Of a DNA stretch of 64,000 nucleotides, positions 1 to 64,000 are shown piece by piece; positions within the stretch are counted from its first letter, which is position 1, and each line of letters begins with the position of its first letter. The position numbers and the translations under genes were made by a program. A model generated the notes under the pieces. The model saw nothing but the letters and a program-made list of their open reading frames with translations, searched no databases and was not told the origin of the DNA. Source of the stretch: Novibacillus thermophilus (GTDB taxonomy: Bacteria; Bacillota; Bacilli; Thermoactinomycetales; Novibacillaceae); NCBI RefSeq assembly GCF_002005165.1, contig NZ_CP019699.1, forward strand, positions 2,418,001 through 2,482,000, read 5' to 3'.

Positions 1-35
1 GGGCAGTGGTAATGGAGTGACGTCATGCGTTTTCA

Positions 36-76
36 AGTCCCCTTGTGGCAAGAGGGTTGTGTGCCGCGAGGGGACT
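36..76. repeat. Extragenic hairpin, copy 1 of 3 related
   Basis: Arms at 36-48 (AGTCCCCTTGTGG) and 64-76 (CCGCGAGGGGACT) pair over 13 positions with two non-Watson-Crick pairs. There is no T run, so it does not look like a terminator. Related hairpins with a CCC(T)TGTGG core lie at 2787-2822 and 4725-4757, so the three bracket the GH84 and phosphodiester glycosidase genes. Nothing else is recognised in the first 141 bases. Confidence 0.45.
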
Positions 77-141
77 GCATTGCGTACGCCTCCTGACGCT
101 AAGTGGCTTTTCGTCATATTTTCGGCAAAGAAGGTGGTTGC

Positions 142-2742
142 ATGCTACAAAAAAAGGGTCGTTTCCAGACATGTTGCGTGCTGTGCTTAACTGTCCTTTT
201 GTTGTTACCGGCAGGTCTGAACGGTGAAAAAGTGGCGAACGCCCAAGGAGCCGAAGCTATTGTCATCAACCCGACGCCGCAGAGCCTCACCGTCAGGGGA
301 GAAGGCTTTCCCCTTCCCCCTGTCGTCGGCCTGGTAGTAGGTGACGGGACCGACGACGCCGCCGTTCGCGAAGTGGAAGATGCGTTAAAAGCGGCGGACG
401 TCAAACGGATCGAACGGCGGAACGCCGGTGAAGACGCCCCTGACACTCCGGTGACCATTTGGGTCGGGGGCCCGTCTGAAAATGCGGCCTCAGCCGACGT
501 CCTGGAAAGCTTGAACGCCGAAGGGCCAGGTGAACTGGGAGATGAAGGCTATGTTCTCGTCTCAGATGTCGACCCGAAGGGAGACAGACAGATTGTCCTC
601 GCCGGCAGCGATCCGGCGGGCACCTTTTACGCCACCCAAACCTTCCGTCAATTGATAGCGGAGCGCCCGGGGCGTGACCGAGTTCCGGCAGTTGAAATTC
701 GCGACTGGCCGGACATGCCCGTACGGGGAGCCATTGAAGGCTTTTACGGGCCGCCGTGGTCGCACGAAGACCGGTTGAGCCAGCTGGAATTTTACGGAGA
801 GCACAAGATGAACGCCTACATTTACGCCCCGAAAGACGACCCGTACCATCGGGAGAAGTGGCGCGAACCGTATCCGGCAGACGCGTTGGCGGAAATACAG
901 GAGTTGGTGGACAAAGCGAGGAACGAACACGTCACGTTCACATTTGCCATCTCGCCGGGGAACACCATCTGTTTCTCAGACGATGAAGACTTTCGCCTGT
1001 TAGTAGAAAAAGCGCAAGCGGTGTGGGATCTAGGGGTACGCTCCTTCGCTATCTTCCTCGACGACATCAACCCGAACTTGCGCTGCGAGCAGGACATCGA
1101 GAAGTTCGGCGAAGACCGGAATCCGCCGGCTTCAGCCCAGGCTTACCTGCTCAATCGGTTTAACCGCGAATTTATTGCGACACACGAAGGGGCAGAGCGG
1201 CTGATCACCGTGCCGACGGAGTACTCGCAACCTGGAACATCTCCGTACCGCGAAGAATTTGCAGACCGGGTGGACCCGGACGTGATCGTCCAGTGGACGG
1301 GGATCGGGGTCGTGGCGCCTACGATCACGACTGAAGACGCGGACACGATTCACGACATCTTCCAGCACGACTTGCTCATTTGGGACAACTACCCAGTGAA
1401 CGATTACGACCGCAACAGGCTGTTCCTTCACCCGATCGTCGGACGGGACGCCCATTTAACAGAACACGGCGTCATCGGTCTGACCGCCAACCCGATGAAC
1501 GAGGCGGAAGCGTCCAAAATCCCGCTGTACACGATTGCGGACTACGTGTGGAATTCGGCCGCGTACGATCCGGACACGTCGTGGGACAGAAGTATTGAGT
1601 ACTTTGGCGGGGAGGCAGCAGACGCGTTAAGGACATTTGCGGAGCAATCCTACTCTTCCCAGTTGAATGAGACGGAATCCCCTACACTGTCCCGCTTGAT
1701 TCACGCGTTCTGGGAAGGTTACGAAGCGGAAGATTTTGACGCACAGGCGCAGGAGTTGCTGGAAGCATTTGAACGCGTTCGGAATGCGCCGGCAGAACTA
1801 AGAAGCGAGTTGAAAAACGAAAAGTTTCTGGAGGAAGTCTCTCCCTATCTCGACAAAACGGAACTTTACGGTCAAGCCGGAATGGCGGCGGTTAAAATGT
1901 TGAAGTTCCAGCAAGAAGAGAGAGACGAGGCAGCATGGGAACAGAGAATGACTGTACAACAATTGTCCGCGGAAGCAGGTAACATTCCGCAAAAGGTCGC
2001 AGAAAATGTAATAGAACCGTTCTTACAGCAAGCGCTTGAGAAACACGACGAATGGATCGGAATCACGCTGCCTTGGACTGTCAACTTAGCGGCTCACAAA
2101 CCGGTCAAAGCCTCTTCCGTCGAGGTCGATGACTTCCCGCCGGAATTAGCCGTTGACGCGGATGATTCAACGCGCTGGTCTTCAGGCCTTACCGACGACG
2201 AATGGATTTACGTCGACCTTTTGCAACAGTACCCAATCAACAAAGTGGTGTTGAAATGGGAGACGGCGTATGCCACCGGGTATAAGATCCAGGTTTCAAA
2301 CGATGCAGAACATTGGAAAGATGTGTATGTGACAGACGACGGCAAAGGTGGAGAGGAAGTCGTCTATTTCTCGACAGAAAACGCGAGATATGTACGCATG
2401 CTGGGAACGAAGCGGGCCACGAATTGGGGCTTTTCACTGTATGAATTTGAAGTGTATCCACCAGTCCGCGCTGCTGATGTGAAGAGGCTTCTCGTTGAGC
2501 GTTTCGAAGCAGAAGGCGATTTGCAGGAGGAAGCTGCCCGTACCTTAAAGGTTCATTTGTCTACGGTGGAGCACTTCGAAAAGCAGGGGGCAGCCGAGAA
2601 AGTGATAAAACACGCAACAGGGTTGAAATCTCTGTTGGACTATGAGCGAGAACGTGAGCGAATATCTGCAAAGGCCCATTACTTTCTTAAAATCTCAGCA
2701 GATGCACTGATTCAGAAGTGGCAGCAGCCTTTAAACCGTTGA
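142..2742 (+). CDS. Secreted GH84 beta-N-acetylglucosaminidase with CBM32-like domain
   Basis: An 866-residue protein that probably removes terminal beta-linked GlcNAc outside the cell. The ATG at 142 follows AAAGAAGGTGG; the in-frame GTG at 103 has no such site. A signal peptide ends near ANA-QG (about residue 35). A GH20b-like N-terminal domain precedes a GH84 barrel with the family's catalytic Asp pair, Asp307-Asp308, in FAIFLDDINPN. A discoidin/CBM32-like module follows (about residues 650-770), then a charged helical tail. The domain order resembles clostridial NagJ enzymes. Neighbouring wall-salvage genes suggest peptidoglycan- or glycan-derived GlcNAc as substrate; this is inferred. 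Confidence in the family is high. Confidence 0.9.
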   Translation: MLQKKGRFQTCCVLCLTVLLLLPAGLNGEKVANAQGAEAIVINPTPQSLTVRGEGFPLPPVVGLVVGDGTDDAAVREVEDALKAADVKRIERRNAGEDAPDTPVTIWVGGPSENAASADVLESLNAEGPGELGDEGYVLVSDVDPKGDRQIVLAGSDPAGTFYATQTFRQLIAERPGRDRVPAVEIRDWPDMPVRGAIEGFYGPPWSHEDRLSQLEFYGEHKMNAYIYAPKDDPYHREKWREPYPADALAEIQELVDKARNEHVTFTFAISPGNTICFSDDEDFRLLVEKAQAVWDLGVRSFAIFLDDINPNLRCEQDIEKFGEDRNPPASAQAYLLNRFNREFIATHEGAERLITVPTEYSQPGTSPYREEFADRVDPDVIVQWTGIGVVAPTITTEDADTIHDIFQHDLLIWDNYPVNDYDRNRLFLHPIVGRDAHLTEHGVIGLTANPMNEAEASKIPLYTIADYVWNSAAYDPDTSWDRSIEYFGGEAADALRTFAEQSYSSQLNETESPTLSRLIHAFWEGYEAEDFDAQAQELLEAFERVRNAPAELRSELKNEKFLEEVSPYLDKTELYGQAGMAAVKMLKFQQEERDEAAWEQRMTVQQLSAEAGNIPQKVAENVIEPFLQQALEKHDEWIGITLPWTVNLAAHKPVKASSVEVDDFPPELAVDADDSTRWSSGLTDDEWIYVDLLQQYPINKVVLKWETAYATGYKIQVSNDAEHWKDVYVTDDGKGGEEVVYFSTENARYVRMLGTKRATNWGFSLYEFEVYPPVRAADVKRLLVERFEAEGDLQEEAARTLKVHLSTVEHFEKQGAAEKVIKHATGLKSLLDYERERERISAKAHYFLKISADALIQKWQQPLNR

Positions 2743-2786
2743 GCCCTAGCAGCAGCCATTTGCATGTCTGAAGACGTAATCTGTCC

Positions 2787-2822
2787 ATCCCTTGTGGCAG
2801 GCCATGTCCTGTCACGAGGGAT
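2787..2822. repeat. Extragenic hairpin, copy 2 of 3 related
   Basis: Arms at 2787-2801 (ATCCCTTGTGGCAGG) and 2808-2822 (CCTGTCACGAGGGAT) match at 13 of 15 positions around a 6-base loop. It lies between the GH84 gene and the phosphodiester glycosidase. No T run follows. It shares the CCCTTGTGGCA core with the hairpin at 36-76. Confidence 0.5.
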
Positions 2823-2874
2823 CGGATGAAGTTGAATGAGAGGGATGGTGCGGTCATTGAAGGAGAGGAGAAGC

Positions 2875-4474
2875 GTGTTTAAAAAAAGCACTGTGTTGGG
2901 CTTGGCAGTGATGCTTGCACTCAGTTACTTCGGCTTGACGAGTGTTGCCGAGGGAAGTCCCGAATCTCAGCCCCGACTGACAGCGAAGCCGCACGTGACA
3001 GAAACGACGACACTTCCAAACCTCTCGTTAGGGAAGAGACATTTACCTGAGATAAGGAAATCTACCCATGTGACAACTGGCGTCACGCACACTGAGATTG
3101 TGAGGGGTACGAATCGCACAAAGCGTTTTACACCGTGGAAATGGGATTTTTTGATACAGGAAGGGAAGCCCGTAAGTTGAGGAAAGCATTGAGAAAGAGT
3201 GGATATAAAGCGAAAGTGCTTCCTGTTCGGGATCGAGGATTTAAAGATACCGATGTTCGTGAGAAGTTCATAGGCTATGCCGTCCAAGTGGGGAATACCC
3301 CAGTGAGAGAGCAGCAAATGCCATGGCCGAGAAAATCCGCAACAGCGGATTTGTCGTTTCGAGGGTCGTGTATTCGGAGTACGACGGGACGCGGAAGAGC
3401 ACGGGGCCGTGGCGAGTGCACGTGTTAGAAATAGACCCAGATCAGTTTAGCGGCCGTTTACAGCTCGGCATTGCCCGCGATCAAATAGAGGGCAACGAAC
3501 CCCTTTCGACAATGGCGGTCCGACATCGGGCTTTAGCGGCTGTGAACGGCGGTTATTTTGTGATGAGCAGCCGAGACGGTACGCCTGGCGACCTTGCCGG
3601 CATCTCGGTTCTCGATGGAAAGTTAATTAGCGAATCAGTCGGTGAAAGGACGAGCCTCATTCTGGAAGGAAACCGGGCGTCCATCGCCGAGGTGGGAACG
3701 ATGTTAACGTTGGAAGGTGAAAACGGCAATTCGCGTGTCGTCGATGGGATTAACCGCAGCCCAGGGCTCATTCGAAGTTGTGGCGGCGTCGATGACGTTC
3801 CTTCCGAACTGCCGATGCACGATATGACGTGTACAGACGACGATGAGATCATTCAGTTCAATGCTGCTTACGGGGACAAGACTCCACCTGGGGACGGGTA
3901 TGAGATTGTTTTAGATGGGGAAGGAGTTGTGACGCGTACGAATGAAGGGCGGGGAAGCGATATTCCCGAATTCGGCACCGTTCTGTCCGCAACGGGAGAT
4001 GCGGCCGACTGGTTAAGGCAGAATACGGCAGTCGGCGAACGCGTCATTCTCACCCACGATCTGTATGTAGACGGTGAGCTAACGCCGATTTCTCCAGGAC
4101 TGAATATCGTAAATGGCGGGCCAAGACTGCTGGAAAACGGACAAAAGACGATCCTCGCCGAAACGGAAGGGTTTTCCTGGAGTCCTGAATTTTATTACAA
4201 CTTTGGCCTTTATCGCCATCCGAGAACCCTTGCAGGAATAAAAGAAAATGGAAACATTCTCTTTGTCACCGTTGATGGACGGAACCCCGGTTCAAGCATT
4301 GGTGTCAGCTTCCATGAAAGTGCAGCGCTTCTACAAGACCTTGGAGCAGTCGAGGCGATGAACCTCGATGGCGGGGGCTCTACCACAATGGTTGTCGGGG
4401 ATGAGGTGGTGAACACCCCATCAGGGTCAACGGAGCGAGCGATTGCTGACGGCATTTTCATACTCGACCGCTGA
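2875..4474 (+). pseudogene. Secreted SPOR-phosphodiester glycosidase (NAGPA family), two frameshifts
   Basis: The C-terminal part (from about 3420) is a DUF2233/NAGPA phosphodiester glycosidase domain, a family that removes sugars from phosphodiester linkages. It has the AAVNGGYF and MNLDGGGSTTM motifs. The likely start is GTG 2875 after AAGGAGAGGAG, giving a signal peptide (MFKKSTVLGLAVMLAL). The middle part has two SPOR-like repeats (GFFDTGREARKL and GYAVQVGNTP), and SPOR domains bind denuded peptidoglycan glycans. The frame breaks in the T4 run at 3126-3129 and the C4 run at 3298-3301. One added T and one added C restore a continuous protein (KRFYTVEMGFFD and VGNTPSERAANAMAEK). It is either a sequencing artefact or a recent pseudogene. 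Confidence 0.8.
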
Positions 4475-4724
4475 GTGGTTTTGTACTGACGTGAAGGCGC
4501 TGCTCATTTGAGTCAAAGGAGACATTGCCGCTGATGATGCAGCCCCCGCCTCGGCACTCTATCTAGCGACTCTGAGTCTGGAACTGTCGGTCTTAACACA
4601 CGCGGAAAGTTTTCAAAATTGGCGAGACCGAGAAAGTGAAGGGTTCGATAACCGAAAAGGAGGATCATAACGCGTATTTTATCCTAGGGCGGCATTGAAG
4701 AATAGAGTGTGTCGTACACGGTTG

Positions 4725-4757
4725 TTCCCTGTGGTAAAATGTGTTCGCCACAGGGAA
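4725..4757. repeat. Perfect inverted repeat, copy 3 of 3 related
   Basis: TTCCCTGTGG (4725-4734) and CCACAGGGAA (4748-4757) form a perfect 10-bp stem with a 13-base loop. It sits in the 416-base gap 4475-4890 between the glycosidase and the GntR gene. The rest of that gap shows no convincing gene. No clean T run follows the stem, so a terminator role is weak. Confidence 0.5.
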
Positions 4758-4838
4758 TAACAGTTTTAGATTTTAAAAAAAATATCTGATCTTGCAGGTA
4801 TTTTGCGATCTTTGTCGAATAACATACATATATATACA

Positions 4839-4852
4839 GATGTCTATACAAA
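4839..4852. promoter_or_regulatory. Candidate operator of the GntR/HutC regulator (dre-like)
   Basis: The near-palindrome TGTCTATACA (4841-4850) lies 40 bases upstream of the regulator gene. It keeps the GTCTA core of the DasR/NagR dre operator TGGTCTAGACCA. Related sequences occur at 11627-11654 and 15947-15958. Autoregulation is inferred. Confidence 0.45.
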
Positions 4853-4890
4853 TTAACCACTTCTCGAAATCTATGAAAGTTGGAGATGAC

Positions 4891-5616
4891 ATGAAGTTTG
4901 TGCTCAACAAAAATACACCAATCCCGTTGTATTACCAGTTAAAGCAGTGGATCATCGAGCAAATCGAACGCGGTGACTTAAAACCGGGAGACGTGATTCC
5001 GTCAGAGCGCGAATTGAGTGAGGAATTCGAAATCAGCCGCATGACGGTGCGGCAAGCGCTGACAGAACTGGTCAACGAAGGGAAACTCGTGCGAGAGAGG
5101 GGAAAGGGCACATTTGTCGCCGAGCCGAAAATCAGTCAAGACCTATTTCGGCTGACGAGCTTCAGCGAAGACATGAAGAGTCGCGGAATGACACCGGGGG
5201 CGTCCGTCATCGACGTCACAGTGAACACCGCCTCCTCCGTCTTGCAAAAACACTTAAACGTCGACGCCGAGGATAAAGTGTTGATCATTAAACGTTTGCG
5301 GATGGCGGACGACAAACCGATGGCCCTCGAAACCGCCCACTTTCCGCTCTCAAAGTTTCCCGGTCTGGATGAACAAGACTTTAACAATATGTCCATCTAT
5401 CAATACATTGAGTCGCACTACAACACTGCCATCTCTTCGGCGTCCCAGTCGATTGAGGTCGGGTTGGCGAACGAGACCGAGGCGAAGTTGTTAGATATCA
5501 GTCCGAACTCTCCAATCCTCCTGATAGAACGCATGACGTACGATGGCCATCGACAGCCTATCGAGTATGTGACGTCCGTTTACCGGGGGACCGCTACAAA
5601 CTGTATGTGGAATTAA
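4891..5616 (+). CDS. GntR/HutC-family transcriptional regulator, NagR-like
   Basis: A 241-residue regulator with an N-terminal winged-helix GntR domain (PLYYQLKQWI, PSERELSEEF, SRMTVRQAL) and a C-terminal UTRA effector domain (ESHYNTAISSASQSIE, LLIERMTYD, EYVTSVYRG). The start at 4891 follows GGAG at 4882-4885; upstream in-frame codons give a non-homologous extension. HutC-type proteins of this length bind phosphosugars, often GlcN-6-P or GlcNAc-6-P in the NagR/DasR group. Its position before an ABC importer, murQ and nagZ fits control of amino-sugar uptake. The effector is not proven. Confidence 0.85.
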   Translation: MKFVLNKNTPIPLYYQLKQWIIEQIERGDLKPGDVIPSERELSEEFEISRMTVRQALTELVNEGKLVRERGKGTFVAEPKISQDLFRLTSFSEDMKSRGMTPGASVIDVTVNTASSVLQKHLNVDAEDKVLIIKRLRMADDKPMALETAHFPLSKFPGLDEQDFNNMSIYQYIESHYNTAISSASQSIEVGLANETEAKLLDISPNSPILLIERMTYDGHRQPIEYVTSVYRGTATNCMWN

Positions 5617-5733
5617 AGAGATAACCCGTGGAGGGGGTGATGCTCAAACTGAGAGGCGAAGTCAGTGAGGACGGACGATTACTTAGTTGGGTCATTTGTC
5701 TAATAAGTAAATAAGTAAAGAGGGGGAAACAGA

Positions 5734-7104
5734 GTGCTTCTAATCAAAAACAGATGGATCGTTTCAGCAGCGATCCTGGTCTTGTTGTTGGGGCTTTTGG
5801 CAGGCTGTGCTTCCGGCACCGAAGAAACGGGTACAGATGCAGAGGAAACCGAGGGAAACAGTGAATCGGATGAATCGGCGACAGAGGGAAGCGGTGAAAT
5901 CTCTGGCGAACTGGAAATCCAGTACTTTGTCGGAGGGTACGGTGATGCCTGGTGGAAAGAAGTCATCGCCGATTTCCAAGATGCCTATCCCGATGTAGAA
6001 ATTGTCGAACATGCGGGTCCCAACATTAATGAAGAAATGAGAACGCGCTGGATCTCTAACGATCCGCCAGACGTCGTTTACATTGACGGAGCTGGTTCGA
6101 GCGAGACGCAAATGGTCGAAGACGGACAGTTGATGGATCTGACGGAATGGGCGGAAGGCTTGACGCTGGAGGACGGTTCGTCGTTACTGGAGAGCTTCAT
6201 CGTTGAACCGAACCGACACGACGGAAAGTTGTACACGCTGCCGCTCGTGTTTGACACGTGGGGAATTTGGTACGATGCCGCACTGTTTGAAGATAAGGGA
6301 TATGAAGTGCCGACCGACTTCGAAAGCTGGATGCAGTCGATGGCCGAGATTAAAGATCAAGAAGGAATCGCGCCCTTTACGACGACAGGGCAGCATCCGT
6401 ATTACTTCTTGAGAGGGGTGCTCTATCCGGCCTTTGCTTCTGTCGGAGGGGACGAACTGTTGGCTGATCTCGTAACCGGAGCGGAAGGAGCGTGGACGAG
6501 CGACCCTGTTCTGGAAATTATGGAAAAAGTGGAACGTATGCAGAAAGAAGGAATGATTGACGAAGGGTTTGCCGCCATCAATCACACACAGTCGCAAATG
6601 AACTTCTTGCTCGGGAAGAACGCATTTATCCCTGTCGGATTCTGGCTGCCTAACGAAATGGCGAACGACAAACCGGAAGATTTTGTGTACGGCTTCATTC
6701 CGTCACCGATGCAAGATCCAGGTGAACCGTATCGCATCGTCCCGGATTTGCGTCCCTTGGCCATAGCGGAACAGGCGGAAAACCCGGAAGCGGCCAAGGC
6801 GTTTGTCGAGTTTGCCTTTAACCGCGACTATGCCGTGCGCTTTTCTGAGTTGACCGGTGCGATGATCAATTTGACGGAAGTGGATCTGTCTTCCAACGAC
6901 AACGTACCAGAGTACCTCAAAACGGCAAATGAGTTGATCAACGATCCAGAGAAAGTCCAGATCAACCGACTGCCGCACCCGATGAGCGCCGATTTGGAAA
7001 CGCCGATCAGTGACGCGTTAGTCGCGTTAATGACTGGGAACATCGACGCAGAGGAGTTTACGAAAAGGGCTGAGGAAGCGGCCGCCAATTACAGAAATCA
7101 ATAA
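5734..7104 (+). CDS. ABC sugar-binding lipoprotein (family 1), importer 1
   Basis: A 456-residue extracytoplasmic solute-binding protein. The GTG at 5734 follows AGAGGGGG. A hydrophobic signal ends in the lipobox LLAGC with Cys25 as lipidation site, then an acidic linker rich in Glu, Ser and Thr. The remainder is a family 1 carbohydrate-binding fold (DPPDVVYIDG, KLYTLPLVFDTWGIWYD, NPEAAKAFVEFAFN). It heads importer 1 together with the permeases at 7189 and 8095, between the GntR regulator and murQ. A GlcNAc- or MurNAc-containing saccharide is a reasonable but inferred ligand. Confidence 0.88.
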   Translation: MLLIKNRWIVSAAILVLLLGLLAGCASGTEETGTDAEETEGNSESDESATEGSGEISGELEIQYFVGGYGDAWWKEVIADFQDAYPDVEIVEHAGPNINEEMRTRWISNDPPDVVYIDGAGSSETQMVEDGQLMDLTEWAEGLTLEDGSSLLESFIVEPNRHDGKLYTLPLVFDTWGIWYDAALFEDKGYEVPTDFESWMQSMAEIKDQEGIAPFTTTGQHPYYFLRGVLYPAFASVGGDELLADLVTGAEGAWTSDPVLEIMEKVERMQKEGMIDEGFAAINHTQSQMNFLLGKNAFIPVGFWLPNEMANDKPEDFVYGFIPSPMQDPGEPYRIVPDLRPLAIAEQAENPEAAKAFVEFAFNRDYAVRFSELTGAMINLTEVDLSSNDNVPEYLKTANELINDPEKVQINRLPHPMSADLETPISDALVALMTGNIDAEEFTKRAEEAAANYRNQ

Positions 7105-7106
7105 AG

Positions 7107-7151
7107 AAAAGGGCAGGGGTATGGTGGACATCTCACCATACCCTGACCTTT
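7107..7151 (+). promoter_or_regulatory. Hairpin between binding protein and permease genes
   Basis: Long imperfect stem: AAAGGG-CAGGGG-TATGGTG pairs with CACCATA-CCCTG-ACCTTT around a short loop. Such hairpins after a binding-protein gene commonly stabilise its mRNA or partly terminate transcription, giving more binding protein than permease. An equivalent element lies in the same place in importer 2 (14013-14052). Confidence 0.55.
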
Positions 7152-7188
7152 AGAACACATTCTGGTCTGGTCAAGAAAGGGGAATGAC

Positions 7189-8082
7189 ATGGTACAACCG
7201 AAAAGCCAGCGCATTGCGTTTATTCTGTTTTGTATTCTCCCGACTCTGATATTATTCGTTTTGTTTACGGTGTATCCCATGGTGAACGGACTTTATTTGT
7301 CTTTTTTTGAGTGGTCGGGGGCTTCTGCGGACAAAGCATTCGTCGGGTTGAAAAATTACGTGAAACTGTTAAACGACCCGATCATTCCACGGACGATCTG
7401 GCACGACTACTTCCTCGTGTTGACAAAAGTGGTCGGCATCATGGTGTTAGCGACGTTTTTTGCCGTCGCTTTAACCCAATTGCGGATAAAGGAATCGCCC
7501 TTTTACCGGGTCATCTTCTTTTTTCCTAACATTATGTCAGTCGTCGTCATCGGCATTTTGTGGTCGTTCATCTACAACCCCGACCTGGGGATTGTCAACT
7601 CGGGATTGAGGGCCATCGGTTTGGAAGAGTGGGCGCGCCCGTGGTTAGGAGACGAGACGTGGGCACTGCCCAGCTTGGTGTTACCTGCCGTGTGGGCGGG
7701 CATCGGCTTGTTCATGCTGATGATGATGGGTGGCATTTTGAACGTTCCGAAGACGCTGTACGAAGTGGCCAAGATAGACGGCGCGAGCGAGTGGCAGCAG
7801 TTTTGGCGCGTGACCGTTCCTCTCATCTGGCCCCAGATCAAAAACTCCATTCTTTACATCGTCATTACGACGTTAAACGGTTCTTTCATCCTCGTCCAAG
7901 TGATGACACAAGGCGGTCCGAACAACGCCACGCAAGTGATGGGGTCGTATTTGTATCAACAAGCGTTTAAGCAGTACAACTTCGGGTACGGGGCGACGAT
8001 CGGGGTCATGATCTTGATCCTGTCCTTGGTTACGGTGCTTGTCTTACAATTTTTTCTGCGCAGAGAGCGCGTTCAGTATTGA
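7189..8082 (+). CDS. ABC sugar permease, importer 1 (MalF/UgpA type)
   Basis: A 297-residue inner-membrane permease with about six membrane segments. The first spans IAFILFCILPTLILFVLF. The cytoplasmic EAA loop reads TLYEVAKIDGASEWQQFW and is the contact site for the ATPase. The ATG at 7189 follows AAAGGGG. The next permease starts 12 bases after this gene ends. No ATPase gene lies nearby, so a shared MsmX-like ATPase encoded elsewhere is likely. Confidence 0.9.
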   Translation: MVQPKSQRIAFILFCILPTLILFVLFTVYPMVNGLYLSFFEWSGASADKAFVGLKNYVKLLNDPIIPRTIWHDYFLVLTKVVGIMVLATFFAVALTQLRIKESPFYRVIFFFPNIMSVVVIGILWSFIYNPDLGIVNSGLRAIGLEEWARPWLGDETWALPSLVLPAVWAGIGLFMLMMMGGILNVPKTLYEVAKIDGASEWQQFWRVTVPLIWPQIKNSILYIVITTLNGSFILVQVMTQGGPNNATQVMGSYLYQQAFKQYNFGYGATIGVMILILSLVTVLVLQFFLRRERVQY

Positions 8083-8094
8083 GGGGGTGGGCAT

Positions 8095-8988
8095 GTGAGA
8101 ACTCAGTTGGACAAAGTGGAGACGAACAGACAGATGAAGCCCAAACCTGCCCGGCGTCTCGGCGAAGTGGCGGCGAGGGCCGGCATTCGCATTCCGCTAA
8201 TTGTCTGGTCGATCGTCGTGCTGTATCCGCTGTTTTGGATGGTGATGGGGGCGTTTAAATCAAATGCAGAAATTTTTGCTTCTCCCTGGGCCCTCCCGGA
8301 AGTGTTTAACTATCAAAACTTTATCCAGGCGTGGACCGATTACAACATCGGAACAAGCTTTTTCAACAGTTTGATCGTCACTGTGTTCGGAGCGCTGTTA
8401 ACGTTGCTGTTGGCCGTGCCCACCTCCTATGCCCTGGAAAGAGTCCGGTTTAGAGGCAGTACGTTTCTGTACAATGTGTACCTTGCGGCGATGATGATCC
8501 CGATGGTGCTCGGCTGGATTCCGCTCTTTTTCCTGCTCATGAACTTTAACTTGCTCAACAGCTTGATCGGCTTGATCCTCGTCTACGCCGTAAGTCAAGT
8601 ACCGTTCAGCGTGTTCATTTTGACTGGCTTTATGGGAACCATTCCGTCCGAATTGGAAGAATCGGCGGCCATTGACGGGCTGTCCCCTTTCGGGACACTG
8701 TGGCGCATCGTCACCCCGCTCACGGCATCGGGAATTATTACGGTGACGATTATGAACGCCATTACGTTTTGGAACGAGTACTTTATGGCGCTCATTTTCC
8801 TCCAATCCCAAGAAAAATACACACTCGGCTTGGCCATGGACTACATCAACTCTGAGGTTCAGTACACGAACGCGTGGGGAACGCTGTTTGCAGGGCTCAC
8901 GATTTCAATTATTCCGGTCATCATCGCGTACGCTGTCTTTCAACGGCACATTAATAAAGGGATGACGGAAGGCGCCGTAAAAGGATAA
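8095..8988 (+). CDS. ABC sugar permease, importer 1 (MalG/UgpE type)
   Basis: A 297-residue permease and partner of the 7189 product. The GTG at 8095 follows GAGGGGGTGG. It has a cytoplasmic N-terminus of about 35 residues, then six membrane segments, the first around IPLIVWSIVVLYPLFWMV. The EAA loop is ELEESAAIDGLSPFGTLW, and the C-terminus HINKGMTEGAVKG is typical of MalG-type subunits. murQ begins 83 bases downstream, probably in the same transcript. Confidence 0.9.
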   Translation: MRTQLDKVETNRQMKPKPARRLGEVAARAGIRIPLIVWSIVVLYPLFWMVMGAFKSNAEIFASPWALPEVFNYQNFIQAWTDYNIGTSFFNSLIVTVFGALLTLLLAVPTSYALERVRFRGSTFLYNVYLAAMMIPMVLGWIPLFFLLMNFNLLNSLIGLILVYAVSQVPFSVFILTGFMGTIPSELEESAAIDGLSPFGTLWRIVTPLTASGIITVTIMNAITFWNEYFMALIFLQSQEKYTLGLAMDYINSEVQYTNAWGTLFAGLTISIIPVIIAYAVFQRHINKGMTEGAVKG

Positions 8989-9071
8989 AGCGAGGCACTA
9001 TACGCGTTCCGTGATGGTGCCGCCAAAGCGGCACGGGAATCAAAAATCGGTAGAGATTGGGAGAGATGGTG

Positions 9072-10001
9072 ATGGATCGTACATTGAGGACATTGACCAC
9101 AGAGCAAATAAACCCGCATACCCTCCACATTGATACGATGGACAGTGAGTCCATCGTGCGCCTCATGAACGAAGAAGAGGCAGTTGTCATCCAAGCGGTG
9201 AAAGAAGCGATACCAGACATTGCTAAAGCAGTGGACCTGATCGTGCAACAATTTAAAAAAGGCGGCCGCCTCATTTACCTAGGAGCGGGGACGAGCGGTC
9301 GCCTCGGTATGTTGGACGCTTCCGAATGCCCGCCGACGTTTGGCGTGCCGCCGGAAAAGGTGCAGTTTGTGCTGGCTGGCGGCTCAGAAGCGTTTTTGAA
9401 AGGCATTGAAGATGCCGAGGACGACGAAGGGGCGGCCAAACGCGATTTGACTGCCTTGAACCCAGATGAAAATGACTGTTTGGTCGCGATCAGTGCCAGC
9501 GGACGGACGCCGTACTGCGTGAGTGCGCTGCAAATTGCGCAGGAGTTAAACGTTCCCACCGTCACGATTTCCTGTAACAAGCCGGCTGAAATGAGCCGGT
9601 ATGCGGACGTTCCCATCGAAGTCGTCTGTGGGCCGGAAGTGCTCGTCGGTTCCACGCGGCTAAAAGCTGGGACGGCGCAAAAAATGGTCTTAAATATGCT
9701 CAGCACCGCGAGCATGATTCGCCTAGGCAAAGCCTACCGAAATTTGATGGTCGATATGGTTCCGATTAATTCCAAATTGAGAGAACGTGCCAAGCGCATG
9801 GTCATGGAAGCGACAGAAGTATCTTATGCAACTGCCGAGAAAGCGCTGCTCGAAGCCAACTGGAATGTGAAAGCGGCGATCGTGATGGTGTTAGCCGACG
9901 TTCCGGCGGCAAAAGCTGAACAGTTGCTGGAAGAAGCAAGTGGGTTTGTTCGAAAAGCGGTGGCAATGGCTGAAACAGATGGAGGGGAGGGAGACTTGTG
10001 A
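9072..10001 (+). CDS. murQ: N-acetylmuramic acid 6-phosphate etherase
   Basis: A 309-residue SIS-domain enzyme that cleaves the D-lactyl ether of MurNAc-6-phosphate to GlcNAc-6-phosphate and lactate, in the cytoplasm. The signature GAGTSGRLGMLDASECPPTFG region and the second SIS motif (AISASGRTPYCVSAL) are intact. The C-terminal helical segment (EKALLEANWNVKAAIVM) is also typical. The ATG at 9072 is chosen because GGGAGAG lies about 7 bases upstream. It overlaps nagZ by 4 bases (GTGA), so the two are translationally coupled. No MurNAc kinase, PTS MurP or MurR regulator is seen here, so the source of MurNAc-6-P is open. Confidence 0.95.
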   Translation: MDRTLRTLTTEQINPHTLHIDTMDSESIVRLMNEEEAVVIQAVKEAIPDIAKAVDLIVQQFKKGGRLIYLGAGTSGRLGMLDASECPPTFGVPPEKVQFVLAGGSEAFLKGIEDAEDDEGAAKRDLTALNPDENDCLVAISASGRTPYCVSALQIAQELNVPTVTISCNKPAEMSRYADVPIEVVCGPEVLVGSTRLKAGTAQKMVLNMLSTASMIRLGKAYRNLMVDMVPINSKLRERAKRMVMEATEVSYATAEKALLEANWNVKAAIVMVLADVPAAKAEQLLEEASGFVRKAVAMAETDGGEGDL

Positions 10002-11560
10002 GCGTGAGCCAAATGTCCCTGCGGCAGAAAATCGGACAGTTAATGATGATAGGTTTTCATGGCACGAGACTTTCGGAAAAAGTGCAGCGCATGATTGTAG
10101 AAGACTGCGTCGGCGGGATCATACTCTTCGGGAGAAACATCGGTACACCGGAAGAAGTGTTGCGACTGACAAGCGATTTGCAGACTTGTGCCAAAACGGC
10201 CGGGCACCCGTTTCCCCTTTTGATTTCCATCGACCAGGAAAACGGGGTTGTGCGGCGACTCGGGAAGGGAACCACTCTTTTTCCAGGCAACCGGTTGCTC
10301 GGAGCAGTCGACGATGAAAAGGTGACGCGGCACATCGCCAGGGCGACAGCTGAAGAGCTGAAGGGATTGGGCATCAATATGAACTTGGCGCCCGTTCTCG
10401 ATGTGAACAACAATCCGCAAAACCCGGTAATTGGCGTGCGCTCCTTCGGCGAATCGGTGGACGGGGTGATCCGGCACGGATTGGCTTTTATAGAGGGCCA
10501 TCAAGCGGTAGGTGTCGTCACAACGGCTAAACACTTCCCAGGCCACGGGGATACGGATGTCGATTCACACCTCGATTTGCCGACGGTTCCCCACGGTCTC
10601 AAACGCTTGGAAACAGTGGAACTCCGTCCGTTCCAAGAGGCAATTGACGCCGGGGTATGTTGTGTGATGATCGCGCATGTCTTTTTTCCTGCATTTGAGG
10701 CCGAAGACAAAGTGCCTGCAACGTTATCCCATTCAGTCGTAACCGGTTTGTTGCGTGAAAAAATGGGGTTTAACGGGGTTGTGACGACAGATTGCCTGGA
10801 GATGGACGCTGTGTCGAAGACGATCGGGACCGTTGAAGGCGCTTTGCGGGCCCTTAAAGCGGGCGTCGACGTTCTCATGATTTCCCACTCCCATGACCTG
10901 CAAGAGAAAGCGATGGAACGGATCGCCCAGGCTGTGGAATCAGGAGAACTGGAAGAAGAAGTCATCGACCGGTCTGTTCGCCGTATCCTGCTCTTAAAAG
11001 AGCGGTACCTGTCCTGGCATAGCGTTTCTGCGGCAGGCAAGGGCGTTCCAGATGCGGTCGGCGCTTCAAGACACCGCGAGCTAGCTAAACGCGCGTACGC
11101 GCGCGGGGTGACGTTGCTAAAAGACGACGGCATTTTGCCGCTGAGCCGTGATACGGACTGCAAGATTCTCGTTGTCGCCGTGTCCGGTAAAAACGTTTCA
11201 ACACCTGTCGAAGACCCTCGTTACGCCGATTATCGTCTCGCGGACGCTGTGCGCCGTTACCGTCCAGGCGCCAGAGATATACGAGTCGGCATGGAACCGA
11301 CGAAAGACGAGATGAAGAATGTGGAACGACACATGCAGTCGGCGGATGTCGTCGTTTTCGGTACGGTGAACGCCCATCTCCACCGGCAGCAGGCAGAGCT
11401 CGTGAATCGCTTGTCGTCGTTTGGAAAACCTGTCGTTGTCGTCGCGATGCGGGACCCGTACGACTTAACAGTTATCCCAAACGTTTCGGCTTATGTTGCG
11501 GCTTATGAGTATACGCTGCACGCATTAAACGCGGCCGTTGATATCGTCTTTGGAAAGTAG
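9998..11560 (+). CDS. nagZ: GH3 beta-N-acetylhexosaminidase
   Basis: A 520-residue glycoside hydrolase family 3 enzyme releasing GlcNAc from muropeptide-derived or chito-oligosaccharides. The NagZ signature KHFPGHGDTDVDSH starts at Lys178, with the Asp189/His191 general acid-base dyad. The nucleophile is Asp265 in VVTTDCLEMDAV. A C-terminal domain (about 350-520) resembles the second domain of Bacillus NagZ. There is no signal peptide, unlike the secreted B. subtilis protein, so this copy should act on imported oligosaccharides. Start GTG 9998 follows GGAGGGGAGGG. Confidence 0.93.
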   Translation: MSVSQMSLRQKIGQLMMIGFHGTRLSEKVQRMIVEDCVGGIILFGRNIGTPEEVLRLTSDLQTCAKTAGHPFPLLISIDQENGVVRRLGKGTTLFPGNRLLGAVDDEKVTRHIARATAEELKGLGINMNLAPVLDVNNNPQNPVIGVRSFGESVDGVIRHGLAFIEGHQAVGVVTTAKHFPGHGDTDVDSHLDLPTVPHGLKRLETVELRPFQEAIDAGVCCVMIAHVFFPAFEAEDKVPATLSHSVVTGLLREKMGFNGVVTTDCLEMDAVSKTIGTVEGALRALKAGVDVLMISHSHDLQEKAMERIAQAVESGELEEEVIDRSVRRILLLKERYLSWHSVSAAGKGVPDAVGASRHRELAKRAYARGVTLLKDDGILPLSRDTDCKILVVAVSGKNVSTPVEDPRYADYRLADAVRRYRPGARDIRVGMEPTKDEMKNVERHMQSADVVVFGTVNAHLHRQQAELVNRLSSFGKPVVVVAMRDPYDLTVIPNVSAYVAAYEYTLHALNAAVDIVFGK

Positions 11561-11626
11561 GGTCTGAAGGGAAGTTGCCGGATGAGTGAGAATAAAATAG
11601 GGACGCGTAGCATAGTATCTAGTAGG

Positions 11627-11659
11627 ATGTCTAGAACTTATTTGGTCTAGACATATAAT
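11627..11659 (+). promoter_or_regulatory. Promoter region with paired GntR-type operators
   Basis: ATGTCTAGA (11627-11635) and TCTAGACAT (11646-11654) form a perfect 9-bp inverted repeat spaced by 10 bases. The second arm lies in TGGTCTAGACAT (11643-11654), which matches the dre consensus TGGTCTAGACCA at 10 of 12 positions. A perfect -10 TATAAT (11654-11659) abuts it; no good -35 is visible. A repressor here would block polymerase. It controls the GNAT gene and probably importer 2. Confidence 0.6.
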
Positions 11660-11682
11660 CCATTTACTGAAGGAGAACGGCA

Positions 11683-12663
11683 ATGGAATGTATTCCCTTT
11701 TCCTTAGATCGTCTGAACGATGTGTGCCAGCTTTGGAATAGGGAGCTGGGACACGATTTTCCGATGAGGTGCGAGTTGTTTAAACAAAATACCATTTTAG
11801 ACAAGACTCTATTTCGAAACGGCTCGTGGATAACCGTTGACAGAGAAAACAAGGTAACGGGAGTTATCATTTCAAAAATGTGGCATGAGGGGGATTTAAA
11901 TGTCGATTTTGGAAGAGGGACGGGATGGATTCAAGTCCTGGTCGTAGACTCGAATTACAGGAATTCAGGAGTGGGCACAACGTTGTTAAGGAAAGCTGAA
12001 AACGCTTTTAAACAAAAGGAGATTTCCAAAATCGTTCTTGGAAAAGACCCGTGGCATTTCTTTCCTGGCATTCCTGACGAGTATGGTTCTGTAAAAAAGT
12101 GGTTTGAACGTCGCGGCTACGCCTATATCCATCGCGTTTACGACATGTATCGCCATTACAGTGTGGGAGAACCTTGCCGTTTATCCCGCCGACGAGGTGT
12201 TAGATTTTTTCTCATGGGAAAAAGCGACAAAGGGAAGTTACTCGCTTTTTTGAACAAATGCTTTCCAGGGAGATGGGAGTATGAAGCTATCCAATACTTT
12301 GAACGCGGCGGAACAGGGCGGGAATACGTCATCTTTGAAATAAATGGCGAGATCAAAGGTTTTTGCAGAATCAACGATTCAAGATCGCCGTTCATTGCAC
12401 CCAACACTTATTGGGCCCCACTTTTTGACAGCGAGCTCGGCGGCATCGGTCCACTCGGGGTAGATCCTGAATTGAGGGGTAGGGGGTACGGAACGGGGTT
12501 AGTACAAGCTGGAATCTATTTTCTTAGAAAGCGGGGAATCCAACATGTTGTCATCGATTGGACAGATTTGAGGGAATTTTACGGAAAGCTGGGATACAGA
12601 GTGTGGAAGAGTTACGGACAATACGAGAAGGATCTTTTGACGACCGATGAAACAGTTCATTGA
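11683..12663 (+). CDS. Tandem GNAT N-acetyltransferase
   Basis: A 326-residue protein with two GNAT-like halves. The N-terminal half carries WIQVLVVDSNYRNSGVGTTLL and the C-terminal half GIGPLGVDPELRGRGYGTGLV; both are acetyl-CoA-binding motif A (V-x-x-x-x-R/Q-x-x-G-x-G/A). Length and layout match the second GNAT gene at 16002. Start ATG 11683 follows AAGGAG. It precedes importer 2 by 14 bases, so one transcript is likely. Acetylation of an amino sugar is a reasonable guess from context, but the substrate is unknown. This gene looks slightly more AT-rich than those before it. Confidence 0.8.
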   Translation: MECIPFSLDRLNDVCQLWNRELGHDFPMRCELFKQNTILDKTLFRNGSWITVDRENKVTGVIISKMWHEGDLNVDFGRGTGWIQVLVVDSNYRNSGVGTTLLRKAENAFKQKEISKIVLGKDPWHFFPGIPDEYGSVKKWFERRGYAYIHRVYDMYRHYSVGEPCRLSRRRGVRFFLMGKSDKGKLLAFLNKCFPGRWEYEAIQYFERGGTGREYVIFEINGEIKGFCRINDSRSPFIAPNTYWAPLFDSELGGIGPLGVDPELRGRGYGTGLVQAGIYFLRKRGIQHVVIDWTDLREFYGKLGYRVWKSYGQYEKDLLTTDETVH

Positions 12664-12677
12664 GGAGGAGAGTGCAT

Positions 12678-14006
12678 TTGGGGAAGAAAACAGTGCGGTG
12701 CGTCATTGTTGTGGCTTTGACTGTGATGGTAGTGGCTGCGTGTCGTCAGGGAGGGACGGATTCAACGGACAGCGGGAAAGAAAAGGTGGAATTAACGTGG
12801 CTCGTAACTAGCAGTCCCCAGCGAGAGCCATGGCACAAAGAAATGGTCGAGAAGTTCCAGAATGAACACCCTCACATATCGATTAACTTGCAACAAATAC
12901 CTTACGCCGATGTAGATCAAAAGTTGCAAACTCTAATCGCAGGAGGTACACCGCCAGACATATGGTGTCCTAATTGGAGCCAGTCCGGTTTTCCGACCTT
13001 TCAAGCAATGGACGCCCTGTTAGATCTTTCACCGTACATCGAGAAGGACCCGGAAGTTGTGGAAGGGATCGATGACAATTTGATGGAACTGTACCGAGTA
13101 GATGGAAAGTACTACGGAATCCCTTTTCAAAACTACGGCTCGTATTTGTACTACAATAAGGAGTTATTTGACAAAAGAGGACTGGATTATCCAACGACGG
13201 ATTGGGATGACAAAAGTTGGAGCTGGGATCAAATGGTTGAATACGCAGAAAAACTCACTGTAACATCAGAAGATATAAACGAACGGACTTTTGGCTTTAT
13301 GAGCAATGATGAAACAAACAAACAGGCCTGGCTCTTCGGCGGGGACTTTTTTAGTGCTGACGACTACGCCAACGGTGAAATGGAGACGCCGCAACTTCTA
13401 GATAACCCGAAAAATGTGGAGGCGATCCAGGCCCACGTCGATTTAATTCAAAAAGGAATTTCCCCCACGCCTTCACAAACAGAAGGGCTATCTGAAATAG
13501 GAGATCCTTTCATTAGTGGAAAAGTCGCCATGGCGACGAACGGGGGGTTTGCGTTTATTAACCTCAAAGCGGCAGACTTTGATTGGGGCGTTGCTGCTCT
13601 CCCCTACGTAGAAGGGAGACAGGCTTCACTTTATACTGACCCGTGGAGTATTAGTGCCACAAGCGATCATCCCGACGAAGCGTGGGAGTTTTTAAAGTAT
13701 ATAACAGATCCAGAACACGGTGCGAAGCGGTATTTGGAGTATACGGATGCAACACCTGCCCATCGCGGCTTACTTGAAGACTGGTACCGGGGCATTGCTG
13801 AAGAAGCGGGAATGGCCTACGAAGAGATAAAAGAGGTGCACGAAGGGTCACAACGTTACGGAAGGGGGTCAGACAATCATCAAATCAAACAGTTTAGCAG
13901 CATTAGAAGAGTCATTGAACAAACGATGCCGGCTGTTTATGACGGAAGTATGAGCGTCGAAGAAGGATTTAAAGTTATTGAGCAAGGGCTCCTCAACTTA
14001 GACTGA
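12678..14006 (+). CDS. ABC sugar-binding lipoprotein, importer 2
   Basis: A 442-residue family 1 solute-binding protein. The TTG at 12678 is preferred because AGGAGGAG (12663-12670) lies 7 bases upstream. The signal sequence ends VVAAC with lipid-modified Cys22. Typical features are TLIAGGTPPDIWCPNW, GKYYGIPFQNYGSYLYYNKELF and DEAWEFLKYITDPEHG. It is followed by a 40-bp perfect palindrome and two permease genes. The ligand is unknown. Confidence 0.87.
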   Translation: MGKKTVRCVIVVALTVMVVAACRQGGTDSTDSGKEKVELTWLVTSSPQREPWHKEMVEKFQNEHPHISINLQQIPYADVDQKLQTLIAGGTPPDIWCPNWSQSGFPTFQAMDALLDLSPYIEKDPEVVEGIDDNLMELYRVDGKYYGIPFQNYGSYLYYNKELFDKRGLDYPTTDWDDKSWSWDQMVEYAEKLTVTSEDINERTFGFMSNDETNKQAWLFGGDFFSADDYANGEMETPQLLDNPKNVEAIQAHVDLIQKGISPTPSQTEGLSEIGDPFISGKVAMATNGGFAFINLKAADFDWGVAALPYVEGRQASLYTDPWSISATSDHPDEAWEFLKYITDPEHGAKRYLEYTDATPAHRGLLEDWYRGIAEEAGMAYEEIKEVHEGSQRYGRGSDNHQIKQFSSIRRVIEQTMPAVYDGSMSVEEGFKVIEQGLLNLD

Positions 14007-14012
14007 AATACT

Positions 14013-14052
14013 TTAAACATTCCTTTGGCTGTACAGCCAAAGGAATGTTTAA
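14013..14052. repeat. 40-bp perfect palindrome between binding protein and permease genes
   Basis: TTAAACATTCCTTTGGCT (14013-14030), GTAC, AGCCAAAGGAATGTTTAA (14035-14052). The whole 40 bp is self-complementary. As RNA it forms an 18-bp stem ending next to the permease ribosome site (GGGAGGTG). A role in mRNA stabilisation or partial termination is inferred. Confidence 0.85.
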
Positions 14053-14069
14053 GGGAGGTGAAGGATTGG

Positions 14070-14984
14070 ATGTCACGTAACTTCAGGAGAAATCCGGAAA
14101 TCGTGCGCGAAGAGAGGGCGTTTTGGATTTTTGCCTCGCCTTGGATCGTTGGGACCGTTCTTTTTACAGGGGGCCCGATGATTGCATCGCTATTCCTCAG
14201 TTTTTCCCGTTATGACATTATCTCGTCTCCGGTATTTGTCGGATTAGAAAATTATATCCAGCTTTTCCAGGACAAACTGTTTTATAAATCGCTCTCCGTT
14301 ACGGCCTACTACGTCTTGTTATCTGTTCCGTTTACGATTATAAGCGCTCTCTTGTTAGCCGTTCTTTTGAATCAGAAAGTAAAGGGACTGGCCTTTTTTC
14401 GAACGTTTTACTATGCCCCGTCCGTCATCTCAGGTGTATCCGTCGCCTATCTTTGGGCGTGGTTGTTGAATCCCGATTTCGGGGTAGTGAACTCGATCCT
14501 GTATGATGTGTTTGGCATTCAAGGACCTAAGTGGTTTCATTCGTCAACGATGGTAGTTCCGTCTATGGTTTTCATGCAGCTTACCGCGTTAGGGAGCACG
14601 ATGGTCATTTTTTTGGCGGGATTGCAAACGCTGCCTGACGATTTGTATGAGGCTGCACAAATCGATGGCGCAGGGAAAATCCGGCAATTTTTTAATATAA
14701 CGGTTCCACTCATTTCTCCCGTTATTTTGTTTAACACCATTATCGGCATTATTACTTCGTTTCAGATTTTTACCCAGGCTTACGTCATTACAAAGGGAGG
14801 CCCAGACTGGAATTCTTACTTTTATGTCTATTATCTTTTCGAGACGGCTTTTGCAAAGTTTCAAATGGGATATGCATCTGCCCAAGCCTGGATACTGTTT
14901 GTAATCATATTCATTTTGACCATGCTCGCTTTGCTCATTTCGAGGCGGTTTGTGTACTACGAATACGTTAAAGAACGGACGTGA
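14070..14984 (+). CDS. ABC sugar permease, importer 2 (MalF type)
   Basis: A 304-residue permease with six membrane segments (first around FWIFASPWIVGTVLF). The EAA loop is DLYEAAQIDGAGKIRQFF. The ATG at 14070 is chosen because GGGAGGTG sits just upstream; an earlier in-frame start would place the N-terminus inside the 40-bp palindrome. The partner permease starts 5 bases after its stop codon. Confidence 0.88.
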   Translation: MSRNFRRNPEIVREERAFWIFASPWIVGTVLFTGGPMIASLFLSFSRYDIISSPVFVGLENYIQLFQDKLFYKSLSVTAYYVLLSVPFTIISALLLAVLLNQKVKGLAFFRTFYYAPSVISGVSVAYLWAWLLNPDFGVVNSILYDVFGIQGPKWFHSSTMVVPSMVFMQLTALGSTMVIFLAGLQTLPDDLYEAAQIDGAGKIRQFFNITVPLISPVILFNTIIGIITSFQIFTQAYVITKGGPDWNSYFYVYYLFETAFAKFQMGYASAQAWILFVIIFILTMLALLISRRFVYYEYVKERT

Positions 14985-14989
14985 GGTGT

Positions 14990-15841
14990 ATGAGTAAAGT
15001 ATACGCGCGAGGAGAGCACGGACCTGTTGGGAAACTGGGCATATACACGCTCTTGGTTGTCTTCTTGCTGTTGTTCTCATTTCCGGTCTTTTGGATGGTA
15101 TCCACGTCTTTAAAGTCTATGACTGAAATACACCAAATACCGCAGTCTTGGATTCCGTCTGACTTTTTGTGGCAGAACTACGTTGAAGTGTTTAAGATGG
15201 CTCCTTTCGGCACTTATTTGTGGAATACGATTTGGTACACGGGCATTACGGTCATTGGCACCGCCTTAACTTCTTCTTTAGTGGCGTATGCGTTTGCAAG
15301 GCTGAGGGCGAGGGGGAGCCAGTTTTTGTTTGGCGTGGTGTTAAGCACGATGATGTTACCGCAGCAAGTCGTCATGATTCCCCAATACCTTTTGTTTAAT
15401 AAGTTAGGCTGGACTGATTCTTATTTACCCCTTGTCGTTCCGTCTTTTGGCGCCAGTGCTTTTTCAATTTTTCTGCTAAGGCAATTTTATTTAGGAATTC
15501 CCCGGGACATGGATGAAGCGGTCAAGATTGATGGAGGTGGCTATTTCACCATTTATTGCAAGATTATACTTCCTTTGTCGGTTCCGGCGCTGGCCACTGT
15601 TGGGATTTTAGAATATATGTTCCGCTGGAATGATTTGATGGGACCCCTCATTTATGTGCACAGCACTGACAAATATCCGTTAGCTTTAGGGTTAGCCAAT
15701 CTAACGGCCGAACAGGGCGCAACCCCTTGGAACGTATTAATGGCCGCTTCCGTTATGGCTGTGTCGATTCCATTGCTCCTATTTTTCTTGGCTCAAAAAT
15801 ACTTTATAAAAGGAATCGCTATAACTGCATCAAAAGGATAA
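14990..15841 (+). CDS. ABC sugar permease, importer 2 (MalG type)
   Basis: A 283-residue permease. The ATG at 14990 follows GTGAGGTG. The membrane segment LGIYTLLVVFLLLFSFPVFW starts near residue 17, and the EAA loop is DMDEAVKIDGGGYFTIYC. The C-terminus YFIKGIAITASKG is typical. It closes the importer 2 operon; the next 160 bases hold a separate regulatory site for the second GNAT gene. Confidence 0.88.
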   Translation: MSKVYARGEHGPVGKLGIYTLLVVFLLLFSFPVFWMVSTSLKSMTEIHQIPQSWIPSDFLWQNYVEVFKMAPFGTYLWNTIWYTGITVIGTALTSSLVAYAFARLRARGSQFLFGVVLSTMMLPQQVVMIPQYLLFNKLGWTDSYLPLVVPSFGASAFSIFLLRQFYLGIPRDMDEAVKIDGGGYFTIYCKIILPLSVPALATVGILEYMFRWNDLMGPLIYVHSTDKYPLALGLANLTAEQGATPWNVLMAASVMAVSIPLLLFFLAQKYFIKGIAITASKG

Positions 15842-15946
15842 GAATTTAAATATAATTTGATGAAATTTCCTATGAAAAAATGAGTTGCAAGCAGGGAATT
15901 CATGTGCGGTGTCGAATATTTACTTGAGGCCCATTTTTAATACAGG

Positions 15947-15958
15947 AGGTCTATACCT
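15947..15958. promoter_or_regulatory. Candidate GntR-type operator before the second GNAT gene
   Basis: AGGTCTATACCT is palindromic apart from its centre. Its GGTCTATACC core differs from the dre core GGTCTAGACC at one position. It lies about 45 bases upstream of the second GNAT gene. No clear promoter was identified around it. Confidence 0.45.
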
Positions 15959-16001
15959 ACATACGTATATACCATAGAGGTTACAGGAGTTGAACGTTGA
16001 A

Positions 16002-16949
16002 ATGGTGTCGTATCGTTTTTACAGGGCCGGTGACGAAACAAAAGTGGTTCAATTGTGGAACGAATGCTTACTTCAGGACCCGATCACTCAAAAGCGCTTT
16101 CGGAACCTCGTACTGTTGGACCCTAATTTTGATCCTGAAGGGCTGCGGTTAGCGTTTGCGGAAAACGAACTGGTCGGATGCGCGTATGCCGTTAGGCGGC
16201 GCGTCCCGTTGCACGGAACTGACCTTGAGCCGGACAGTGGGTGGATTCCGTTTTTCTTTGTGCGTCGCGACTGTTCCCGGCGGGGGATCGGTTCGCGGCT
16301 GTTGAGCGATGCGTGTCAGTTTTTGCACCGCACCGGACGGAAAGACGTGTTTTTTGCTTCTTACGCCCCGAACTACATTTTACCCGGTATTGATAAAAGC
16401 GCTTACCCCGAAGGGTTTCAGTTTTTGCAGAAGCAAGGGTTTAAGGTTCAATACACTCCCGTTGCCATGGACCGTTCACTCGTCGGCTACGAGATTCCGG
16501 AAGATGTGCTGGCGTTGAAAAGGCGGCGGGAGCAGGAAGGGTATACATTTGAGACAGCCCGGGACAGCGATTTGTACAACGTGATCCAGTTTGCGAACAC
16601 GGTGTTTCACCCGGATTGGGGAAGGGCAGTCCGCGAAGGCGTGTTGCAGGGGTTGCCGTTGGAGCGCATCATTGTGGCCCGTCAAAAGGGAACAATCGTT
16701 GGGTTTTGTCTCTACGGGGGGTACGAAGGGGTTCCTGAGCGGTTTGGCCCGTTTGGGGTAGATCCGGAACAACGAGGGAAGGGTCTCGGCAAAATACTGC
16801 TGTACGACTGCTTGCACAGGATGCGTTCAGAAGGGTTGCACGGGGCCTGGTTTTTGTGGACCGGGAAAAGGACTTCTGCCGGGTATTTGTACAAGCGAGC
16901 GGGCTTTGAAGTGACACGACAGTTCCACGTGATGAAAAAGTGCCTTTAG
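16002..16949 (+). CDS. Tandem GNAT N-acetyltransferase
   Basis: A 315-residue two-domain GNAT protein. The N-terminal motif A is WIPFFFVRRDCSRRGIGSRLL and the C-terminal one is FGPFGVDPEQRGKGLGKILL. It resembles the 11683 product in length, layout and position before an ABC importer, which suggests duplicated modules. The start is uncertain: ATG 16002 has AGGAG 12 bases upstream, while TTG 15990 would directly abut that site. Acetylation of an imported or salvaged amino sugar is inferred from context only. Confidence 0.78.
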   Translation: MVSYRFYRAGDETKVVQLWNECLLQDPITQKRFRNLVLLDPNFDPEGLRLAFAENELVGCAYAVRRRVPLHGTDLEPDSGWIPFFFVRRDCSRRGIGSRLLSDACQFLHRTGRKDVFFASYAPNYILPGIDKSAYPEGFQFLQKQGFKVQYTPVAMDRSLVGYEIPEDVLALKRRREQEGYTFETARDSDLYNVIQFANTVFHPDWGRAVREGVLQGLPLERIIVARQKGTIVGFCLYGGYEGVPERFGPFGVDPEQRGKGLGKILLYDCLHRMRSEGLHGAWFLWTGKRTSAGYLYKRAGFEVTRQFHVMKKCL

Positions 16950-17019
16950 AGTGCCTTTAATTCCCGGTCCAGTCGTTACAGAGGGCCCATAAAGAGTGAT
17001 GTCAGGAGGAGGAAGTAGC

Positions 17020-18336
17020 GTGAAGCATTATGTCAAAAGCCTGTTATTAATGTTCTCTGCCGTTTTGGTCGTCGGGTTAATCGGGTGCAGTTCTTCTGGA
17101 GCGGGTGAAGGAAATGCAGACAGTAAGAGCGACGAAGGCGCGGTCGAGCTCACGTTATTGACACATTACTCCCAACAACAAGAAGAAGAGTTACAAACAT
17201 ACATTGACCAGTGGAATGAAGAAAATCCGAACATTCACGTCACCCACAAGTCCATTGCCGACTTTTCCCAGTTGTTGCCGACGATGATGGCCCAGCAAAC
17301 AGCCGGTCAGCAGGCGGATATTCTCCACGTGTACTCCTTGTGGGGCGGGCAACTCGTTCAGAGCAACGTTTTGGCTGCCCCCCCTGAAGACGTCATAGCC
17401 GACATTCGAGCGAATTATCCCGACGCTGCGGTAAATGGAGCTACAGTTAACGGGGAACTGTACGGCTATCCGACGGAAATCCAAACGTATGCCCTTTACT
17501 ACAACAAAAAACTGCTGGAGAAAGCCGGTTATTCAGATCCGCCCGAGACGTGGGACGAGCTGTATGAAATTGCGGAGGCGACGACAGAGCGCGAAGGCAA
17601 AAAATTAAAAGTTGCTGGTTTCGGGTTAAAGTCATCTCCGGACTCGTCCGGAACGACTCACCCGTTCCTTTCCCTTTTGTACTCCGCAGGAGGAACGTTT
17701 ATAAGCGAAGACGGAACCGAGACGTCCATTCATTCGGATGCGGCACTCAAAACCCTGCGGTTTCAACAACAGTTGATAGAAGACGGGTTGACGGACACAA
17801 GCTTTGAGGTCGCCGATGCGTTTCCGTCGGAGCAAGTGGCGATGACGATAAACGCCGGTTGGTGGCAAGGCACCTTGAAGGCGACGATGGGGGACAAGTA
17901 CGCGCACGTCGGCGTTACATCCGTGCCTTCTCCAGACGGATCGGGCAGCGGTTCGGTTTCCTACGGATTCTTTTACGGGGTGAACGAGAGGTCACAACAG
18001 CAAAAAGAAGCGTGGGAGTTCTTGAAGTGGCTGAACGGGGAAGCGCAGGAGAACGGCGCAACGCCGGAGGCAAACTTTCTCGCGAGCCAAGGGATTATAC
18101 CGTCTCGCACGTCTGATTTAGAAGCGCTTGAAACAGCGTTTGCCACGCCGAACAATCAGCCGTTTATAGAAGCGTTGGAATACGCTGTCCCGGAACCGAA
18201 CGTCTTAAACGGAGAGAAAATTAAGACGTCCTTGCAGAAACAGATCGAGAGCGTGTGGAGCGGTCAAATCACGCCTGAACAAGCGCTTGAAACTGCTGAA
18301 CAGCAAATATTGAGAGACTTAACAGCGAATCAGTAA
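17020..18336 (+). CDS. ABC sugar-binding lipoprotein, importer 3
   Basis: A 438-residue family 1 solute-binding protein. GTG 17020 follows AGGAGGAGGAAG. The signal ends LIGC with Cys23, followed by a Ser/Gly/Glu-rich linker. Family features include ADILHVYSLWGGQL, GELYGYPTEIQTYALYYNKKLLE and KEAWEFLKWLNG. It probably captures an oligosaccharide at the outer membrane face. It is followed by two permease genes and then by the deacetylase and NamZ-like genes. No intercistronic hairpin is seen here, unlike importers 1 and 2. Confidence 0.87.
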   Translation: MKHYVKSLLLMFSAVLVVGLIGCSSSGAGEGNADSKSDEGAVELTLLTHYSQQQEEELQTYIDQWNEENPNIHVTHKSIADFSQLLPTMMAQQTAGQQADILHVYSLWGGQLVQSNVLAAPPEDVIADIRANYPDAAVNGATVNGELYGYPTEIQTYALYYNKKLLEKAGYSDPPETWDELYEIAEATTEREGKKLKVAGFGLKSSPDSSGTTHPFLSLLYSAGGTFISEDGTETSIHSDAALKTLRFQQQLIEDGLTDTSFEVADAFPSEQVAMTINAGWWQGTLKATMGDKYAHVGVTSVPSPDGSGSGSVSYGFFYGVNERSQQQKEAWEFLKWLNGEAQENGATPEANFLASQGIIPSRTSDLEALETAFATPNNQPFIEALEYAVPEPNVLNGEKIKTSLQKQIESVWSGQITPEQALETAEQQILRDLTANQ

Positions 18337-18387
18337 CGGGGATTCCGTCTTCCCTCGCCATTTCCACAAAGACGTGAGGTGATCGTG

Positions 18388-19335
18388 ATGAAAACCGCAG
18401 AAGACATCAAGGAAATCACTCTTCCGCCTCGTCAAACGGGGAGATGGGACAGCCGCCGCAGTCAAACTGTGGTGGGATACTTGTTTTTGGCACCGACGTT
18501 GCTCTTTTTCGCGGTCTTTCTCGTCGTTCCCCTCGGGTTTTCTTTGTTTATCAGTTTTTCATCGTGGAGCGGGTTTGATCTGACGTCTATTGAGTGGGTC
18601 GGCCTACAAAATTACAAAGACATTTTGTCGAAAGATTCGGCGTTTCTCACGCCAATATTGACGAATACGCTTTATTTTGCATTCGGGACGGTTCTGTTGT
18701 CCTTTGTGGCCGCGGTCATAGTCGCCTACATGATCACGCGCCTAAAATTCGAAGGCTTTTGGCGGACGTTGTATTTTCTTCCAATGGTCACGACCGTGGT
18801 AGCTGTCGGAAACGTGTGGAAATTCATGTACGACCCGAACGGCGGCTTGATTAATGCCGTCCTGAACCGTCTCGGGATGCCCACCGTCGCGTTCCTGGAT
18901 AATCCGGACACCGCACTCACGTCCATCGTCGTCGTCTCCGCCTGGGCTGCGATTGGCAGTGCGGTACTCATACTGACCGCCGGGTTGAAAGGGATTCCCG
19001 AATCGTATTACGAAGCGGCCGAGTTGGAAGGCGCCAGCGTGAGTAAAATGTTCTGGCACATTACCTTGCCTCTCTTGCGTCCGTCGATGCTCTTCGTCCT
19101 CATAACTGGGCTCATCAGCGGATTGCAGTCTTTTACTCTTACGATGGTGATGACCGGTGACGGAGGGCCAGGCAATGCGACAAATGTGGGAGGACTGGAA
19201 ATGTACAATCAGGCCTTTCAGTACAGTGCGTGGGGAATCGCCTGTGCCATGGCTTTCATCCTGTTCATCATCGTCTTTGTCGTCACGGCCATTCAGTTAA
19301 TGATCTTCAGACGAGGGGGAGTTGAAAGCTACTGA
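18388..19335 (+). CDS. ABC sugar permease, importer 3 (MalF type)
   Basis: A 315-residue permease. The ATG at 18388 lies about 7 bases after GTGAGGTGA. Membrane segments begin at GYLFLAPTLLFFAVFLVV, and the EAA loop is SYYEAAELEGASVSKMFW. The stop codon overlaps the next ATG (TGATG), so translation of the two permeases is coupled. Confidence 0.88.
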   Translation: MKTAEDIKEITLPPRQTGRWDSRRSQTVVGYLFLAPTLLFFAVFLVVPLGFSLFISFSSWSGFDLTSIEWVGLQNYKDILSKDSAFLTPILTNTLYFAFGTVLLSFVAAVIVAYMITRLKFEGFWRTLYFLPMVTTVVAVGNVWKFMYDPNGGLINAVLNRLGMPTVAFLDNPDTALTSIVVVSAWAAIGSAVLILTAGLKGIPESYYEAAELEGASVSKMFWHITLPLLRPSMLFVLITGLISGLQSFTLTMVMTGDGGPGNATNVGGLEMYNQAFQYSAWGIACAMAFILFIIVFVVTAIQLMIFRRGGVESY

Positions 19336-20207
19336 TGAAGACAAAATTCCCTTGGTGTTCTTATTTAGTCGTGACTGTCGGCAGTATCATGATGGTGTTT
19401 CCGTTTCTGGACATGTTTTTCACATCGTTCAAAGGGCCAGACGAAATCAATACGACGGATTACAAACTGTTACCCAACTCGTTTGAGTGGGACAATTACG
19501 TCACCGTGTTTCGGGAGATGAACATGGCCCTCTTGTTTCGAAACAGCATCATTGTCACCGTCAGTGTGACGGTTCTCGTGCTACTCACGAGCACACTTGC
19601 TGGTTACGCGTTGACCAAATTGCGCTTTAAAGGGCGCAATGCCATTTTTCGTTTTATCTTGGCGACGATGATGTTCCCGCCGTTTTTGTTTCTCATTCCG
19701 AACTTTTACATCATGGTGCATTTCCCTTTAGCCGGGGGGAACGACATATTCGGGAACGGCGGGTACGGCGGGTTGGCCACGTCGTTGTGGGCGTTAATTC
19801 TTCCTTTCGCTGTGAGTGGTTTCGGCATTTTTCTCATGCGGCAATTTATTATGACCATTCCCGATGCTTTGATTGAAGCCGCGAGGATTGACGGCGCTTC
19901 TGAGATTCGCATTTTTTGGCAGATTGTGGCGCCGATGACGACACCTGCCCTCGCCACACTGGCGATTTTTACTTTCATAAACCAGTGGAACGAATTTATA
20001 TGGGCGCTCTTAATTTACACTGTGAACAGTGATCTTGCGACGCTGCCTGTCGGGATTCAAATGTTGCAGTCGTATTTAGATCCAAGCTTAACGCAAGCGT
20101 TGGTAAATGCGGCGTTGACGATCAGCGTCGTGCCCGTTTTCCTCGTGTTCCTGTTCTTACAGAAGTACTACGTTAAAGGGATGGTCATGTCGGGGATCAA
20201 GGAGTAA
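19335..20207 (+). CDS. ABC sugar permease, importer 3 (MalG type)
   Basis: A 290-residue permease, partner of the 18388 product. It has six membrane segments and the EAA loop ALIEAARIDGASEIRIFW. The C-terminus KYYVKGMVMSGIKE is typical of the family. Start ATG 19335 overlaps the preceding stop. The following deacetylase gene begins 91 bases downstream and may be co-transcribed. Confidence 0.88.
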   Translation: MKTKFPWCSYLVVTVGSIMMVFPFLDMFFTSFKGPDEINTTDYKLLPNSFEWDNYVTVFREMNMALLFRNSIIVTVSVTVLVLLTSTLAGYALTKLRFKGRNAIFRFILATMMFPPFLFLIPNFYIMVHFPLAGGNDIFGNGGYGGLATSLWALILPFAVSGFGIFLMRQFIMTIPDALIEAARIDGASEIRIFWQIVAPMTTPALATLAIFTFINQWNEFIWALLIYTVNSDLATLPVGIQMLQSYLDPSLTQALVNAALTISVVPVFLVFLFLQKYYVKGMVMSGIKE

Positions 20208-20298
20208 AGCATAACGAATGCGTTTGGAGGGTCGAGGGTATGGGAAGGGGGCGTTTACTTAAAATGACATGTCGACGATTACAGGAGGGAATGGAAAG

Positions 20299-21006
20299 GT
20301 GAATCAGAAGAAATCTCACATCTTGGCGATCGGTGGGCACGCAGGGGACCTTGATTTAACCGCGGGAGCCGTGATCGCCAAATACACGCAGTCCGGTCAC
20401 AAAGCAACGTTTTTGCACTTGACGCCAGGTGAGAAGGGACATCCGCGACTGTCGCCGGAGGACTACGCTCAGCAGAAAATCGAAGAAGCGCATCAATTTG
20501 CTGAGATCGTAGGGGCAGACGTGCGTTTTCTCGATTACAAAGATGCTGAATTGCCGGTTAACGATCAAGTGAAGTACGAAGTTGCCGACGTCATCCGCGA
20601 GGTGAAACCCGACATTATTATTACGCACTGGAAAGGCAGCATGCACAAGGATCACACGAACACGCATTACATTGTAGAAGACGCCCGTTTTTATGCAGGA
20701 TTGCCGACGATTGAACGCGAACGGCCGGCCCATTTTGCACCGAAACTGTACTATGCCGACAACTGGGAAGATCCGTACGGCTTCGAGCCGGACGTGTTTA
20801 TAGACATTCCGGACGAAGCGTATGAAACGTGGGTCCGAGCGATGAAGGTTTACGCTTACGCTCGGGGAGAGACGTCCGGTTTCCCGTTTATCGAGTACTA
20901 CAAGGCGTTGACGATCGTTCGCGGGGCGCCGGCGGGATTTAAGCGTGCTCAAGCGTTCGCTGTACCGAAGGGAGCTTTGGTCAAGCGTCAACGATTTTTT
21001 GAATAA
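20299..21006 (+). CDS. PIG-L/LmbE-family N-acetyl sugar deacetylase
   Basis: A 235-residue protein of the zinc-dependent PIG-L/LmbE superfamily, which deacetylates GlcNAc-containing compounds. The metal site appears as the N-terminal IGGHAGDLDLTAG (a variant of AHPDDxE: His-x-x-Asp kept) and a later HKDHTNTH. Start GTG 20299 follows AGGAGGG. The variant first motif differs from BshB-type enzymes, so bacillithiol synthesis is not assumed. Placed between importer 3 and a NamZ-like gene, it may deacetylate an imported GlcNAc or MurNAc saccharide. The exact substrate is unknown. Confidence 0.82.
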   Translation: MNQKKSHILAIGGHAGDLDLTAGAVIAKYTQSGHKATFLHLTPGEKGHPRLSPEDYAQQKIEEAHQFAEIVGADVRFLDYKDAELPVNDQVKYEVADVIREVKPDIIITHWKGSMHKDHTNTHYIVEDARFYAGLPTIERERPAHFAPKLYYADNWEDPYGFEPDVFIDIPDEAYETWVRAMKVYAYARGETSGFPFIEYYKALTIVRGAPAGFKRAQAFAVPKGALVKRQRFFE

Positions 21007-21036
21007 TACGTGAGAAAGTCAGCTGGAGGTGTTGTC

Positions 21037-22188
21037 GTGCGGCTCGGTCTCGATGTTTTTTTACGACGACACGTGCGAGCGTTTAAAGGGGAACGGATAG
21101 GGCTCGTGACGAACATGACCGGAGTCAACCGCCGTCTCATTCCGATTATCGATTTGTTTTACGAACATCCCGATATCCGGTTGACCGCTCTGTACGCGCC
21201 GGAACACGGAATTCGCGGTGATGCGAAAGAGGGCGAAGCTGTCGCGTCTTCAACGGACGCATACACAGGTTTACCGGTGTTCAGCTTGTACGGGAAATAC
21301 AGAAAGCCTACTCCCCAAATGCTAGAACCCGTGGATGTGGTTGTTTTCGACTTGCAAGACATTGGATCGCGTTACTATACGTTCATTTATACCATGGCCT
21401 ACGTCATGGAGGCGTGCGGCGAACAAGGAAAACGGTTTGTCGTTTTAGACCGTCCCAATCCGATCGGCGGGACGTCTGTCGAAGGAAATGTACTTGAACC
21501 GCAGTTCAGGTCCTTTGTCGGGCTCTACCCTATCCCGAACCGGCACGGTTTGACGATCGGCGAACTGGCGTTGTTGTACACACACGAATTTGGCATATCG
21601 TGTGACGTCACCGTTGTTCAGATGGAAGGGTGGGAGCGGGACATGTACTTTGACGAAACTGGGCTGTTCTGGGTTCCACCGTCACCGAATACGACGGGTT
21701 TAGATATGTGTACACTGTATCCGGGTACATGCTTAATTGAAGGGACCAACCTTTCGGAGGGGCGCGGCACGACGCGGCCGTTTGAAATAGCAGGTGCTCC
21801 TTTTGTTGACGGATATACCTTGGCGAAACAGTTTAACGAACGCAGAGTGAGGGGCGTGCTGGCCCGTCCGGTTTCATTCGTTCCCACGTATCAAAAGTAC
21901 AAAGGTTTACGATGCGAAGGGGTTCAGCTGCACGTCGAAGACCGGGAAAAGATCCATGCGTTTCAAGTCGGCATAACGTTGTTGGAAACCGTTGCCGCCT
22001 TGTATCCCGATCAGTTTTCGTTCCGGGAAGCGGAGAGGGGGAGCGCGTGCTTTTTTGATCTCTTGGCGGGGACTCAGAAGCTGCGCCACCACATTCTCGC
22101 AGGCAGTACAAGGGAATTTTTGAAAGAGTGCGAACCGGAGCTGGAGCAGTTCAAGCGGCGAGTCGAGCCGTATTTGCTGTACGCATGA
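21037..22188 (+). CDS. namZ: DUF1343 exo-beta-N-acetylmuramidase-like protein
   Basis: A 383-residue DUF1343 protein. B. subtilis NamZ (YbbC) of this family removes MurNAc from non-reducing ends of peptidoglycan fragments. Conserved stretches include GLVTNMTGVN, LYAPEHGIRG, DLQDIGSRYYTFIYTM, DRPNPIGG and EGTNLSEGRGTTRPFE. GTG 21037 is chosen because GGAGGT lies 6 bases upstream; the in-frame GTG at 21010 has no good site. There is no signal peptide, so unlike YbbC this protein should be cytoplasmic. It would then act on disaccharides brought in by a neighbouring importer. Confidence 0.88.
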   Translation: MRLGLDVFLRRHVRAFKGERIGLVTNMTGVNRRLIPIIDLFYEHPDIRLTALYAPEHGIRGDAKEGEAVASSTDAYTGLPVFSLYGKYRKPTPQMLEPVDVVVFDLQDIGSRYYTFIYTMAYVMEACGEQGKRFVVLDRPNPIGGTSVEGNVLEPQFRSFVGLYPIPNRHGLTIGELALLYTHEFGISCDVTVVQMEGWERDMYFDETGLFWVPPSPNTTGLDMCTLYPGTCLIEGTNLSEGRGTTRPFEIAGAPFVDGYTLAKQFNERRVRGVLARPVSFVPTYQKYKGLRCEGVQLHVEDREKIHAFQVGITLLETVAALYPDQFSFREAERGSACFFDLLAGTQKLRHHILAGSTREFLKECEPELEQFKRRVEPYLLYA

Positions 22189-22272
22189 CAAGCGATCAAC
22201 GTTGGACGTGTAGAGCGGGACTGAACACTTTGCATGAAAGGGGGACAAATTGTATTTTACGTTTAGTACAGA

Positions 22273-22284
22273 ATACTGTATATT
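22273..22284. promoter_or_regulatory. Repeated motif before yhfZ (candidate YhfZ operator)
   Basis: ATACTGTATATT also occurs exactly at 23329-23340 before the next gene. Here it overlaps the small inverted repeat TACAG-AATA-CTGTA (22267-22280). A possible weak promoter is TTTACG (22256-22261), 17 bases, TATATT (22279-22284). Binding by YhfZ is inferred from position. Confidence 0.45.
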
Positions 22285-22323
22285 AATTATAGAGTGTAGT
22301 GTCCGATTCACGGGGGGTGAAAA

Positions 22324-23259
22324 ATGGCGTCGATATCCGACCGGCTGTACACGAAAAACGGTTTGGCTGCGAGGAAAATCGCCGGGCGTCTTCTGTCCGT
22401 AAAACCTGGTGAGCGCATTCCACGGGTGAGTGACTTCGCCAGCGAGTTGTCCCTTGGAAGGGGAACAGTTCAAGGAGCGCTGCGGCTGCTGGAAGACATG
22501 GGGGCGATTGATCTTGAAGCGCGGGGGCATTTAGGGACGTTTCTGAAGAGTAAAGATGATCACGCCTTGTGGGAAATCGCCGGCATGTCGCAGTTGGTGG
22601 GCGTGATGCCCCTCCCCTACTCGCGTAAGTACGAAGGGCTGGCGACGGGTCTCCTCGAAGCGTTTCACGATCTGGATGTTCCTTTCAACCTAGCGTTTAT
22701 GCGCGGCTCGAAGCACCGTCTGGATGCGTTGAAATCTGGCCGTTACGACTTCGCCGTCATATCCGGCCTGGCGGGAGAACTGGCAGAAGACCAAATGGAG
22801 GATTTGCACGTTGTGAAAAGGCTTGGTCCATATTCTTACGTATCGGGTCACGAAATCTTTTTTGCGGATGCAAGTGAAACAGCGATACGTGATGGAATGC
22901 GTGTCGGGATAGATTATTCCTCGGCTGACCAGTACATGTTAACGTCATATGAATGCCGGGGGTTAGCTGTTGAATTCGTCGAAGTCAACTACATGCAACT
23001 AATCGATATGTTGCGGGAAAGAAAAATTGACGCCGCCGTTTGGAATAAAGACGAATTCAGACATGCCGATCTGTTAGGGCGCGCCCCTTTTCAGTCAGAA
23101 AGAGCGCAGAAACTTTCCCAAAAAGTGAGTGAAGCCGTGTTAGTCGCTGAAAGTGAAAACAATGAGGTTGTCAAACAGCGGCTGGCTGATCTTTCCGTTG
23201 ATAAGGTTCGCCGCGTTCAACAGAAAGTGGAAGAAGGCAGGATGTTTGCGCGTTATTAA
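22324..23259 (+). CDS. yhfZ: YhfZ-family transcriptional regulator
   Basis: A 311-residue regulator. The N-terminus has a GntR-like winged helix (IPRVSDFASELSLGRGTVQGALRLLEDMGAIDL). The C-terminal two-thirds resemble a periplasmic-binding-type ligand domain (VGVMPLPYSRKYEGLATGLLEAF, DFAVISGLAGELA, IDAAVWNKDEF), as in YhfZ of the E. coli yhf cluster. ATG 22324 follows GGGGGGTGA. It stands first in a cluster holding all eight yhfS-Z families. It probably controls the cluster through the repeated ATACTGTATATT motifs. The effector is unknown. Confidence 0.85.
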   Translation: MASISDRLYTKNGLAARKIAGRLLSVKPGERIPRVSDFASELSLGRGTVQGALRLLEDMGAIDLEARGHLGTFLKSKDDHALWEIAGMSQLVGVMPLPYSRKYEGLATGLLEAFHDLDVPFNLAFMRGSKHRLDALKSGRYDFAVISGLAGELAEDQMEDLHVVKRLGPYSYVSGHEIFFADASETAIRDGMRVGIDYSSADQYMLTSYECRGLAVEFVEVNYMQLIDMLRERKIDAAVWNKDEFRHADLLGRAPFQSERAQKLSQKVSEAVLVAESENNEVVKQRLADLSVDKVRRVQQKVEEGRMFARY

Positions 23260-23328
23260 AGCGTCAAAGGTCAATATATTGTGATTGCAGGGCACTCAAT
23301 TGACCGTCTTTTTGAAGTATAATACTAT

Positions 23329-23340
23329 ATACTGTATATT
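23329..23340. promoter_or_regulatory. Second copy of the ATACTGTATATT motif
   Basis: An exact 12-base match to 22273-22284, ending 12 bases before the PRD gene start and overlapping its upstream leader. A TATAAT at 23318-23323 lies just before it, although no well-spaced -35 box is visible. A separately regulated promoter for the structural yhf genes is plausible. Confidence 0.45.
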
Positions 23341-23352
23341 GGAGGATTCAAC

Positions 23353-23727
23353 GTGACGGCATTGGATGAACGTTTAAAAGTGTTAATCGAAGGAGGAGTC
23401 GTAATTCCGAAGGCAGCCGACATAGCGAAAAATGCTGTTAAGCGGTTGAAAGACATTTACGGTTTTCTGCCTGAGGACAGAGTGAGCGTGTTTGTGACAC
23501 ACCTCGCGACCGCTTTGACGCGCCTTGAACGGAAAGAAACTGTTGGGGCTCCGCCACCGGAGTTGCTAAAAGAGGTGGAGGCGACCCCGTTTATAAAAGA
23601 AGCACTTCTTGAGATCGACTGGATCGAGCACGAGTGGGGAACGGAGCTGCCAGTTGAAGAAAAACAGTTTTTAAGCATCCATTACGTCTCTTTAATACAG
23701 GGTGCAAAAGGAGGTGAACCGTCGTGA
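23353..23727 (+). CDS. yhfY: PRD-domain protein, YhfY-like
   Basis: A 124-residue protein made essentially of one PTS-regulation (PRD) domain. VSVFVTHLATALTRLERKE contains the conserved His, and KQFLSIHYVSLI the C-terminal part. There is no DNA-binding domain. E. coli YhfY is also a short PRD protein, so the assignment rests on fold plus context. GTG 23353 follows TTGGAGGA. It overlaps yhfU by 4 bases. Its role is unknown; control by phosphorylation is only suggested by the domain. Confidence 0.8.
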   Translation: MTALDERLKVLIEGGVVIPKAADIAKNAVKRLKDIYGFLPEDRVSVFVTHLATALTRLERKETVGAPPPELLKEVEATPFIKEALLEIDWIEHEWGTELPVEEKQFLSIHYVSLIQGAKGGEPS

Positions 23728-24089
23728 AAGTGGTAATTGGCGGACAGGTCGATAAAAAAGAAGTGGAACAGTTGGTCATAGAACACGGTCCAGCGGGAGT
23801 AGAGACAGCCATCAAGTCGGACATGGAAGCGGCGATGGCGATTAAGTCAGGCGCAGCCGATTACTACGTCGGGGCTTGTCACACAGGCGGGGGCGGCGCT
23901 TTGGCTATGGCCATTGCCATTGTCGGGAGGGACAAGTGTGAAACGGTGTCGATGCCGGGGCGCAAACCGGACGAAGCGAAAGTTCGAGAAGCTGTCCAAT
24001 CAGGCAAAAAGGCGTTCGGCTTTACAGCTGACCACAAAGAGATGGCTGTCCCGATGATTATGAAAGCGATCAAGGAATTGGGTGAATGA
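23724..24089 (+). CDS. yhfU: DUF2620 family protein YhfU
   Basis: A 121-residue DUF2620 protein. It begins MKVVIGGQVDKKEVEQLV and contains a glycine-rich central segment (YYVGACHTGGGGALAMAIAIVG). This resembles a small nucleotide- or anion-binding fold but no function is established. GTG 23724 follows AGGAGGTG and overlaps the PRD gene. yhfT follows 30 bases later, and DUF2620 genes typically sit next to yhfT, suggesting the two proteins work together. Confidence 0.85.
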   Translation: MKVVIGGQVDKKEVEQLVIEHGPAGVETAIKSDMEAAMAIKSGAADYYVGACHTGGGGALAMAIAIVGRDKCETVSMPGRKPDEAKVREAVQSGKKAFGFTADHKEMAVPMIMKAIKELGE

Positions 24090-24119
24090 CACTAATTTGA
24101 GGGAGAGAAGGTGGGTCAC

Positions 24120-25418
24120 ATGATGGAAATGGTGGTTGTCGTCCTGGTAGGCGCGATGGCGGCCGTTCTGGCTAACAGGGGCATTGCTGTCTTTAACGAT
24201 GGATTGCGGCCGATCGTTCCTGAAAACATTGAAGGGCGTTTGAATCGGCGCGAGCTGGCGTTGACGTCCTTTGCGATGGGGTTTGGTTTGGTGGTCGGCT
24301 TTGGCATTCCGTTTACGCTGACGGCCAGCATCATTCTCATTCACAGCATTTTGCTGGGGACAGATATTATCGGCCTTTCCACGCCGAACAATAAATGGGG
24401 AACTCCCTTGGCGGCGGTAATCGGAGGCGCGTACGGCGCGGGCTTACTCATCGGGTTGGAAGGTTTCGTCAAACTGTTTGAATACCTTCCAGTCAATTTT
24501 ATGGAGCCGATGGGGGAAGTCGGCACACCGGTCGTCGTCATGTTCATGGTGTTTCCTGCACTGGCAGTCGCCTTTCAGTTTGGTATTTCAAAGGGAATCT
24601 GGACGTTTCTCGCGTCAGCTTTTGTACGGCAGTTGGCTGTCTGGCTGAATGAGAGCGAAATGCTGTCGTTCAGCGGAACAACCGTGACATTGAATCAGGA
24701 AGGGATTGCGCTCATTACCGGAATGATCTTTTTGATTGCCTTCGCCGTCAGGCAGAAGCCAAGCGAAGAAAGCGGCAGTGTAAACCTAGCGACAGTGTTC
24801 AGCGACCGCGTCAGCCGAATCCGTAAAAATGTCGTGTACTTCATGGTTATGGGCGGATTAATTGCGATGGCGACGAACATGCTGCTCATTGCCGGCGACC
24901 CGATTTCTTTGAACTTGCTCGCCGAAGGGCAACAAACAGACGCGGCCATTGCAGCCCTAGCTCGAGCGGTCGGGTTTATCCCACTCGTTGCCAGTACGGC
25001 GATCGCAACGGGTGTGTACGGACCGGTGGGATTTACCCTCGTGTTCGTCGTCGGGTTGTTGCTGCCAAACGTCTGGTTAGCAGGGATCGTCGGAGCTTTG
25101 GTCATCATGGTGGAAGTGCTGCTCCTCAGTCACATCGCCCGTTTACTGGATAAGTATCCCGGCGTGAGGAAATCGGGTGAAAACATTCGCACGGCGATGA
25201 CTCGCATATTGGAGGTGGCACTGCTGATTGGGGGTGCCAATGCGGCGAATGCGATCGCTCCTGGCTTAGGTTTCTTTGTCATCGCGGGAATTTATTTGTT
25301 AAACGAAGCGGCGGGGCGTCCCATCGTCCGGATGGCTGTCGGTCCCATTGGGGCCATCGCGGTAGGGATTATCGCGAACTTACTAGTCCTCGCGGGATTA
25401 ATGCCGCCTCCGCAATAA
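24120..25418 (+). CDS. yhfT: YhfT-family membrane protein (putative transporter)
   Basis: A 432-residue polytopic membrane protein with roughly ten or more hydrophobic segments (MVVVVLVGAMAAVLANRGI, FTLTASIILIHSILLG, GVYGPVGFTLVFVVGLLLP). It matches the YhfT family (DUF2628/YhfT-type permease); transport activity is predicted, not shown. ATG 24120 or 24123 follows AAGGTGG. It lies between yhfU and php. If it imports the substrate, the downstream PLP and phosphotriesterase-like enzymes would use it in the cytoplasm. Confidence 0.82.
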   Translation: MMEMVVVVLVGAMAAVLANRGIAVFNDGLRPIVPENIEGRLNRRELALTSFAMGFGLVVGFGIPFTLTASIILIHSILLGTDIIGLSTPNNKWGTPLAAVIGGAYGAGLLIGLEGFVKLFEYLPVNFMEPMGEVGTPVVVMFMVFPALAVAFQFGISKGIWTFLASAFVRQLAVWLNESEMLSFSGTTVTLNQEGIALITGMIFLIAFAVRQKPSEESGSVNLATVFSDRVSRIRKNVVYFMVMGGLIAMATNMLLIAGDPISLNLLAEGQQTDAAIAALARAVGFIPLVASTAIATGVYGPVGFTLVFVVGLLLPNVWLAGIVGALVIMVEVLLLSHIARLLDKYPGVRKSGENIRTAMTRILEVALLIGGANAANAIAPGLGFFVIAGIYLLNEAAGRPIVRMAVGPIGAIAVGIIANLLVLAGLMPPPQ

Positions 25419-25459
25419 AGTGCCACGAGCAAATTTACGAAATGTAGAAAGGAATTGTC

Positions 25460-26374
25460 ATGGCGAAAAAGATACGCACAGTGACCGGTGACATTCACCC
25501 TGACGATCTTGGGAAGACGATGATTCACGAGCACGTGATCATGGACTTGTCGCACGTCCGACAGGACGATGACCCCGTCCTGTCGGACTCTGAAGCGATG
25601 CGTACGGAGTTAGAACGGTTAAAGGCGGCCGGTTGCGGTGGAATTGTCGAAGTGACGAACCGCGGCATGGGCCGGGACGTGAAAGCTCTGAGCGCTCTTT
25701 CAGAGAGGCACAACCTCCCGATTGTCGCGGCAACGGGCTATTACAAGCAATCGTATTACCCAGAGGAAGTGAAGGCAAAACGGGAAGAGGACATTGTCGA
25801 GTTGTTTGTCGCCGAACTGACTGAAGGGATCGAAGGAACAGGAGTTCGAGCGGGAATTATTGCAGAAATCGGCAGCAGCTACAACGAAATGACAGAAGAT
25901 GAAAAGAAAGTCTTCCGGGCGGCGGGCCGGGCACAGAAGATGACAGGAGCTCCGCTCAGCACCCATTGTGAGTTGGGCACATTGGGGTCTGAACAGGTGC
26001 AGCTGTTTGCCGAGATGGACGTCGACCCCGCTAAAATCTCCATCGGCCATCAAGATCTGAACGGCGATCGCGACGAATACGAGCGCTTGCTGCAAGCAGG
26101 CGTGTACATTCAGTTTGACACTATCGGCAAAAACAACTACCGCCCAGAGGCGGAACGGCTGTCTGATTTACTGTATTTACTGGACAGAGGGTACGTTGGA
26201 CAGCTGATGTTGTCGTGCGACGTGACGAAACAGTCGTATTTGAAAGTAAACGGCGGATTTGGCTACGAATACTTGTTCACCCGCTTTATTCCGTTGCTCT
26301 TGGAGAACGGTGTATCCGAGAGAGAAGTCACGACGATGATGGTGGATAATCCGCGCCGTTTCTTGTCTTTTTAG
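25460..26374 (+). CDS. php: Phosphotriesterase homology protein
   Basis: A 304-residue TIM-barrel amidohydrolase of the phosphotriesterase family. Metal-site motifs are visible: MIHEHVIMDL (HxH), GIIAEIGSS (bridging residue region), LSTHCELGT, ISIGHQDLNGD and LMLSCDVTK (catalytic Asp). The usual carbamylated Lys position should lie in the AEIGSS region, where Glu is present, as in the Php subgroup. ATG 25460 follows AGGAATT. Substrate unknown; lactonase or phosphoesterase activity is typical of relatives. Confidence 0.88.
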   Translation: MAKKIRTVTGDIHPDDLGKTMIHEHVIMDLSHVRQDDDPVLSDSEAMRTELERLKAAGCGGIVEVTNRGMGRDVKALSALSERHNLPIVAATGYYKQSYYPEEVKAKREEDIVELFVAELTEGIEGTGVRAGIIAEIGSSYNEMTEDEKKVFRAAGRAQKMTGAPLSTHCELGTLGSEQVQLFAEMDVDPAKISIGHQDLNGDRDEYERLLQAGVYIQFDTIGKNNYRPEAERLSDLLYLLDRGYVGQLMLSCDVTKQSYLKVNGGFGYEYLFTRFIPLLLENGVSEREVTTMMVDNPRRFLSF

Positions 26375-26384
26375 GAGGTTGATT

Positions 26385-27497
26385 ATGAGCAATCCAGTAT
26401 TGACGACGATGACGATCGAACAGGCGAAACAGAAACAGTTTCAGTTGACAGAAGCGATTGCGGAGGAATTTACGGGGCGGGAGTTTTTTGCACAAGGAGA
26501 CGTCGGCGTGGTTCCTGGACTGGGCAGACCAGTGCAAACGGACAAAGTGGAACGGGTGTTGGCCCGCTTTTTCCGTGTGGAAGCATGTGCCCTCGTACGC
26601 GGGGCCGGAACAGGGGCGATACGGGCAGCGTTAAGCGTCCTGTTAGAGCCGGGCGATGCCTTCTTCATGCACACGAGCCCGATGTACAAGACGACGCAGG
26701 AGACGGTCCGCCTCATGGGGCTCCGCCCTGTTTACGTGGATTACAACGATGTGAAGTGTTTGCGGGACGCGCTAACTGAACGGACGGAATGCCGTGTCTT
26801 TTACGTTCAGCATTCACGCCAGAAACCGGATGACGCGTACGACCTCGAGACCGTCATCAATCTGGTGCGCTCTGTGCGGCCCGACCTCCCGATCGTCGTG
26901 GACGACAACTACACTGTGCTGAAAGTCCCCAAAAGCGGGGTCGAGTTGGGAGCGGCGTACTCCTGCTTTTCAGGGTTTAAATTACTCGGCCCTCCGGGAA
27001 TAGGAGTCGTCGTCGGAAAGGGCGACGGTATCGCCAAAATCCACGAACGGAATTATTCCGGAGGAGGGCAGGTGCAAGGGGAGGAAGCGATGGATCTGCT
27101 CCGCTCCCTCGTCCTAGCGCCGGTCGCCATCGCCGTGCAAAACGAACAGACCGAGCGGTTGAACGCGCTGCTCAACGAGGGAGCCGTCCCGGAAGTGAAG
27201 AGAGCGTACATCACCAACTCCCAGTCGAAAAATGTCATTGTCGAATTCAGACGACCGATAGCGCAAGATGTGATGAAGGCGTGTGAACGGCACGGCGCCG
27301 CCGTTTACCCGGTGGGCGCTGAGTCCCGGTATGAAGTGCTTCCGATGATTTACCGCCTTTCCGGTAGCTTTTTGGAGAGCCGTCCCGATTTGGCGCGAAC
27401 GGCGGTTCGCGTCAACCCGATGCGTTCTGGGGCAGAGCTTACGATCCGGATTTTACAAAAGGCACTGGCTGACGTGTTAGACAGAGGCGAAGCGTAA
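26385..27497 (+). CDS. yhfS: YhfS-family PLP-dependent aminotransferase-like enzyme
   Basis: A 370-residue fold-type I PLP enzyme. The PLP-lysine motif is SGFKLLGPPGIGVVVG, preceded by PIVVDDNYTVLKVPKSG with the cofactor-contacting Asp. The glycine-rich LVRGAGTGAIRAAL segment binds the phosphate. ATG 26385 follows AGGAGG at the end of php. The stop codon directly abuts the yhfX start, indicating tight coupling. Family members are annotated as aminotransferases or cysteine desulfurase-like; the reaction is not known. Confidence 0.87.
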   Translation: MSNPVLTTMTIEQAKQKQFQLTEAIAEEFTGREFFAQGDVGVVPGLGRPVQTDKVERVLARFFRVEACALVRGAGTGAIRAALSVLLEPGDAFFMHTSPMYKTTQETVRLMGLRPVYVDYNDVKCLRDALTERTECRVFYVQHSRQKPDDAYDLETVINLVRSVRPDLPIVVDDNYTVLKVPKSGVELGAAYSCFSGFKLLGPPGIGVVVGKGDGIAKIHERNYSGGGQVQGEEAMDLLRSLVLAPVAIAVQNEQTERLNALLNEGAVPEVKRAYITNSQSKNVIVEFRRPIAQDVMKACERHGAAVYPVGAESRYEVLPMIYRLSGSFLESRPDLARTAVRVNPMRSGAELTIRILQKALADVLDRGEA

Positions 27498-28673
27498 ATG
27501 TTTGTGCCAGTGACACTGGAGCGCAATCCGTCCTTAATTGAGACAGCTGTGACACTTCACCGGAAAGGCGAGATTCGCCCCAACACTTACGTATTGGATC
27601 TGGATGCCATCGCCTTCAACACCCGTCAACTGGTCCAGGCGGCTGATCAAAACGGCCTCAACCTGTACATGATGACGAAACAAATCGGTCGCAACCCCGA
27701 AGTGGCCAAGTTGATCGCCGCCAACGGCATTGAGCGGGCGGTCGCGGTCGATCCGTGGGAAGCCGTCACCTTGGGACGTGCAGGGATCCAACTGGGGAAC
27801 GTGGGACATTTAGTCCAAATTCCTTCTCGCATGATCGAGGAGATCCTCTCCTACCGCCCGGAAGTCGTCACCGTCTTTTCCGTGAAAAAAGCAGAAGAAA
27901 TTTCGCAGGCGGCTGAAAAAATGGGGAGGATTCAAAAGCTGCTCTTAAAAGTTGTCGGCCGCCACGACGTCATGTATCAAGGTCAGCAGGGCGGTTTTAG
28001 GGAAGATGAGTTGATCGCCGCCGCACGGGCCATCAGCCGGCTTTCCGGCGTGCGTATCGCAGGGGTGACCGCCTTCCCTTGTCTTTTGTACCGCGAGGAA
28101 AAGGGCCGCGTGGAACCGACGGCCAATGCGCACACCGTCCTCAGCAGCGCGGAGAAATTGTCGTCAGAGCTCGGCATCCCCCTTGAACAAATCAACATGC
28201 CCAGCGCCACATCGGTCCACACGATTCCGATGCTGGCAGAGCTAGGGGCGACACACGGCGAGCCAGGGCACGCCCTGACCGGGACGACGCCGCTGCATCA
28301 AAAGGAAGGTCAGGCGGAATTGCCGGCGATGGTGTACGTCAGTGAAATTTCTCACACAGATCGCCATGTCGCGTATGCGTACGGGGGAGGTTTTTACCGC
28401 CGCTCACATGCAAGATGCGCCCTTGTCGGAAAAGATTTTCCTGAGATGCGCCGCCGTGTCGTGCCCATTCGGGAAACGCCGCCCGAATACATCGATTACT
28501 ACGGGACACTTGAAAAGGGGACGCACCCGATAGAAGTCGGAGACACGGTAATTTACGCCTTTCGCACCCAAATTTTTGTGACGCGAAGTGAAGTCGCTCT
28601 TGTGGAAGGCATTCAGAGCGGCAATCCGTCGCTGAGAGCCGTTTACGACAGCTCAGGAAAAAAACTGCGGTAA
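27498..28673 (+). CDS. yhfX: YhfX-family alanine racemase-like PLP enzyme
   Basis: A 391-residue fold-type III PLP protein. The N-terminal TYVLDLDAIAFNTRQL followed by YMMTKQIGRNPEVAKL marks the PLP-lysine region of alanine racemase/YhfX proteins. The C-terminal domain has GGGFYRRSHAR and GDTVIYAFRTQIFVTRSEVAL. It begins immediately after the yhfS stop codon. Two different PLP enzymes in one operon suggest sequential chemistry on an amino acid-like substrate; this is inference. Confidence 0.87.
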   Translation: MFVPVTLERNPSLIETAVTLHRKGEIRPNTYVLDLDAIAFNTRQLVQAADQNGLNLYMMTKQIGRNPEVAKLIAANGIERAVAVDPWEAVTLGRAGIQLGNVGHLVQIPSRMIEEILSYRPEVVTVFSVKKAEEISQAAEKMGRIQKLLLKVVGRHDVMYQGQQGGFREDELIAAARAISRLSGVRIAGVTAFPCLLYREEKGRVEPTANAHTVLSSAEKLSSELGIPLEQINMPSATSVHTIPMLAELGATHGEPGHALTGTTPLHQKEGQAELPAMVYVSEISHTDRHVAYAYGGGFYRRSHARCALVGKDFPEMRRRVVPIRETPPEYIDYYGTLEKGTHPIEVGDTVIYAFRTQIFVTRSEVALVEGIQSGNPSLRAVYDSSGKKLR

Positions 28674-28688
28674 AAGGAGAAATGGCAC

Positions 28689-29905
28689 ATGGGAAACAAA
28701 CGGGCGATCGTCCTCATTTTGGACAGCCTCGGAGTCGGGGCGATGGATGACATCGTACCGGAACGGTTGCAGGACCGTGGGGCGAACACTTTTTACCACA
28801 TTTTAGATCAGGCAGAAGAAATACACATCCCGCACTTGGAATGGCTGGGAATCAACCATATTTTACACCATCCGCGGCTCGCCTCACCGAAGGCGCCAGC
28901 AAATGCCAGCTTCGGAACGCTCAAACTTGAACACGACGGGGCTGACAGCTATGCGGGACACCAGGAAATTATGGGGACTGCTCCGAAAAAGCCGTTGAAG
29001 GAGCCGTTCGTGAAAAACATCGAACAGGTCCGAGAGGCGCTCAAACGTCGCGGATACACGGTGGAGATTCCCGATCCCAATTTGCCGTATTTGCTCGTCA
29101 ACGGACAGGTCGTCGTCGCCGACAACATCGAAACCGACTACGGGCAGATTTACAACGTGACCGCCCCTTTGGATTGTGTGCCGTTTACGGAAGTGCTGGA
29201 AATCGGAAGAGTCGTGCGGTCGGCCGTAAAAGTGAACCGCGTCATCGTCCTCGGCGGAGAGCATGTGTCCCCGAACGGATCAGAGCGAGTGTCGAACGCC
29301 GCGACGACGGGCTCGTCGGGGTTAATTCGCCGAAATCGGGGGTTTACCGGCAAGGCTATCGAGTACGGCACTTAGGGTACGGGGTTGACCCGCGCACACA
29401 GACGAGCAGCATACTCGCAGAAGAAGGGATTCACGTCACCCTAATCGGAAAAATGCAGGACGTCATTACGTGTGACGGCGCTGAGAAAATTCCGGCAGTT
29501 GATACAAACGTGGTGATGCAATCTATCGTTGAATCGATGGTGTCGGTGGATCGCGGCCTCATTGCTGCGACGGTGCAGGAAACAGACCTGGCCGGGCATG
29601 CACAAGATGTCGATCGCTATGCTCAGAAAATTATGGAAGTTGACCGTGCGCTGTCCACTGTGCTTGAGCGGTTGTCGGACGAGGATTTGCTTATACTGAG
29701 TGCCGATCACGGCAACGATCCCACCATCGGACACAGCCAGCACACGAGGGAGAAGACTTTCCTGCTGGCGTACGGAAAATCGTTCACAAGTACAGATGTC
29801 GGGGAGCGGGACAGTTTGTCCGATATTGGCGCAACAGTTGCCGAATTTTTCTCTGTGCGCCAACCGGAAAACGGTAAAAGTTTTTATCCGCTGTTAACCG
29901 GGTGA
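28689..29905 (+). pseudogene. yhfW: YhfW phosphopentomutase-like metalloenzyme, one frameshift
   Basis: An alkaline phosphatase superfamily protein related to phosphopentomutase. The N-terminus VLILDSLGVGAMDD carries a metal-binding Asp, and the C-terminal ILSADHGNDPTIGHSQHTRE carries the remaining metal ligands. The frame breaks at the C4 run 29269-29272. Adding one C gives EHVSPERIRASVERRDDGLVGVN and rejoins both halves into about 406 residues. The break is therefore either a sequence error or recent. ATG 28689 follows AAAAGGAG. It completes the yhf set. Confidence 0.83.
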
Positions 29906-29998
29906 TCTCCTCATAAAGTGAGCCTGTGTCTAGTCGTCGAAGGGCGTTCCTTCGTATATTATAAGAATGAGAATGTGCAGAAAAAGGAGGTCGCAGTA

Positions 29999-30481
29999 GT
30001 GCGCAGGCGAGACACGGGCACGCTCTACTTTGCGTACGGTTCGTGTATGGACGATGTGCGGCTGCGGGAGCACGGGGTGAACCATTTGTTTCAAGATGTC
30101 GTCGGCCGAGGCGTGTTGCGCGGATACCGACTGGCATTCACGCGCCAAACAGGAGATTGCGCGTACGCCGACATCGTCCCCGACCCGAGAAGCATCGTGG
30201 AGGGAAAAGTGTACCGGCTGACGTCAGAAGCGGTTGATTACTTGGACGAGCGGGAAGGACGGGGGAAAGCGTACGACCGCGTCTGGTTGGAGGTAGACGT
30301 GAACGGAACACAGATGCCATCTGTACTGTCGTACACTGTGGTACAGAAAAGCGAGGCAGAGCTGCCTCCTCCGAAATGGTACGCTTTAGAAATTTTGCGC
30401 GGTGCCGAAGGCACAGTCAGTGCCCGCTACCTAGAGGCTTTACAGAAGAAGTTCCGGCAGGAGTTTAAGTTGGATGTCTAA
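29999..30481 (+). CDS. Gamma-glutamylcyclotransferase-like (AIG2/GGCT) protein
   Basis: A 160-residue GGCT-fold protein. LYFAYGSCMDDVRLREHG is the substrate loop (YGS) and VDYLDEREGRGKAYDRVW contains the expected catalytic Glu. GTG 29999 follows AAAGGAGG by 8 bases. GGCT enzymes cyclise gamma-glutamyl or related amides, releasing 5-oxoproline-type products. It lies 93 bases after yhfW on the same strand, so it may belong functionally to the yhf cluster, though E. coli yhf lacks it. Confidence 0.8.
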   Translation: MRRRDTGTLYFAYGSCMDDVRLREHGVNHLFQDVVGRGVLRGYRLAFTRQTGDCAYADIVPDPRSIVEGKVYRLTSEAVDYLDEREGRGKAYDRVWLEVDVNGTQMPSVLSYTVVQKSEAELPPPKWYALEILRGAEGTVSARYLEALQKKFRQEFKLDV

Positions 30482-30522
30482 TCTGGCCCTTGAACCCTCT
30501 CGATGGTCGAAGTGATTCGCTA

Positions 30523-30551
30523 AGCTGCGATGAACGATCGCGGCTTTTTTA
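30523..30551 (+). terminator. Rho-independent terminator after the GGCT-like gene
   Basis: AGCTGCGAT (30523-30531) pairs with ATCGCGGCT (30537-30545) over 9 positions including one G-T pair, with a 5-base loop. A T6 run follows at once. It closes the yhf/GGCT transcription unit before the nitroreductase gene. Confidence 0.8.
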
Positions 30552-30605
30552 TTTGCCTTTTGCCCGAGAAATTTGGTACAGTCGTGAGTACGAAGGAGGT
30601 TACGT

Positions 30606-31226
30606 ATGGACGTACGCGATACGATTGAACAGCGGCGGGCTGTGAAGCGCTATGACCCGACGCGTGAAATCAGTGAAGACCGTATCCGGGAGTTGTTCCG
30701 CCTCGCTTCCTTGGCGCCGTCCGCCTGGAATTTACAGCACTGGCACTTCATCGTCGTCAGGAGCGCCGAACAGAAGGAACGGTTGCGCAAGGCAGCCAAC
30801 AACCAGCCGAAAGTGACAGAAGCATCTTTGACCGTCGTCGTCTGCGGCAATTTAGACGCTTATCGAGACGCAGACCGCATCTACGACTCGTTCGTGAGAA
30901 ACGGGTATTTGTCAGAGGAACAAAAGCGACGAAAAATTATCGGCATCGAACAGTTTTACGCTGATCCGCAAAACCGGCGCGACGAAGCGATCCGCAACGC
31001 TTCCCTGGCGGCCCAGACATTGATCCTGGCCGCCACAGAGATGGGCTACGCCACGTGCCCGATGATCGGATTCGACCCAGACGCGGTTCGCGAGGTGGTC
31101 GAGCTCCCCGACCACCTCCTTCCAGTCATGCTGATCACAGTCGGATTCGGTGAGGAAACGCGCCCTCGCAACGACCGCAAACCGTTTGAAGAAATTGTCG
31201 ACTTTGATGTATTCGGGCGTTCGTGA
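30606..31226 (+). CDS. Nitroreductase family flavoprotein
   Basis: A 206-residue nitroreductase-fold protein, expected to bind FMN and reduce nitro compounds or quinones with NAD(P)H. Motifs are TIEQRRAVKRYDP (FMN phosphate contact) near the N-terminus, LASLAPSAWNLQHWHFIVV, and LAATEMGYATCPMIGFDP. ATG 30606 follows AAGGAGG. It stands alone between a terminator and the insertion element. The 160 bases after it (31227-31386) contain no gene but hold the 14-bp palindrome TCGGAATATTCCGA at 31347-31360. Confidence 0.88.
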   Translation: MDVRDTIEQRRAVKRYDPTREISEDRIRELFRLASLAPSAWNLQHWHFIVVRSAEQKERLRKAANNQPKVTEASLTVVVCGNLDAYRDADRIYDSFVRNGYLSEEQKRRKIIGIEQFYADPQNRRDEAIRNASLAAQTLILAATEMGYATCPMIGFDPDAVREVVELPDHLLPVMLITVGFGEETRPRNDRKPFEEIVDFDVFGRS

Positions 31227-31386
31227 CACGCCAAACCACCTCCCTCTTGAAATAAATAATTTTCTTTAACATGCTCGTTCATTCTCAAATTTTCATAGGA
31301 ACTTATTTCGAAGCTTTTTCATGGCTTTTACCAGAAAGTCCTCTTTTCGGAATATTCCGATAGAGTGAAGAGTAATGCCCTAAAAC

Positions 31387-33036
31387 TCCTGTAATGGAAT
31401 TTTCAAAATTATTTATGATCGCGCATCTCTTCTCCACTCAGCTCATGGTCGCTTACCCTCCCATGGCTCACGGGATTTTCTCCTCACATTCCTTCGTCCG
31501 GCATATCCATGAGGTGGAGGCCGACTTTGCTCCTTTACGGGGTCTGGGCCCTGATGGTGAAAATATGGTTCGGCTCTGCGCTTCGATTGTGTTCCCACCG
31601 TCCTTGAGTGTCAAACGAAAGGTTGCCTACTCCCTAACTTTTTCTTTTAAGCTGCTTCCTGTATGGAAAACTGAGGCATGTCTCGCAGCATTTTCTCGCC
31701 GTCAAACCGGTATCGTTTCTTGGCCATTGCAAAAAACACGCGGATGAGTTTACAACTCAGGGCAATGAGCGATTCTTGTTTCTTAAGCGGGTGTTCTTGC
31801 CGCGTTGTATAGTATTCGTGCAAGGCTTTAAAGGCCGCATTATGCACAACGAGCGGACGAACCACGAGATATAAGGCTTTGCGCAGTCGCCTGCGTCCAC
31901 GCTTGGTGATGTGGGTCTGACCTTTGCATTTCCCCGATTGGTGTACGGTTAAGCTCAGCCCGGCAAGGCGTTGAATCTGGCGTGGATGTTCATAGTGGGC
32001 GATGTCTCCAACCTCGCCGAAAAAGGTGGCCACGGTCAAAACGTTAACGCCCTTCATGGCGATCATCTCTTCAGTTCCTGGAATCACTTTGACCAGCTGC
32101 TCCATCTCTTCATCGATGCTTGCGATGCTTTCTTGAAGATGCTCGTATTGTTTGAGCAAACTTTGCAGGGCACGTTTGGCCATCCGCGTTCCGACGGTTA
32201 ATCCGATGGAACGCTCAGCTGCTTGCCGCAGTGTATGGGCCCGTTTGATTCCGATGCCTCGCTGGGCGACCTGTTTCCACTCCCTCACCAGGTCTTCTGC
32301 CGATATGGCAGTGACCTCTGCCGGCAATGGGAAATGGCTCAGGGTGTACCAAGCGGCTTTGCCATCCCAATCTTTAAACACTCTCCGGAATTCCGGAAAA
32401 TAACGATCGAGCCAGTTGTCAATCCGACCGGTGATGATCTGCAAATCTTTCGACAGCTGATCGCGAATTTTAAGGCCTTCCCGCAGTTCGGCATATACAC
32501 CCTCTTGCAGGTTCGGTACGGCGTATCGGCCGTCTGTGATCAATTGGGCGATGACGTGGGCGTCTTTTGTATCTGTTTTAGATGGCGAATTGTCATCGAG
32601 CTCCTTCGCTTTTTTCACATGCATCGGATTGACGACGACAAACGGGATTTCTTTCGCCTTGGCGAAATAGGCGAGATTGAACCAATAGTGTCCGGTCGGT
32701 TCACAACCGAGGATCACATGTGTTTTTTCATATGCCTGTTGCTTCTCGGACACCCAAGCTAATAATCGCTCAAAGCCCGTTATGTTGTTTTCAAAAACCA
32801 ATCGCTTACCAAACTCATACCCTCGGTCATCGACTGCTCGGGCGACGTGCTTTTCTTTCGCAATGTCAATCCCTACAACTAATGTCTCCGGTGTGATTTG
32901 CTTCAATTTCTTATTCCGGTTATAATTCACTTCGAATCCTCCTTGGGTTTTGAATTTAGGAGTCGATGTCATCGACATCCCGTACTATACCAAGGAGGCT
33001 CTTTTTTGTTAAACCTCAATTTTCTTCATTACAGGA
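31387..33036 (-). mobile_element. IS110/IS1111-type insertion sequence
   Basis: Contains one DEDD transposase on the minus strand. A 10-bp inverted pair, TCCTGTAATG (31387-31396) and CATTACAGGA (33027-33036), brackets it and probably marks subterminal repeats; true ends may lie some bases further out. The non-coding part is about 260 bases on the 3' side of the transposase and about 100 on the 5' side. IS1111-group elements carry subterminal repeats and a guide (bridge/seek) RNA in the 3' side, so that side is the candidate RNA region. A 15-bp hairpin (GTCGATG-T-CATCGAC, 32962-32976) lies upstream of the transposase. Confidence 0.75.
31647..32930 (-). CDS. IS110-family DEDD transposase
   Basis: A 427-residue recombinase. 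The RuvC-like DEDD domain shows VVGIDIAKEKHVA (Asp22), ILGCEPTGHYW (Glu) and TDTKDAHVIAQLI (two Asp). The C-terminal Transposase_20 domain shows IPGTEEMIAMKGVNVLTVATFFGEVGDI and LAGLSLTVHQSGKCKG with the conserved serine region. GTG 32930 is preferred because AAGGAGGA lies 5-6 bases upstream; the longer form from 32978 lacks such a site. The gene is intact, so the element may be active. Confidence 0.93.
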   Translation of the reverse strand: MNYNRNKKLKQITPETLVVGIDIAKEKHVARAVDDRGYEFGKRLVFENNITGFERLLAWVSEKQQAYEKTHVILGCEPTGHYWFNLAYFAKAKEIPFVVVNPMHVKKAKELDDNSPSKTDTKDAHVIAQLITDGRYAVPNLQEGVYAELREGLKIRDQLSKDLQIITGRIDNWLDRYFPEFRRVFKDWDGKAAWYTLSHFPLPAEVTAISAEDLVREWKQVAQRGIGIKRAHTLRQAAERSIGLTVGTRMAKRALQSLLKQYEHLQESIASIDEEMEQLVKVIPGTEEMIAMKGVNVLTVATFFGEVGDIAHYEHPRQIQRLAGLSLTVHQSGKCKGQTHITKRGRRRLRKALYLVVRPLVVHNAAFKALHEYYTTRQEHPLKKQESLIALSCKLIRVFFAMAKKRYRFDGEKMLRDMPQFSIQEAA

Positions 33037-33108
33037 ATGCTCCTTTAGGTTCTTGCCTAAGGAGGTAATTGTATTTAATGGACAAGTGTTGTGTCGGTGT
33101 ACGTACTG

Positions 33109-33160
33109 TTGAATATCTTAAACAACTTCTATATAATAAGCCTAACTATCATTAGTTAGG
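33109..33160 (+). promoter_or_regulatory. Promoter with perfect palindromic TetR operator
   Basis: -35 TTGAAT (33109-33114), 17 bases, -10 TATAAT (33132-33137). Just downstream, CCTAACTA (33141-33148), TCAT, TAGTTAGG (33153-33160) is a perfect 8-bp inverted repeat covering the likely transcription start. The layout is classic for TetR autoregulation. Confidence 0.75.
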
Positions 33161-33168
33161 TGATCGCG

Positions 33169-33750
33169 GTGACCCGGCAGAACATCAAACAAGCCGCTCT
33201 GAACCTGTTAGCCGCACACGGGTATGAGAAGACAACTCTCTCAGCTATCGCCAAAGAGGTCGGCATCAAAGCGCCGTCCATTTATTCATTCTTTGAGAGT
33301 AAAGAAGCGTTGTTCGTGGAAATTTACCGCGACTTGCTGGACGAGCACTTCATGCAGCTCAAGCAGCTCATAACCAGTAATGAAGGAAAGGCTCCGGAGA
33401 AACGTTTGAAACACCTTTTAAAAGGCATTTTGTCATACCATGTGCACCATCCGAAAGAATCTCGTGTCCTGTTGCAGTTGTTGTTGTTCCCGCCAGAGTT
33501 TATGCAGGACGAAATCGAGCGCCTCTTTATAGAAAAAGAAGAGATGCAGCGCAAACTGTTGATGGAGATTTTTACGGATGCCATGAATGAAAACGTCGTC
33601 CGAAAACAGGCGATGGACGATTTAATCGCTTCTTTCTTTTGCTTGATGGATGGTCTGTTTTTGGAGTTGTTTTACTACGGAGAAGATGTGCTCATGGGGA
33701 AATTGGAACAAATATGGCAGGTCTACTGGACAGGCTTAACCACGTCTTAA
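33169..33750 (+). CDS. TetR-family transcriptional repressor
   Basis: A 193-residue regulator. The HTH is ALNLLAAHGYEKTTLSAIAKEVGIKAPSIYSFFESKEALF; the C-terminal ligand domain is helical. GTG 33169 follows AGGTGA; GTG 33160 is possible but would overlap the operator. It lies 30 bases upstream of an NCS1 permease gene followed by DUF917 and hydantoinase genes. It probably represses this operon until a cyclic amide-like substrate is present; the ligand is unknown. Confidence 0.85.
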   Translation: MTRQNIKQAALNLLAAHGYEKTTLSAIAKEVGIKAPSIYSFFESKEALFVEIYRDLLDEHFMQLKQLITSNEGKAPEKRLKHLLKGILSYHVHHPKESRVLLQLLLFPPEFMQDEIERLFIEKEEMQRKLLMEIFTDAMNENVVRKQAMDDLIASFFCLMDGLFLELFYYGEDVLMGKLEQIWQVYWTGLTTS

Positions 33751-33780
33751 CATACAACACGAAAAGGCAGGGATACACGT

Positions 33781-35075
33781 ATGCAAGATCTGAAGATAGA
33801 AGATTTCGAACGGCGTCCTGTTCCGCCGTCCGTTCGAAAGAGTTGGTGGTCTATCAGTTTGGTTTGGATTGCGATCGGGATTGATTTGTCAGCGATGCTG
33901 CTCGGTGCAGAGTTAGGTGGAGGAATGGACTTTCAATCCGCTTTGTTAGCGGTTTTTGTCGGCTCTCTCTTTTTGGGTGTACTGGCTTCTTTTTGTGCTT
34001 ACATCGGTGCAGCGACGGGGCTGTCGACTTCCATGATTTCCCGCTTTGCTTTCGGGGAATACGGAGCGCGAATCGTCTCCGTCATCATAGGGGTTTCTCT
34101 ACTTGGTTGGTTTGGGGTTCAAGCAGGCTTTTTTGCTGAAAATGCCTATGCGGCTGTTGAGCATTTATTTGGCGTGTCGGTTTCCACAAAATGGCTCGCC
34201 TTGTTTGGTGGATTACTGATGATGACCACTGCCATATACGGGTACCGTGCCATTGAGCGGCTGAGTGTCTACTCGGTTCCATTCCTTGTCGCCTTGATTT
34301 TGCTTGCGATGAGCCTGGCGTTTTATCAACAAGGGTCAGGGGCATTGTTTGAAGCTACCGACAACACCTTTAGTTTTGGAGCGGCCACATCATTAGTCAT
34401 CGGGATCTTTGTATTGGGTGCCATGATCTCACCGGACGTATCTCGATGGGCGAAAAGTCGAAAAGACGCCGTCTTGGCGGCATTTTTCGGATTTTTTGTC
34501 GGGAATAGCTTCATGCTGATCATGGCGATCATCTTGTCGAAAGTGCTTCACACAGATGATTTAACCTACGTCTTTTTCGCAGTAGGTTTGGTATTCCCGC
34601 ACTTTTGGTTCTCACCTTGGCTCAATGGACGACCAATACGAACAACTTGTACTCGTCGTCCCTCGGTTTTTCCGTTGTCTTTCGGCGCACATCGAAAGTT
34701 GTCATCACAATCGTAGCGGGTTTGGTCGCAACCATGCTTGCAGTTTTCGGCATTTACGATCGGTTTATTACTTTTTTGTCGATCATGACGATGTTTATCG
34801 CCCCGGTTGGTGGGATTTACACCGCTGAATATTACCTCATCAACAAAAAGCGCTTCTCCTTTGAAAATGAACACATTGTCAAACTGAATGTCTGTGCGGT
34901 GATCGCGTGGGTGGTCAGCACCTTTATCAGTTATATGACGACGGATGCGCCAGATGGTTTGGCCTTGTTTACGCTCACGAGCGTGCCTGCACTCGACGGC
35001 TTTCTTTCGGCATTTGCAATCCAAACGCTTTTAAGCCTTTTGATTCGGAACGAAAAGTGGAAGGTGGTTAAATGA
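33781..35075 (+). pseudogene. NCS1-family cytosine/hydantoin-type permease, one frameshift
   Basis: A membrane transporter of the NCS1 (CodB/PurR-permease-like) family, about 12 membrane segments over 431 residues. Typical parts are WWSISLVWIAIGIDLSAMLLGAELGGG and FVLGAMISPDVSRWAKSRKDA. The frame breaks at GG 34590-34591: one added G restores GLGIPALLVLTLAQWTTNTNNLY, the conserved CodB-like segment. Both halves are otherwise intact, so sequence error is plausible. It overlaps the DUF917 gene by 4 bases. Substrate probably a hydantoin, pyrimidine or related cyclic compound, judged by neighbours. Confidence 0.82.
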
Positions 35076-36166
35076 AGCAGCTAAACGAACAGGCTATCGA
35101 AGATATTGCCATGGGTGCGGCAGTGCTCGGCACCGGTGGAGGAGGAGACCCTTTCATCGGTAAAATGATGGCCCTGGAGGCGGTGAAAAAGTACGGGCCC
35201 GTTTCGGTCGTCACGGTGGACGAATTGGAGGATCAGGCCCAGGTAGTGCCCGTGTGCATGATCGGGGCGCCGACCGTCATGGCTGAAAAAATCCCGTCTA
35301 TGGAACAAGTAACCGCGGCAATCGAATGTTTAGAACAGGAAAAAGGGCAAGCGGTCGATGCGGTCATGCCGATTGAGATCGGCGGAGTCAATTCGCTCAT
35401 CCCCATCGTTGCGGCTGCCAAAAAAGGCATCCCGGTTCTCGATGCCGACGCCATGGGACGCGCTTTCCCAGAGTCCCAGATGGTGACGTTTCATTTAGAA
35501 GGGTATTTGCCTGGTTCGGTGACTCTAGCGGATGAGAAAGGAAATGTGACCTTGCTTCGACCGATTGACGGTGCCTGGTCGGAGCGGTTGGCACGGGCGA
35601 TCACCGTGGAAATGGGAGGGTCGGCTTCGATGTGCGATTACTGGCTTTCCGGCGCAGACGTGAAGCGGGCCGTCATCCCTGGCACTTTACACACTGTCGA
35701 AAAGATCGGGCGAATCATACGGGAAGCGCACGGGAAAATGGAGAATCCGGTACGGAACATATTGAGAGAACTGCAAGGTTATGAATTGTTTACAGGAAAG
35801 GTGGTCCACATTGAGCGGAGCATTGACGGCGGATTTACCCGCGGGAAAGCCGCCATCGAAGGAACAGATCGCGATCGGTCCAAAGTGATGAACCTCTACT
35901 TTCAAAACGAACACTTGCTGGCCGAGGAAGACGGGAAATTGCGCGCGGTGCCCCCTGATTTGATCGCCGTGTTGGATGAAGAGACAGGTTATCCGGTGAC
36001 GACGGAAAACATCCGATATGGAGCCCGTGTAACGGTCGTCGCCTTTCCTGCCCATCTGAAATGGCGCACTGAAGTCGGGTTAGAAACGGCCGGCCCCCGG
36101 TATTTCGGTTACGATTGCGACTACATTCCGGTAGAAAAACTGTGTAAAGGAGGGAAAGCCGAGTGA
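35072..36166 (+). CDS. DUF917 (S-Me-THD family) protein
   Basis: A 364-residue DUF917 protein. Hallmarks are IAMGAAVLGTGGGGDPFIGKMMALEA, VMPIEIGGVNSLIPIVAAAKKGIPVLDADAMGRAFPE and PDLIAVLDEETGYPV. The family was renamed after an S-methyl thiohydantoin desulfurase and usually sits beside hydantoinase/oxoprolinase genes. It overlaps both neighbours by 4 bases (ATGA and GTGA), so all three are translated as a coupled unit. A cytoplasmic role in cyclic-amide breakdown is inferred. Confidence 0.88.
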   Translation: MKQLNEQAIEDIAMGAAVLGTGGGGDPFIGKMMALEAVKKYGPVSVVTVDELEDQAQVVPVCMIGAPTVMAEKIPSMEQVTAAIECLEQEKGQAVDAVMPIEIGGVNSLIPIVAAAKKGIPVLDADAMGRAFPESQMVTFHLEGYLPGSVTLADEKGNVTLLRPIDGAWSERLARAITVEMGGSASMCDYWLSGADVKRAVIPGTLHTVEKIGRIIREAHGKMENPVRNILRELQGYELFTGKVVHIERSIDGGFTRGKAAIEGTDRDRSKVMNLYFQNEHLLAEEDGKLRAVPPDLIAVLDEETGYPVTTENIRYGARVTVVAFPAHLKWRTEVGLETAGPRYFGYDCDYIPVEKLCKGGKAE

Positions 36167-37714
36167 CGTATCGACTGGGGATAGATGTCGGTGGCACGAA
36201 TACAGATGCGGTGATTTTGGATGAATCACGACAGGTCGTGGCCAAAGTAAAACAACCCACGACAAGCGATGTGATGACGGGAATTTATCGAGCCATCGAG
36301 AAGTTGTTAGCACAAGCGCCCGTCGATCGCGGATCGATTCGCTATGCGATGCTCGGGACCACTCAGTGTACGAATGCGATCGTGGAAAGAAAGCAGCTCA
36401 ATCGAGTGGGAATCATTCGCATCGGTGCCCAGGCGACGACGGCTGTTCCTCCGCTGGCCGGTTGGGATGATACGTTGCGGCAAGTGATTGGTGAGCACAT
36501 TCATGTTCTCTCAGGCGGCTACGAATACAGTGGAAAGACGATCGCTCCCTTTGATGAAGAAGGTTTAAAACAAGCAGTTCGCGAGATGAGAGGAAAAGTC
36601 CAATCGATCGCGGTGATTGGCGTTTTTTCTCCTGTCCGCGTGGAACAAGAGCGTCAAGCCGCACAAATCATTCGGGAGATAGCACCAGAGATGCACGTCT
36701 CCCTCTCTCATGAAATTGGATCAATCGGCCTCGTCGAAAGGGAAAATGCAACGATCCTAAATGCAGCCTTAATGAATGTGATTCAAGGGGTTGTGGACGG
36801 TTTTAACGGAGCGTTGCAAAAACATCGCATTGGGGCTGAACTGTATTTAGGACAAAATGACGGAACGTTGATGTCCAGTCAATATGCGCTTCAGTACCCG
36901 ATCTTTACCATTGCGTGCGGTCCAACGAATTCCATCCGAGGCGCCATGCATCTGTCGGGTTTGAAGGATGCGATCATCGTGGACATCGGAGGGACGACGA
37001 CAGATGTCGGTGTGGTACAAAAAGGATTTCCGCGCCAATCGGCGCTAGCAGTAGACGTCGGAGGGGTGAGGACGAACTTCAGAATGCCGGACATACTGTC
37101 CATCGGTTTGGGGGGAGGGACCGTGATCCATGAAAAAGGGAGTGAGTTGACGATCGGTCCAGAGAGTGTCGGCTATTTGCTGCCGGAAAGAGGGCAAGCC
37201 TTTGGCGGTCCCGTCTTAACGGCCACGGACGTGGCGATCTGCCTCGGCCTCGCCGATATACCTGGAACAGATCCAACACGTGTACGCCTATCACCTGCCT
37301 ATGCTCAGCGCGCCCATCGACGCATGGTCGAAAAAGTGGCCGACGCCATTGACCGGATGAAGACGAGTCCCGATGCAGTCCCCGTTGTGTTGGTCGGTGG
37401 GGGAGCGTCCTGATGCCGGAGCAGCTGCCTGGGGCATCAGAAGTCATTCGCCCCCGCATTCCGATTCGGCCAATGCCATCGGTGCCGCCTTAGGGGATAT
37501 TAGCGGCGATGTGGAAAAAGTGTACTCCCTCTCTGAGATGTCTTATGACGAAGCCCTCGCCGACGCCAAGCAGACAGCAATCCGAGAAGCGGTTCACGCT
37601 GGGGCCGATCCCGATACGGTTCAGATCATGACTATCGAAGACGTGCCGCTCGCGTACATGCCGGGGAATGCGACGCTGATCAAAGTCAAAGCGGCTGGCG
37701 AGATTAAAAAGTAA
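36163..37714 (+). pseudogene. Hydantoinase/oxoprolinase (HyuA) family enzyme, two frameshifts
   Basis: An ATP-dependent hydantoinase/5-oxoprolinase-type subunit of about 517 residues, with ASKHA-like motifs YRLGIDVGGTNTDAVI, MLGTTQCTNAI and IIVDIGGTTTDVGV. The frame breaks twice near the C-terminus: at CC 37409-37410 and at the C5 run 37451-37455. Adding one C at each gives GGGASLMPEQLPGASEVIRPPHSDSANAIG read through, matching the family's conserved segment. Between the breaks a third frame is used for only 40 bases. Everything else is intact. Last gene of the TetR-regulated operon. Confidence 0.83.
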
Positions 37715-37746
37715 ACAACGTCACACCATTCAGGAATTGAATCCAC

Positions 37747-37795
37747 AAGTGCACCCGCCCTTGCATAAGACGTAAAGCAAGGGGGTGCACTTTTT
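37747..37795 (+). terminator. Strong rho-independent terminator
   Basis: AAGTGCACCC (37747-37756) pairs with GGGTGCACTT (37783-37792); the stem continues inward with CCCTTGC/GCAAGGG. A T5 run overlaps its end. It closes the TetR-permease-DUF917-hydantoinase operon. Confidence 0.9.
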
Positions 37796-37857
37796 CATGT
37801 CGGCCGTTTGGGTGGAACGCAAACAGACGTTTCATGACCATACGGCGTCAAAAGGTT

Positions 37858-37866
37858 TGCTATAAT
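37858..37866 (+). promoter_or_regulatory. Promoter (extended -10) for addBA
   Basis: TGCTATAAT is a consensus extended -10 (TGN plus TATAAT, 37861-37866), 89 bases before the addB start. No good -35 hexamer is seen at 16-18 bases upstream. Confidence 0.5.
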
Positions 37867-37954
37867 AAGTGTAAGCTCATGATCGGCGAACAGTAGTGGG
37901 TAATGAACCACCATATTGAATAGATTGACGGGAGAGACAGGGGAGGTACTTGTA

Positions 37955-40900
37955 GTGAAGCGGTTGTATACGGGGCCGTTCTCTGCCCGGCTGCGGCACG
38001 TATGGGTGGAGCGGGCGCGTAAGATGCCGACGGAGCAGTGGCTGTGGATACTGCCGACGCGGCATTTGCTCCAGACGGTGCGCGAGATGCTGTTGGAAGG
38101 CCGCGGCGGGCTGGTGGACGTGCCGCTCTTGACGTTTGACGACATCGCCGCGCGCCTGGTGAAACACGTCCACAGGCGGACGCTGTTTCTCAATCCGTAC
38201 GCGCGGGAAAAACTGGTGGAGAAGCTGCTGGAACGTCACGCCGATGATCCCCGCCTGTACGTGTTCCAGCCGATTCTCGATCAACCGGGCCTGGCCCGAT
38301 CCCTTGCCCACGCCATCGGGGAGATGAAGCGGTCAGGGTTGACGGAACAAGCCGTGGCCTCGTACTTACAGCGGGATCGGTCGGATCAACCGTCCGCCAG
38401 GCGGCAGCAAGCCCTCGCTTTTTTGTTTTTGCGTTACCAAGAGGCATTACACTTAGGAGACGGAAACCGTACTGGTGTCGATCCAGAGGAATTGCTGCTC
38501 AAGGCGTGCCACATTCTCGAAGGACGTCACACCCTCGATCACTCACTGGTTGACCGGTTGTCGTTTACCGATATACATACGTTGTGGGTGGACCATTTTA
38601 CCGATTTTACGCCGCTACAAATGCGGCTGTTGCGCTCCCTCGTCAAAGCGTCTGCCGAAGTCGGCATTTACATCCCGTTTCCCTGGGAGAAAGGGGGGCA
38701 ACTGCCACAACTGACGGCACAGTTGCACGAGACGGTGCGCGCTCTGGAACAGTGGGGGCTGGAGCGTGTAGAGCTCTCCGGGCGTTCGCAGACGGCAGCG
38801 CGGGAACAGTTGGAGAGGGACTGGCTCTCTGGCGCATCGACTGCACCGCTCGCTCCTCCCCACCTGTTGGAACGAAGCGGGGTGACAGACGGAAACGAGG
38901 AAGGGACTGCCTGTGCGCCGGAGGGGTTGGAATGTTTGCCCGCCTGCACACGGAAGCGGGAAATCGAGACGGTTGCCAAAGAGATCAAACGCATCGTTCG
39001 CGCAGAAGGCATCGCCCCAAGCGATATTGTCATCGTCGTCAAAGACGAAAGCTATAAACCGCTCATCCACGATGTCATGCAGCGAGACGGGGTGCCCCTG
39101 TACGACCATGAACAGGTCGGTTTGCACGAAACGGCCATGGCGCGGCAGCTCGTGTCGCTGCTGCGCCTTGCCGTATCCGATTGGGAACGGCGCGATCTGA
39201 TCTGCCTGGCTGAGGGAGGGTACTTACGCTGGCAACACCGTCCGCCCTACGGGTTGGAGACGTGGGTGAAAAAAGTCGGCATCGACAAAGGCCGGACGAA
39301 CTGGCAAAACGCCTGCAAGCGGGAGTTGGGCCGCCTGGAATGGCTAGAACAGGAAGCGCAAGGTGCCGATTGGGAGCCGGCGGAGCGGGAGAGGCGGCTA
39401 AAGCAACTGGCACGACAGAGACAGAACGTACAGCGCATCCTCGCCTGGTTCGACGAATTACAGCAGATTGAGGAGGCGTGGGCATCGGCCGCATCGTGGT
39501 CCGCATTTGTCAAAGCTGTTGAACGGATGTGGGACGAGCTGGATGTGGAAGGGTGCGTCAAGCGCGTGTGGAGTCGTCATTTAAAACGGGGAGAGGTAAA
39601 CGGGTATCGCCGCGATTGGGACGCGTATCGCACCCTTTGTGATACGTTGCAAGAAATGAAAGAGATGGAAGGGCTCATCCCGGAGAGCAGCCGCACGTCC
39701 CGCGACGCGTTCGTGCGGGAATTGAGCGCTCTCCTGTCCCGAAAACGGGTCACTGTCACCTTCGGTCACACCGGGGGCGTACGCCTCATGGACCCGTCAG
39801 GCGTAAGAGGGGCCAGTTTCGACACGGTGTTCATCATCGGACTGAATGAAGGCAGTTTTCCGGTCCACCATGCTGAAGACTGGCTCATCCGCGATGCAGA
39901 ACGGGTGGCGTTTCACGGAGGACAAGCCCGTTTGCCGGCCAGTTACGCCCACAACGAGATGGAACAGCTGTTTTTTGAGATGGCGGTCTGCACGGCGCGG
40001 CGACGCTTAATTCTCTCCTACGTTTCACCTGAAGGGAATGAGGAAATGTTGCGTTCGCGTTTTTTGGATCAGTTGGAACGCCAGTACGCCACAGGCCCCT
40101 GGCTGTCCCCACCCCGGTTCAAAGAAGCGATGGAGAGCCGTTTGTACGCCGAAGAGGCGAGGGATGTGACTTCTCCCCAAGAGTACCGGCACTGGTTTAT
40201 GGCCAAATGGGCGGAAGGGGGAGAGGCGTTTCAGCAATCGCTCGTCCAAACGGACGATCCCGTCTACAGGGAAGAGCGGCCAGCTCTCTGTCAGCTGGTG
40301 GAGCGCGCGGAGATTGAGCAGGAACGTTACCGGCCGACTTACGGGCGATGGGATGGCCATTTGCTCGACCCCCGCATTCACGCCCGGCTCCGTCAGGAGT
40401 TTTCTCCGGACCGCACCTACAGCGTGTCGCAGCTCAACGATTACGCCGCGTGTCCGCTGCACTTTTTCTTCTCCCGCGTTCTCGGCGTCGAACCACTGGA
40501 AGAGACGGAACAGACGTTGTCTCCCCTCGATGCCGGAAACGTGCTGCACGAAGTATTGCGTCGTCTGTTGGCTTCCCGCTTGGATCGGCACATGTGTGAT
40601 GTCCCCTTAGAAGAGTGGCAGGCGACCCTTCGTTCCGTGTTCCAGGAGGTGACAGCAACGTGGGAGCACGAACAGGCCCACGCGTTGCCGCCCCTGTGGC
40701 CGTTGGAAAAGAAGCGGTTGTCCCGGATGCTGGAGCAGTGGTTGCAACACGAATACAAAAGACAGGGACGACGGCGCTTTAAGCCGCGTCACGTAGAGTT
40801 TTCGTTCGGACTTCCCCGCGGCAGGGAGGGCGTCGACAGGCATTCGAGCGAACACCCGATTTCCCTGTCCTTAAGGGGCGAGACGCTCCGGTTGGTGGGG

Positions 40901-41347
40901 CGGATTGATCGCATCGATCACGACGAAGACGGGCACTTCGTGCTGTACGACTACAAACTGTCGACGATGCGTTACGAAGGGTGCCAGAACGTGGAGGAGA
41001 CGACGAACTTCCAACTGCCGTTGTACGTGCTCGCCTACCGTCGCTGGCTGGAAGAACAAGGGCGTCCGGGAAAGCCCGTTGGCGCCGGTTTTTACGGACT
41101 GCGCGCCCAAGACAAGTACAAAAAAATCGGCATCTGGGAGGAGGCGTCGCTCACCGACCTCGGGTTAGGCAAGTTGCGGTCGGGGGTAGCTGACGACGTC
41201 GTGCAAGTGGCAGAGACAGCCTTGGAACGGGTGGCCGACTTGTTGGACGGCATCCGCCACGGCCGGTTTTACATGCTGCCGGAACACGAACCGAACCCGT
41301 ATTACGGCGATGAGGCCCTGTACCGCCATCAAGGGATAAAGCGTTAA
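37955..41347 (+). CDS. addB: AddB-type helicase-nuclease subunit, degenerate N-terminal site
   Basis: A 1130-residue subunit of the AddAB recombination helicase-nuclease. GTG 37955 follows GGGGAGGT by 8 bases. The C-terminal PD-(D/E)XK nuclease motif is intact (LVGRIDRIDHDEDG, FVLYDYKLST). Two usual AddB features are missing. The N-terminal Walker A (GRSGSGKT in B. subtilis) is replaced by YTGPFSARL. The three C-terminal cysteines of the 4Fe-4S cluster are absent, the end reading EPNPYYGDEALYRHQGIKR; only the DYAACPLHFFF cysteine remains. Upstream in-frame sequence does not restore Walker A. A clade-specific variant is likely. Confidence 0.88.
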   Translation: MKRLYTGPFSARLRHVWVERARKMPTEQWLWILPTRHLLQTVREMLLEGRGGLVDVPLLTFDDIAARLVKHVHRRTLFLNPYAREKLVEKLLERHADDPRLYVFQPILDQPGLARSLAHAIGEMKRSGLTEQAVASYLQRDRSDQPSARRQQALAFLFLRYQEALHLGDGNRTGVDPEELLLKACHILEGRHTLDHSLVDRLSFTDIHTLWVDHFTDFTPLQMRLLRSLVKASAEVGIYIPFPWEKGGQLPQLTAQLHETVRALEQWGLERVELSGRSQTAAREQLERDWLSGASTAPLAPPHLLERSGVTDGNEEGTACAPEGLECLPACTRKREIETVAKEIKRIVRAEGIAPSDIVIVVKDESYKPLIHDVMQRDGVPLYDHEQVGLHETAMARQLVSLLRLAVSDWERRDLICLAEGGYLRWQHRPPYGLETWVKKVGIDKGRTNWQNACKRELGRLEWLEQEAQGADWEPAERERRLKQLARQRQNVQRILAWFDELQQIEEAWASAASWSAFVKAVERMWDELDVEGCVKRVWSRHLKRGEVNGYRRDWDAYRTLCDTLQEMKEMEGLIPESSRTSRDAFVRELSALLSRKRVTVTFGHTGGVRLMDPSGVRGASFDTVFIIGLNEGSFPVHHAEDWLIRDAERVAFHGGQARLPASYAHNEMEQLFFEMAVCTARRRLILSYVSPEGNEEMLRSRFLDQLERQYATGPWLSPPRFKEAMESRLYAEEARDVTSPQEYRHWFMAKWAEGGEAFQQSLVQTDDPVYREERPALCQLVERAEIEQERYRPTYGRWDGHLLDPRIHARLRQEFSPDRTYSVSQLNDYAACPLHFFFSRVLGVEPLEETEQTLSPLDAGNVLHEVLRRLLASRLDRHMCDVPLEEWQATLRSVFQEVTATWEHEQAHALPPLWPLEKKRLSRMLEQWLQHEYKRQGRRRFKPRHVEFSFGLPRGREGVDRHSSEHPISLSLRGETLRLVGRIDRIDHDEDGHFVLYDYKLSTMRYEGCQNVEETTNFQLPLYVLAYRRWLEEQGRPGKPVGAGFYGLRAQDKYKKIGIWEEASLTDLGLGKLRSGVADDVVQVAETALERVADLLDGIRHGRFYMLPEHEPNPYYGDEALYRHQGIKR

Positions 41348-41362
41348 CCGGCTGGTTACCTG

Positions 41363-41619
41363 ACTGGCAATTGTGTGAGCAAGCGATGGTGCACGGGTCC
41401 ACCGTGGATAAGAAAAACGTGTAGGCGTCATTCGCAGCGGGAGAGAGATGTCTTAAGGCCATGGAAGACTGCATCCTTGAATGGACGAGATCCTTATCGA
41501 AACGGCAGCGTGGAGATCCGCTTCAAAGGCCGTGCCCTCGAACGGCCACCTTTTTTTGGAATGGCCTCAAGACACCTCCTCTCCGCGCCCGGTCACACCA
41601 TGTTCATACGATTGCCAGT
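41363..41619. repeat. Nested palindromic element between addB and addA
   Basis: The 318-base gap holds no gene but two nested inverted repeats. The outer arms contain ACTGGCAAT (41363-41371)/ATTGCCAGT (41611-41619) and ATGGTG (41386-41391)/CACCAT (41596-41601). The inner arms, 41445-41460 and 41563-41578, match at 14 of 16 positions and extend imperfectly to about 41436 and 41588. The whole resembles a small non-autonomous palindromic element or a large folded RNA. Confidence 0.6.
41528..41557 (+). terminator. Terminator-like hairpin inside the addB-addA gap
   Basis: GGCCGT (41528-41533) and ACGGCC (41542-41547) form a 6-bp stem with an 8-base loop, followed by ACC and a T7 run (41551-41557). 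It would reduce transcription into addA unless antiterminated. It lies within the nested palindromic element. Confidence 0.6.
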
Positions 41620-41665
41620 GCCGTCACAACATTAACGTCTGTCTTTCTGAAAGGGGTGGAACGAA

Positions 41666-44600
41666 GTGAATGGGAGTGTCCCCATACGTCACATCACACG
41701 CGATCCCGCTCCACAGCCGGGACAACAGCGGGCGATTGAACTGATCGACCGCGATGTCATCGTCTCGGCCGGTGCCGGGTCGGGCAAGACGTGGGTGTTG
41801 ACCGAACGGTATATCGAAATGCTCAACTACGGAACCCGGCCGGAGCAAATCGCCGCCATCACCTTCACGAAAAAAGCGGCGGCAGAAATGAAAGGGCGCA
41901 TTCGCCAGGCGATTGCCAAGATGGAGGAAACGTCGGCAAGTTCAGAGGAGGCGGCTTATTGGAACCGGTGCAAACAAGAGTTGGAGCGGGCGGTCATTAC
42001 GACGATTCACGGCTTTTGCACCCGACTGCTGAAGGACGCCCCGCTGGAAGCGGGCGTAGACCCCGCGTTTCACGTCTTAGACGAGAAAGAGGCCGTCCTG
42101 TTGGAACGGGAGGTGTTCACAGAAGCCGTCGACACGTGGCTCCAGGAGTCAGGGGCTCGCGCCGAACGCGTGTACCGGGAACTGGGTGACCGCCGCACCG
42201 TCATTCGGAACATTTTGGCCTTGCACCACCACATGCGCACTTATCACGTGCGGGAAGAGGACATTTTAAGCGAAACGTTTGCCACGCTGGACGAGCGGAA
42301 GGAACGGTTTCACGCCATAAGGGAAGAACTGCTGCAACTGGCGGATGACGCTCTGGCATGTGTGGAGGAACTTCTCGACGAGCGCGAGCATCCGCCCAAC
42401 TATCTAACCGATGCCCATGCCTGGCTGACCAATCTCGTCTCCGCCATCAACCGGACGGCCGGCTGGGACGGAACGTATGAGCGGGAGACGGCCGACGTCT
42501 TCGTTTCACTGAAAGGGAACATGTGGCGGAACACGGGGCCGGACCACCTGAAGGCGCTGCACGGACAGTTAAAGGAAAAGGTGGCGGAGTGGCTGCTCTA
42601 CACTGAAGCGCCTGCATACCGGGAACTGTTGCGCGACATCGTCAGCTTGACCACCAGCGCGGCAGAAAAGTACCGGGAAGCGAAGCGCCGCAAACAAGGG
42701 CTGGACTTCCACGATCTGGAGCAGGTGACGACGGACATGCTCTCCCGCCATCCGGAAGTGGCGGAGCGGTGGCGGCAGACGCTGCATTACGTCATGGTGG
42801 ACGAGTTCCAAGATACGAACAGTCTGCAAAAGGACATCCTCGACAGGCTCATCGGCAGTGACGGGCGAGTGAAGCAGTTCGTCGTCGGTGACGGGAAACA
42901 GTCCATCTACCAATTCCGCGGCGCCGACGTGGCCGTCTTCAACCGGACCGATGCCGACATACGGCAGAGCGGGGGAGCCGCCGTTTCCCTCGACGTCAAC
43001 TTTCGCACCCAGCACCGGCTCATCCACTACATCAATTCCCTGTTCGCCTTCCTCATGCAAAAAGAAGAAGGGGACCCTGACTACGCTGTTGCTTACGAAC
43101 CGCTCGTCGCCCACCGCAAGCCTCCACACGACCGTCCGGCAGTAGAATTGCTGGCGACGGCGATTCCGAAGGACAGTGACGACGATGCGCGGCAGATGGA
43201 GGCTGAGCGGGTGGCACGGCGCATCCGACTGATGGTTGAGGGAAAAGAGCCCCTCGTGTGGGAGGCACGAGGCGGGGAAGAGAAGCCGCGGCCAGTGGAA
43301 TACCGGGATATCGCCCTCCTTTTGGCGACGCGGACGCACTTGGACGTGTACGAGCAAGCGCTCCTGAACGAAGGGATTCCGTACACTGTCGTCGGCGGAC
43401 GCGGCTTTTACCGTAAACAAGAAGTGCTCGATGTGCTGAACGTGTTGAAGTTCGTGCAAAACCGGGACGATGAACTGGCCCTGTTGGGGTTTTTGCGTTC
43501 GCCGTTCGTGCACTTAAGCGATGAGACGCTGTACTGGCTGACCCGGGAACAGCGGCTGTCCCGAGCCTTTTTTTACCTCGAGACCCCGCCGAGAGAAGTG
43601 GAGCCAGTCGAGTGGGAACGGCTGCTCCAGGCGCGGGAACGCTACTTGCGTTGGGAACAGCTGAAGCAGACCGATAACGTCTACCGCCTGATGCGCTCGA
43701 TACTGGACGACAGCGGGTACATATCGGTGCTGCTGGCGCTGCCGAACGGGGAGCAGGCGGCACTCAATGTGGAGAAACTGCTGGACATCGCCCGGGAATC
43801 TGACGGACAAGGTTTGACCTTGTTCGACTTTTTGGCCCGGATGGAGACGCTGCGCGAGGAAGGGATGGAAGAGACGGAAGCCGAGTGGATTCGCGACCGG
43901 GGCAATGCGATGGTGATCATGACGGTCCACGCTTCTAAGGGTCTCGAATTTCCAGTTGTCGTGCTTCCCGACTTGTCCCGCAACGTCTTGCAAAAGGGAG
44001 CGCTGAGCCCGCGGGTGTTGTACGCCCCGGGTCACGGGCTCGCTGTGAAAACGTTCCGGGAGAGCGGGGAAGCGGAAGGGGACGGGCTGTTCGACAGCTT
44101 GAGCGAAATGGCGCGAGATCGGGAGCTGAAGGAGGCGTACCGCCTGTTTTACGTCGCCGTCACCCGGGCACGCGACTACTTGCTCCTTGCCGGTTCGCAG
44201 AAAGAGCAGAAGCGCCCGAGTGAATCGTTGAAGCACCAATGGCTGGACTGGGTCGTCAAGCATTTGGGAGCCAAACAACTGAGCGACCTTCCCCCCGGGG
44301 TTCTGTCCCTTGACACGGACTGGTCGTTAAAGGTAACGTGGGAGTTGGATGAGGCAGAAGACGAACGACGTGAAGACACCGCTGCTGATACTGTGTCCGT
44401 GAAAAAAGAGAAGGACCTTCCATGGCTTCAACGTGAGGGAGCGACCGCTTTTTACCCGTTGTACGCACCGTTAGATCTTGCACGTGATGCTAAGGGCGGT
44501 GACGTTCACTCCGTGTCGGCCTTGATGGACTACACCGAATGTCCCCGCTTATACGTTCTGAAACACTGCCTGAAAATGCCACAGCAGTCTTCTTCAGAAC

Positions 44601-45250
44601 GCAACGGAGTAGAAGCGGAACAACCGGTGAGACGTTTGACGGGGATCGAAGTCGGGAATGTCCTGCACCGCGTCATGGAGCGGGTGGAACAGGAGGTGCC
44701 CGTTGACGAGCTTATCGCCGATGCCTGCCAGAGCGAAGGGTTGGACTTCCATACAGACGACGTCGTCCAGACGATTCATGCCATGGTGGACCACTACCGC
44801 CACAGTGAGTGGTTTGCGAAAAGCAGACAAGCAAAGCGCGTGTGGAATGAATTGCCTTTCCATTACCGGATCGGCCCCCACACGGTGACGGGCGTCATTG
44901 ACAAACTGTTTGTCGATGTAAAAGGGGAGGCCACGCTTTTAGATTTTAAGACCAACTGGATTGAGGACGAAAACCATTTAGACCGTTTAGCGGCAGCGTA
45001 CACAGTCCAAGTGCAAATGTATGCCGCCGTCGTGCAAGAATTGCTCCAACTTCCGGTGAAACAAGCCATCCTCTACTTTTTACAAGGGAATCGCCCGGTG
45101 GAAGTAGAGGTCAATGCTCTGCAGTTAGAACAGAAAAAGCGGGAGTGGGAACAGGCGTTAGCTGCGATGCACCGCTTGTCTCTCGAGGGCGCATTGCCGC
45201 CTTGTACGGATGAAAGCTGCCACTGCCGCCAATACTTAAATGTTGAATAA
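41666..45250 (+). CDS. addA: AddA helicase-nuclease subunit
   Basis: A 1194-residue UvrD-type helicase with C-terminal nuclease, processing double-strand breaks for RecA with AddB. Walker A is AGAGSGKT (residues 35-42). Other helicase motifs: QIAAITFTKKAAAEMKGRI, YVMVDEFQDTN, VVGDGKQSIYQFRGAD, VMIMTVHASKGLEFPVVVLP (as VIMTVHASKGLEF) and RLFYVAVTRARDYL. The nuclease site is VTGVIDKLFVDVKG with LLDFKTNW. GTG 41666 follows AAAGGGGTGG. Unlike AddB here, all key residues are present. Confidence 0.95.
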   Translation: MNGSVPIRHITRDPAPQPGQQRAIELIDRDVIVSAGAGSGKTWVLTERYIEMLNYGTRPEQIAAITFTKKAAAEMKGRIRQAIAKMEETSASSEEAAYWNRCKQELERAVITTIHGFCTRLLKDAPLEAGVDPAFHVLDEKEAVLLEREVFTEAVDTWLQESGARAERVYRELGDRRTVIRNILALHHHMRTYHVREEDILSETFATLDERKERFHAIREELLQLADDALACVEELLDEREHPPNYLTDAHAWLTNLVSAINRTAGWDGTYERETADVFVSLKGNMWRNTGPDHLKALHGQLKEKVAEWLLYTEAPAYRELLRDIVSLTTSAAEKYREAKRRKQGLDFHDLEQVTTDMLSRHPEVAERWRQTLHYVMVDEFQDTNSLQKDILDRLIGSDGRVKQFVVGDGKQSIYQFRGADVAVFNRTDADIRQSGGAAVSLDVNFRTQHRLIHYINSLFAFLMQKEEGDPDYAVAYEPLVAHRKPPHDRPAVELLATAIPKDSDDDARQMEAERVARRIRLMVEGKEPLVWEARGGEEKPRPVEYRDIALLLATRTHLDVYEQALLNEGIPYTVVGGRGFYRKQEVLDVLNVLKFVQNRDDELALLGFLRSPFVHLSDETLYWLTREQRLSRAFFYLETPPREVEPVEWERLLQARERYLRWEQLKQTDNVYRLMRSILDDSGYISVLLALPNGEQAALNVEKLLDIARESDGQGLTLFDFLARMETLREEGMEETEAEWIRDRGNAMVIMTVHASKGLEFPVVVLPDLSRNVLQKGALSPRVLYAPGHGLAVKTFRESGEAEGDGLFDSLSEMARDRELKEAYRLFYVAVTRARDYLLLAGSQKEQKRPSESLKHQWLDWVVKHLGAKQLSDLPPGVLSLDTDWSLKVTWELDEAEDERREDTAADTVSVKKEKDLPWLQREGATAFYPLYAPLDLARDAKGGDVHSVSALMDYTECPRLYVLKHCLKMPQQSSSERNGVEAEQPVRRLTGIEVGNVLHRVMERVEQEVPVDELIADACQSEGLDFHTDDVVQTIHAMVDHYRHSEWFAKSRQAKRVWNELPFHYRIGPHTVTGVIDKLFVDVKGEATLLDFKTNWIEDENHLDRLAAAYTVQVQMYAAVVQELLQLPVKQAILYFLQGNRPVEVEVNALQLEQKKREWEQALAAMHRLSLEGALPPCTDESCHCRQYLNVE

Positions 45251-45269
45251 AATGGTGAGGTGTTTCTAG

Positions 45270-45776
45270 ATGACACAAGACGGTAATGAAAAGCAAGACA
45301 ATCCCAACGTCCCCGTCGTTGTATCGATGAATCGCAAGGAACAGCGCTTTTACGACAAGTTGCGCCGCCAGTTGCGGGACAAGTTGAACGAATACCGGGA
45401 CAAGTTGGGAGAGCGGACAGCGGACTACTTGCTTTTGCTCCCGGATTTGTTCGTCCTGTTCGTTCGCCTGGCGCGGGATAGCCGCGTTCCAAAGGAAACA
45501 AAAATCGTGGCCGGGATTACGATCGCGTACTTCATTTCGCCCATCGACCTCATTCCCGACATGATGTTCGGCCTGGGATGGCTGGATGACCTCGTGTTGG
45601 CCGTCTACGCGCTGAAGCGGGTGTTATTGGACGTGGAGCAGGAGATCGTGCTGGAGCACTGGACAGGGGATGCCGACTTGCTCGAAAAAGTGCAGGAGAT
45701 CGTAGAAAAGGCGGACAGTCTCGTCGGAAGCCGCGTCGTGAACGCCATTAAACGGACGCTGTCCAAGGAGAAGTAA
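45270..45776 (+). CDS. YkvA-like DUF1232 membrane-associated protein
   Basis: A 168-residue protein with a DUF1232 core: KETKIVAGITIAYFISPIDLIPD followed by LGWLDDLVLAVYALKRVL. The family is small and probably membrane-associated through this amphipathic or hydrophobic segment; function unknown. The charged N-terminal region may form helices. It starts 20 bases after addA with GGTGAGGTG upstream, so it probably ends the addBA transcript. Confidence 0.85.
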   Translation: MTQDGNEKQDNPNVPVVVSMNRKEQRFYDKLRRQLRDKLNEYRDKLGERTADYLLLLPDLFVLFVRLARDSRVPKETKIVAGITIAYFISPIDLIPDMMFGLGWLDDLVLAVYALKRVLLDVEQEIVLEHWTGDADLLEKVQEIVEKADSLVGSRVVNAIKRTLSKEK

Positions 45777-45795
45777 ACAGGTTGACGGGAGGCGA

Positions 45796-45833
45796 GGAAC
45801 GTACACGTCACACACGTGTGCGTTCCTTTCATT
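45796..45833 (+). terminator. Rho-independent terminator after the YkvA-like gene
   Basis: GGAACG-TACAC pairs with GTGTG-CGTTCC across a short loop (45796-45826), followed by TTTCATTTTG. It ends the addBA-ykvA-like unit. Confidence 0.75.
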
Positions 45834-45899
45834 TTGTTAGGATTTTGTAAGGAGCAGGAAATATCGAACGTGGTTAAAACGGGCTTAAAGGAGGAGCGG

Positions 45900-46043
45900 A
45901 TGAGGCCCCAAAAAGGTGAATGGCAGAATCCGATGAATGGGAAGACCTTTTTGTCGTTCGTGATGGCGGAAAACTTTAAGGTTCACCATCATTGCGATGC
46001 GAAGATCATTTCAGCAATTCTCTTGCAAAACAGTGGGCAATAG
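45900..46043 (+). CDS. Possible small protein, 47 residues
   Basis: ATG 45900 follows a strong AAAGGAGGAG site and opens 47 codons (starting MRPQKGEWQNPMNGKTFLS). It is unrecognised, and its end overlaps the convergent SGNH hydrolase gene by 38 bases. Only the ribosome site supports it. Confidence 0.35.
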   Translation: MRPQKGEWQNPMNGKTFLSFVMAENFKVHHHCDAKIISAILLQNSGQ

Positions 46044-46668
46044 TGGAATAGCCGTCCACATTGGGGTGGACGGGAGAGCGGCGGCTCAAGGGACGGTACT
46101 CTTCCAACCGCCCTGTACGGTAATTTTCCAGGAGGATCGACTCTCTTCCCCGGAAAGCCGCGTACAGATCGGCGACAGGGAACCCGTACCGTTCGGCTGT
46201 CGGGCGTATGACACCGTAATTGCAAAATTCCACCGTCTCGACAGCTAATGGCGTCAGCGGAAACGGATTGTAAAACGTCCCGAAGACGACGTTTCCCCTG
46301 GCGAGCCAGTGGAGCTGTTCGCAAATGCGGTGAAAGTTGCGGGCTAACGTGTGAACAGCCTCGTCCAAGTACGTGTCGTTTCGCCATAAACGCCATTTGA
46401 AGTAGGCGTAAATGAGATCGTTCCCGCCGATGCAGACCGTGACAAACTGGGCGTGACGGACGGTTTCAAATACGCGCGGTGATTGCAACTGATTCAAAAA
46501 GCCAGAACTGGACATCCCGTTTTTTCCCCAGTTTCGTCCATACACTGGATGGTGGAAGGACTGTGCCAACCACCTGGTCAAAATAGAAGGGTATCTCTGT
46601 TTCTTGCGAACGTTGCGGCCGTTGGTGATAGAATCACCCAGTGCGACGTACATCAACGGATCGTCCAT
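46006..46668 (-). CDS. SGNH/GDSL-family hydrolase
   Basis: A 220-residue esterase/lipase-like enzyme. Block I is YVALGDSITNG with nucleophile Ser13, block III is CIGGNDL, and block V is PVHPNVDGYSTIA with the catalytic His. The usual Asp three residues before this His is Ser/Pro-like here (RSPVHPN), so the third triad member is uncertain. ATG 46668 follows AGGGAG; GTG 46686 lies further upstream. There is no signal peptide. The substrate is unknown. Confidence 0.85.
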   Translation of the reverse strand: MDDPLMYVALGDSITNGRNVRKKQRYPSILTRWLAQSFHHPVYGRNWGKNGMSSSGFLNQLQSPRVFETVRHAQFVTVCIGGNDLIYAYFKWRLWRNDTYLDEAVHTLARNFHRICEQLHWLARGNVVFGTFYNPFPLTPLAVETVEFCNYGVIRPTAERYGFPVADLYAAFRGRESILLENYRTGRLEEYRPLSRRSPVHPNVDGYSTIAHCFARELLK

Positions 46669-46867
46669 CACCCGTACTCCCTGCACATGAGATACTGTTT
46701 ATCTTATGTCGTGTGTTAAGACGTGTGACAAACATCAATACGTATCCCGTCAAGTTCGCCGAAGGGAAGAGAACGGGACGTGCTCCCTTAAAACCCCGGC
46801 TGAATAGTCTAATACGAACCCGGTATTGACACTGGGTTAGGAGTCTCACTATGGAGGGAGAGGGCGT

Positions 46868-48271
46868 ATGGCGTGGACGATCAGTCATTGGGTTTACTTA
46901 CTCGGAGCCATTGTCGTTCTGTTCACAATGCTACGGCGAAAAGGAGTGGTCGTCCCATCAATTTTGGCTACATTTTGCCTCGGATTGACTTACCATCACA
47001 GTATTGTGGCTGGCATCGGCACCATCTTTCAGGCCAGTCTTTTTTCGGCACAAAAGTTGTTCAACATTTACTTAATCATTGCCGTAATGGTCGGTTTGCT
47101 GAAAACGCTGGAAGCGAGTCAAGCGGACCGGTTGATGTTGCGGCCAATCGAGAGATGGATCGTCGGTCCCAATGTGGCGTTCTGCATCCTCGCTATCGTG
47201 ACGTTCGCCTTGTCCGTTTTTTTCTGGCCGGCTCCAGTTGTTCCCCTCATCGGGGGATTGCTCATTCCGGCAGCGATTCGCGTCGGCCTTCATCCGATGG
47301 CAACAGCAATGGTGGTGTCCCTTGCCGGACACGGCATGGCACTCGGCGGTGACGTGGTCATACAAGGTGCACCGAAATTGACAGCTGCATCCTCAGGTTT
47401 GCCCGTCGAAACGATCATTTTGCGTGCCGGCGTCCTGTCCTGTGTCGCAGGGATTGTGGCCCTTTCCATTACGTTTTTCATGATGCGTCGTATGAAAACA
47501 AATGGCGCTTTTCGTGCGGAAAGACAAGGGAAACCTGTCATCGCGCAAGACATGTTAAACGGAAACCGCTTGTCTGTCAACGATTCAAGCCGTCCGACGG
47601 GAAAATCAGCACTCGGCATGGCGATTTTAGTTCCGATTGTGTTGGTCGCCGTCGTAGTTGTCATGGTTTGGCAACATATAACGGGAGACGCGGCGACGGC
47701 CCTTTTGGGAGGGACGGCGGCTTTGCTCATCATCCTCGGTTCCTTTTGGAGCGAAGGGTGGAAGGCACTCGATACCGTGGTGCAGCATTTTATTGACGGA
47801 TTTGTATTTGCCTTTAAGGCGATGGGACCGGTTATTCCAATTGCCGGATTTTTTTTGCTCGGAAGTCCCGATGCATCCCAGGCGGTCCTCGGAGAGCAGG
47901 CGAGGGGGTATTTGTTTGACATTTCGATGGGACTGCAAAACGTTGTGGCGGATTTCCCGTTCGTGACCAGTTTGGGCATCCTTACCATCGGTATGTTGAC
48001 CGGCTTGGACGGTTCCGGATTTTCTGGCTTGCCCCTTGTGGGCACACTGGCGATAGCTATGGGAGGCGGAGAAGTCGATCCTGCTACACTTGCCTCAATC
48101 GGTCAAATTGGAGCCGTCTGGACCGGCGGCGGCACACTGGTGGCATGGTCTCCAATTGTCGCCATTGCCGCGTTTGCCAATGTGTCGATCACTGAATTGG
48201 TGCGCAAAAGTTTCTTACCCGTGATAACGGGCCTTCTGGTGGCGACCGTTGTCGGGCTCATCGTTTGGTAA
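46868..48271 (+). CDS. Polytopic membrane protein, probable transporter
   Basis: A 467-residue membrane protein with about 11-12 hydrophobic segments, repeated in two halves around a hydrophilic loop near residues 200-250. Gly/Pro-rich motifs (FFWPAPVVPLIGGLLIPAA, GLDGSGFSGLPLVGTLAIAMGGG) resemble re-entrant loops of ion-transporter superfamily carriers (GntP/DctM/CitM-like). I cannot assign it to a precise family. ATG 46868 follows GGAGGGAG. The substrate is unknown. It is transcribed alone, with a strong hairpin immediately downstream. Confidence 0.7.
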   Translation: MAWTISHWVYLLGAIVVLFTMLRRKGVVVPSILATFCLGLTYHHSIVAGIGTIFQASLFSAQKLFNIYLIIAVMVGLLKTLEASQADRLMLRPIERWIVGPNVAFCILAIVTFALSVFFWPAPVVPLIGGLLIPAAIRVGLHPMATAMVVSLAGHGMALGGDVVIQGAPKLTAASSGLPVETIILRAGVLSCVAGIVALSITFFMMRRMKTNGAFRAERQGKPVIAQDMLNGNRLSVNDSSRPTGKSALGMAILVPIVLVAVVVVMVWQHITGDAATALLGGTAALLIILGSFWSEGWKALDTVVQHFIDGFVFAFKAMGPVIPIAGFFLLGSPDASQAVLGEQARGYLFDISMGLQNVVADFPFVTSLGILTIGMLTGLDGSGFSGLPLVGTLAIAMGGGEVDPATLASIGQIGAVWTGGGTLVAWSPIVAIAAFANVSITELVRKSFLPVITGLLVATVVGLIVW

Positions 48272-48287
48272 CAGAAGTCCAAGCAAG

Positions 48288-48336
48288 CCGCCTCTTTTGA
48301 GCATACGGTGTTCATATGCCAACAGAAAAGAGGCGG
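48288..48336 (+). promoter_or_regulatory. Hairpin that would sequester a ribosome site
   Basis: CCGCCTCTTTT (48288-48298) pairs perfectly with AAAAGAGGCGG (48326-48336), with an inner GCATA/TATGC stem (48301-48305/48315-48319). The 3' arm is the ribosome-binding site of the ATG at 48342. It may also act as an attenuator for the permease gene upstream. Confidence 0.65.
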
Positions 48337-48341
48337 TTTCC

Positions 48342-48812
48342 ATGCAATGTTCCAACCGCAACCTGCTGCAGAACGGCAATTTTCGGCTAGGCTCCCATCC
48401 GTGGAAAGGGCGTAACATTCACTTGACAGCCAATCCACTGGTGGAACACGACTATTCCATGGCAATGGGGAACCTGAACAGTGAAACGCCCAGCCTGCTG
48501 TTCCAAACGGTAAGCGGTCCGTTTGAGAGCCAGTGTGCCTACTATCTGTATTTTCGTGTGCTCAATCGCAGTCCCGAGCACATACAACCGCGGTTGTTTG
48601 CCGTCGTGTCCTATTTAAGTCGTGACGGGCGCATACAGAGGACGACTCCGCTTCGGGTCCTTCCACCGCATGTGAAACCGCAGCGGTTTAGTTCGTACTT
48701 CACAATTGTACCGCCTCCGTCGACGACGACGCGTTCCCTTGTTGTCGTGTTTTACGTCGATCGCGGCACTGTGTTCGTCGACTACATTCGAGTCGCTTCT
48801 CACCGTGTGTAA
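48342..48812 (+). CDS. Small beta-rich protein, NTTRR-F1/CBM-like
   Basis: A 156-residue protein starting MQCSNRNLLQNGNFRLGSHPWKG, with alternating hydrophobic strands and an aromatic-rich core. NLLxNGxF near the N-terminus and the ending VFVDYIRVASH are typical of jelly-roll modules such as NTTRR-F1 or CBM4/9-like domains of Bacillales surface or spore proteins. There is no signal peptide or membrane segment. Start ATG 48342 follows AGAGGCGG inside a hairpin. The family is tentative. Confidence 0.65.
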   Translation: MQCSNRNLLQNGNFRLGSHPWKGRNIHLTANPLVEHDYSMAMGNLNSETPSLLFQTVSGPFESQCAYYLYFRVLNRSPEHIQPRLFAVVSYLSRDGRIQRTTPLRVLPPHVKPQRFSSYFTIVPPPSTTTRSLVVVFYVDRGTVFVDYIRVASHRV

Positions 48813-48852
48813 GCCGGGATGAGACATTGTCGATGGATGTCATTTCAACGTG

Positions 48853-48870
48853 TTCAAAAAATTTTTTGAA
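48853..48870. repeat. 18-bp perfect palindrome
   Basis: TTCAAAAAATTTTTTGAA lies in the 189-base gap between the small beta-rich gene and the RpfB-like gene. CCTGT-tatt-ACAGG follows directly. It may be a weak bidirectional terminator or a binding site. Confidence 0.4.
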
Positions 48871-48925
48871 TCCTGTTATTACAGGGAACGAAAGACGTCG
48901 CGGCAATTCGACACAAATTTTGGCA

Positions 48926-48954
48926 GTGACTCAGTCGGTGAAGTTTGTTATAAT
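48926..48954 (+). promoter_or_regulatory. Promoter of the RpfB-like gene
   Basis: GTGACT (48926-48931, a TTGACA-like -35), 17 bases, TATAAT (48949-48954). It lies 48 bases upstream of the start codon. Confidence 0.55.
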
Positions 48955-49001
48955 GCCTCAAGATTGGCGTTTTCCTCCCGAAACTCCAAAGGAGGCGTTG
49001 C

Positions 49002-50018
49002 ATGAAGCGAAAGGTCGTTATAAGTATAGGCATCCTCACTGTCCTCGCTTTGGCCGGAGTGTTCACAAGTTTCGCGATGCAGAAAGAAGTGACCGTCACC
49101 TTTAACGACGGGCAAAAGAATATTCTGGCCAAAACGTGGAAGGGAACGCTGGAGGAAGTGTTGGCTGACGCCGGAGTCGATGTCGACGCATTAAAAGCCA
49201 AGTACGAGCCAAGTGTTCCTTGGGATCAAGCCATTACCGATGACGTCCACGTTCGGATGACACGTGTATTTAGTGTCACACTCGTCGATGGCGGCGAATC
49301 TGCTTCCGTCAAAACGAAACAATTTACGGTTGAAGACTTTTTAGATGAAATGAATGTGACCCTGGGTGAGCTAGACGAAATCAACGTGTCTCTGGACAGT
49401 CGAGTTCAGGACGGCATGCACATCGTCGTCGACCGCATTGATAAGAAGGTCAAAACAGAGAAAGACGAGATCCCTTTCGATACGGTTAAGCAAAAAGACG
49501 CCAATCTGGTAAAAGGAAAAGAAATCCTCGCCCGCGAAGGAAAAGCCGGAGAAAAAATCACAGAAATTACATACGTCTACAAAAACGGAGAACTCATCGA
49601 TAAAGATGAAGAAGTCGTCAAAGTAATAGATCCAGTAGACAAAGTCGTCAAAATTGGCACAAAAGAACAACAGACAGAACAAAAAGCGAAGAAAAAAGAG
49701 TCTGGAGTAAAACTCGCATCAAGGAAGTCGTCAAACCAATCGTCGTCGTCTGCTAAAAGCACGCCTAAAAGCACGCCATCAGGCAGTGTGTGGGATAAGT
49801 TAGCCGCCTGCGAATCTGGAGGCAATTGGTCGGCCAATACCGGTAACGGTTATTACGGCGGCTTGCAGTTCAGTCTAGATTCGTGGCGAGCCGTAGGAGG
49901 AAGCGGATACCCCCACGAACACAGCCGGGAAACACAAATTGCGATGGGCAAAAAATTGCAAGCGCGCCAAGGTTGGGATGCCTGGGGGGCGTGCGCGGAG
50001 AAACTCGGTTTAAATTAA
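49002..50018 (+). CDS. RpfB-like wall enzyme: DUF348-G5-transglycosylase
   Basis: A 338-residue exported protein. An N-terminal signal/anchor (VVISIGILTVLALAGVFTSFA) precedes two DUF348 repeats (KEVTVTFNDGQKNILA..., RVFSVTLVDGG...), a G5 domain (EIPFDTVKQKDANLVKGKE) and a Lys/Ser-rich linker. The C-terminal Rpf/Transglycosylas domain has WDKLAACESGGNW with catalytic Glu271 and YYGGLQFSLDSWRAVGG. Bacilli usually end this arrangement with a 3D domain (YabE); the Rpf ending is the actinobacterial RpfB arrangement. It probably cleaves peptidoglycan glycan strands during growth or spore outgrowth. ATG 49002 follows AAAGGAGG. Confidence 0.88.
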   Translation: MKRKVVISIGILTVLALAGVFTSFAMQKEVTVTFNDGQKNILAKTWKGTLEEVLADAGVDVDALKAKYEPSVPWDQAITDDVHVRMTRVFSVTLVDGGESASVKTKQFTVEDFLDEMNVTLGELDEINVSLDSRVQDGMHIVVDRIDKKVKTEKDEIPFDTVKQKDANLVKGKEILAREGKAGEKITEITYVYKNGELIDKDEEVVKVIDPVDKVVKIGTKEQQTEQKAKKKESGVKLASRKSSNQSSSSAKSTPKSTPSGSVWDKLAACESGGNWSANTGNGYYGGLQFSLDSWRAVGGSGYPHEHSRETQIAMGKKLQARQGWDAWGACAEKLGLN

Positions 50019-50044
50019 GCGGGATGAATAAATTATGGGAGGAC

Positions 50045-50086
50045 ATTCGCCCGGATGCCACAATGGTATCCGGGCGAATTTTGTTT
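50045..50086 (+). terminator. Strong rho-independent terminator
   Basis: ATTCGCCCGGAT (50045-50056) and ATCCGGGCGAAT (50068-50079) form a perfect 12-bp stem with an 11-base loop, followed by TTTTGTTT. It ends the RpfB-like gene. Confidence 0.92.
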
Positions 50087-50238
50087 CATGAAAAGGAAAC
50101 TTTTTTGAAAACACAACGAAAGTCCGACATTGTAAGCGTTATATTTATATCAAAATAGGTAAAATTACACTAACGGAATCGAGAAGAAGTGTGTATAATA
50201 ATAATCGAATGACCCCTTTCTAATAGATTCCTCCCTTT

Positions 50239-50272
50239 GAGCGCTGTCACTTGTGATGGCGCTTCTTTTTTT
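50239..50272 (+). terminator. Second plus-strand terminator with no gene before it
   Basis: GCGCTGTCAC (50241-50250) pairs with GTGATGGCGC (50253-50262), including two wobble pairs, followed by TTCTTTTTTT. It faces the plus strand although the RpfB-like gene already has a terminator. The only candidate source is a promoter-like TATAAT at 50194-50199 without a good -35. A short RNA of about 70 bases is possible. Confidence 0.6.
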
Positions 50273-50281
50273 GTGCGCCCG

Positions 50282-50512
50282 CTATTTTGTCCACTCGCTC
50301 CAATTGGATTCGGTCACGAAGGACGGAATCGCTTTGCCGCTACTGCTCATTCTTTCATACGCTTCATTTAACAGCTTGCGCTCACGCGACTGCTCTTCCG
50401 TCAGTTTTCCCTGTCTATCCAGCTGGTTTAATTCCAGGATGCGGTTCTGAATCGCTTTCACCACCGCGGAGGCCTGGGCGTGGGAATCCATCAGCAATAT
50501 GCGTTTAATCAC
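50282..50512 (-). CDS. Small DUF896-like protein
   Basis: A 76-residue, highly charged helical protein. ILELNQLDRQGKLTEEQSRERKLLNEAY resembles the DUF896 (YnzC) consensus of two antiparallel helices, but the longer ends differ, so the family is tentative. GTG 50512 follows GGAGGG by 7 bases; ATG 50527 would overlap that site. Function unknown. Confidence 0.65.
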   Translation of the reverse strand: MIKRILLMDSHAQASAVVKAIQNRILELNQLDRQGKLTEEQSRERKLLNEAYERMSSSGKAIPSFVTESNWSEWTK

Positions 50513-50682
50513 GACATTACCCTCCATATCGTAAGATCGTGAATGCTATCACAATATCCTGTATTGTTATCATAACGCAAAACATTTACAATATGGTTTA
50601 GAAACCGTTAACAATTTGTGAACAATACGATTGGCACATTACAGCCGCACAATCGCCTTGCGCCGTTACAGGAGGCCTAAAT

Positions 50683-50913
50683 ATGAAGATGGGTGAACAT
50701 GATATGTATAGTATTCCACCGTGGTCGGTATTGTATTCGGAACGTCTCCCTGCTAAAGTTGCGATGCGAAATGAAAAGCGTGTGACACCTGTTCAACACA
50801 TCCCGCCTACAGCGTTGGCTTTAAAACAGTATCAGGGAGATTCAAACGCCGCACGCCTGAAAGATGGAAGGTACACTCTCCAGCAGGGACAGAAAATTGA
50901 TCGTTACGCGTAA
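50683..50913 (+). CDS. Small conserved-type hypothetical protein
   Basis: A 76-residue protein (start MKMGEHDMYSIPPW) with no recognised domain or membrane segment. ATG 50683 follows AGGAGG, and a strong terminator starts at its stop codon, so it looks like a real monocistronic gene. Confidence 0.7.
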   Translation: MKMGEHDMYSIPPWSVLYSERLPAKVAMRNEKRVTPVQHIPPTALALKQYQGDSNAARLKDGRYTLQQGQKIDRYA

Positions 50914-50947
50914 AACAGCATCCGGGATTTTCCCCGGATGCTGTTTT
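50912..50947. terminator. Bidirectional terminator
   Basis: AAAACAGCATCCGGG pairs with CCCCGGATGCTGTTTT around a short loop. A/T tracts on both sides let it serve the 50683 gene and the convergent YugN-like gene, whose stop codon lies in it. Confidence 0.9.
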
Positions 50948-51302
50948 AAGATGGTTTTTCGGACATCGTCTGAAGGTAGGAGGCAATTTCCGCTAGTTTG
51001 TGCTGAGCTGCTTCGATGACGGCCTTCGGAATGTGTTGTGTCGATTGAAAGCGACTGGGACCCCGCATTTTGCCAACGTAAGGTCGATCCAGTTGTAACA
51101 GTGCACCATCTGTTCCTTTTCCTCCTTTGTGGCGAGCGGGGATGCGCAAAAAATAGACAGTGTGGGACGCCGTGTCTTCAATGTGAATGTGGTAGGTGAC
51201 GGTTTGGTCTCCGCGACGGGAAAACCCTTGAGACTGGAGGATGTGGTCAATGACGGCAAACGGTTTCACCATTCCGTTGAGCAGCGACTTCTCTAACTCC
51301 AA
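50946..51302 (-). CDS. YugN-like family protein
   Basis: A 118-residue protein matching the YugN-like family: MELEKSLLNGMVKPFAVIDHILQSQGF at the start, a strand-rich centre (TYHIHIEDTASHTVYFLRIPA) and a C-terminal helix (IPKAVIEAAQHKLAEIASYL). Function unknown. Start at 51302 follows GAGGTTGCCC-type sequence (GGAGG on the minus strand). It is followed by the shared terminator. Confidence 0.75.
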   Translation of the reverse strand: MELEKSLLNGMVKPFAVIDHILQSQGFSRRGDQTVTYHIHIEDTASHTVYFLRIPARHKGGKGTDGALLQLDRPYVGKMRGPSRFQSTQHIPKAVIEAAQHKLAEIASYLQTMSEKPS

Positions 51303-51377
51303 AGGGCAACCTCCTCAACCGGTTCATTTTATAATATACAGTTTTGCCTATAATAACGTATGCACCGACAGCGTGTT

Positions 51378-51809
51378 TCAATAAAAGGTTTTTTTCATTG
51401 CGATGTGCTCAATGTCGGCATCGAAGAAGAGGTCGCCGTAAGCTTTATATCCTAGTCGTTCGTAAAACTGCTGGGCCTGAATTTGCGCGTGCAATTGGAT
51501 AGAAGTGGCGTTTTTTCGCCGAGCCTCCTCCTCAAGAGCCTGCATCAACAATTTGCCGACCCCGTTCCCGCGGTACGGCTTTAATACGGCAACGCGTTCC
51601 GCTTTCACCGTCAGGTGGTCTTTCCAGCGGAGGCGGGCCGTTCCCACCGGCTCTCCATCGATGTAAGCGACAAAGTGCGTCGCTTCGTCCTCGTACTCAT
51701 CAATCTCGAGTTCCATCGGCACGCGTTGCTCCTCCACAAACACTCGTCGCCGAACACAGAATGCGTCTGATTTGTCCTCAGAGGTGATCTTTTTAACCGA
51801 TACGTTCAC
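51378..51809 (-). CDS. yjcF: GNAT N-acetyltransferase, YjcF-like
   Basis: A 143-residue single-domain GNAT. MVEEQR-type N-terminus (FCVRRRVFVEEQRVPMELE) and motif A (AERVAVLKPYRGNGVGKLLMQALE) identify the ElaA/YjcF branch. It ends the minus-strand set yjcH-yjcG-yjcF, whose gene families also cluster in B. subtilis. The substrate is unknown. Confidence 0.88.
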   Translation of the reverse strand: MNVSVKKITSEDKSDAFCVRRRVFVEEQRVPMELEIDEYEDEATHFVAYIDGEPVGTARLRWKDHLTVKAERVAVLKPYRGNGVGKLLMQALEEEARRKNATSIQLHAQIQAQQFYERLGYKAYGDLFFDADIEHIAMKKTFY

Positions 51810-51826
51810 GGGAACTCCTCTTTCAT

Positions 51827-52342
51827 TTACTTCTTTTTATTAAACAGAAACGTTTGGTATACGGTCCACATCTCGTTTTCCATCTGGTACAGAAGGTGGA
51901 ATCGGTCGATTTCTGCCGTGATGTTTATATCTTTCATGCGCAGTGTTCCGTATATGTCATTTAATTCGGCGTTTGTCATCTCCTGCGCAATGGTCAGATG
52001 CGGAACGTAACTGTACGTTTCTTCATCGTATAAAATCCCCTCATTACACTGTTCGTGCAAACGAATGACGGGTTCTTCATTCCGAATGGCCAAGTACACG
52101 ACATTTGTCGTCGGATGGAAAGTACTCACTTTGTGAAATTCAATTTGAAAAGGTTCTGTACGTTCTGCCACTTTCTCGAGGTGGCTGACGACGTCTTCAA
52201 GTTTACGTTCTTTTAACTGAAATGGGTATTTCAACGTAATATGTGGAGGTATCAGTGAATAGCGAGGATCATAGCGTTTCCTGAAAGAATTCGCCAGGTC
52301 TTGAACATCCCGTGGCGGGAAAATCACAATACCGTAGTTCAT
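51827..52342 (-). CDS. yjcG: YjcG, 2H phosphoesterase family
   Basis: A 171-residue 2H phosphoesterase-like protein. The two HxT/S motifs are PPHITLKYPF and VPHLTIAQEM. The length equals that expected for B. subtilis YjcG. ATG 52342 (MNYGIVIFPP) is the conserved start, with GGAGGG 11 bases upstream. RNA or cyclic-phosphate substrates are typical of the fold; the actual one is unknown. Confidence 0.9.
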   Translation of the reverse strand: MNYGIVIFPPRDVQDLANSFRKRYDPRYSLIPPHITLKYPFQLKERKLEDVVSHLEKVAERTEPFQIEFHKVSTFHPTTNVVYLAIRNEEPVIRLHEQCNEGILYDEETYSYVPHLTIAQEMTNAELNDIYGTLRMKDINITAEIDRFHLLYQMENEMWTVYQTFLFNKKK

Positions 52343-52420
52343 GTAATACAATTCCCTCCTCAAAGATCGTTTATTAAATTATTCGCGTTGGGCAACGGTT
52401 TTCCTGCTGGGTTGTCGAAA

Positions 52421-53143
52421 TTATCTGGACCAGAAATAGGCCAGGGCGTCGGGCAGGTTCTTTTGCCACAGTCCCCATGTGTGCCCGCCTTCCTGTTCCT
52501 CATAGTGGAACGGAGTGCCTTTTTCTTCTAACAAATTCCGCAGTTTTCGGTTAGCCTGCAGGAAGTCCATCGTTCCCATTGATGTGGAAACGTGACGTTC
52601 GTTAGTTCCGACCATGAAGTAGTAGCGAGTTTTATCCAGGTGTCGCGCGTTGTGAAGGGCTGCCGTTGTCGACGGACTGTAGAAAGCACCTGACTGACTG
52701 ATGACGATTTGAAATTTTTCTGGGTAGTTCCAGGCCAGCTGACAACCGACGACCCCTCCCAGGGAGGAACCGATCGTCGCCCGCTCTTTCGTTCGAAGCT
52801 GTAATACACTATTCTCCACGTACGGGATTAATTCTTCGACGACGAACGACAGATACGCTCGATGTCGGTGTCCTTCCGGGTGGTACTCCGCGTTGCGCAA
52901 TTTTTTGTCCACTGGAATGCCTACTATGACGATGGGTTTTAGTGTCCCATCTCTGTAGCGTTCGTTCGCAATCGTGCGAATCCGGCCCATCGTCAAATAA
53001 TCTTCGCCGTCGTGTGCATACAGAACAGGATAAGGTTGATCAAGGTCGAAGTCTTCCGGAATGTACAACCAGAACTTCCGCGTTTCCCTTAAAAAACGAC
53101 TGTCGATCGCATGCCGGGATATTTGGCTGCGCGGTGAAGACAT
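52421..53143 (-). CDS. yjcH: YjcH, alpha/beta-hydrolase esterase
   Basis: A 240-residue esterase of the esterase D/Fes type. The nucleophile is Ser127 in TIGSSLGGVVG, and the catalytic His is in EEQEGGHTWGLWQ. The oxyanion region is PVLYAHDGEDYL. It is cytoplasmic (no signal). It leads the yjcHGF set. The substrate is unknown; relatives include enterochelin-type esterases. Confidence 0.88.
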   Translation of the reverse strand: MSSPRSQISRHAIDSRFLRETRKFWLYIPEDFDLDQPYPVLYAHDGEDYLTMGRIRTIANERYRDGTLKPIVIVGIPVDKKLRNAEYHPEGHRHRAYLSFVVEELIPYVENSVLQLRTKERATIGSSLGGVVGCQLAWNYPEKFQIVISQSGAFYSPSTTAALHNARHLDKTRYYFMVGTNERHVSTSMGTMDFLQANRKLRNLLEEKGTPFHYEEQEGGHTWGLWQKNLPDALAYFWSR

Positions 53144-53244
53144 TTAATGACACACTCTCCTTCGGAACACATACCCCTCTCATATGATATTATAAATTTA
53201 TCCCCCGATAAATACAAAAGAGGGAAGACGAAAGGAGAGGTTTG

Positions 53245-53790
53245 ATGGCAAACATTCAGCGCATTCACAGTAAAGACGTTAAAGAGGCTGCCCTTAAGCG
53301 CTTGCGTGATCGAGGGGTTCAGTTAGAAGACATTGCCGATATCGTTTATGAGATGCAGTCTCCGTACAATCGAGACTTGAGTCGTGAACTGTGTCTGGAC
53401 AGCGTCATTGCCGTGTTAGAAAAAAGGGAGATTCAGCATGCGATTTTGGTCGGAGTCGAACTGGACCAGTTAGCGGAGAAAGGCCTTCTCTCGGAACCGT
53501 TACAATCGATTGTCGAAGCGGATGAAGGGTTGTTTGGGTGTGACGAGACGTTAGCTCTGGGCTCCGTGTTCGGCTACGGCAGCATCGCTGTGACGACGTT
53601 CGGATATTTGGACAAACAGAAAGTCGGCATCATACGAAACTTGGACAATAAAAAAGGAAAAAAGATTCACACGTTTTTAGACGATCTTGTGGCCAGTATC
53701 GCTTCTTCAGCTTCAAGCCGTCTGGCTCACCAAATGCGGGACAGAGAGGAGGCGGAAGGCAGTATTTCGGGGGAGAAAAGTGCCGGTTAA
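53245..53790 (+). CDS. pgpA: Phosphatidylglycerophosphatase A family protein (YutG-like)
   Basis: A 181-residue protein of the Bacillus YutG/PgpA-like family: LKRLRDRGVQLEDIADIVYEMQ, ELCLDSVIAVLEKREIQHAILVGVELDQLAE and a C-terminal LGSVFGYGSIAVTTFGYLDK with IIRNLDNK. Membrane segments of true E. coli PgpA are not obvious, as in YutG, so phospholipid phosphatase activity is by family name only. ATG 53245 follows AAAGGAGAGG. Confidence 0.83.
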   Translation: MANIQRIHSKDVKEAALKRLRDRGVQLEDIADIVYEMQSPYNRDLSRELCLDSVIAVLEKREIQHAILVGVELDQLAEKGLLSEPLQSIVEADEGLFGCDETLALGSVFGYGSIAVTTFGYLDKQKVGIIRNLDNKKGKKIHTFLDDLVASIASSASSRLAHQMRDREEAEGSISGEKSAG

Positions 53791-53811
53791 CGAAAACAGT
53801 GCATAAAAACA

Positions 53812-53890
53812 GCCGAGACAGGAGGCTCGGCATGACACGAATGAGGAGGAAACATGATAGGCGACTGTTGGCCAAAAATTTGCGGCCAAC
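53812..53890. repeat. Two hairpins downstream of pgpA
   Basis: GCCGAG (53812-53817)/CTCGGC (53826-53831) and GTTGGCC (53867-53873)/GGCCAAC (53884-53890). Neither is followed by a T run. The rest of the 250-base gap to 54041 contains no supported gene. Confidence 0.4.
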
Positions 53891-54040
53891 CCCTTCATTG
53901 TGTTTTATGATATCGTATGTTCCCTGAAAGCGATTAGCTTGGGCATCAAGTCGATTTGTGCGTTTGCCAGGAGACATGATTAAAAAAAGGATGAACCGCG
54001 AACGATAAACATACAGGCAGTGATGAAGGGGGATTGCGCC

Positions 54041-54208
54041 ATGATGGCTTGGATATACTGGGCAAAATTGTACGAATCGAAGTTTCAGGCTCGCTGCTTG
54101 GCTGCCCGCCTGCGAGAAGATTGGTGGATCAACGGTTACGACGGCCCAGCTGAAGTCGAAGTGTTCCGCTCGCGAAAAGGACGTTACGGCGTCAAATATA
54201 TGTGGTAA
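54041..54208 (+). CDS. Small hypothetical protein rich in aromatic residues
   Basis: A 55-residue basic protein (WIYWAKLYESKFQARCLAARL near the start, KGRYGVKYMW at the end). ATG 54041 follows AAGGGGG by 9 bases. It has no known domain; the amphipathic, Trp/Tyr/Arg-rich makeup resembles small conserved Bacillales proteins. Confidence 0.55.
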   Translation: MMAWIYWAKLYESKFQARCLAARLREDWWINGYDGPAEVEVFRSRKGRYGVKYMW

Positions 54209-54279
54209 CAGAAGGATGGGGCTGGCAGACGCTCTTTACATGAAGTGTGTCACCCAAACAAAAATGTTGAGGCGATCTC

Positions 54280-54308
54280 TTGCAAAGCAGGCCTTAATGG
54301 TGTATATT
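54280..54308 (+). promoter_or_regulatory. Promoter of the tRNA cluster
   Basis: TTGCAA (54280-54285), exactly 17 bases, TATATT (54303-54308), 74 bases before the first tRNA. No gene lies between. Confidence 0.75.
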
Positions 54309-54382
54309 AATGTTTGTCATTGTCATAAACGTCACGGTTAAGCGTAGGCCGAAATTTCTAAATTGGTGCTCACGTTAGGTGT

Positions 54383-54459
54383 GGAGCTGTGGTGTAGAGG
54401 CCTAACATGCCTGCCTGTCACGCAGGAGATCGCGGGTTCGAATCCCGTCAGCTCCGCCA
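54383..54459 (+). tRNA. tRNA-Asp (GTC)
   Basis: 77 bases including encoded CCA. The acceptor stem GGAGCTG/CAGCTCC pairs, the anticodon arm is CCTGC-CTGTCAC-GCAGG with anticodon GTC, and the T arm contains GGGTTCGAATCCC. Confidence 0.95.
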
Positions 54460-54469
54460 CGACATTCTT

Positions 54470-54546
54470 GGGCCTATAGCTCAGCTGGTTAGAGCGGTCG
54501 GCTCATAACCGATTGGTCACAGGTTCGAATCCTGTTAGGCCCACCA
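54470..54546 (+). tRNA. tRNA-Ile2 (CAT, probably lysidine-modified)
   Basis: 77 bases with encoded CCA. The anticodon loop is CTCATAA (anticodon CAT). The overall sequence resembles Bacillus tRNA-Ile2 more than initiator or elongator Met, so C34 is expected to become lysidine and read AUA. The T arm CAGGTTCGAATCCTG is intact. Confidence 0.85.
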
Positions 54547-54559
54547 CTCCGATACTTAC

Positions 54560-54634
54560 GGGCGGTTAGCTCAGTGGGAGAGCGCCACCTTGACACGGTG
54601 GAGGTCGGAAGTTCGATCCTTCTACCGCCCACCA
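54560..54634 (+). tRNA. tRNA-Val (GAC)
   Basis: 75 bases with encoded CCA. The anticodon stem-loop is CCACC-TTGACAC-GGTGG, anticodon GAC. The 3' half adjoins an integrase remnant, so it is the likely attachment site of a lost or degraded element. Confidence 0.95.
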
Positions 54635-54638
54635 CTTT

Positions 54639-54671
54639 AAACCCTTGGGTATCAAGGGTTTTCTTATTTTG
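54639..54671 (+). terminator. Terminator of the tRNA cluster
   Basis: AAACCCTTG (54639-54647) and CAAGGGTTT (54653-54661) form a 9-bp stem with a 5-base loop, followed by TCTTATTTT. Confidence 0.85.
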
Positions 54672-54700
54672 GCAGGTGTTATCTTGGTAAGGGAAACGAG

Positions 54701-54802
54701 ATTTGAGGACAAATGGGGGACATCATAGGTATCCATCGTGATACGAATCTCGGTATGTCCACGTCGCTCTGAAATGATTTTGGCATGGACACCTTGGTGA
54801 AC
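54701..54802 (-). pseudogene. Tyrosine recombinase (integrase) C-terminal remnant
   Basis: Minus-strand reading gives HQGVHAKIISERRGH and TEIRITMDTYDVPHLSSN, the C-terminal box of phage or ICE integrases with the catalytic His (RGH) and Tyr (DTY). The upstream catalytic Arg region is absent, so only about 33 residues remain. Its end points at tRNA-Val, the usual arrangement of an integrase next to its tRNA target. Confidence 0.75.
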
Positions 54803-54867
54803 ACCCGCTTCACGACCAATGCCGACCTGCCAGGCGAATCGCCATGAAGGGCGATTAATTGGCGTTG

Positions 54868-55451
54868 ATGCGCGATAGTTCAAAATCTAAAAATGAGGAA
54901 AGACTTCAGGAAGTAACAGTAGGAGAACTAAAACCTCATAACGCCCCCATTACACTCGTTGACTATGATCCGAAATGGCCGAAGTTATTTGACCGGGAGG
55001 CTAAAAGAATTTACTCCATACTCGGTAAAAAGGTACTTCAGTTGGAGCATGTTGGATCAACTTCAGTGCCAGGTTTATGTGCTCTAAGCCAATTATTGAT
55101 ATTCTATTGGTTGTCAAGGATTCTGCTGACGAAAGGGCTTACGTTCCTGACCTGGAGGAGGCAGGCTACACTTTACGCATTCGAGAACCTGGTTGGTTTC
55201 AACACCGACTTTTTAAAGGCCCTGACGCAGATATTCACTTACACGTGTTTAGTAAAGGATCTTCTGAGAATGACCGAATGCTGCGATTTCGCAATTGGCT
55301 GAGAATTAATCGCTCCGACCGAGAGAAGTATGCAAGGGTAAAGCGTAAATTAGCTGACCGTAAATGGAAACACGTCCAAGACTATGCGGATGCCAAAAGT
55401 TCAATCGTACAGGAAATTATGGAGAGAGCAAACGCAGTCGATGACGCTTGA
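54868..55451 (+). pseudogene. GrpB/UPF0157 family protein, frameshifted
   Basis: A nucleotidyltransferase-fold UPF0157 protein of about 190 residues. The N-terminal part (ITLVDYDPKWPKLFDREAKRI, LEHVGSTSVPGL) and C-terminal part (KPIIDILLVVKDSADE, HLHVFSKGS) lie in different frames, meeting near 55072-55087. Removing a repeated TG (TATGTGCTC to TATGCTC) or adding one base rejoins them as VPGLCSKPIID. It lies in an AT-rich accessory patch, so true decay is more likely than for the other broken genes. Function of the family is unclear. Confidence 0.75.
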
Positions 55452-55471
55452 AAATTTCCAAGCGTTCACAG

Positions 55472-56212
55472 TCATGTTTGTTTTTCCGTTACATTTTCTC
55501 CTAATTGTGCAAAAAAGTCGATTAAGAAATGGAAAACAATCAGTGGTAAAATTGACCCTAAACCAATATAGAGGATAGAAAAAACCATTCCCATCACTGT
55601 CGTCCTTAAAACCCCCGTTATCAAGCCCTGGTAAGTGTGGGCGAGACCAAACAGGAATGAGGCTAAAAGCGTAATTAGCCAAATTGAAAAATGAGGAAAT
55701 AAGAATGCTAAAGCAGAGATTAAAAATCCTCTATATATAATTTCTTCGGTTACGGCTGCGGTGATTGAAACGTAATTCCACAACTTCCTCTCTTTCTTAG
55801 TTGTCGGAAGTATTTCTGAGAAAGCTGCTTTTTCCCATTCTTTTTCTTTTACTTGCAATAATTGATTTTTAATCTTCGCACTATAACGGTAGCCAATTAA
55901 GTAGTACAAGATAACAAATAAATAAAATAACGCAATACCGAATGCGGAATAGGTAATAACTGGGCCAAAAATCTCGGTGTTAATCGCTGGCCATGTTAAT
56001 CCAATATCCTTATAAGTCAGGTCGGTAAATGCAGCTAAAAGTAATATAAATATGGCGGGAACCCAAAGACCTATAATTGAATGGATATAGTAATGGATTC
56101 TTGCTTTTTCGTTCGTTTTGACATCTAATTTGAATTTTCGAAAATCAACATAACCAACAATCGGTTCATACAATAAAGTAAAAATGATGACTAACCAAAA
56201 AGCAAATTCCAC
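55472..56212 (-). CDS. CPBP-family intramembrane metalloprotease
   Basis: A 246-residue protein with about seven membrane segments. The CPBP/CAAX motifs are TEEIIYRGFLISAL (EExxxR) and LFGLAHTYQG, with a downstream VFHFLIDFF histidine. Such proteins serve in prenyl-protein processing or bacteriocin self-immunity. The coding sequence is clearly AT-richer than the core genes, which suggests transfer. Start at 56212; its ribosome site is weak. Confidence 0.85.
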   Translation of the reverse strand: MEFAFWLVIIFTLLYEPIVGYVDFRKFKLDVKTNEKARIHYYIHSIIGLWVPAIFILLLAAFTDLTYKDIGLTWPAINTEIFGPVITYSAFGIALFYLFVILYYLIGYRYSAKIKNQLLQVKEKEWEKAAFSEILPTTKKERKLWNYVSITAAVTEEIIYRGFLISALAFLFPHFSIWLITLLASFLFGLAHTYQGLITGVLRTTVMGMVFSILYIGLGSILPLIVFHFLIDFFAQLGENVTEKQT

Positions 56213-56369
56213 ATCTCTACCCCATTTCCTAATTTTATTCCACGCCAGCTTTTATTCTTGTTCATAAGGGAGCTTTGCGACATCTGTTTTAATCTGACCA
56301 GTCGGTTTAATAGCTGGCAAAAAAAATTGAGAGCACCCCTCTGAGGAAGTACGTAACCGATGGGGATAC

Positions 56370-56475
56370 TGGCCATTCCATTGTATCTTCGTCGATTAAC
56401 TAAAGAAACAACTCATCCTGACTTTTAAAGCGATAAAAAATACCCCCTTTGCTTACACTGCCGTATCGTACTAAA
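56370..56475 (-). pseudogene. TetR-family regulator remnant
   Basis: On the minus strand the reading LVRYGSVSKGGIFYRFKSQDELFL is a TetR recognition helix and following segment. It then meets a TAG (56400-56402) and continues LIDEDTMEWPVS. No start and no C-terminal domain remain. The gap 56213-56894 contains nothing else I can support. A TetR gene beside an FMN reductase is a common pairing, so this may be the degraded regulator of the 56895 gene. Confidence 0.6.
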
Positions 56476-56894
56476 TTCCGTGGAAGTGCCTGAATACGAC
56501 TTCTGATATAAAACGGTTCTTTTGCTCTCTCCAAAAATATCGTGCTTTTTTATCCTTCCGCAGTTGTCATGGTGCCAGATTCTAAACCGACTGTTTGGTT
56601 TAATTTTATATTATTCGATACTTTTTTGCAACCGACATTTTTTCGCGTTCTCCAAAGTGCCACCACAACATCCGAGTACCCTTTTTGAAAAAAAGGGCAT
56701 CCAGTTTGTTGGCAGCCTCACGGCCTGACGACCTTAACACATGGCCCACAAGTATCCGTGATGTCAAATTTGCGGGAGTGGTCATCGAGCGATACAATGT
56801 ACTTATCCGCGCGTGTCATCAGGAGGTGGATGTGCGAATACCGTTGCACGGTCAAATTTGAACATCCGTAACTCTAAATGAAAGGGATGGTTAT

Positions 56895-57455
56895 GTGACA
56901 AAAATAGGTGTATTAGTCGGCAGTTTGCGAAAGGAATCTTTCTCTAAAAAAATTGCGTCCAATGTCGTATCCCTCTTTCCTGAAGGATACGAGACAGAGT
57001 TTATTGAGATTGGCAATCTGCCTTTATATAATCAGGATTATGATGATGAAAACAGGGTTCCGAAAGAATATACGGCATTTCGCAACAAAGTAAAGGAGCT
57101 TGATGCGGTTATATTTGTAACGCCTGAATATAACCGGTCTGTGCCTGCTGTATTAAGTAATGCTCTGGATGTCGGTTCCCGTCCCAAGACGGATAATGTA
57201 TGGAACGGGAAGCCAGCCGCCATTATCAGTCAGTCTCCAGGAAATTTGGGAGGATTCGGCGCCAATCATCATTTACGTCAAATCTTGACGGCTGTCAATA
57301 TGCCGGTAGTCCAACATCCTGAAGTCTACATTTTCAATACACCGAAGCTATTAGATGAAGAGGGAAAGATAAACAACGAGGGAACCATTCAATTTTTACA
57401 GACTTTTGTAGATGCCTTTGTCGGATTGATTAAGAGAAATCTTGAATATGCATAG
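56895..57455 (+). CDS. NADPH-dependent FMN reductase
   Basis: A 186-residue flavodoxin-like oxidoreductase of the YieF/ChrR type, reducing FMN, quinones or chromate. Motifs are VLVGSLRKESFSKKIA (FMN phosphate loop), LPLYNQDYDDE, VFVTPEYNRSVPAVLSNALD and ISQSPGNLGGFGANHHLRQ. GTG 56895 follows AAAGGGATGG. It is AT-richer than core genes and sits at the end of the tRNA-Val accessory patch. Confidence 0.9.
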   Translation: MTKIGVLVGSLRKESFSKKIASNVVSLFPEGYETEFIEIGNLPLYNQDYDDENRVPKEYTAFRNKVKELDAVIFVTPEYNRSVPAVLSNALDVGSRPKTDNVWNGKPAAIISQSPGNLGGFGANHHLRQILTAVNMPVVQHPEVYIFNTPKLLDEEGKINNEGTIQFLQTFVDAFVGLIKRNLEYA

Positions 57456-57470
57456 TAAACGCGGGGGTTC

Positions 57471-57492
57471 GGCGACAAATTGGCGACAAATT
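57471..57492. repeat. Tandem 11-bp direct repeat
   Basis: GGCGACAAATT occurs twice back to back (57471-57481, 57482-57492), 15 bases after the FMN reductase. It may be an element boundary. Confidence 0.6.
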
Positions 57493-57582
57493 AAGGTCTT
57501 CTCTTCCTTGATCCTAAATGCCGCCGAGTAAACCGTGACACGCACCCGTGTACATAGTCGCCATTTGTGGTATGATAAGAGT

Positions 57583-57731
57583 GGGAAGTGAATACCATAA
57601 TCAAGACCGCAGGTGCTGTCACACCTACGGTCATCGCACAATAGACCGTGCCCCGCCAAAGGGGCGGCTCAGTTAGTCAGACAATGACCTCCTAAGCCCG
57701 CTAAAGCTCAAGGGAGGTCATTAGTCCTTTT
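57583..57731 (+). ncRNA. Candidate antisense antitoxin RNA of a type I toxin locus
   Basis: Predicted from an extended -10 (TGGTATGAT, 57568-57576) to a strong terminator: AATGACCTCC (57683-57692), GGAGGTCATT (57713-57722), then T5. Between lie two stable hairpins (GACCG-c-AGGTG/CACCT-a-CGGTC at 57605-57632, and CCGCC/GGCGG near 57652-57666). Its 3' end overlaps the end of the toxin gene, as in convergent type I pairs such as txpA-ratA and bsrG-SR4. The 5' end is inferred. Confidence 0.6.
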
Positions 57732-57798
57732 TGGACATCATGAACGCGACCAACATCCCAAATGCGATCAGAAGAGACAGCACCTGAAAAGTGGTCAT
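57721..57798 (-). CDS. Putative holin-like type I toxin (Hol-Tox), 25 residues
   Basis: A 25-residue peptide beginning MTTFQVLSLLIAFGMLVAF and ending in Ser-Lys-Lys-Asp. One membrane helix followed by a charged tail, matching the Hol-Tox family consensus (xxFExLSLMIAFGxFI). The start follows GGGGGTGAGG. In its mRNA, CTCATCCCC pairs with GGGGGTGAG over 8 of 9 positions, which would hide the ribosome site, as is usual for type I toxins. A convergent structured RNA overlaps its 3' end. Too short for routine gene calling. Confidence 0.75.
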   Translation of the reverse strand: MTTFQVLSLLIAFGMLVAFMMSKKD

Positions 57799-57859
57799 AC
57801 GCCTCACCCCCTCTCTATCTACAGGGGATGAGCCGCCTCCCTTGAGAAGCCGACCTATT

Positions 57860-58128
57860 GCATTTTAAGTCTACCATATTGTTCACCTGAATGAATCGCA
57901 ATTGCATAAAAAATCCCACAATCGCCTTGCTGCTAAGAGCGCATGTTTTTAGGTATTAATGCGTGTGAGCGTTGGCTGTCACACCTTTAATTTTTGTCAT
58001 CACAAACGCAGATGAGCAGGAAGATAACATTTATTTTATAAACGCTGAAATTTATAAATCAATGCGTTACTCATTTTGAAAGAAAGTGTATTTAAATCAA
58101 AAAAATATAGAATTATTTAAATTAACTG
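57860..58128. other. AT-rich gap with no supported gene
   Basis: Between the toxin leader and the LacI promoter. It contains a second copy of GCTGTCACACCT (57975-57986; the first is at 57615-57626 in the antitoxin RNA), within a loose GTGTGAG/CACAC inverted repeat. This may be a decayed copy of part of the toxin-antitoxin locus. I see no coding region. Confidence 0.4.
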
Positions 58129-58183
58129 TTGCGTTCGCGAGCAAAATGCGGTATGATTGAAATCGATTTCAGAAATCGATTTC
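58129..58183 (+). promoter_or_regulatory. Promoter with two LacI-type operators
   Basis: -35 TTGCGT (58129-58134), 17 bases, -10 TATGAT (58152-58157). Directly downstream are TGAAATCGATTTCA (58158-58171, perfect palindrome) and GAAATCGATTTC (58172-58183). A third identical site is at 59215-59228. The LacI-family product of the next gene is the obvious binder. Confidence 0.85.
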
Positions 58184-58213
58184 AGATTGAGGCGATCAAG
58201 AGGTGTATACTCG

Positions 58214-59203
58214 TTGGCGACAATCGAAGACGTCGCAAAAATGACCGGTTTGTCACCGGCTACGGTATCGCGAGCGCTGAACAATCATCCGTACGTCTCA
58301 GAAGAGAAGAAGCGAATCGTACTGGAGGCCGCAGCGAAGTTAAACTATCACCCGAACGCTTCGGCGAAAAAGTTGAGAGAACAAAAAGCTGATACGATCG
58401 CCGTCATGATTCCGTGGTTGACAAACCCGTTTTTTGCTTACTTGCTGGAAGGGATCGACACGGTGGCGACAGAAAACGATCTACAGTTGTTAGTGTGTCA
58501 GACAAGAAACGATCCTCAAAAAGAACTCGGTTTTTTTACGTTGCTGCAAACAAAACAAGTGGACGGCATGATCCTGACTTCCGTCGAGAACAGTTGGGAC
58601 ACATTGTGTAATTACGTTGAATACGGTCCCATCGTCATGTGTAATGAGTACGACAAAAGGGCGGAGTTACCAGCTGTGTTCACGGATCAAACGTATGGTG
58701 GCTACGTTGGCACCCGGCATCTCATCGAGAGAGGACACACTAACATTGCATTTTGTCGGGGGAGAGCTGACAGCAATTTGGTCAGCGAAAGAGAACAGGG
58801 ATTTAGAAAAGCGATGGAAGAGGAAAACATCCCGATTCGTGAAGCGTGGATGCTCAACGATGTGATGGACCTTGAAGACGGCAAGCGAGCAGTCAGAAAA
58901 TTGCTGAACATGCGACACATGCCAACAGCTGTATTTACGGGCAGTGACCAAGTAGCTGCCGGTATGATTTTGGAAGCTCGCGCCCATGGATTACGCGTGC
59001 CAGAAGATATCGCTGTCATCGGGTTCGACGATCAACCGATTGCTGAAGTGACAGAGCCAGCACTGACGACGATTAAGCAACCGATTAAAGAGATGGGAAA
59101 AAAAGCGATGGAATTAATGCTTGACGCTGTCCTTCACAAGAAAAAGTGGGGGAAAGTCGGTATTGAACTGCCGTTAGACCTTATCGTCAGACGATCCACT
59201 TAA
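58214..59203 (+). CDS. LacI-family transcriptional repressor
   Basis: A 329-residue LacI/GalR regulator. The HTH plus hinge is LATIEDVAKMTGLSPATVSRALNNHPYVSEEKKRIVLEAAAKLNYHPN; the C-terminal ligand domain has TIAVMIPWLTNPFFAYLLEGI and VIGFDDQPIAEVTEPALTTI. TTG 58214 is chosen because AGAGGTG lies 8 bases upstream and homologues start here. It probably represses itself and the following sugar importer through three TGAAATCGATTTCA sites. The inducer is unknown. Confidence 0.93.
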   Translation: MATIEDVAKMTGLSPATVSRALNNHPYVSEEKKRIVLEAAAKLNYHPNASAKKLREQKADTIAVMIPWLTNPFFAYLLEGIDTVATENDLQLLVCQTRNDPQKELGFFTLLQTKQVDGMILTSVENSWDTLCNYVEYGPIVMCNEYDKRAELPAVFTDQTYGGYVGTRHLIERGHTNIAFCRGRADSNLVSEREQGFRKAMEEENIPIREAWMLNDVMDLEDGKRAVRKLLNMRHMPTAVFTGSDQVAAGMILEARAHGLRVPEDIAVIGFDDQPIAEVTEPALTTIKQPIKEMGKKAMELMLDAVLHKKKWGKVGIELPLDLIVRRST

Positions 59204-59214
59204 ACGAAGCAATC

Positions 59215-59228
59215 TGAAATCGATTTCA
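59215..59228. promoter_or_regulatory. LacI-type operator before importer 4
   Basis: TGAAATCGATTTCA, identical to 58158-58171, lies between the regulator stop codon and the binding-protein gene. It may act as a roadblock or control a second promoter; no clear -10/-35 was found here. Confidence 0.8.
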
Positions 59229-59253
59229 CAAATATTAAACGGAGGTGTTAGAA

Positions 59254-60564
59254 GTGAAAGTGATGCAAAGTGTTGCACTGTTGTTGCTCGTGATGACGTT
59301 GACAGCTTGCAGTACCGCGCAACAGACGCAAGGTGACGCAACGTCTGAGCAAGGAGAACAAGCGGAACAGGGAAGCGAAGATGAACAAGTGACGATCGTT
59401 TATTCACGCGGCAAAGATGACACGAAAGGCACTGAGAAGCTTGTCGAAGCATTTGAAGAGAAATATCCCAATATAAAAGTTGATGTCCGCGAGATGCCAA
59501 CGGATACAGGGAAGCAGCATGACGCCTATGTAACCGCATTCAATGCCAGATCGAGTGAAATTGACGTGCTCGATATCGACGTCATCTGGCCGGCCGAGTT
59601 CGCACAAGCGGGCTATACGATGGAACTCGACCGCTTCATCGAACAAGATGGATTTGATTTAGCCCAATACAACGAGGGCGCCCTTGCCGCCGCCCAGTTT
59701 AACGGGAAGCAGTGGGCACTGCCGAAATTTATCGACGCCGGTCTGTTGTTCTACCGTAAAGATGTGGTTTCAGACGATGAAGTGCCGACTACTTGGGACG
59801 AGTTACAACAGTTAGCGAAGGAAAAGCAAGGAGAGAACGGAACGAAATTCGGGTACGCTTTTCAAGGAATGCAATACGAGGGGCTCGTTTGTAATGCGAT
59901 CGAGTTTGTCGCTTCATACGGGGGAGCGATTATCGACGAAAATGGCGACGTCGTTGTGAACAGTCCGGAAACGATCAAAGGTCTAGAAAAGATGGTAGAG
60001 ATCGCCAGATCTGATATAGTCCCCGACAACGTCACGACTTTCACTGAACCGGAAACGTATACGGCGTTTATCGAAGGTCAATCTGTCATTATACGCAACT
60101 GGCCGTACGTCTACGCCCTTGCCAACGATGAAGATCAATCGAAGATCGTCGGCAATGTCGGGGTGGCCCCACTTCCAGCCGGTGACAAAGGTTCGGCTGC
60201 CGCCCTTGGTGGGTGGATGACGGCCATAAACAAAAACTCTGAACATCCGAAAGAAGCTTGGGAGTTTCTAAAATTCGCGGCTGGGCCAGAGGGGCAAAAG
60301 ATTAACGCGATTTACGGGGGACGCGCACCGGCTATCCCGGCGCTTTACGAAGATGAGGAAGTGCTTGAAGCGAATCCATTTTATGCGGAGGAAGGGTTTG
60401 TGAAAGCTTTGGAAAATGCTGTTCCGCGTCCCGTAGCGGCCAACTATCAAGAAATATCGGAAGTGATGCAAATTCATATTTCACAAGCGATGACTGGGCA
60501 AATCACGGTTGAGGAAGCCGTACAACGAATGGAAGCCGATATTGACGAAAAGCTCGTACAGTGA
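59254..60564 (+). CDS. ABC sugar-binding lipoprotein, importer 4
   Basis: A 436-residue family 1 solute-binding protein. GTG 59254 follows GGAGGT. The lipobox is TLTAC with Cys19, followed by a Gln/Glu-rich linker. Typical stretches are ALPKFIDAGLLFYRKDVV, AFIEGQSVIIRNWPYVYAL and HPKEAWEFLKFAAGPEGQ. The sequence resembles trehalose/maltose-type (ThuE/LpqY-like) binding proteins more than those of importers 1-3. It is followed by a hairpin and two permeases, and controlled by LacI sites. Confidence 0.88.
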   Translation: MKVMQSVALLLLVMTLTACSTAQQTQGDATSEQGEQAEQGSEDEQVTIVYSRGKDDTKGTEKLVEAFEEKYPNIKVDVREMPTDTGKQHDAYVTAFNARSSEIDVLDIDVIWPAEFAQAGYTMELDRFIEQDGFDLAQYNEGALAAAQFNGKQWALPKFIDAGLLFYRKDVVSDDEVPTTWDELQQLAKEKQGENGTKFGYAFQGMQYEGLVCNAIEFVASYGGAIIDENGDVVVNSPETIKGLEKMVEIARSDIVPDNVTTFTEPETYTAFIEGQSVIIRNWPYVYALANDEDQSKIVGNVGVAPLPAGDKGSAAALGGWMTAINKNSEHPKEAWEFLKFAAGPEGQKINAIYGGRAPAIPALYEDEEVLEANPFYAEEGFVKALENAVPRPVAANYQEISEVMQIHISQAMTGQITVEEAVQRMEADIDEKLVQ

Positions 60565-60591
60565 CACTGGACGGACTGCATCTGGTAAATG

Positions 60592-60628
60592 GAGCGGTTG
60601 GCCTTCGTGTGGAGAACGTTAACCGCTC
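60592..60628 (+). promoter_or_regulatory. Hairpin between binding protein and permease genes
   Basis: GAGCGGTT (60592-60599) and AACCGCTC (60621-60628) form a perfect 8-bp stem. The location parallels the hairpins at 7107-7151 and 14013-14052, and supports the later permease start at 60678. Confidence 0.55.
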
Positions 60629-60677
60629 TTCAGAAAACGTCTTTGTTCCCCTATCGCCTCAGAAGGGAGTTGACGAT

Positions 60678-62048
60678 GTGAACAACGGAGCGCCTGGCGT
60701 CAGCCACCGGTTGGCAACCGAAAAAAGGCTCTTTCCATTTGCAAGCCGTAAACGCAAAAAGGAAAAAAGTGATCAGAAGGCTGCTTTTTTTCTCATCGCA
60801 CCGTCGATGACTCTCATATTTCTCGTCGCGGTTTGGCCTGTCATGCAATCGTTTTATTTCAGTTTGTTTGATTTACGCCTCAACGACCCGTCAAAGTCCT
60901 CAGTCAATTCGAGCTACAGTATCGATTTGGAACGGTACCTGAACAACGCGCCGTTTTTGCTTGGGGCACTCGGTCAAGCAGTGTCTGAAGATGAAACAGT
61001 GGCTGAGGAACTGACGGCGATTAAACAACAACTGCAGTCACTCGATGAAACGTTGCAATCTGACGCAAACGTAAAGGAAAAGTACGATGCGGTCAATGAA
61101 AAGCTGATCAATTTTGAAAATGTCAGTTCTGACCTTCAATTTGTCAAAGTGGACAAAGAGACGTCGGCGCAATACCTCGAAACGGTAGAGGTGATACAAA
61201 ACCGTTTAGATGAACTACCGGAAGCACAATTACCGCAAAAAACGAAACTCGTTGGACTGGCATCTGGCATGAACGACGCGATCGTTCAGCCCAATTTCAT
61301 CGGCCTCAGACATTATGAAAACAATTTTTCTGATCCACGTATGTGGAAAGCCCTTTGGAACACGACATTTTTCACAGTCGTTTCCGTCTTTTGCGAATTG
61401 CTGTTCGGACTTGGGATCGCCCTGCTTCTTCATAAAACGTTTTTCGGCCGTGGTCTCGTGCGGGCTACGATATTAATACCTTGGGCTGTTCCGACGGCTG
61501 TTTCTGCCTTAATGTGGAAATTTCTGTACGACGGTCAAAACGGTGTCGTGGCCCGCATTTTCGAACAAGTGGGGTTGATCAGTCGCATGTCCGACTTATT
61601 GACGACAGAGGCGGGGGCGATGTTTGCCGTCATTTTCTCCGACGTGTGGAAAACAACTCCTTACATGGCGCTGTTAATTTTAGCAGGTTTACAGACGATT
61701 CCACATACGTTGTATGAGGCAGCTGGGATCGACGGTGCAGGCAGATGGAAGCAATTTTTGATGATTACGCTACCGATGTTAAAGTCTAGCATCCTGGTTG
61801 CCCTGTTATTTCGCACATTGGATGCCTTTCGCGTGTTTGACCTCATCTTTGTGTTGACAGGTGGTGGACCGGGTAATGCCACAGAGACGATTTCCATCCT
61901 CGCTTACAAGGTCATGTTTTCACAGACGAATTTCGGGGAGGGATCGGCTTTGTCCGTCATCGTGTTTGTGTGCGTGGCGATAATTTCTGCGATTTATATC
62001 AAAATTCTCGGCAAAGATTTGTTAAGCGACGGAACGGCTAAGTCGTGA
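60678..62048 (+). CDS. ABC sugar permease, importer 4, with large extracellular insert
   Basis: A 456-residue MalF-type permease, about 150 residues longer than usual. After the first membrane segment (AAFFLIAPSMTLIFLVAVWPV) there is a hydrophilic, Glu/Gln/Leu-rich helical stretch of about 130 residues before the normal core resumes at NFIGLRHYENNF. It is probably an extracytoplasmic coiled-coil comparable in position to the P2 domain of MalF. The EAA loop is TLYEAAGIDGAGRWKQFL. GTG 60678 follows AAGGGAG; the GTG at 60561 overlaps the previous stop but would translate through the hairpin. Confidence 0.85.
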   Translation: MNNGAPGVSHRLATEKRLFPFASRKRKKEKSDQKAAFFLIAPSMTLIFLVAVWPVMQSFYFSLFDLRLNDPSKSSVNSSYSIDLERYLNNAPFLLGALGQAVSEDETVAEELTAIKQQLQSLDETLQSDANVKEKYDAVNEKLINFENVSSDLQFVKVDKETSAQYLETVEVIQNRLDELPEAQLPQKTKLVGLASGMNDAIVQPNFIGLRHYENNFSDPRMWKALWNTTFFTVVSVFCELLFGLGIALLLHKTFFGRGLVRATILIPWAVPTAVSALMWKFLYDGQNGVVARIFEQVGLISRMSDLLTTEAGAMFAVIFSDVWKTTPYMALLILAGLQTIPHTLYEAAGIDGAGRWKQFLMITLPMLKSSILVALLFRTLDAFRVFDLIFVLTGGGPGNATETISILAYKVMFSQTNFGEGSALSVIVFVCVAIISAIYIKILGKDLLSDGTAKS

Positions 62049-62072
62049 CTGAATGGATTGGAGGGGAGCGGC

Positions 62073-62899
62073 ATGAGAAAAAATGCGGGACCGTTCTTTT
62101 ACATTTTCTTGACCGTGTTTGTGTTCGCGGTGATGTTTCCGTTTTTGTGGATGTTGGCCAGTTCCATTAAGCCGGCTACCGAATTGTTTGGTGAGACAGC
62201 GTTTAACCCGATAGCGAAAAACCCGACGCTCGCAAACTACGTGTCAGTTTTTTTGACTACCCGTTTCTACGCTACTTGTGGAACAGCACAGTCGTATCCT
62301 CAGTGACGACGATCTACACTGTCGTCGTCGCTGCTTTTGCCGCATATGCCGTCGCCCGGCTGCACTTTAGAGGAAAGAGTGTTATTTTAGGGATCGTGCT
62401 GTCGGTTTCGATGTTTCCACAAATCGCTGTCATTTCACCGATTTACATGTTTTTGAAAAATTTGGGTTTAACGAACTCGTATCTCGGGTTAATCATTCCG
62501 TATACGACGATTACGTTGCCGTTGTCGATTTGGATATTAGTGACCTTTTTTCGCAAAATCCCATTTGAACTGGAAGAGGCCGCTAAAATCGACGGGGCCA
62601 ATTTAATGCAAACGCTGTGGAAAGTTATTTTTCCACTGGCGGTGCCGGGCGTCTTTACAACGGCGATCCTCGTTTTTATCGCCGCTTGGAACGAATTTTT
62701 GTTCTCCCTCACAATCAATACAGAAGAACATTACAAAACGGTTCCGGTTGGAATCGCCATGTTTCAAGGACAGTACACCATTCCGTGGGGAGAGATCACG
62801 GCTGCAACCGTCGTCGTGACCATTCCCCTTGTGTTGCTCGTCCTCGCTTTTCAACGGCGGATTGTTGCCGGATTGACCATGGGTTCCGTGAAGGAGTAA
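62073..62899 (+). pseudogene. ABC sugar permease, importer 4 (MalG type), one frameshift
   Basis: About 275 residues when repaired. ATG 62073 follows GGAGGGGAG. The first part covers TM1 (FFYIFLTVFVFAVMFPFLWML) and the second the rest, with EAA loop ELEEAAKIDGANLMQTLW. The frame breaks at the C3 run 62260-62262. One added C gives TTPFLRYLWNSTVVSSVTT, the standard MalG segment. All core residues are present, so the break is probably a sequence error or very recent. Confidence 0.85.
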
Positions 62900-62928
62900 A
62901 GCTAACAAAGGGGTAGGAGGGTTTACGC

Positions 62929-63963
62929 ATGAAAAAGTTGAAAATTGGCGTCATTGGATGCGGCAGTATCGCGCGCCAGCGTCATTTGCCTGAATATGCA
63001 GCTCATTCGCAAGCAGAAATCACGTCCGTTTGCGATATCGTCCTGGAGCGCAGCAGAGAGGTGGCTGAGCAGTACGGGGCTGTCCCCTTCACCCGTTACG
63101 AAGATCTGTTAGCCAGTGACGTCGATGCCGTCAGTGTGTGTACACCGAATTATTTACATGCTCCAGTGACGCTTGCGGCGTTGAACGCCGGCAAACACGT
63201 CTTGTGTGAGAAACCGATGGCGACGACAAAAGACGATGCCTTGAGCATGATGGAAGCGGCCGAAAAAAACGGAAAAAAACTGATGATCGCCCATAACCAG
63301 CGCTTCGTTCGTTCCCATGTAAAAGCTAAACAGTTACTCGAAAAAGGTGAAATAGGGAGAATTTACAGTTTTCGGACTACTTTTGGCCACGCTGGTCCGG
63401 AAAACTGGAGTATTGATGGTGGCGACAGTTGGTTCTTCCATAAACATGAGGCGTCCTTCGGGGCGTTGGGCGACCTCGGTGTGCACAAAGCGGATCTGAT
63501 ACGGTTTTTGCTAGGCGAAGAAGTGGTAGAAGTGGCTGCGTTTGTCGAAACGCTAGCGAAATCGCACGCGACAGTCGATGACAATGCGGTCTGTATATTA
63601 AAGACAGAAAGTGGGATTGTCGGTAGTCTGGCAGCGAGTTGGTCGTATGTGTCGGAAGAAGACAACACTACGATGATTTACGGGGAAAAGGCGATCCTGC
63701 GTCTAGAGGACGATCCCAATCACGCCCTCGTTGTACAGTACCACAACGGAGAAGTGGTCAAATACGCGCTAGGGAACATTCAGTCTAATGCTGCAGACGG
63801 ACAGACCCAATCTCATGTCGTCGATGCATTCGTTCGGTGCATCGTCAACGACACCCCTCCTCCCGTCAGCGGACGAGAGGGACTGCGCGCATTGCACATT
63901 ATTTTAGCCGCACTTGAATCAAACGAAAAAAAGCGAGTGATCCGACTAGACTATAGTTCGTAA
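62929..63963 (+). CDS. Gfo/Idh/MocA-family oxidoreductase
   Basis: A 344-residue NAD(P)-dependent dehydrogenase. The Rossmann motif is IGVIGCGSIARQRHLPEYAAH, and the family signature is AGKHVLCEKPMATT with the Lys-Pro pair. GALGDLGVHKADLIRFLLG contains the conserved D-x-x-x-H catalytic region. ATG 62929 follows GTAGGAGGG. It lies 29 bases after the permease, in the LacI-controlled operon, so it probably oxidises the imported sugar or a derivative. Confidence 0.92.
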   Translation: MKKLKIGVIGCGSIARQRHLPEYAAHSQAEITSVCDIVLERSREVAEQYGAVPFTRYEDLLASDVDAVSVCTPNYLHAPVTLAALNAGKHVLCEKPMATTKDDALSMMEAAEKNGKKLMIAHNQRFVRSHVKAKQLLEKGEIGRIYSFRTTFGHAGPENWSIDGGDSWFFHKHEASFGALGDLGVHKADLIRFLLGEEVVEVAAFVETLAKSHATVDDNAVCILKTESGIVGSLAASWSYVSEEDNTTMIYGEKAILRLEDDPNHALVVQYHNGEVVKYALGNIQSNAADGQTQSHVVDAFVRCIVNDTPPPVSGREGLRALHIILAALESNEKKRVIRLDYSS

Positions 63964-63979
63964 ACGGTGGTGCGCGAAA

Positions 63980-64000
63980 ATGGTCGATCCGTTAAATGAC
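63980..64000 (+). CDS. Possible start of a further gene (cut by window end)
   Basis: ATG 63980 opens MVDPLND with GGTGG 9 bases upstream. Only seven codons are visible; the identity cannot be judged. Confidence 0.25.

Follow-up and report, generated by a model that had tools for sequence, protein, structure and literature searches.

The AddAB complex encoded in the window, meaning here the whole 64,000-nucleotide stretch of the Novibacillus thermophilus genome that was analysed (G000:C1:2418001-2482000; the genome is a single contig of 3,629,225 bases), departs from its relatives in both subunits at once. AddB has lost the C-terminal cysteine triad of the iron staple that closes its nuclease domain, and AddA carries a cysteine at position 959 together with a C-terminal C-x4-C-x-C. 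This paired change is known so far from five distantly related bacteria only. The reading favoured here, with a probability of about 0.6, is that of a working AddAB sub-type in which the AddB staple has given way to a metal-free clasp and the sole metal site lies in AddA, with re-spaced ligands. The features concerned are the following.

37955-41347, forward strand: addB, GTG start, 1130 amino acids, helicase-like N-terminal half and PD-(D/E)XK nuclease (PF21445, PF12705).
37967-37981, forward strand: YTGPF, AddB residues 5-9, at the protein start, invariant in all five members.
40451-40453, forward strand: AddB C833 (YAACP), sole surviving iron-staple ligand position, a serine in three of the five members.
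40898-40957, forward strand: AddB nuclease motifs GRIDRID...LYDYK.
41291-41326, forward strand: AddB residues 1113-1124, PNPYYGDEALYR, standing where the cysteine triad was.
41348-41665, forward strand: 318-bp intergenic region from addB to addA, containing inverted repeats at 41363-41381 and 41601-41619.
41666-45250, forward strand: addA, GTG start, 1194 amino acids, SF1 helicase with Walker A AGAGSGKT and PD-(D/E)XK nuclease.
44540-44542, forward strand: AddA C959, first cysteine of the four-cysteine set, invariant in all five members.
44942-44950, forward strand: AddA nuclease motif DFK, residues 1093-1095.
45203-45226, forward strand: AddA C1180-x4-C1185-x-C1187 (CTDESCHC), the re-spaced C-terminal cysteines.

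The addB reading frame is intact: from its GTG at 37955 it runs through 1130 codons before ending with the stop at 41347, and the longest ORF, from a TTG at 37916, is 13 residues longer. Pfam analysis recognizes ADDB_N (PF21445, 57.6 bits for a cut-off of 26.6) and PDDEXK_1 (PF12705, 120.3 bits for a cut-off of 22) in its product, and addA adjoins it on the same strand. AddA exhibits the domains expected of that subunit (PF00580, 206.2 bits; PF13361, 109.3 bits; PF12705, 62.3 bits). Both proteins fall far under the NCBIfam equivalog cut-offs: AddB reaches 159.1 bits against 903.7 for TIGR02773, its best-scoring NCBIfam model, and AddA 436.7 bits against 707.65 for TIGR02785. They are thus divergent, and the former is described here as a divergent AddB-type subunit. 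Its identification as a RexB is ruled out by score (TIGR02774, 33.7 bits against a cut-off of 718.35). Whereas 318 bp separate the two genes in the window, their ORFs overlap in each of the other four members. A search of positions 37400-46000 against Rfam at gathering thresholds gave no match.

The original prediction held that AddB lacks a Walker A, replaced by YTGPFSARL, as well as the iron-sulfur cysteines, while keeping its nuclease residues. The classical N-terminal Walker A is indeed absent and YTGPFSARL occupies residues 5-13, but this trait does not single out the window protein: the pattern is found in none of the 27 order relatives (loci carrying AddAB in families f2-f6, among which the L058 AddB ORF is a 326-amino-acid fragment with its N-terminus out of view). 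Among 145 AddAB pairs, 42 display a P-loop in the first 70 residues of AddB and 103 do not, as called by a pattern that a wrong start codon can defeat. Since it is missing in 103 pairs, Walker A does not define the AddB family, and its loss is, on this comparison, ordinary and the rule among relatives. The 42 pairs that possess it come from Bacilli, Clostridia and a few Planctomycetota; the AddB triad is present in all of them and the AddA triad absent in 41. ATP use is expected of AddA alone. In the parts available of two papers (PMC4824097, PMC4027173), Chi recognition is assigned to a domain of AddB in which most or all of the helicase motifs are missing.

The nuclease motifs GRIDRID, YDYK and QLPLY are all present in AddB, so that the predicted retention of the first and second holds. 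The predicted loss of the cysteines holds with one qualification. The four-cysteine staple, with one N-side cysteine followed by C-x2/3-C-x5-C at the C-terminus, is reduced to one of its four: the triad is gone, as predicted, but the first ligand position, C833, still bears a cysteine. This position is a cysteine in the window and in G001, and a serine in G063, G170 and G074. The former ligand positions of the triad correspond to P1113, Y1117 and Y1123, and the alignment is free of gaps there (EPNPYYGDEALYR in the window versus ECDPYCPYLDVCR in L032, from the sister clade). In the five AddBs, the replacement reads [PE]-x-x-[YF]-Y-[AG]-[DN]-x-A-[LIV]-[YF]-R. Position 1113 is P in four and E in one, 1116 is Y in four and F in one, and 1123 again Y in four and F in one; 1117 (Y), 1121 (A) and 1124 (R) are the same in all five, while 1118 is A or G, 1119 D or N, and 1122 L, I or V. 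This motif occurs in the five members and in no others among 173 AddBs. One of the five, L179 from G063, contains a single cysteine in 1150 residues. The AddB cluster was reportedly the subject of a study by Yeeles et al. in 2009.

These data support the view that the nuclease domain of the window AddB has to be held together by something other than a four-cysteine 4Fe-4S site. The prediction that the subunit is built differently stands to that extent, the triad positions being replaced without gaps in five members. It is qualified by RexB-like precedents for the loss of the staple and by the AddA partner, which carries a re-spaced four-cysteine set.

The five members are the window, G001 (L031, family f1), G063 (L179, f28), and G170 and G074 (L184 and L192, both f32); L179, L184 and L192 were added by a class survey of 398 genomes followed by the retrieval of 40 regions. 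All five start their AddB with YTGPF and lack its triad. The AddB replacement and the AddA set (C959 with C-x4-C-x-C) are found strictly together, in five of the 145 pairs, and C-x4-C-x-C in the last 60 residues of AddA is restricted to the same five among 154 AddAs, whose ends read CTDESCHC, CTDDRCYC, CHHVACPC, CSNLSCIC and CGQSGCVC. The remaining pairs comprise 59 with a triad in both subunits (58 without an AddB Walker A), 73 with a triad in AddB only (41 with Walker A, 32 without), and eight with neither, namely the RexB-like L244, L245, L246 and L250 and the actinobacterial L159, L165, L172 and L176. Alignment with AddBs of related genera, the check proposed at the outset, shows that the triad is kept in all 27 order relatives (26 as C-x3-C-x5-C, one as C-x2-C-x5-C) and not in the window. 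All 27 also possess C-x2-C-x5-C in AddA, one with an extra cysteine inside, so that having a triad in each nuclease domain is the background state of the order. Read at the sequence level, the window breaks both the pattern of its order relatives and that of the classical AddABs.

These counts describe a chosen sample, made of class-survey matches above about 355 bits and selected weaker ones; most weaker matches of the 396 matching genomes lie outside it, as do L067 and G119 (a fragmented f19 match with an internal stop). The 145 pairs derive from 174 loci, 29 being left out because one subunit is missing or short. Seven named copies (L099-L102, L105, L110 and L170) were removed before the count: L099 has an AddB triad without an AddA triad, L102 an AddB triad with a fragmentary AddA, and each of the remaining five both triads. 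Simple patterns served to call the states, and single calls may err, as for the L124 AddA triad, called on CEGCREPGEC. A search for further members across the phylum, which sampled 398 genomes with E values up to 1e-60, returned 14 additional AddBs; 13 have the triad, and the 14th, L223, is cut by a contig end. Among the matches listed in named genomes (80 of 325), many of them without an AddA in reach, the five-member type was not found.

The AddA cysteines carry the second half of the argument. AddA has an N-side cysteine, C959, but its C-terminus shows C-x4-C-x-C in place of the canonical triad of iron staples. Across the five AddAs, which share 36-56% identity with that of the window and 267 invariant columns, the invariant cysteines are C118, C959, C1180, C1185 and C1187; beyond position 1139, no residue other than the last three is invariant. 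Conservation of the whole set despite its re-spacing suggests that the complex keeps some metal site, and thus that AddAB has probably not given it up altogether. Among the best-ranked open-licence papers, none was found that describes AddA cysteines of this kind.

Structure prediction is consistent with this assignment for AddA and less informative for AddB. The AlphaFold models of the nuclease domains, computed from alignments that excluded the other four members, have a mean pLDDT of 84.3 (AddA) and 82.5 (AddB), and both resemble AddAB, AdnA and Cas4-family nucleases in fold; DNA2 is a further match of the AddA domain. With VIA-align, whose ranges give the first and last aligned residues only, the AddA domain can be aligned to its very end with AdnA (Z 17.2), ACE1, 3L0A, Cas4, AddB and DNA2, but its alignment with B. 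subtilis AddA stops at residue 218 of 265. Such a stop is expected if the AddA tail is a staple-like element missing from the B. subtilis protein. The tail (model residues 241-265), which holds C1180-C1187, is modelled with no more than moderate confidence, the block means being 81, 69 (251-260) and 53 (261-265). The replacement tail of AddB (model residues 307-326) is modelled at a pLDDT below 50, so that the predicted structure lends nothing to the proposed clasp.

The nature of the putative AddA metal is where the favoured reading meets its strongest competitor, according to which the four cysteines bind zinc and both subunits have abandoned Fe-S chemistry, the cysteines of AddB having been substituted and those of AddA re-spaced. 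The AddA spacing is not that of iron staples, whose four cysteines are strictly conserved according to the part of PMC7430649 available, and in 3L0A, a related nuclease that the AddA domain also matches in fold, zinc occupies the equivalent site (PMC3466216, available in part). The same source warns that zinc in such structures may be an artefact, and the AddAs of the sister clade, of f26 and of f39 have canonical-type triads, which makes Fe-S the likelier ancestral state. Zinc is therefore considered unlikely, if still worth weighing. A second alternative dispenses with any cofactor, as RexAB-like enzymes seem to do, the AddA cysteines being a relic without metal. The four RexB-like AddBs (L244, L245, L246, L250) and their AddA partners do lack triads. 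Against it, the four AddA cysteines are invariant at 36-56% identity with nothing else invariant after position 1139, and a relic would erode, as AddB C833 did in three of the five members; this alternative is distinctly improbable.

Finally, concealment of the AddB motifs by a frameshift or a wrong start, both named in the original prediction as what would overturn it, or by an assembly error, is suggested by the hydantoinase A and permease genes neighbouring addAB, which appear frame-shifted in this assembly, but is ruled out in practice by an AddB open over 1130 codons, by the recurrence of its state in four other genomes (at 54% identity in G001) and by a six-frame scan of 37600-38300 and 40900-41750, near both gene ends, which detected no P-loop pattern and only four C..C..C strings, all off the AddB frame and none staple-spaced.

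In the phylogenies of both subunits, a single branch sets the five members apart (SH-aLRT 99 for AddA, 96 for AddB), and three f19 loci are their sister (SH-aLRT 99 in both). The f19 loci examined all have triads in both subunits (3/3). Next outward, again in both trees, are f25, f26, f38 and f39: both triads are present in all four f26 loci and all seven f39 loci, and f25 (L035) and f38 (L195), with one locus each, have the AddB triad only. An ancestor with triads in both subunits is thus likely but, because of the f25 and f38 AddAs, not certain. The trees are quick ones with SH-aLRT support only, built from hand-chosen rows (72 AddAs, 71 AddBs) after removal of the trait-bearing last 45 or 60 residues, and in the AddB tree long branches are joined elsewhere, a warning as to its reading.

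In neither tree do the other families of this order group with the five members. A constraint joining the window and G001 to their own order, membership being taken from genome kinship codes, is rejected (p-AU 9.2e-6 for AddA and 5.3e-5 for AddB, 36 rows each), and with it, under the models used, vertical inheritance of this AddAB within the order. This rejection indicates that the addAB operon probably entered family f1 from outside its order, where it probably replaced the native addAB: neither f1 genome contains a second AddA, the other matches being shorter UvrD-type frames of 649-800 residues. Family f32, with this AddAB type in two of four genomes and another type in the other two, also points to transfer. 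A plasmid source was rejected, since a tblastn search against plasmids gave 29 records, all below 60% identity, the best-ranked at 23.4%.

In the favoured mechanism, AddA would be the ATP-driven motor and the 3'-strand nuclease, and AddB, itself devoid of an ATP site, the scanner and the 5'-strand nuclease, strand assignments that are carried over from B. subtilis AddAB. The AddB staple would have been dismantled once, in one ancestor, and a cysteine-free, aromatic-rich C-terminal clasp (PNxYYADxALYR-like) would close the domain, mechanically replacing it. In AddA, the C-terminal ligands would have been re-spaced from C-x2-C-x5-C (a short gap, then a long one) to C-x4-C-x-C (long, then short), and the four cysteines may bind one metal, forming a four-thiolate site that closes the nuclease domain. 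The cofactor is most likely an Fe-S cluster acting as a staple, which is favoured over zinc on account of the close relatives with canonical spacing. Nuclease and motor motifs are intact, and the complex, presumably active, would resect DNA ends as other AddABs do. In its fullest form, the proposal is that two iron staples became one, with an aromatic metal-free clasp in AddB and an inverted-spacing cluster in AddA, and that the operon spread across distant Bacilli; this more demanding version is put forward tentatively, at somewhat less than even odds.

That AddA can carry a four-cysteine set is itself of interest, a triad being called by pattern in 59 of the 145 AddAs. If true, C-x4-C-x-C as against C-x2-C-x5-C would be an arrangement of ligands new to the RecB/Cas4/DNA2 nuclease fold. 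A site lost from AddB and altered in AddA would also constitute a natural experiment on the purpose of the cluster: whether it is structural only, or can be shed from one subunit while the other keeps it.

By sequence, each subunit has its closest solved relatives in the corresponding chains of 3U44 and the sister entries. B. subtilis AddAB (3U44, 3U4Q, 4CEI) has the same two-subunit architecture, AddA combining motor and nuclease and AddB a helicase-like half and a nuclease. Its AddB possesses the staple (NACPFSHF, CTYCAFKSVC), whose triad is gone from the window AddB; conversely, its AddA ends without a cysteine tail, whereas that of the window has four cysteines. The other Thermoactinomycetales families and f19 (Kroppenstedtia, Lihuaxuella, Paludifilum, Melghirimyces, Paenactinomyces) resemble the window in having an AddB without Walker A and cysteines in the AddA nuclease domain, but keep triads in both subunits (27/27 and 3/3, respectively). 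Among RexAB-like enzymes (TIGR02774), four loci share with the window an AddB-like subunit without Walker A or staple cysteines, and differ from it in that their AddA partners lack the four-cysteine set. The genome match passes the RexB cut-off for L244, L245 and L246 and not for L250; three other RexAB-like loci, under this cut-off, keep the AddB triad, and in the same check L239 was misread by the script and L241-L242 are not RexB-like. Other papers drawn on, each available in part, are PMC5704561, PMC5030088 and PMC1193525. The Cas4, DNA2 and Bad iron-staple nucleases are PD-(D/E)XK enzymes with one N-side and three C-terminal cysteines, as in the window AddA; their members, as described in the portions of the literature available, have a conserved cysteine pattern, while the C-terminal spacing of the window AddA is four residues, then one.

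Between gene 29918-30481 and addB, the window carries ~7.5 kb of DNA (30482-37954) that is absent from this place in G001, a family f1 relative that shares the AddAB type of the window; there, the homologue of this gene immediately precedes addB. By eye, the segment contains a TetR-type regulator, a permease and hydantoinase-type genes. The features of this segment and of the addB-addA gap are:

33781-35075, permease-like gene, apparently in two overlapping frames (33781-34716 and 34605-35075)
36163-37713, hydantoinase/oxoprolinase A region, ORF end at 37413
41363-41381 and 41601-41619, inverted repeats of 19 nt, spaced 219 nt, within the addB-addA gap (41348-41665)

The permease-like gene seems to be split between its two frames by a frameshift or an assembly error. 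The hydantoinase/oxoprolinase A region likewise seems to be a frameshifted pseudogene or to contain an assembly error; 3' of the stop, the hydantoinase-like reading appears, by eye, to continue in other frames to ~37713. A second copy of the gap sequence (192 bp, 75% identical) is present elsewhere in the genome, and the gap may be a small MITE-like insertion by which two formerly overlapping genes were separated.

Within the order Thermoactinomycetales, the search found no AddA beyond PcrA-like helicase matches in 12 of the 42 genomes, all from family f5, one of which (68% complete) gave no match whatever. Family f5 also harbors short AddAB pairs, at loci L054 (G037), L056 (G039) and L059 (G036), with an AddB of 1015-1030 and an AddA of 1082-1088 amino acids. 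Both subunits of these pairs still carry the C-terminal cysteine triads. In the AddA and AddB trees alike, L054 has a very long branch.

Outside this order, the AddB-like proteins of the actinobacterial loci L159, L165, L172 and L176 lack the full triad, those of L165 and L172 retaining two C-terminal cysteines, and their AddA-like partners are devoid of the four cysteines (C959 and the three C-terminal ones in the AddA of the window). These AddB-like proteins represent another loss of the iron staple.
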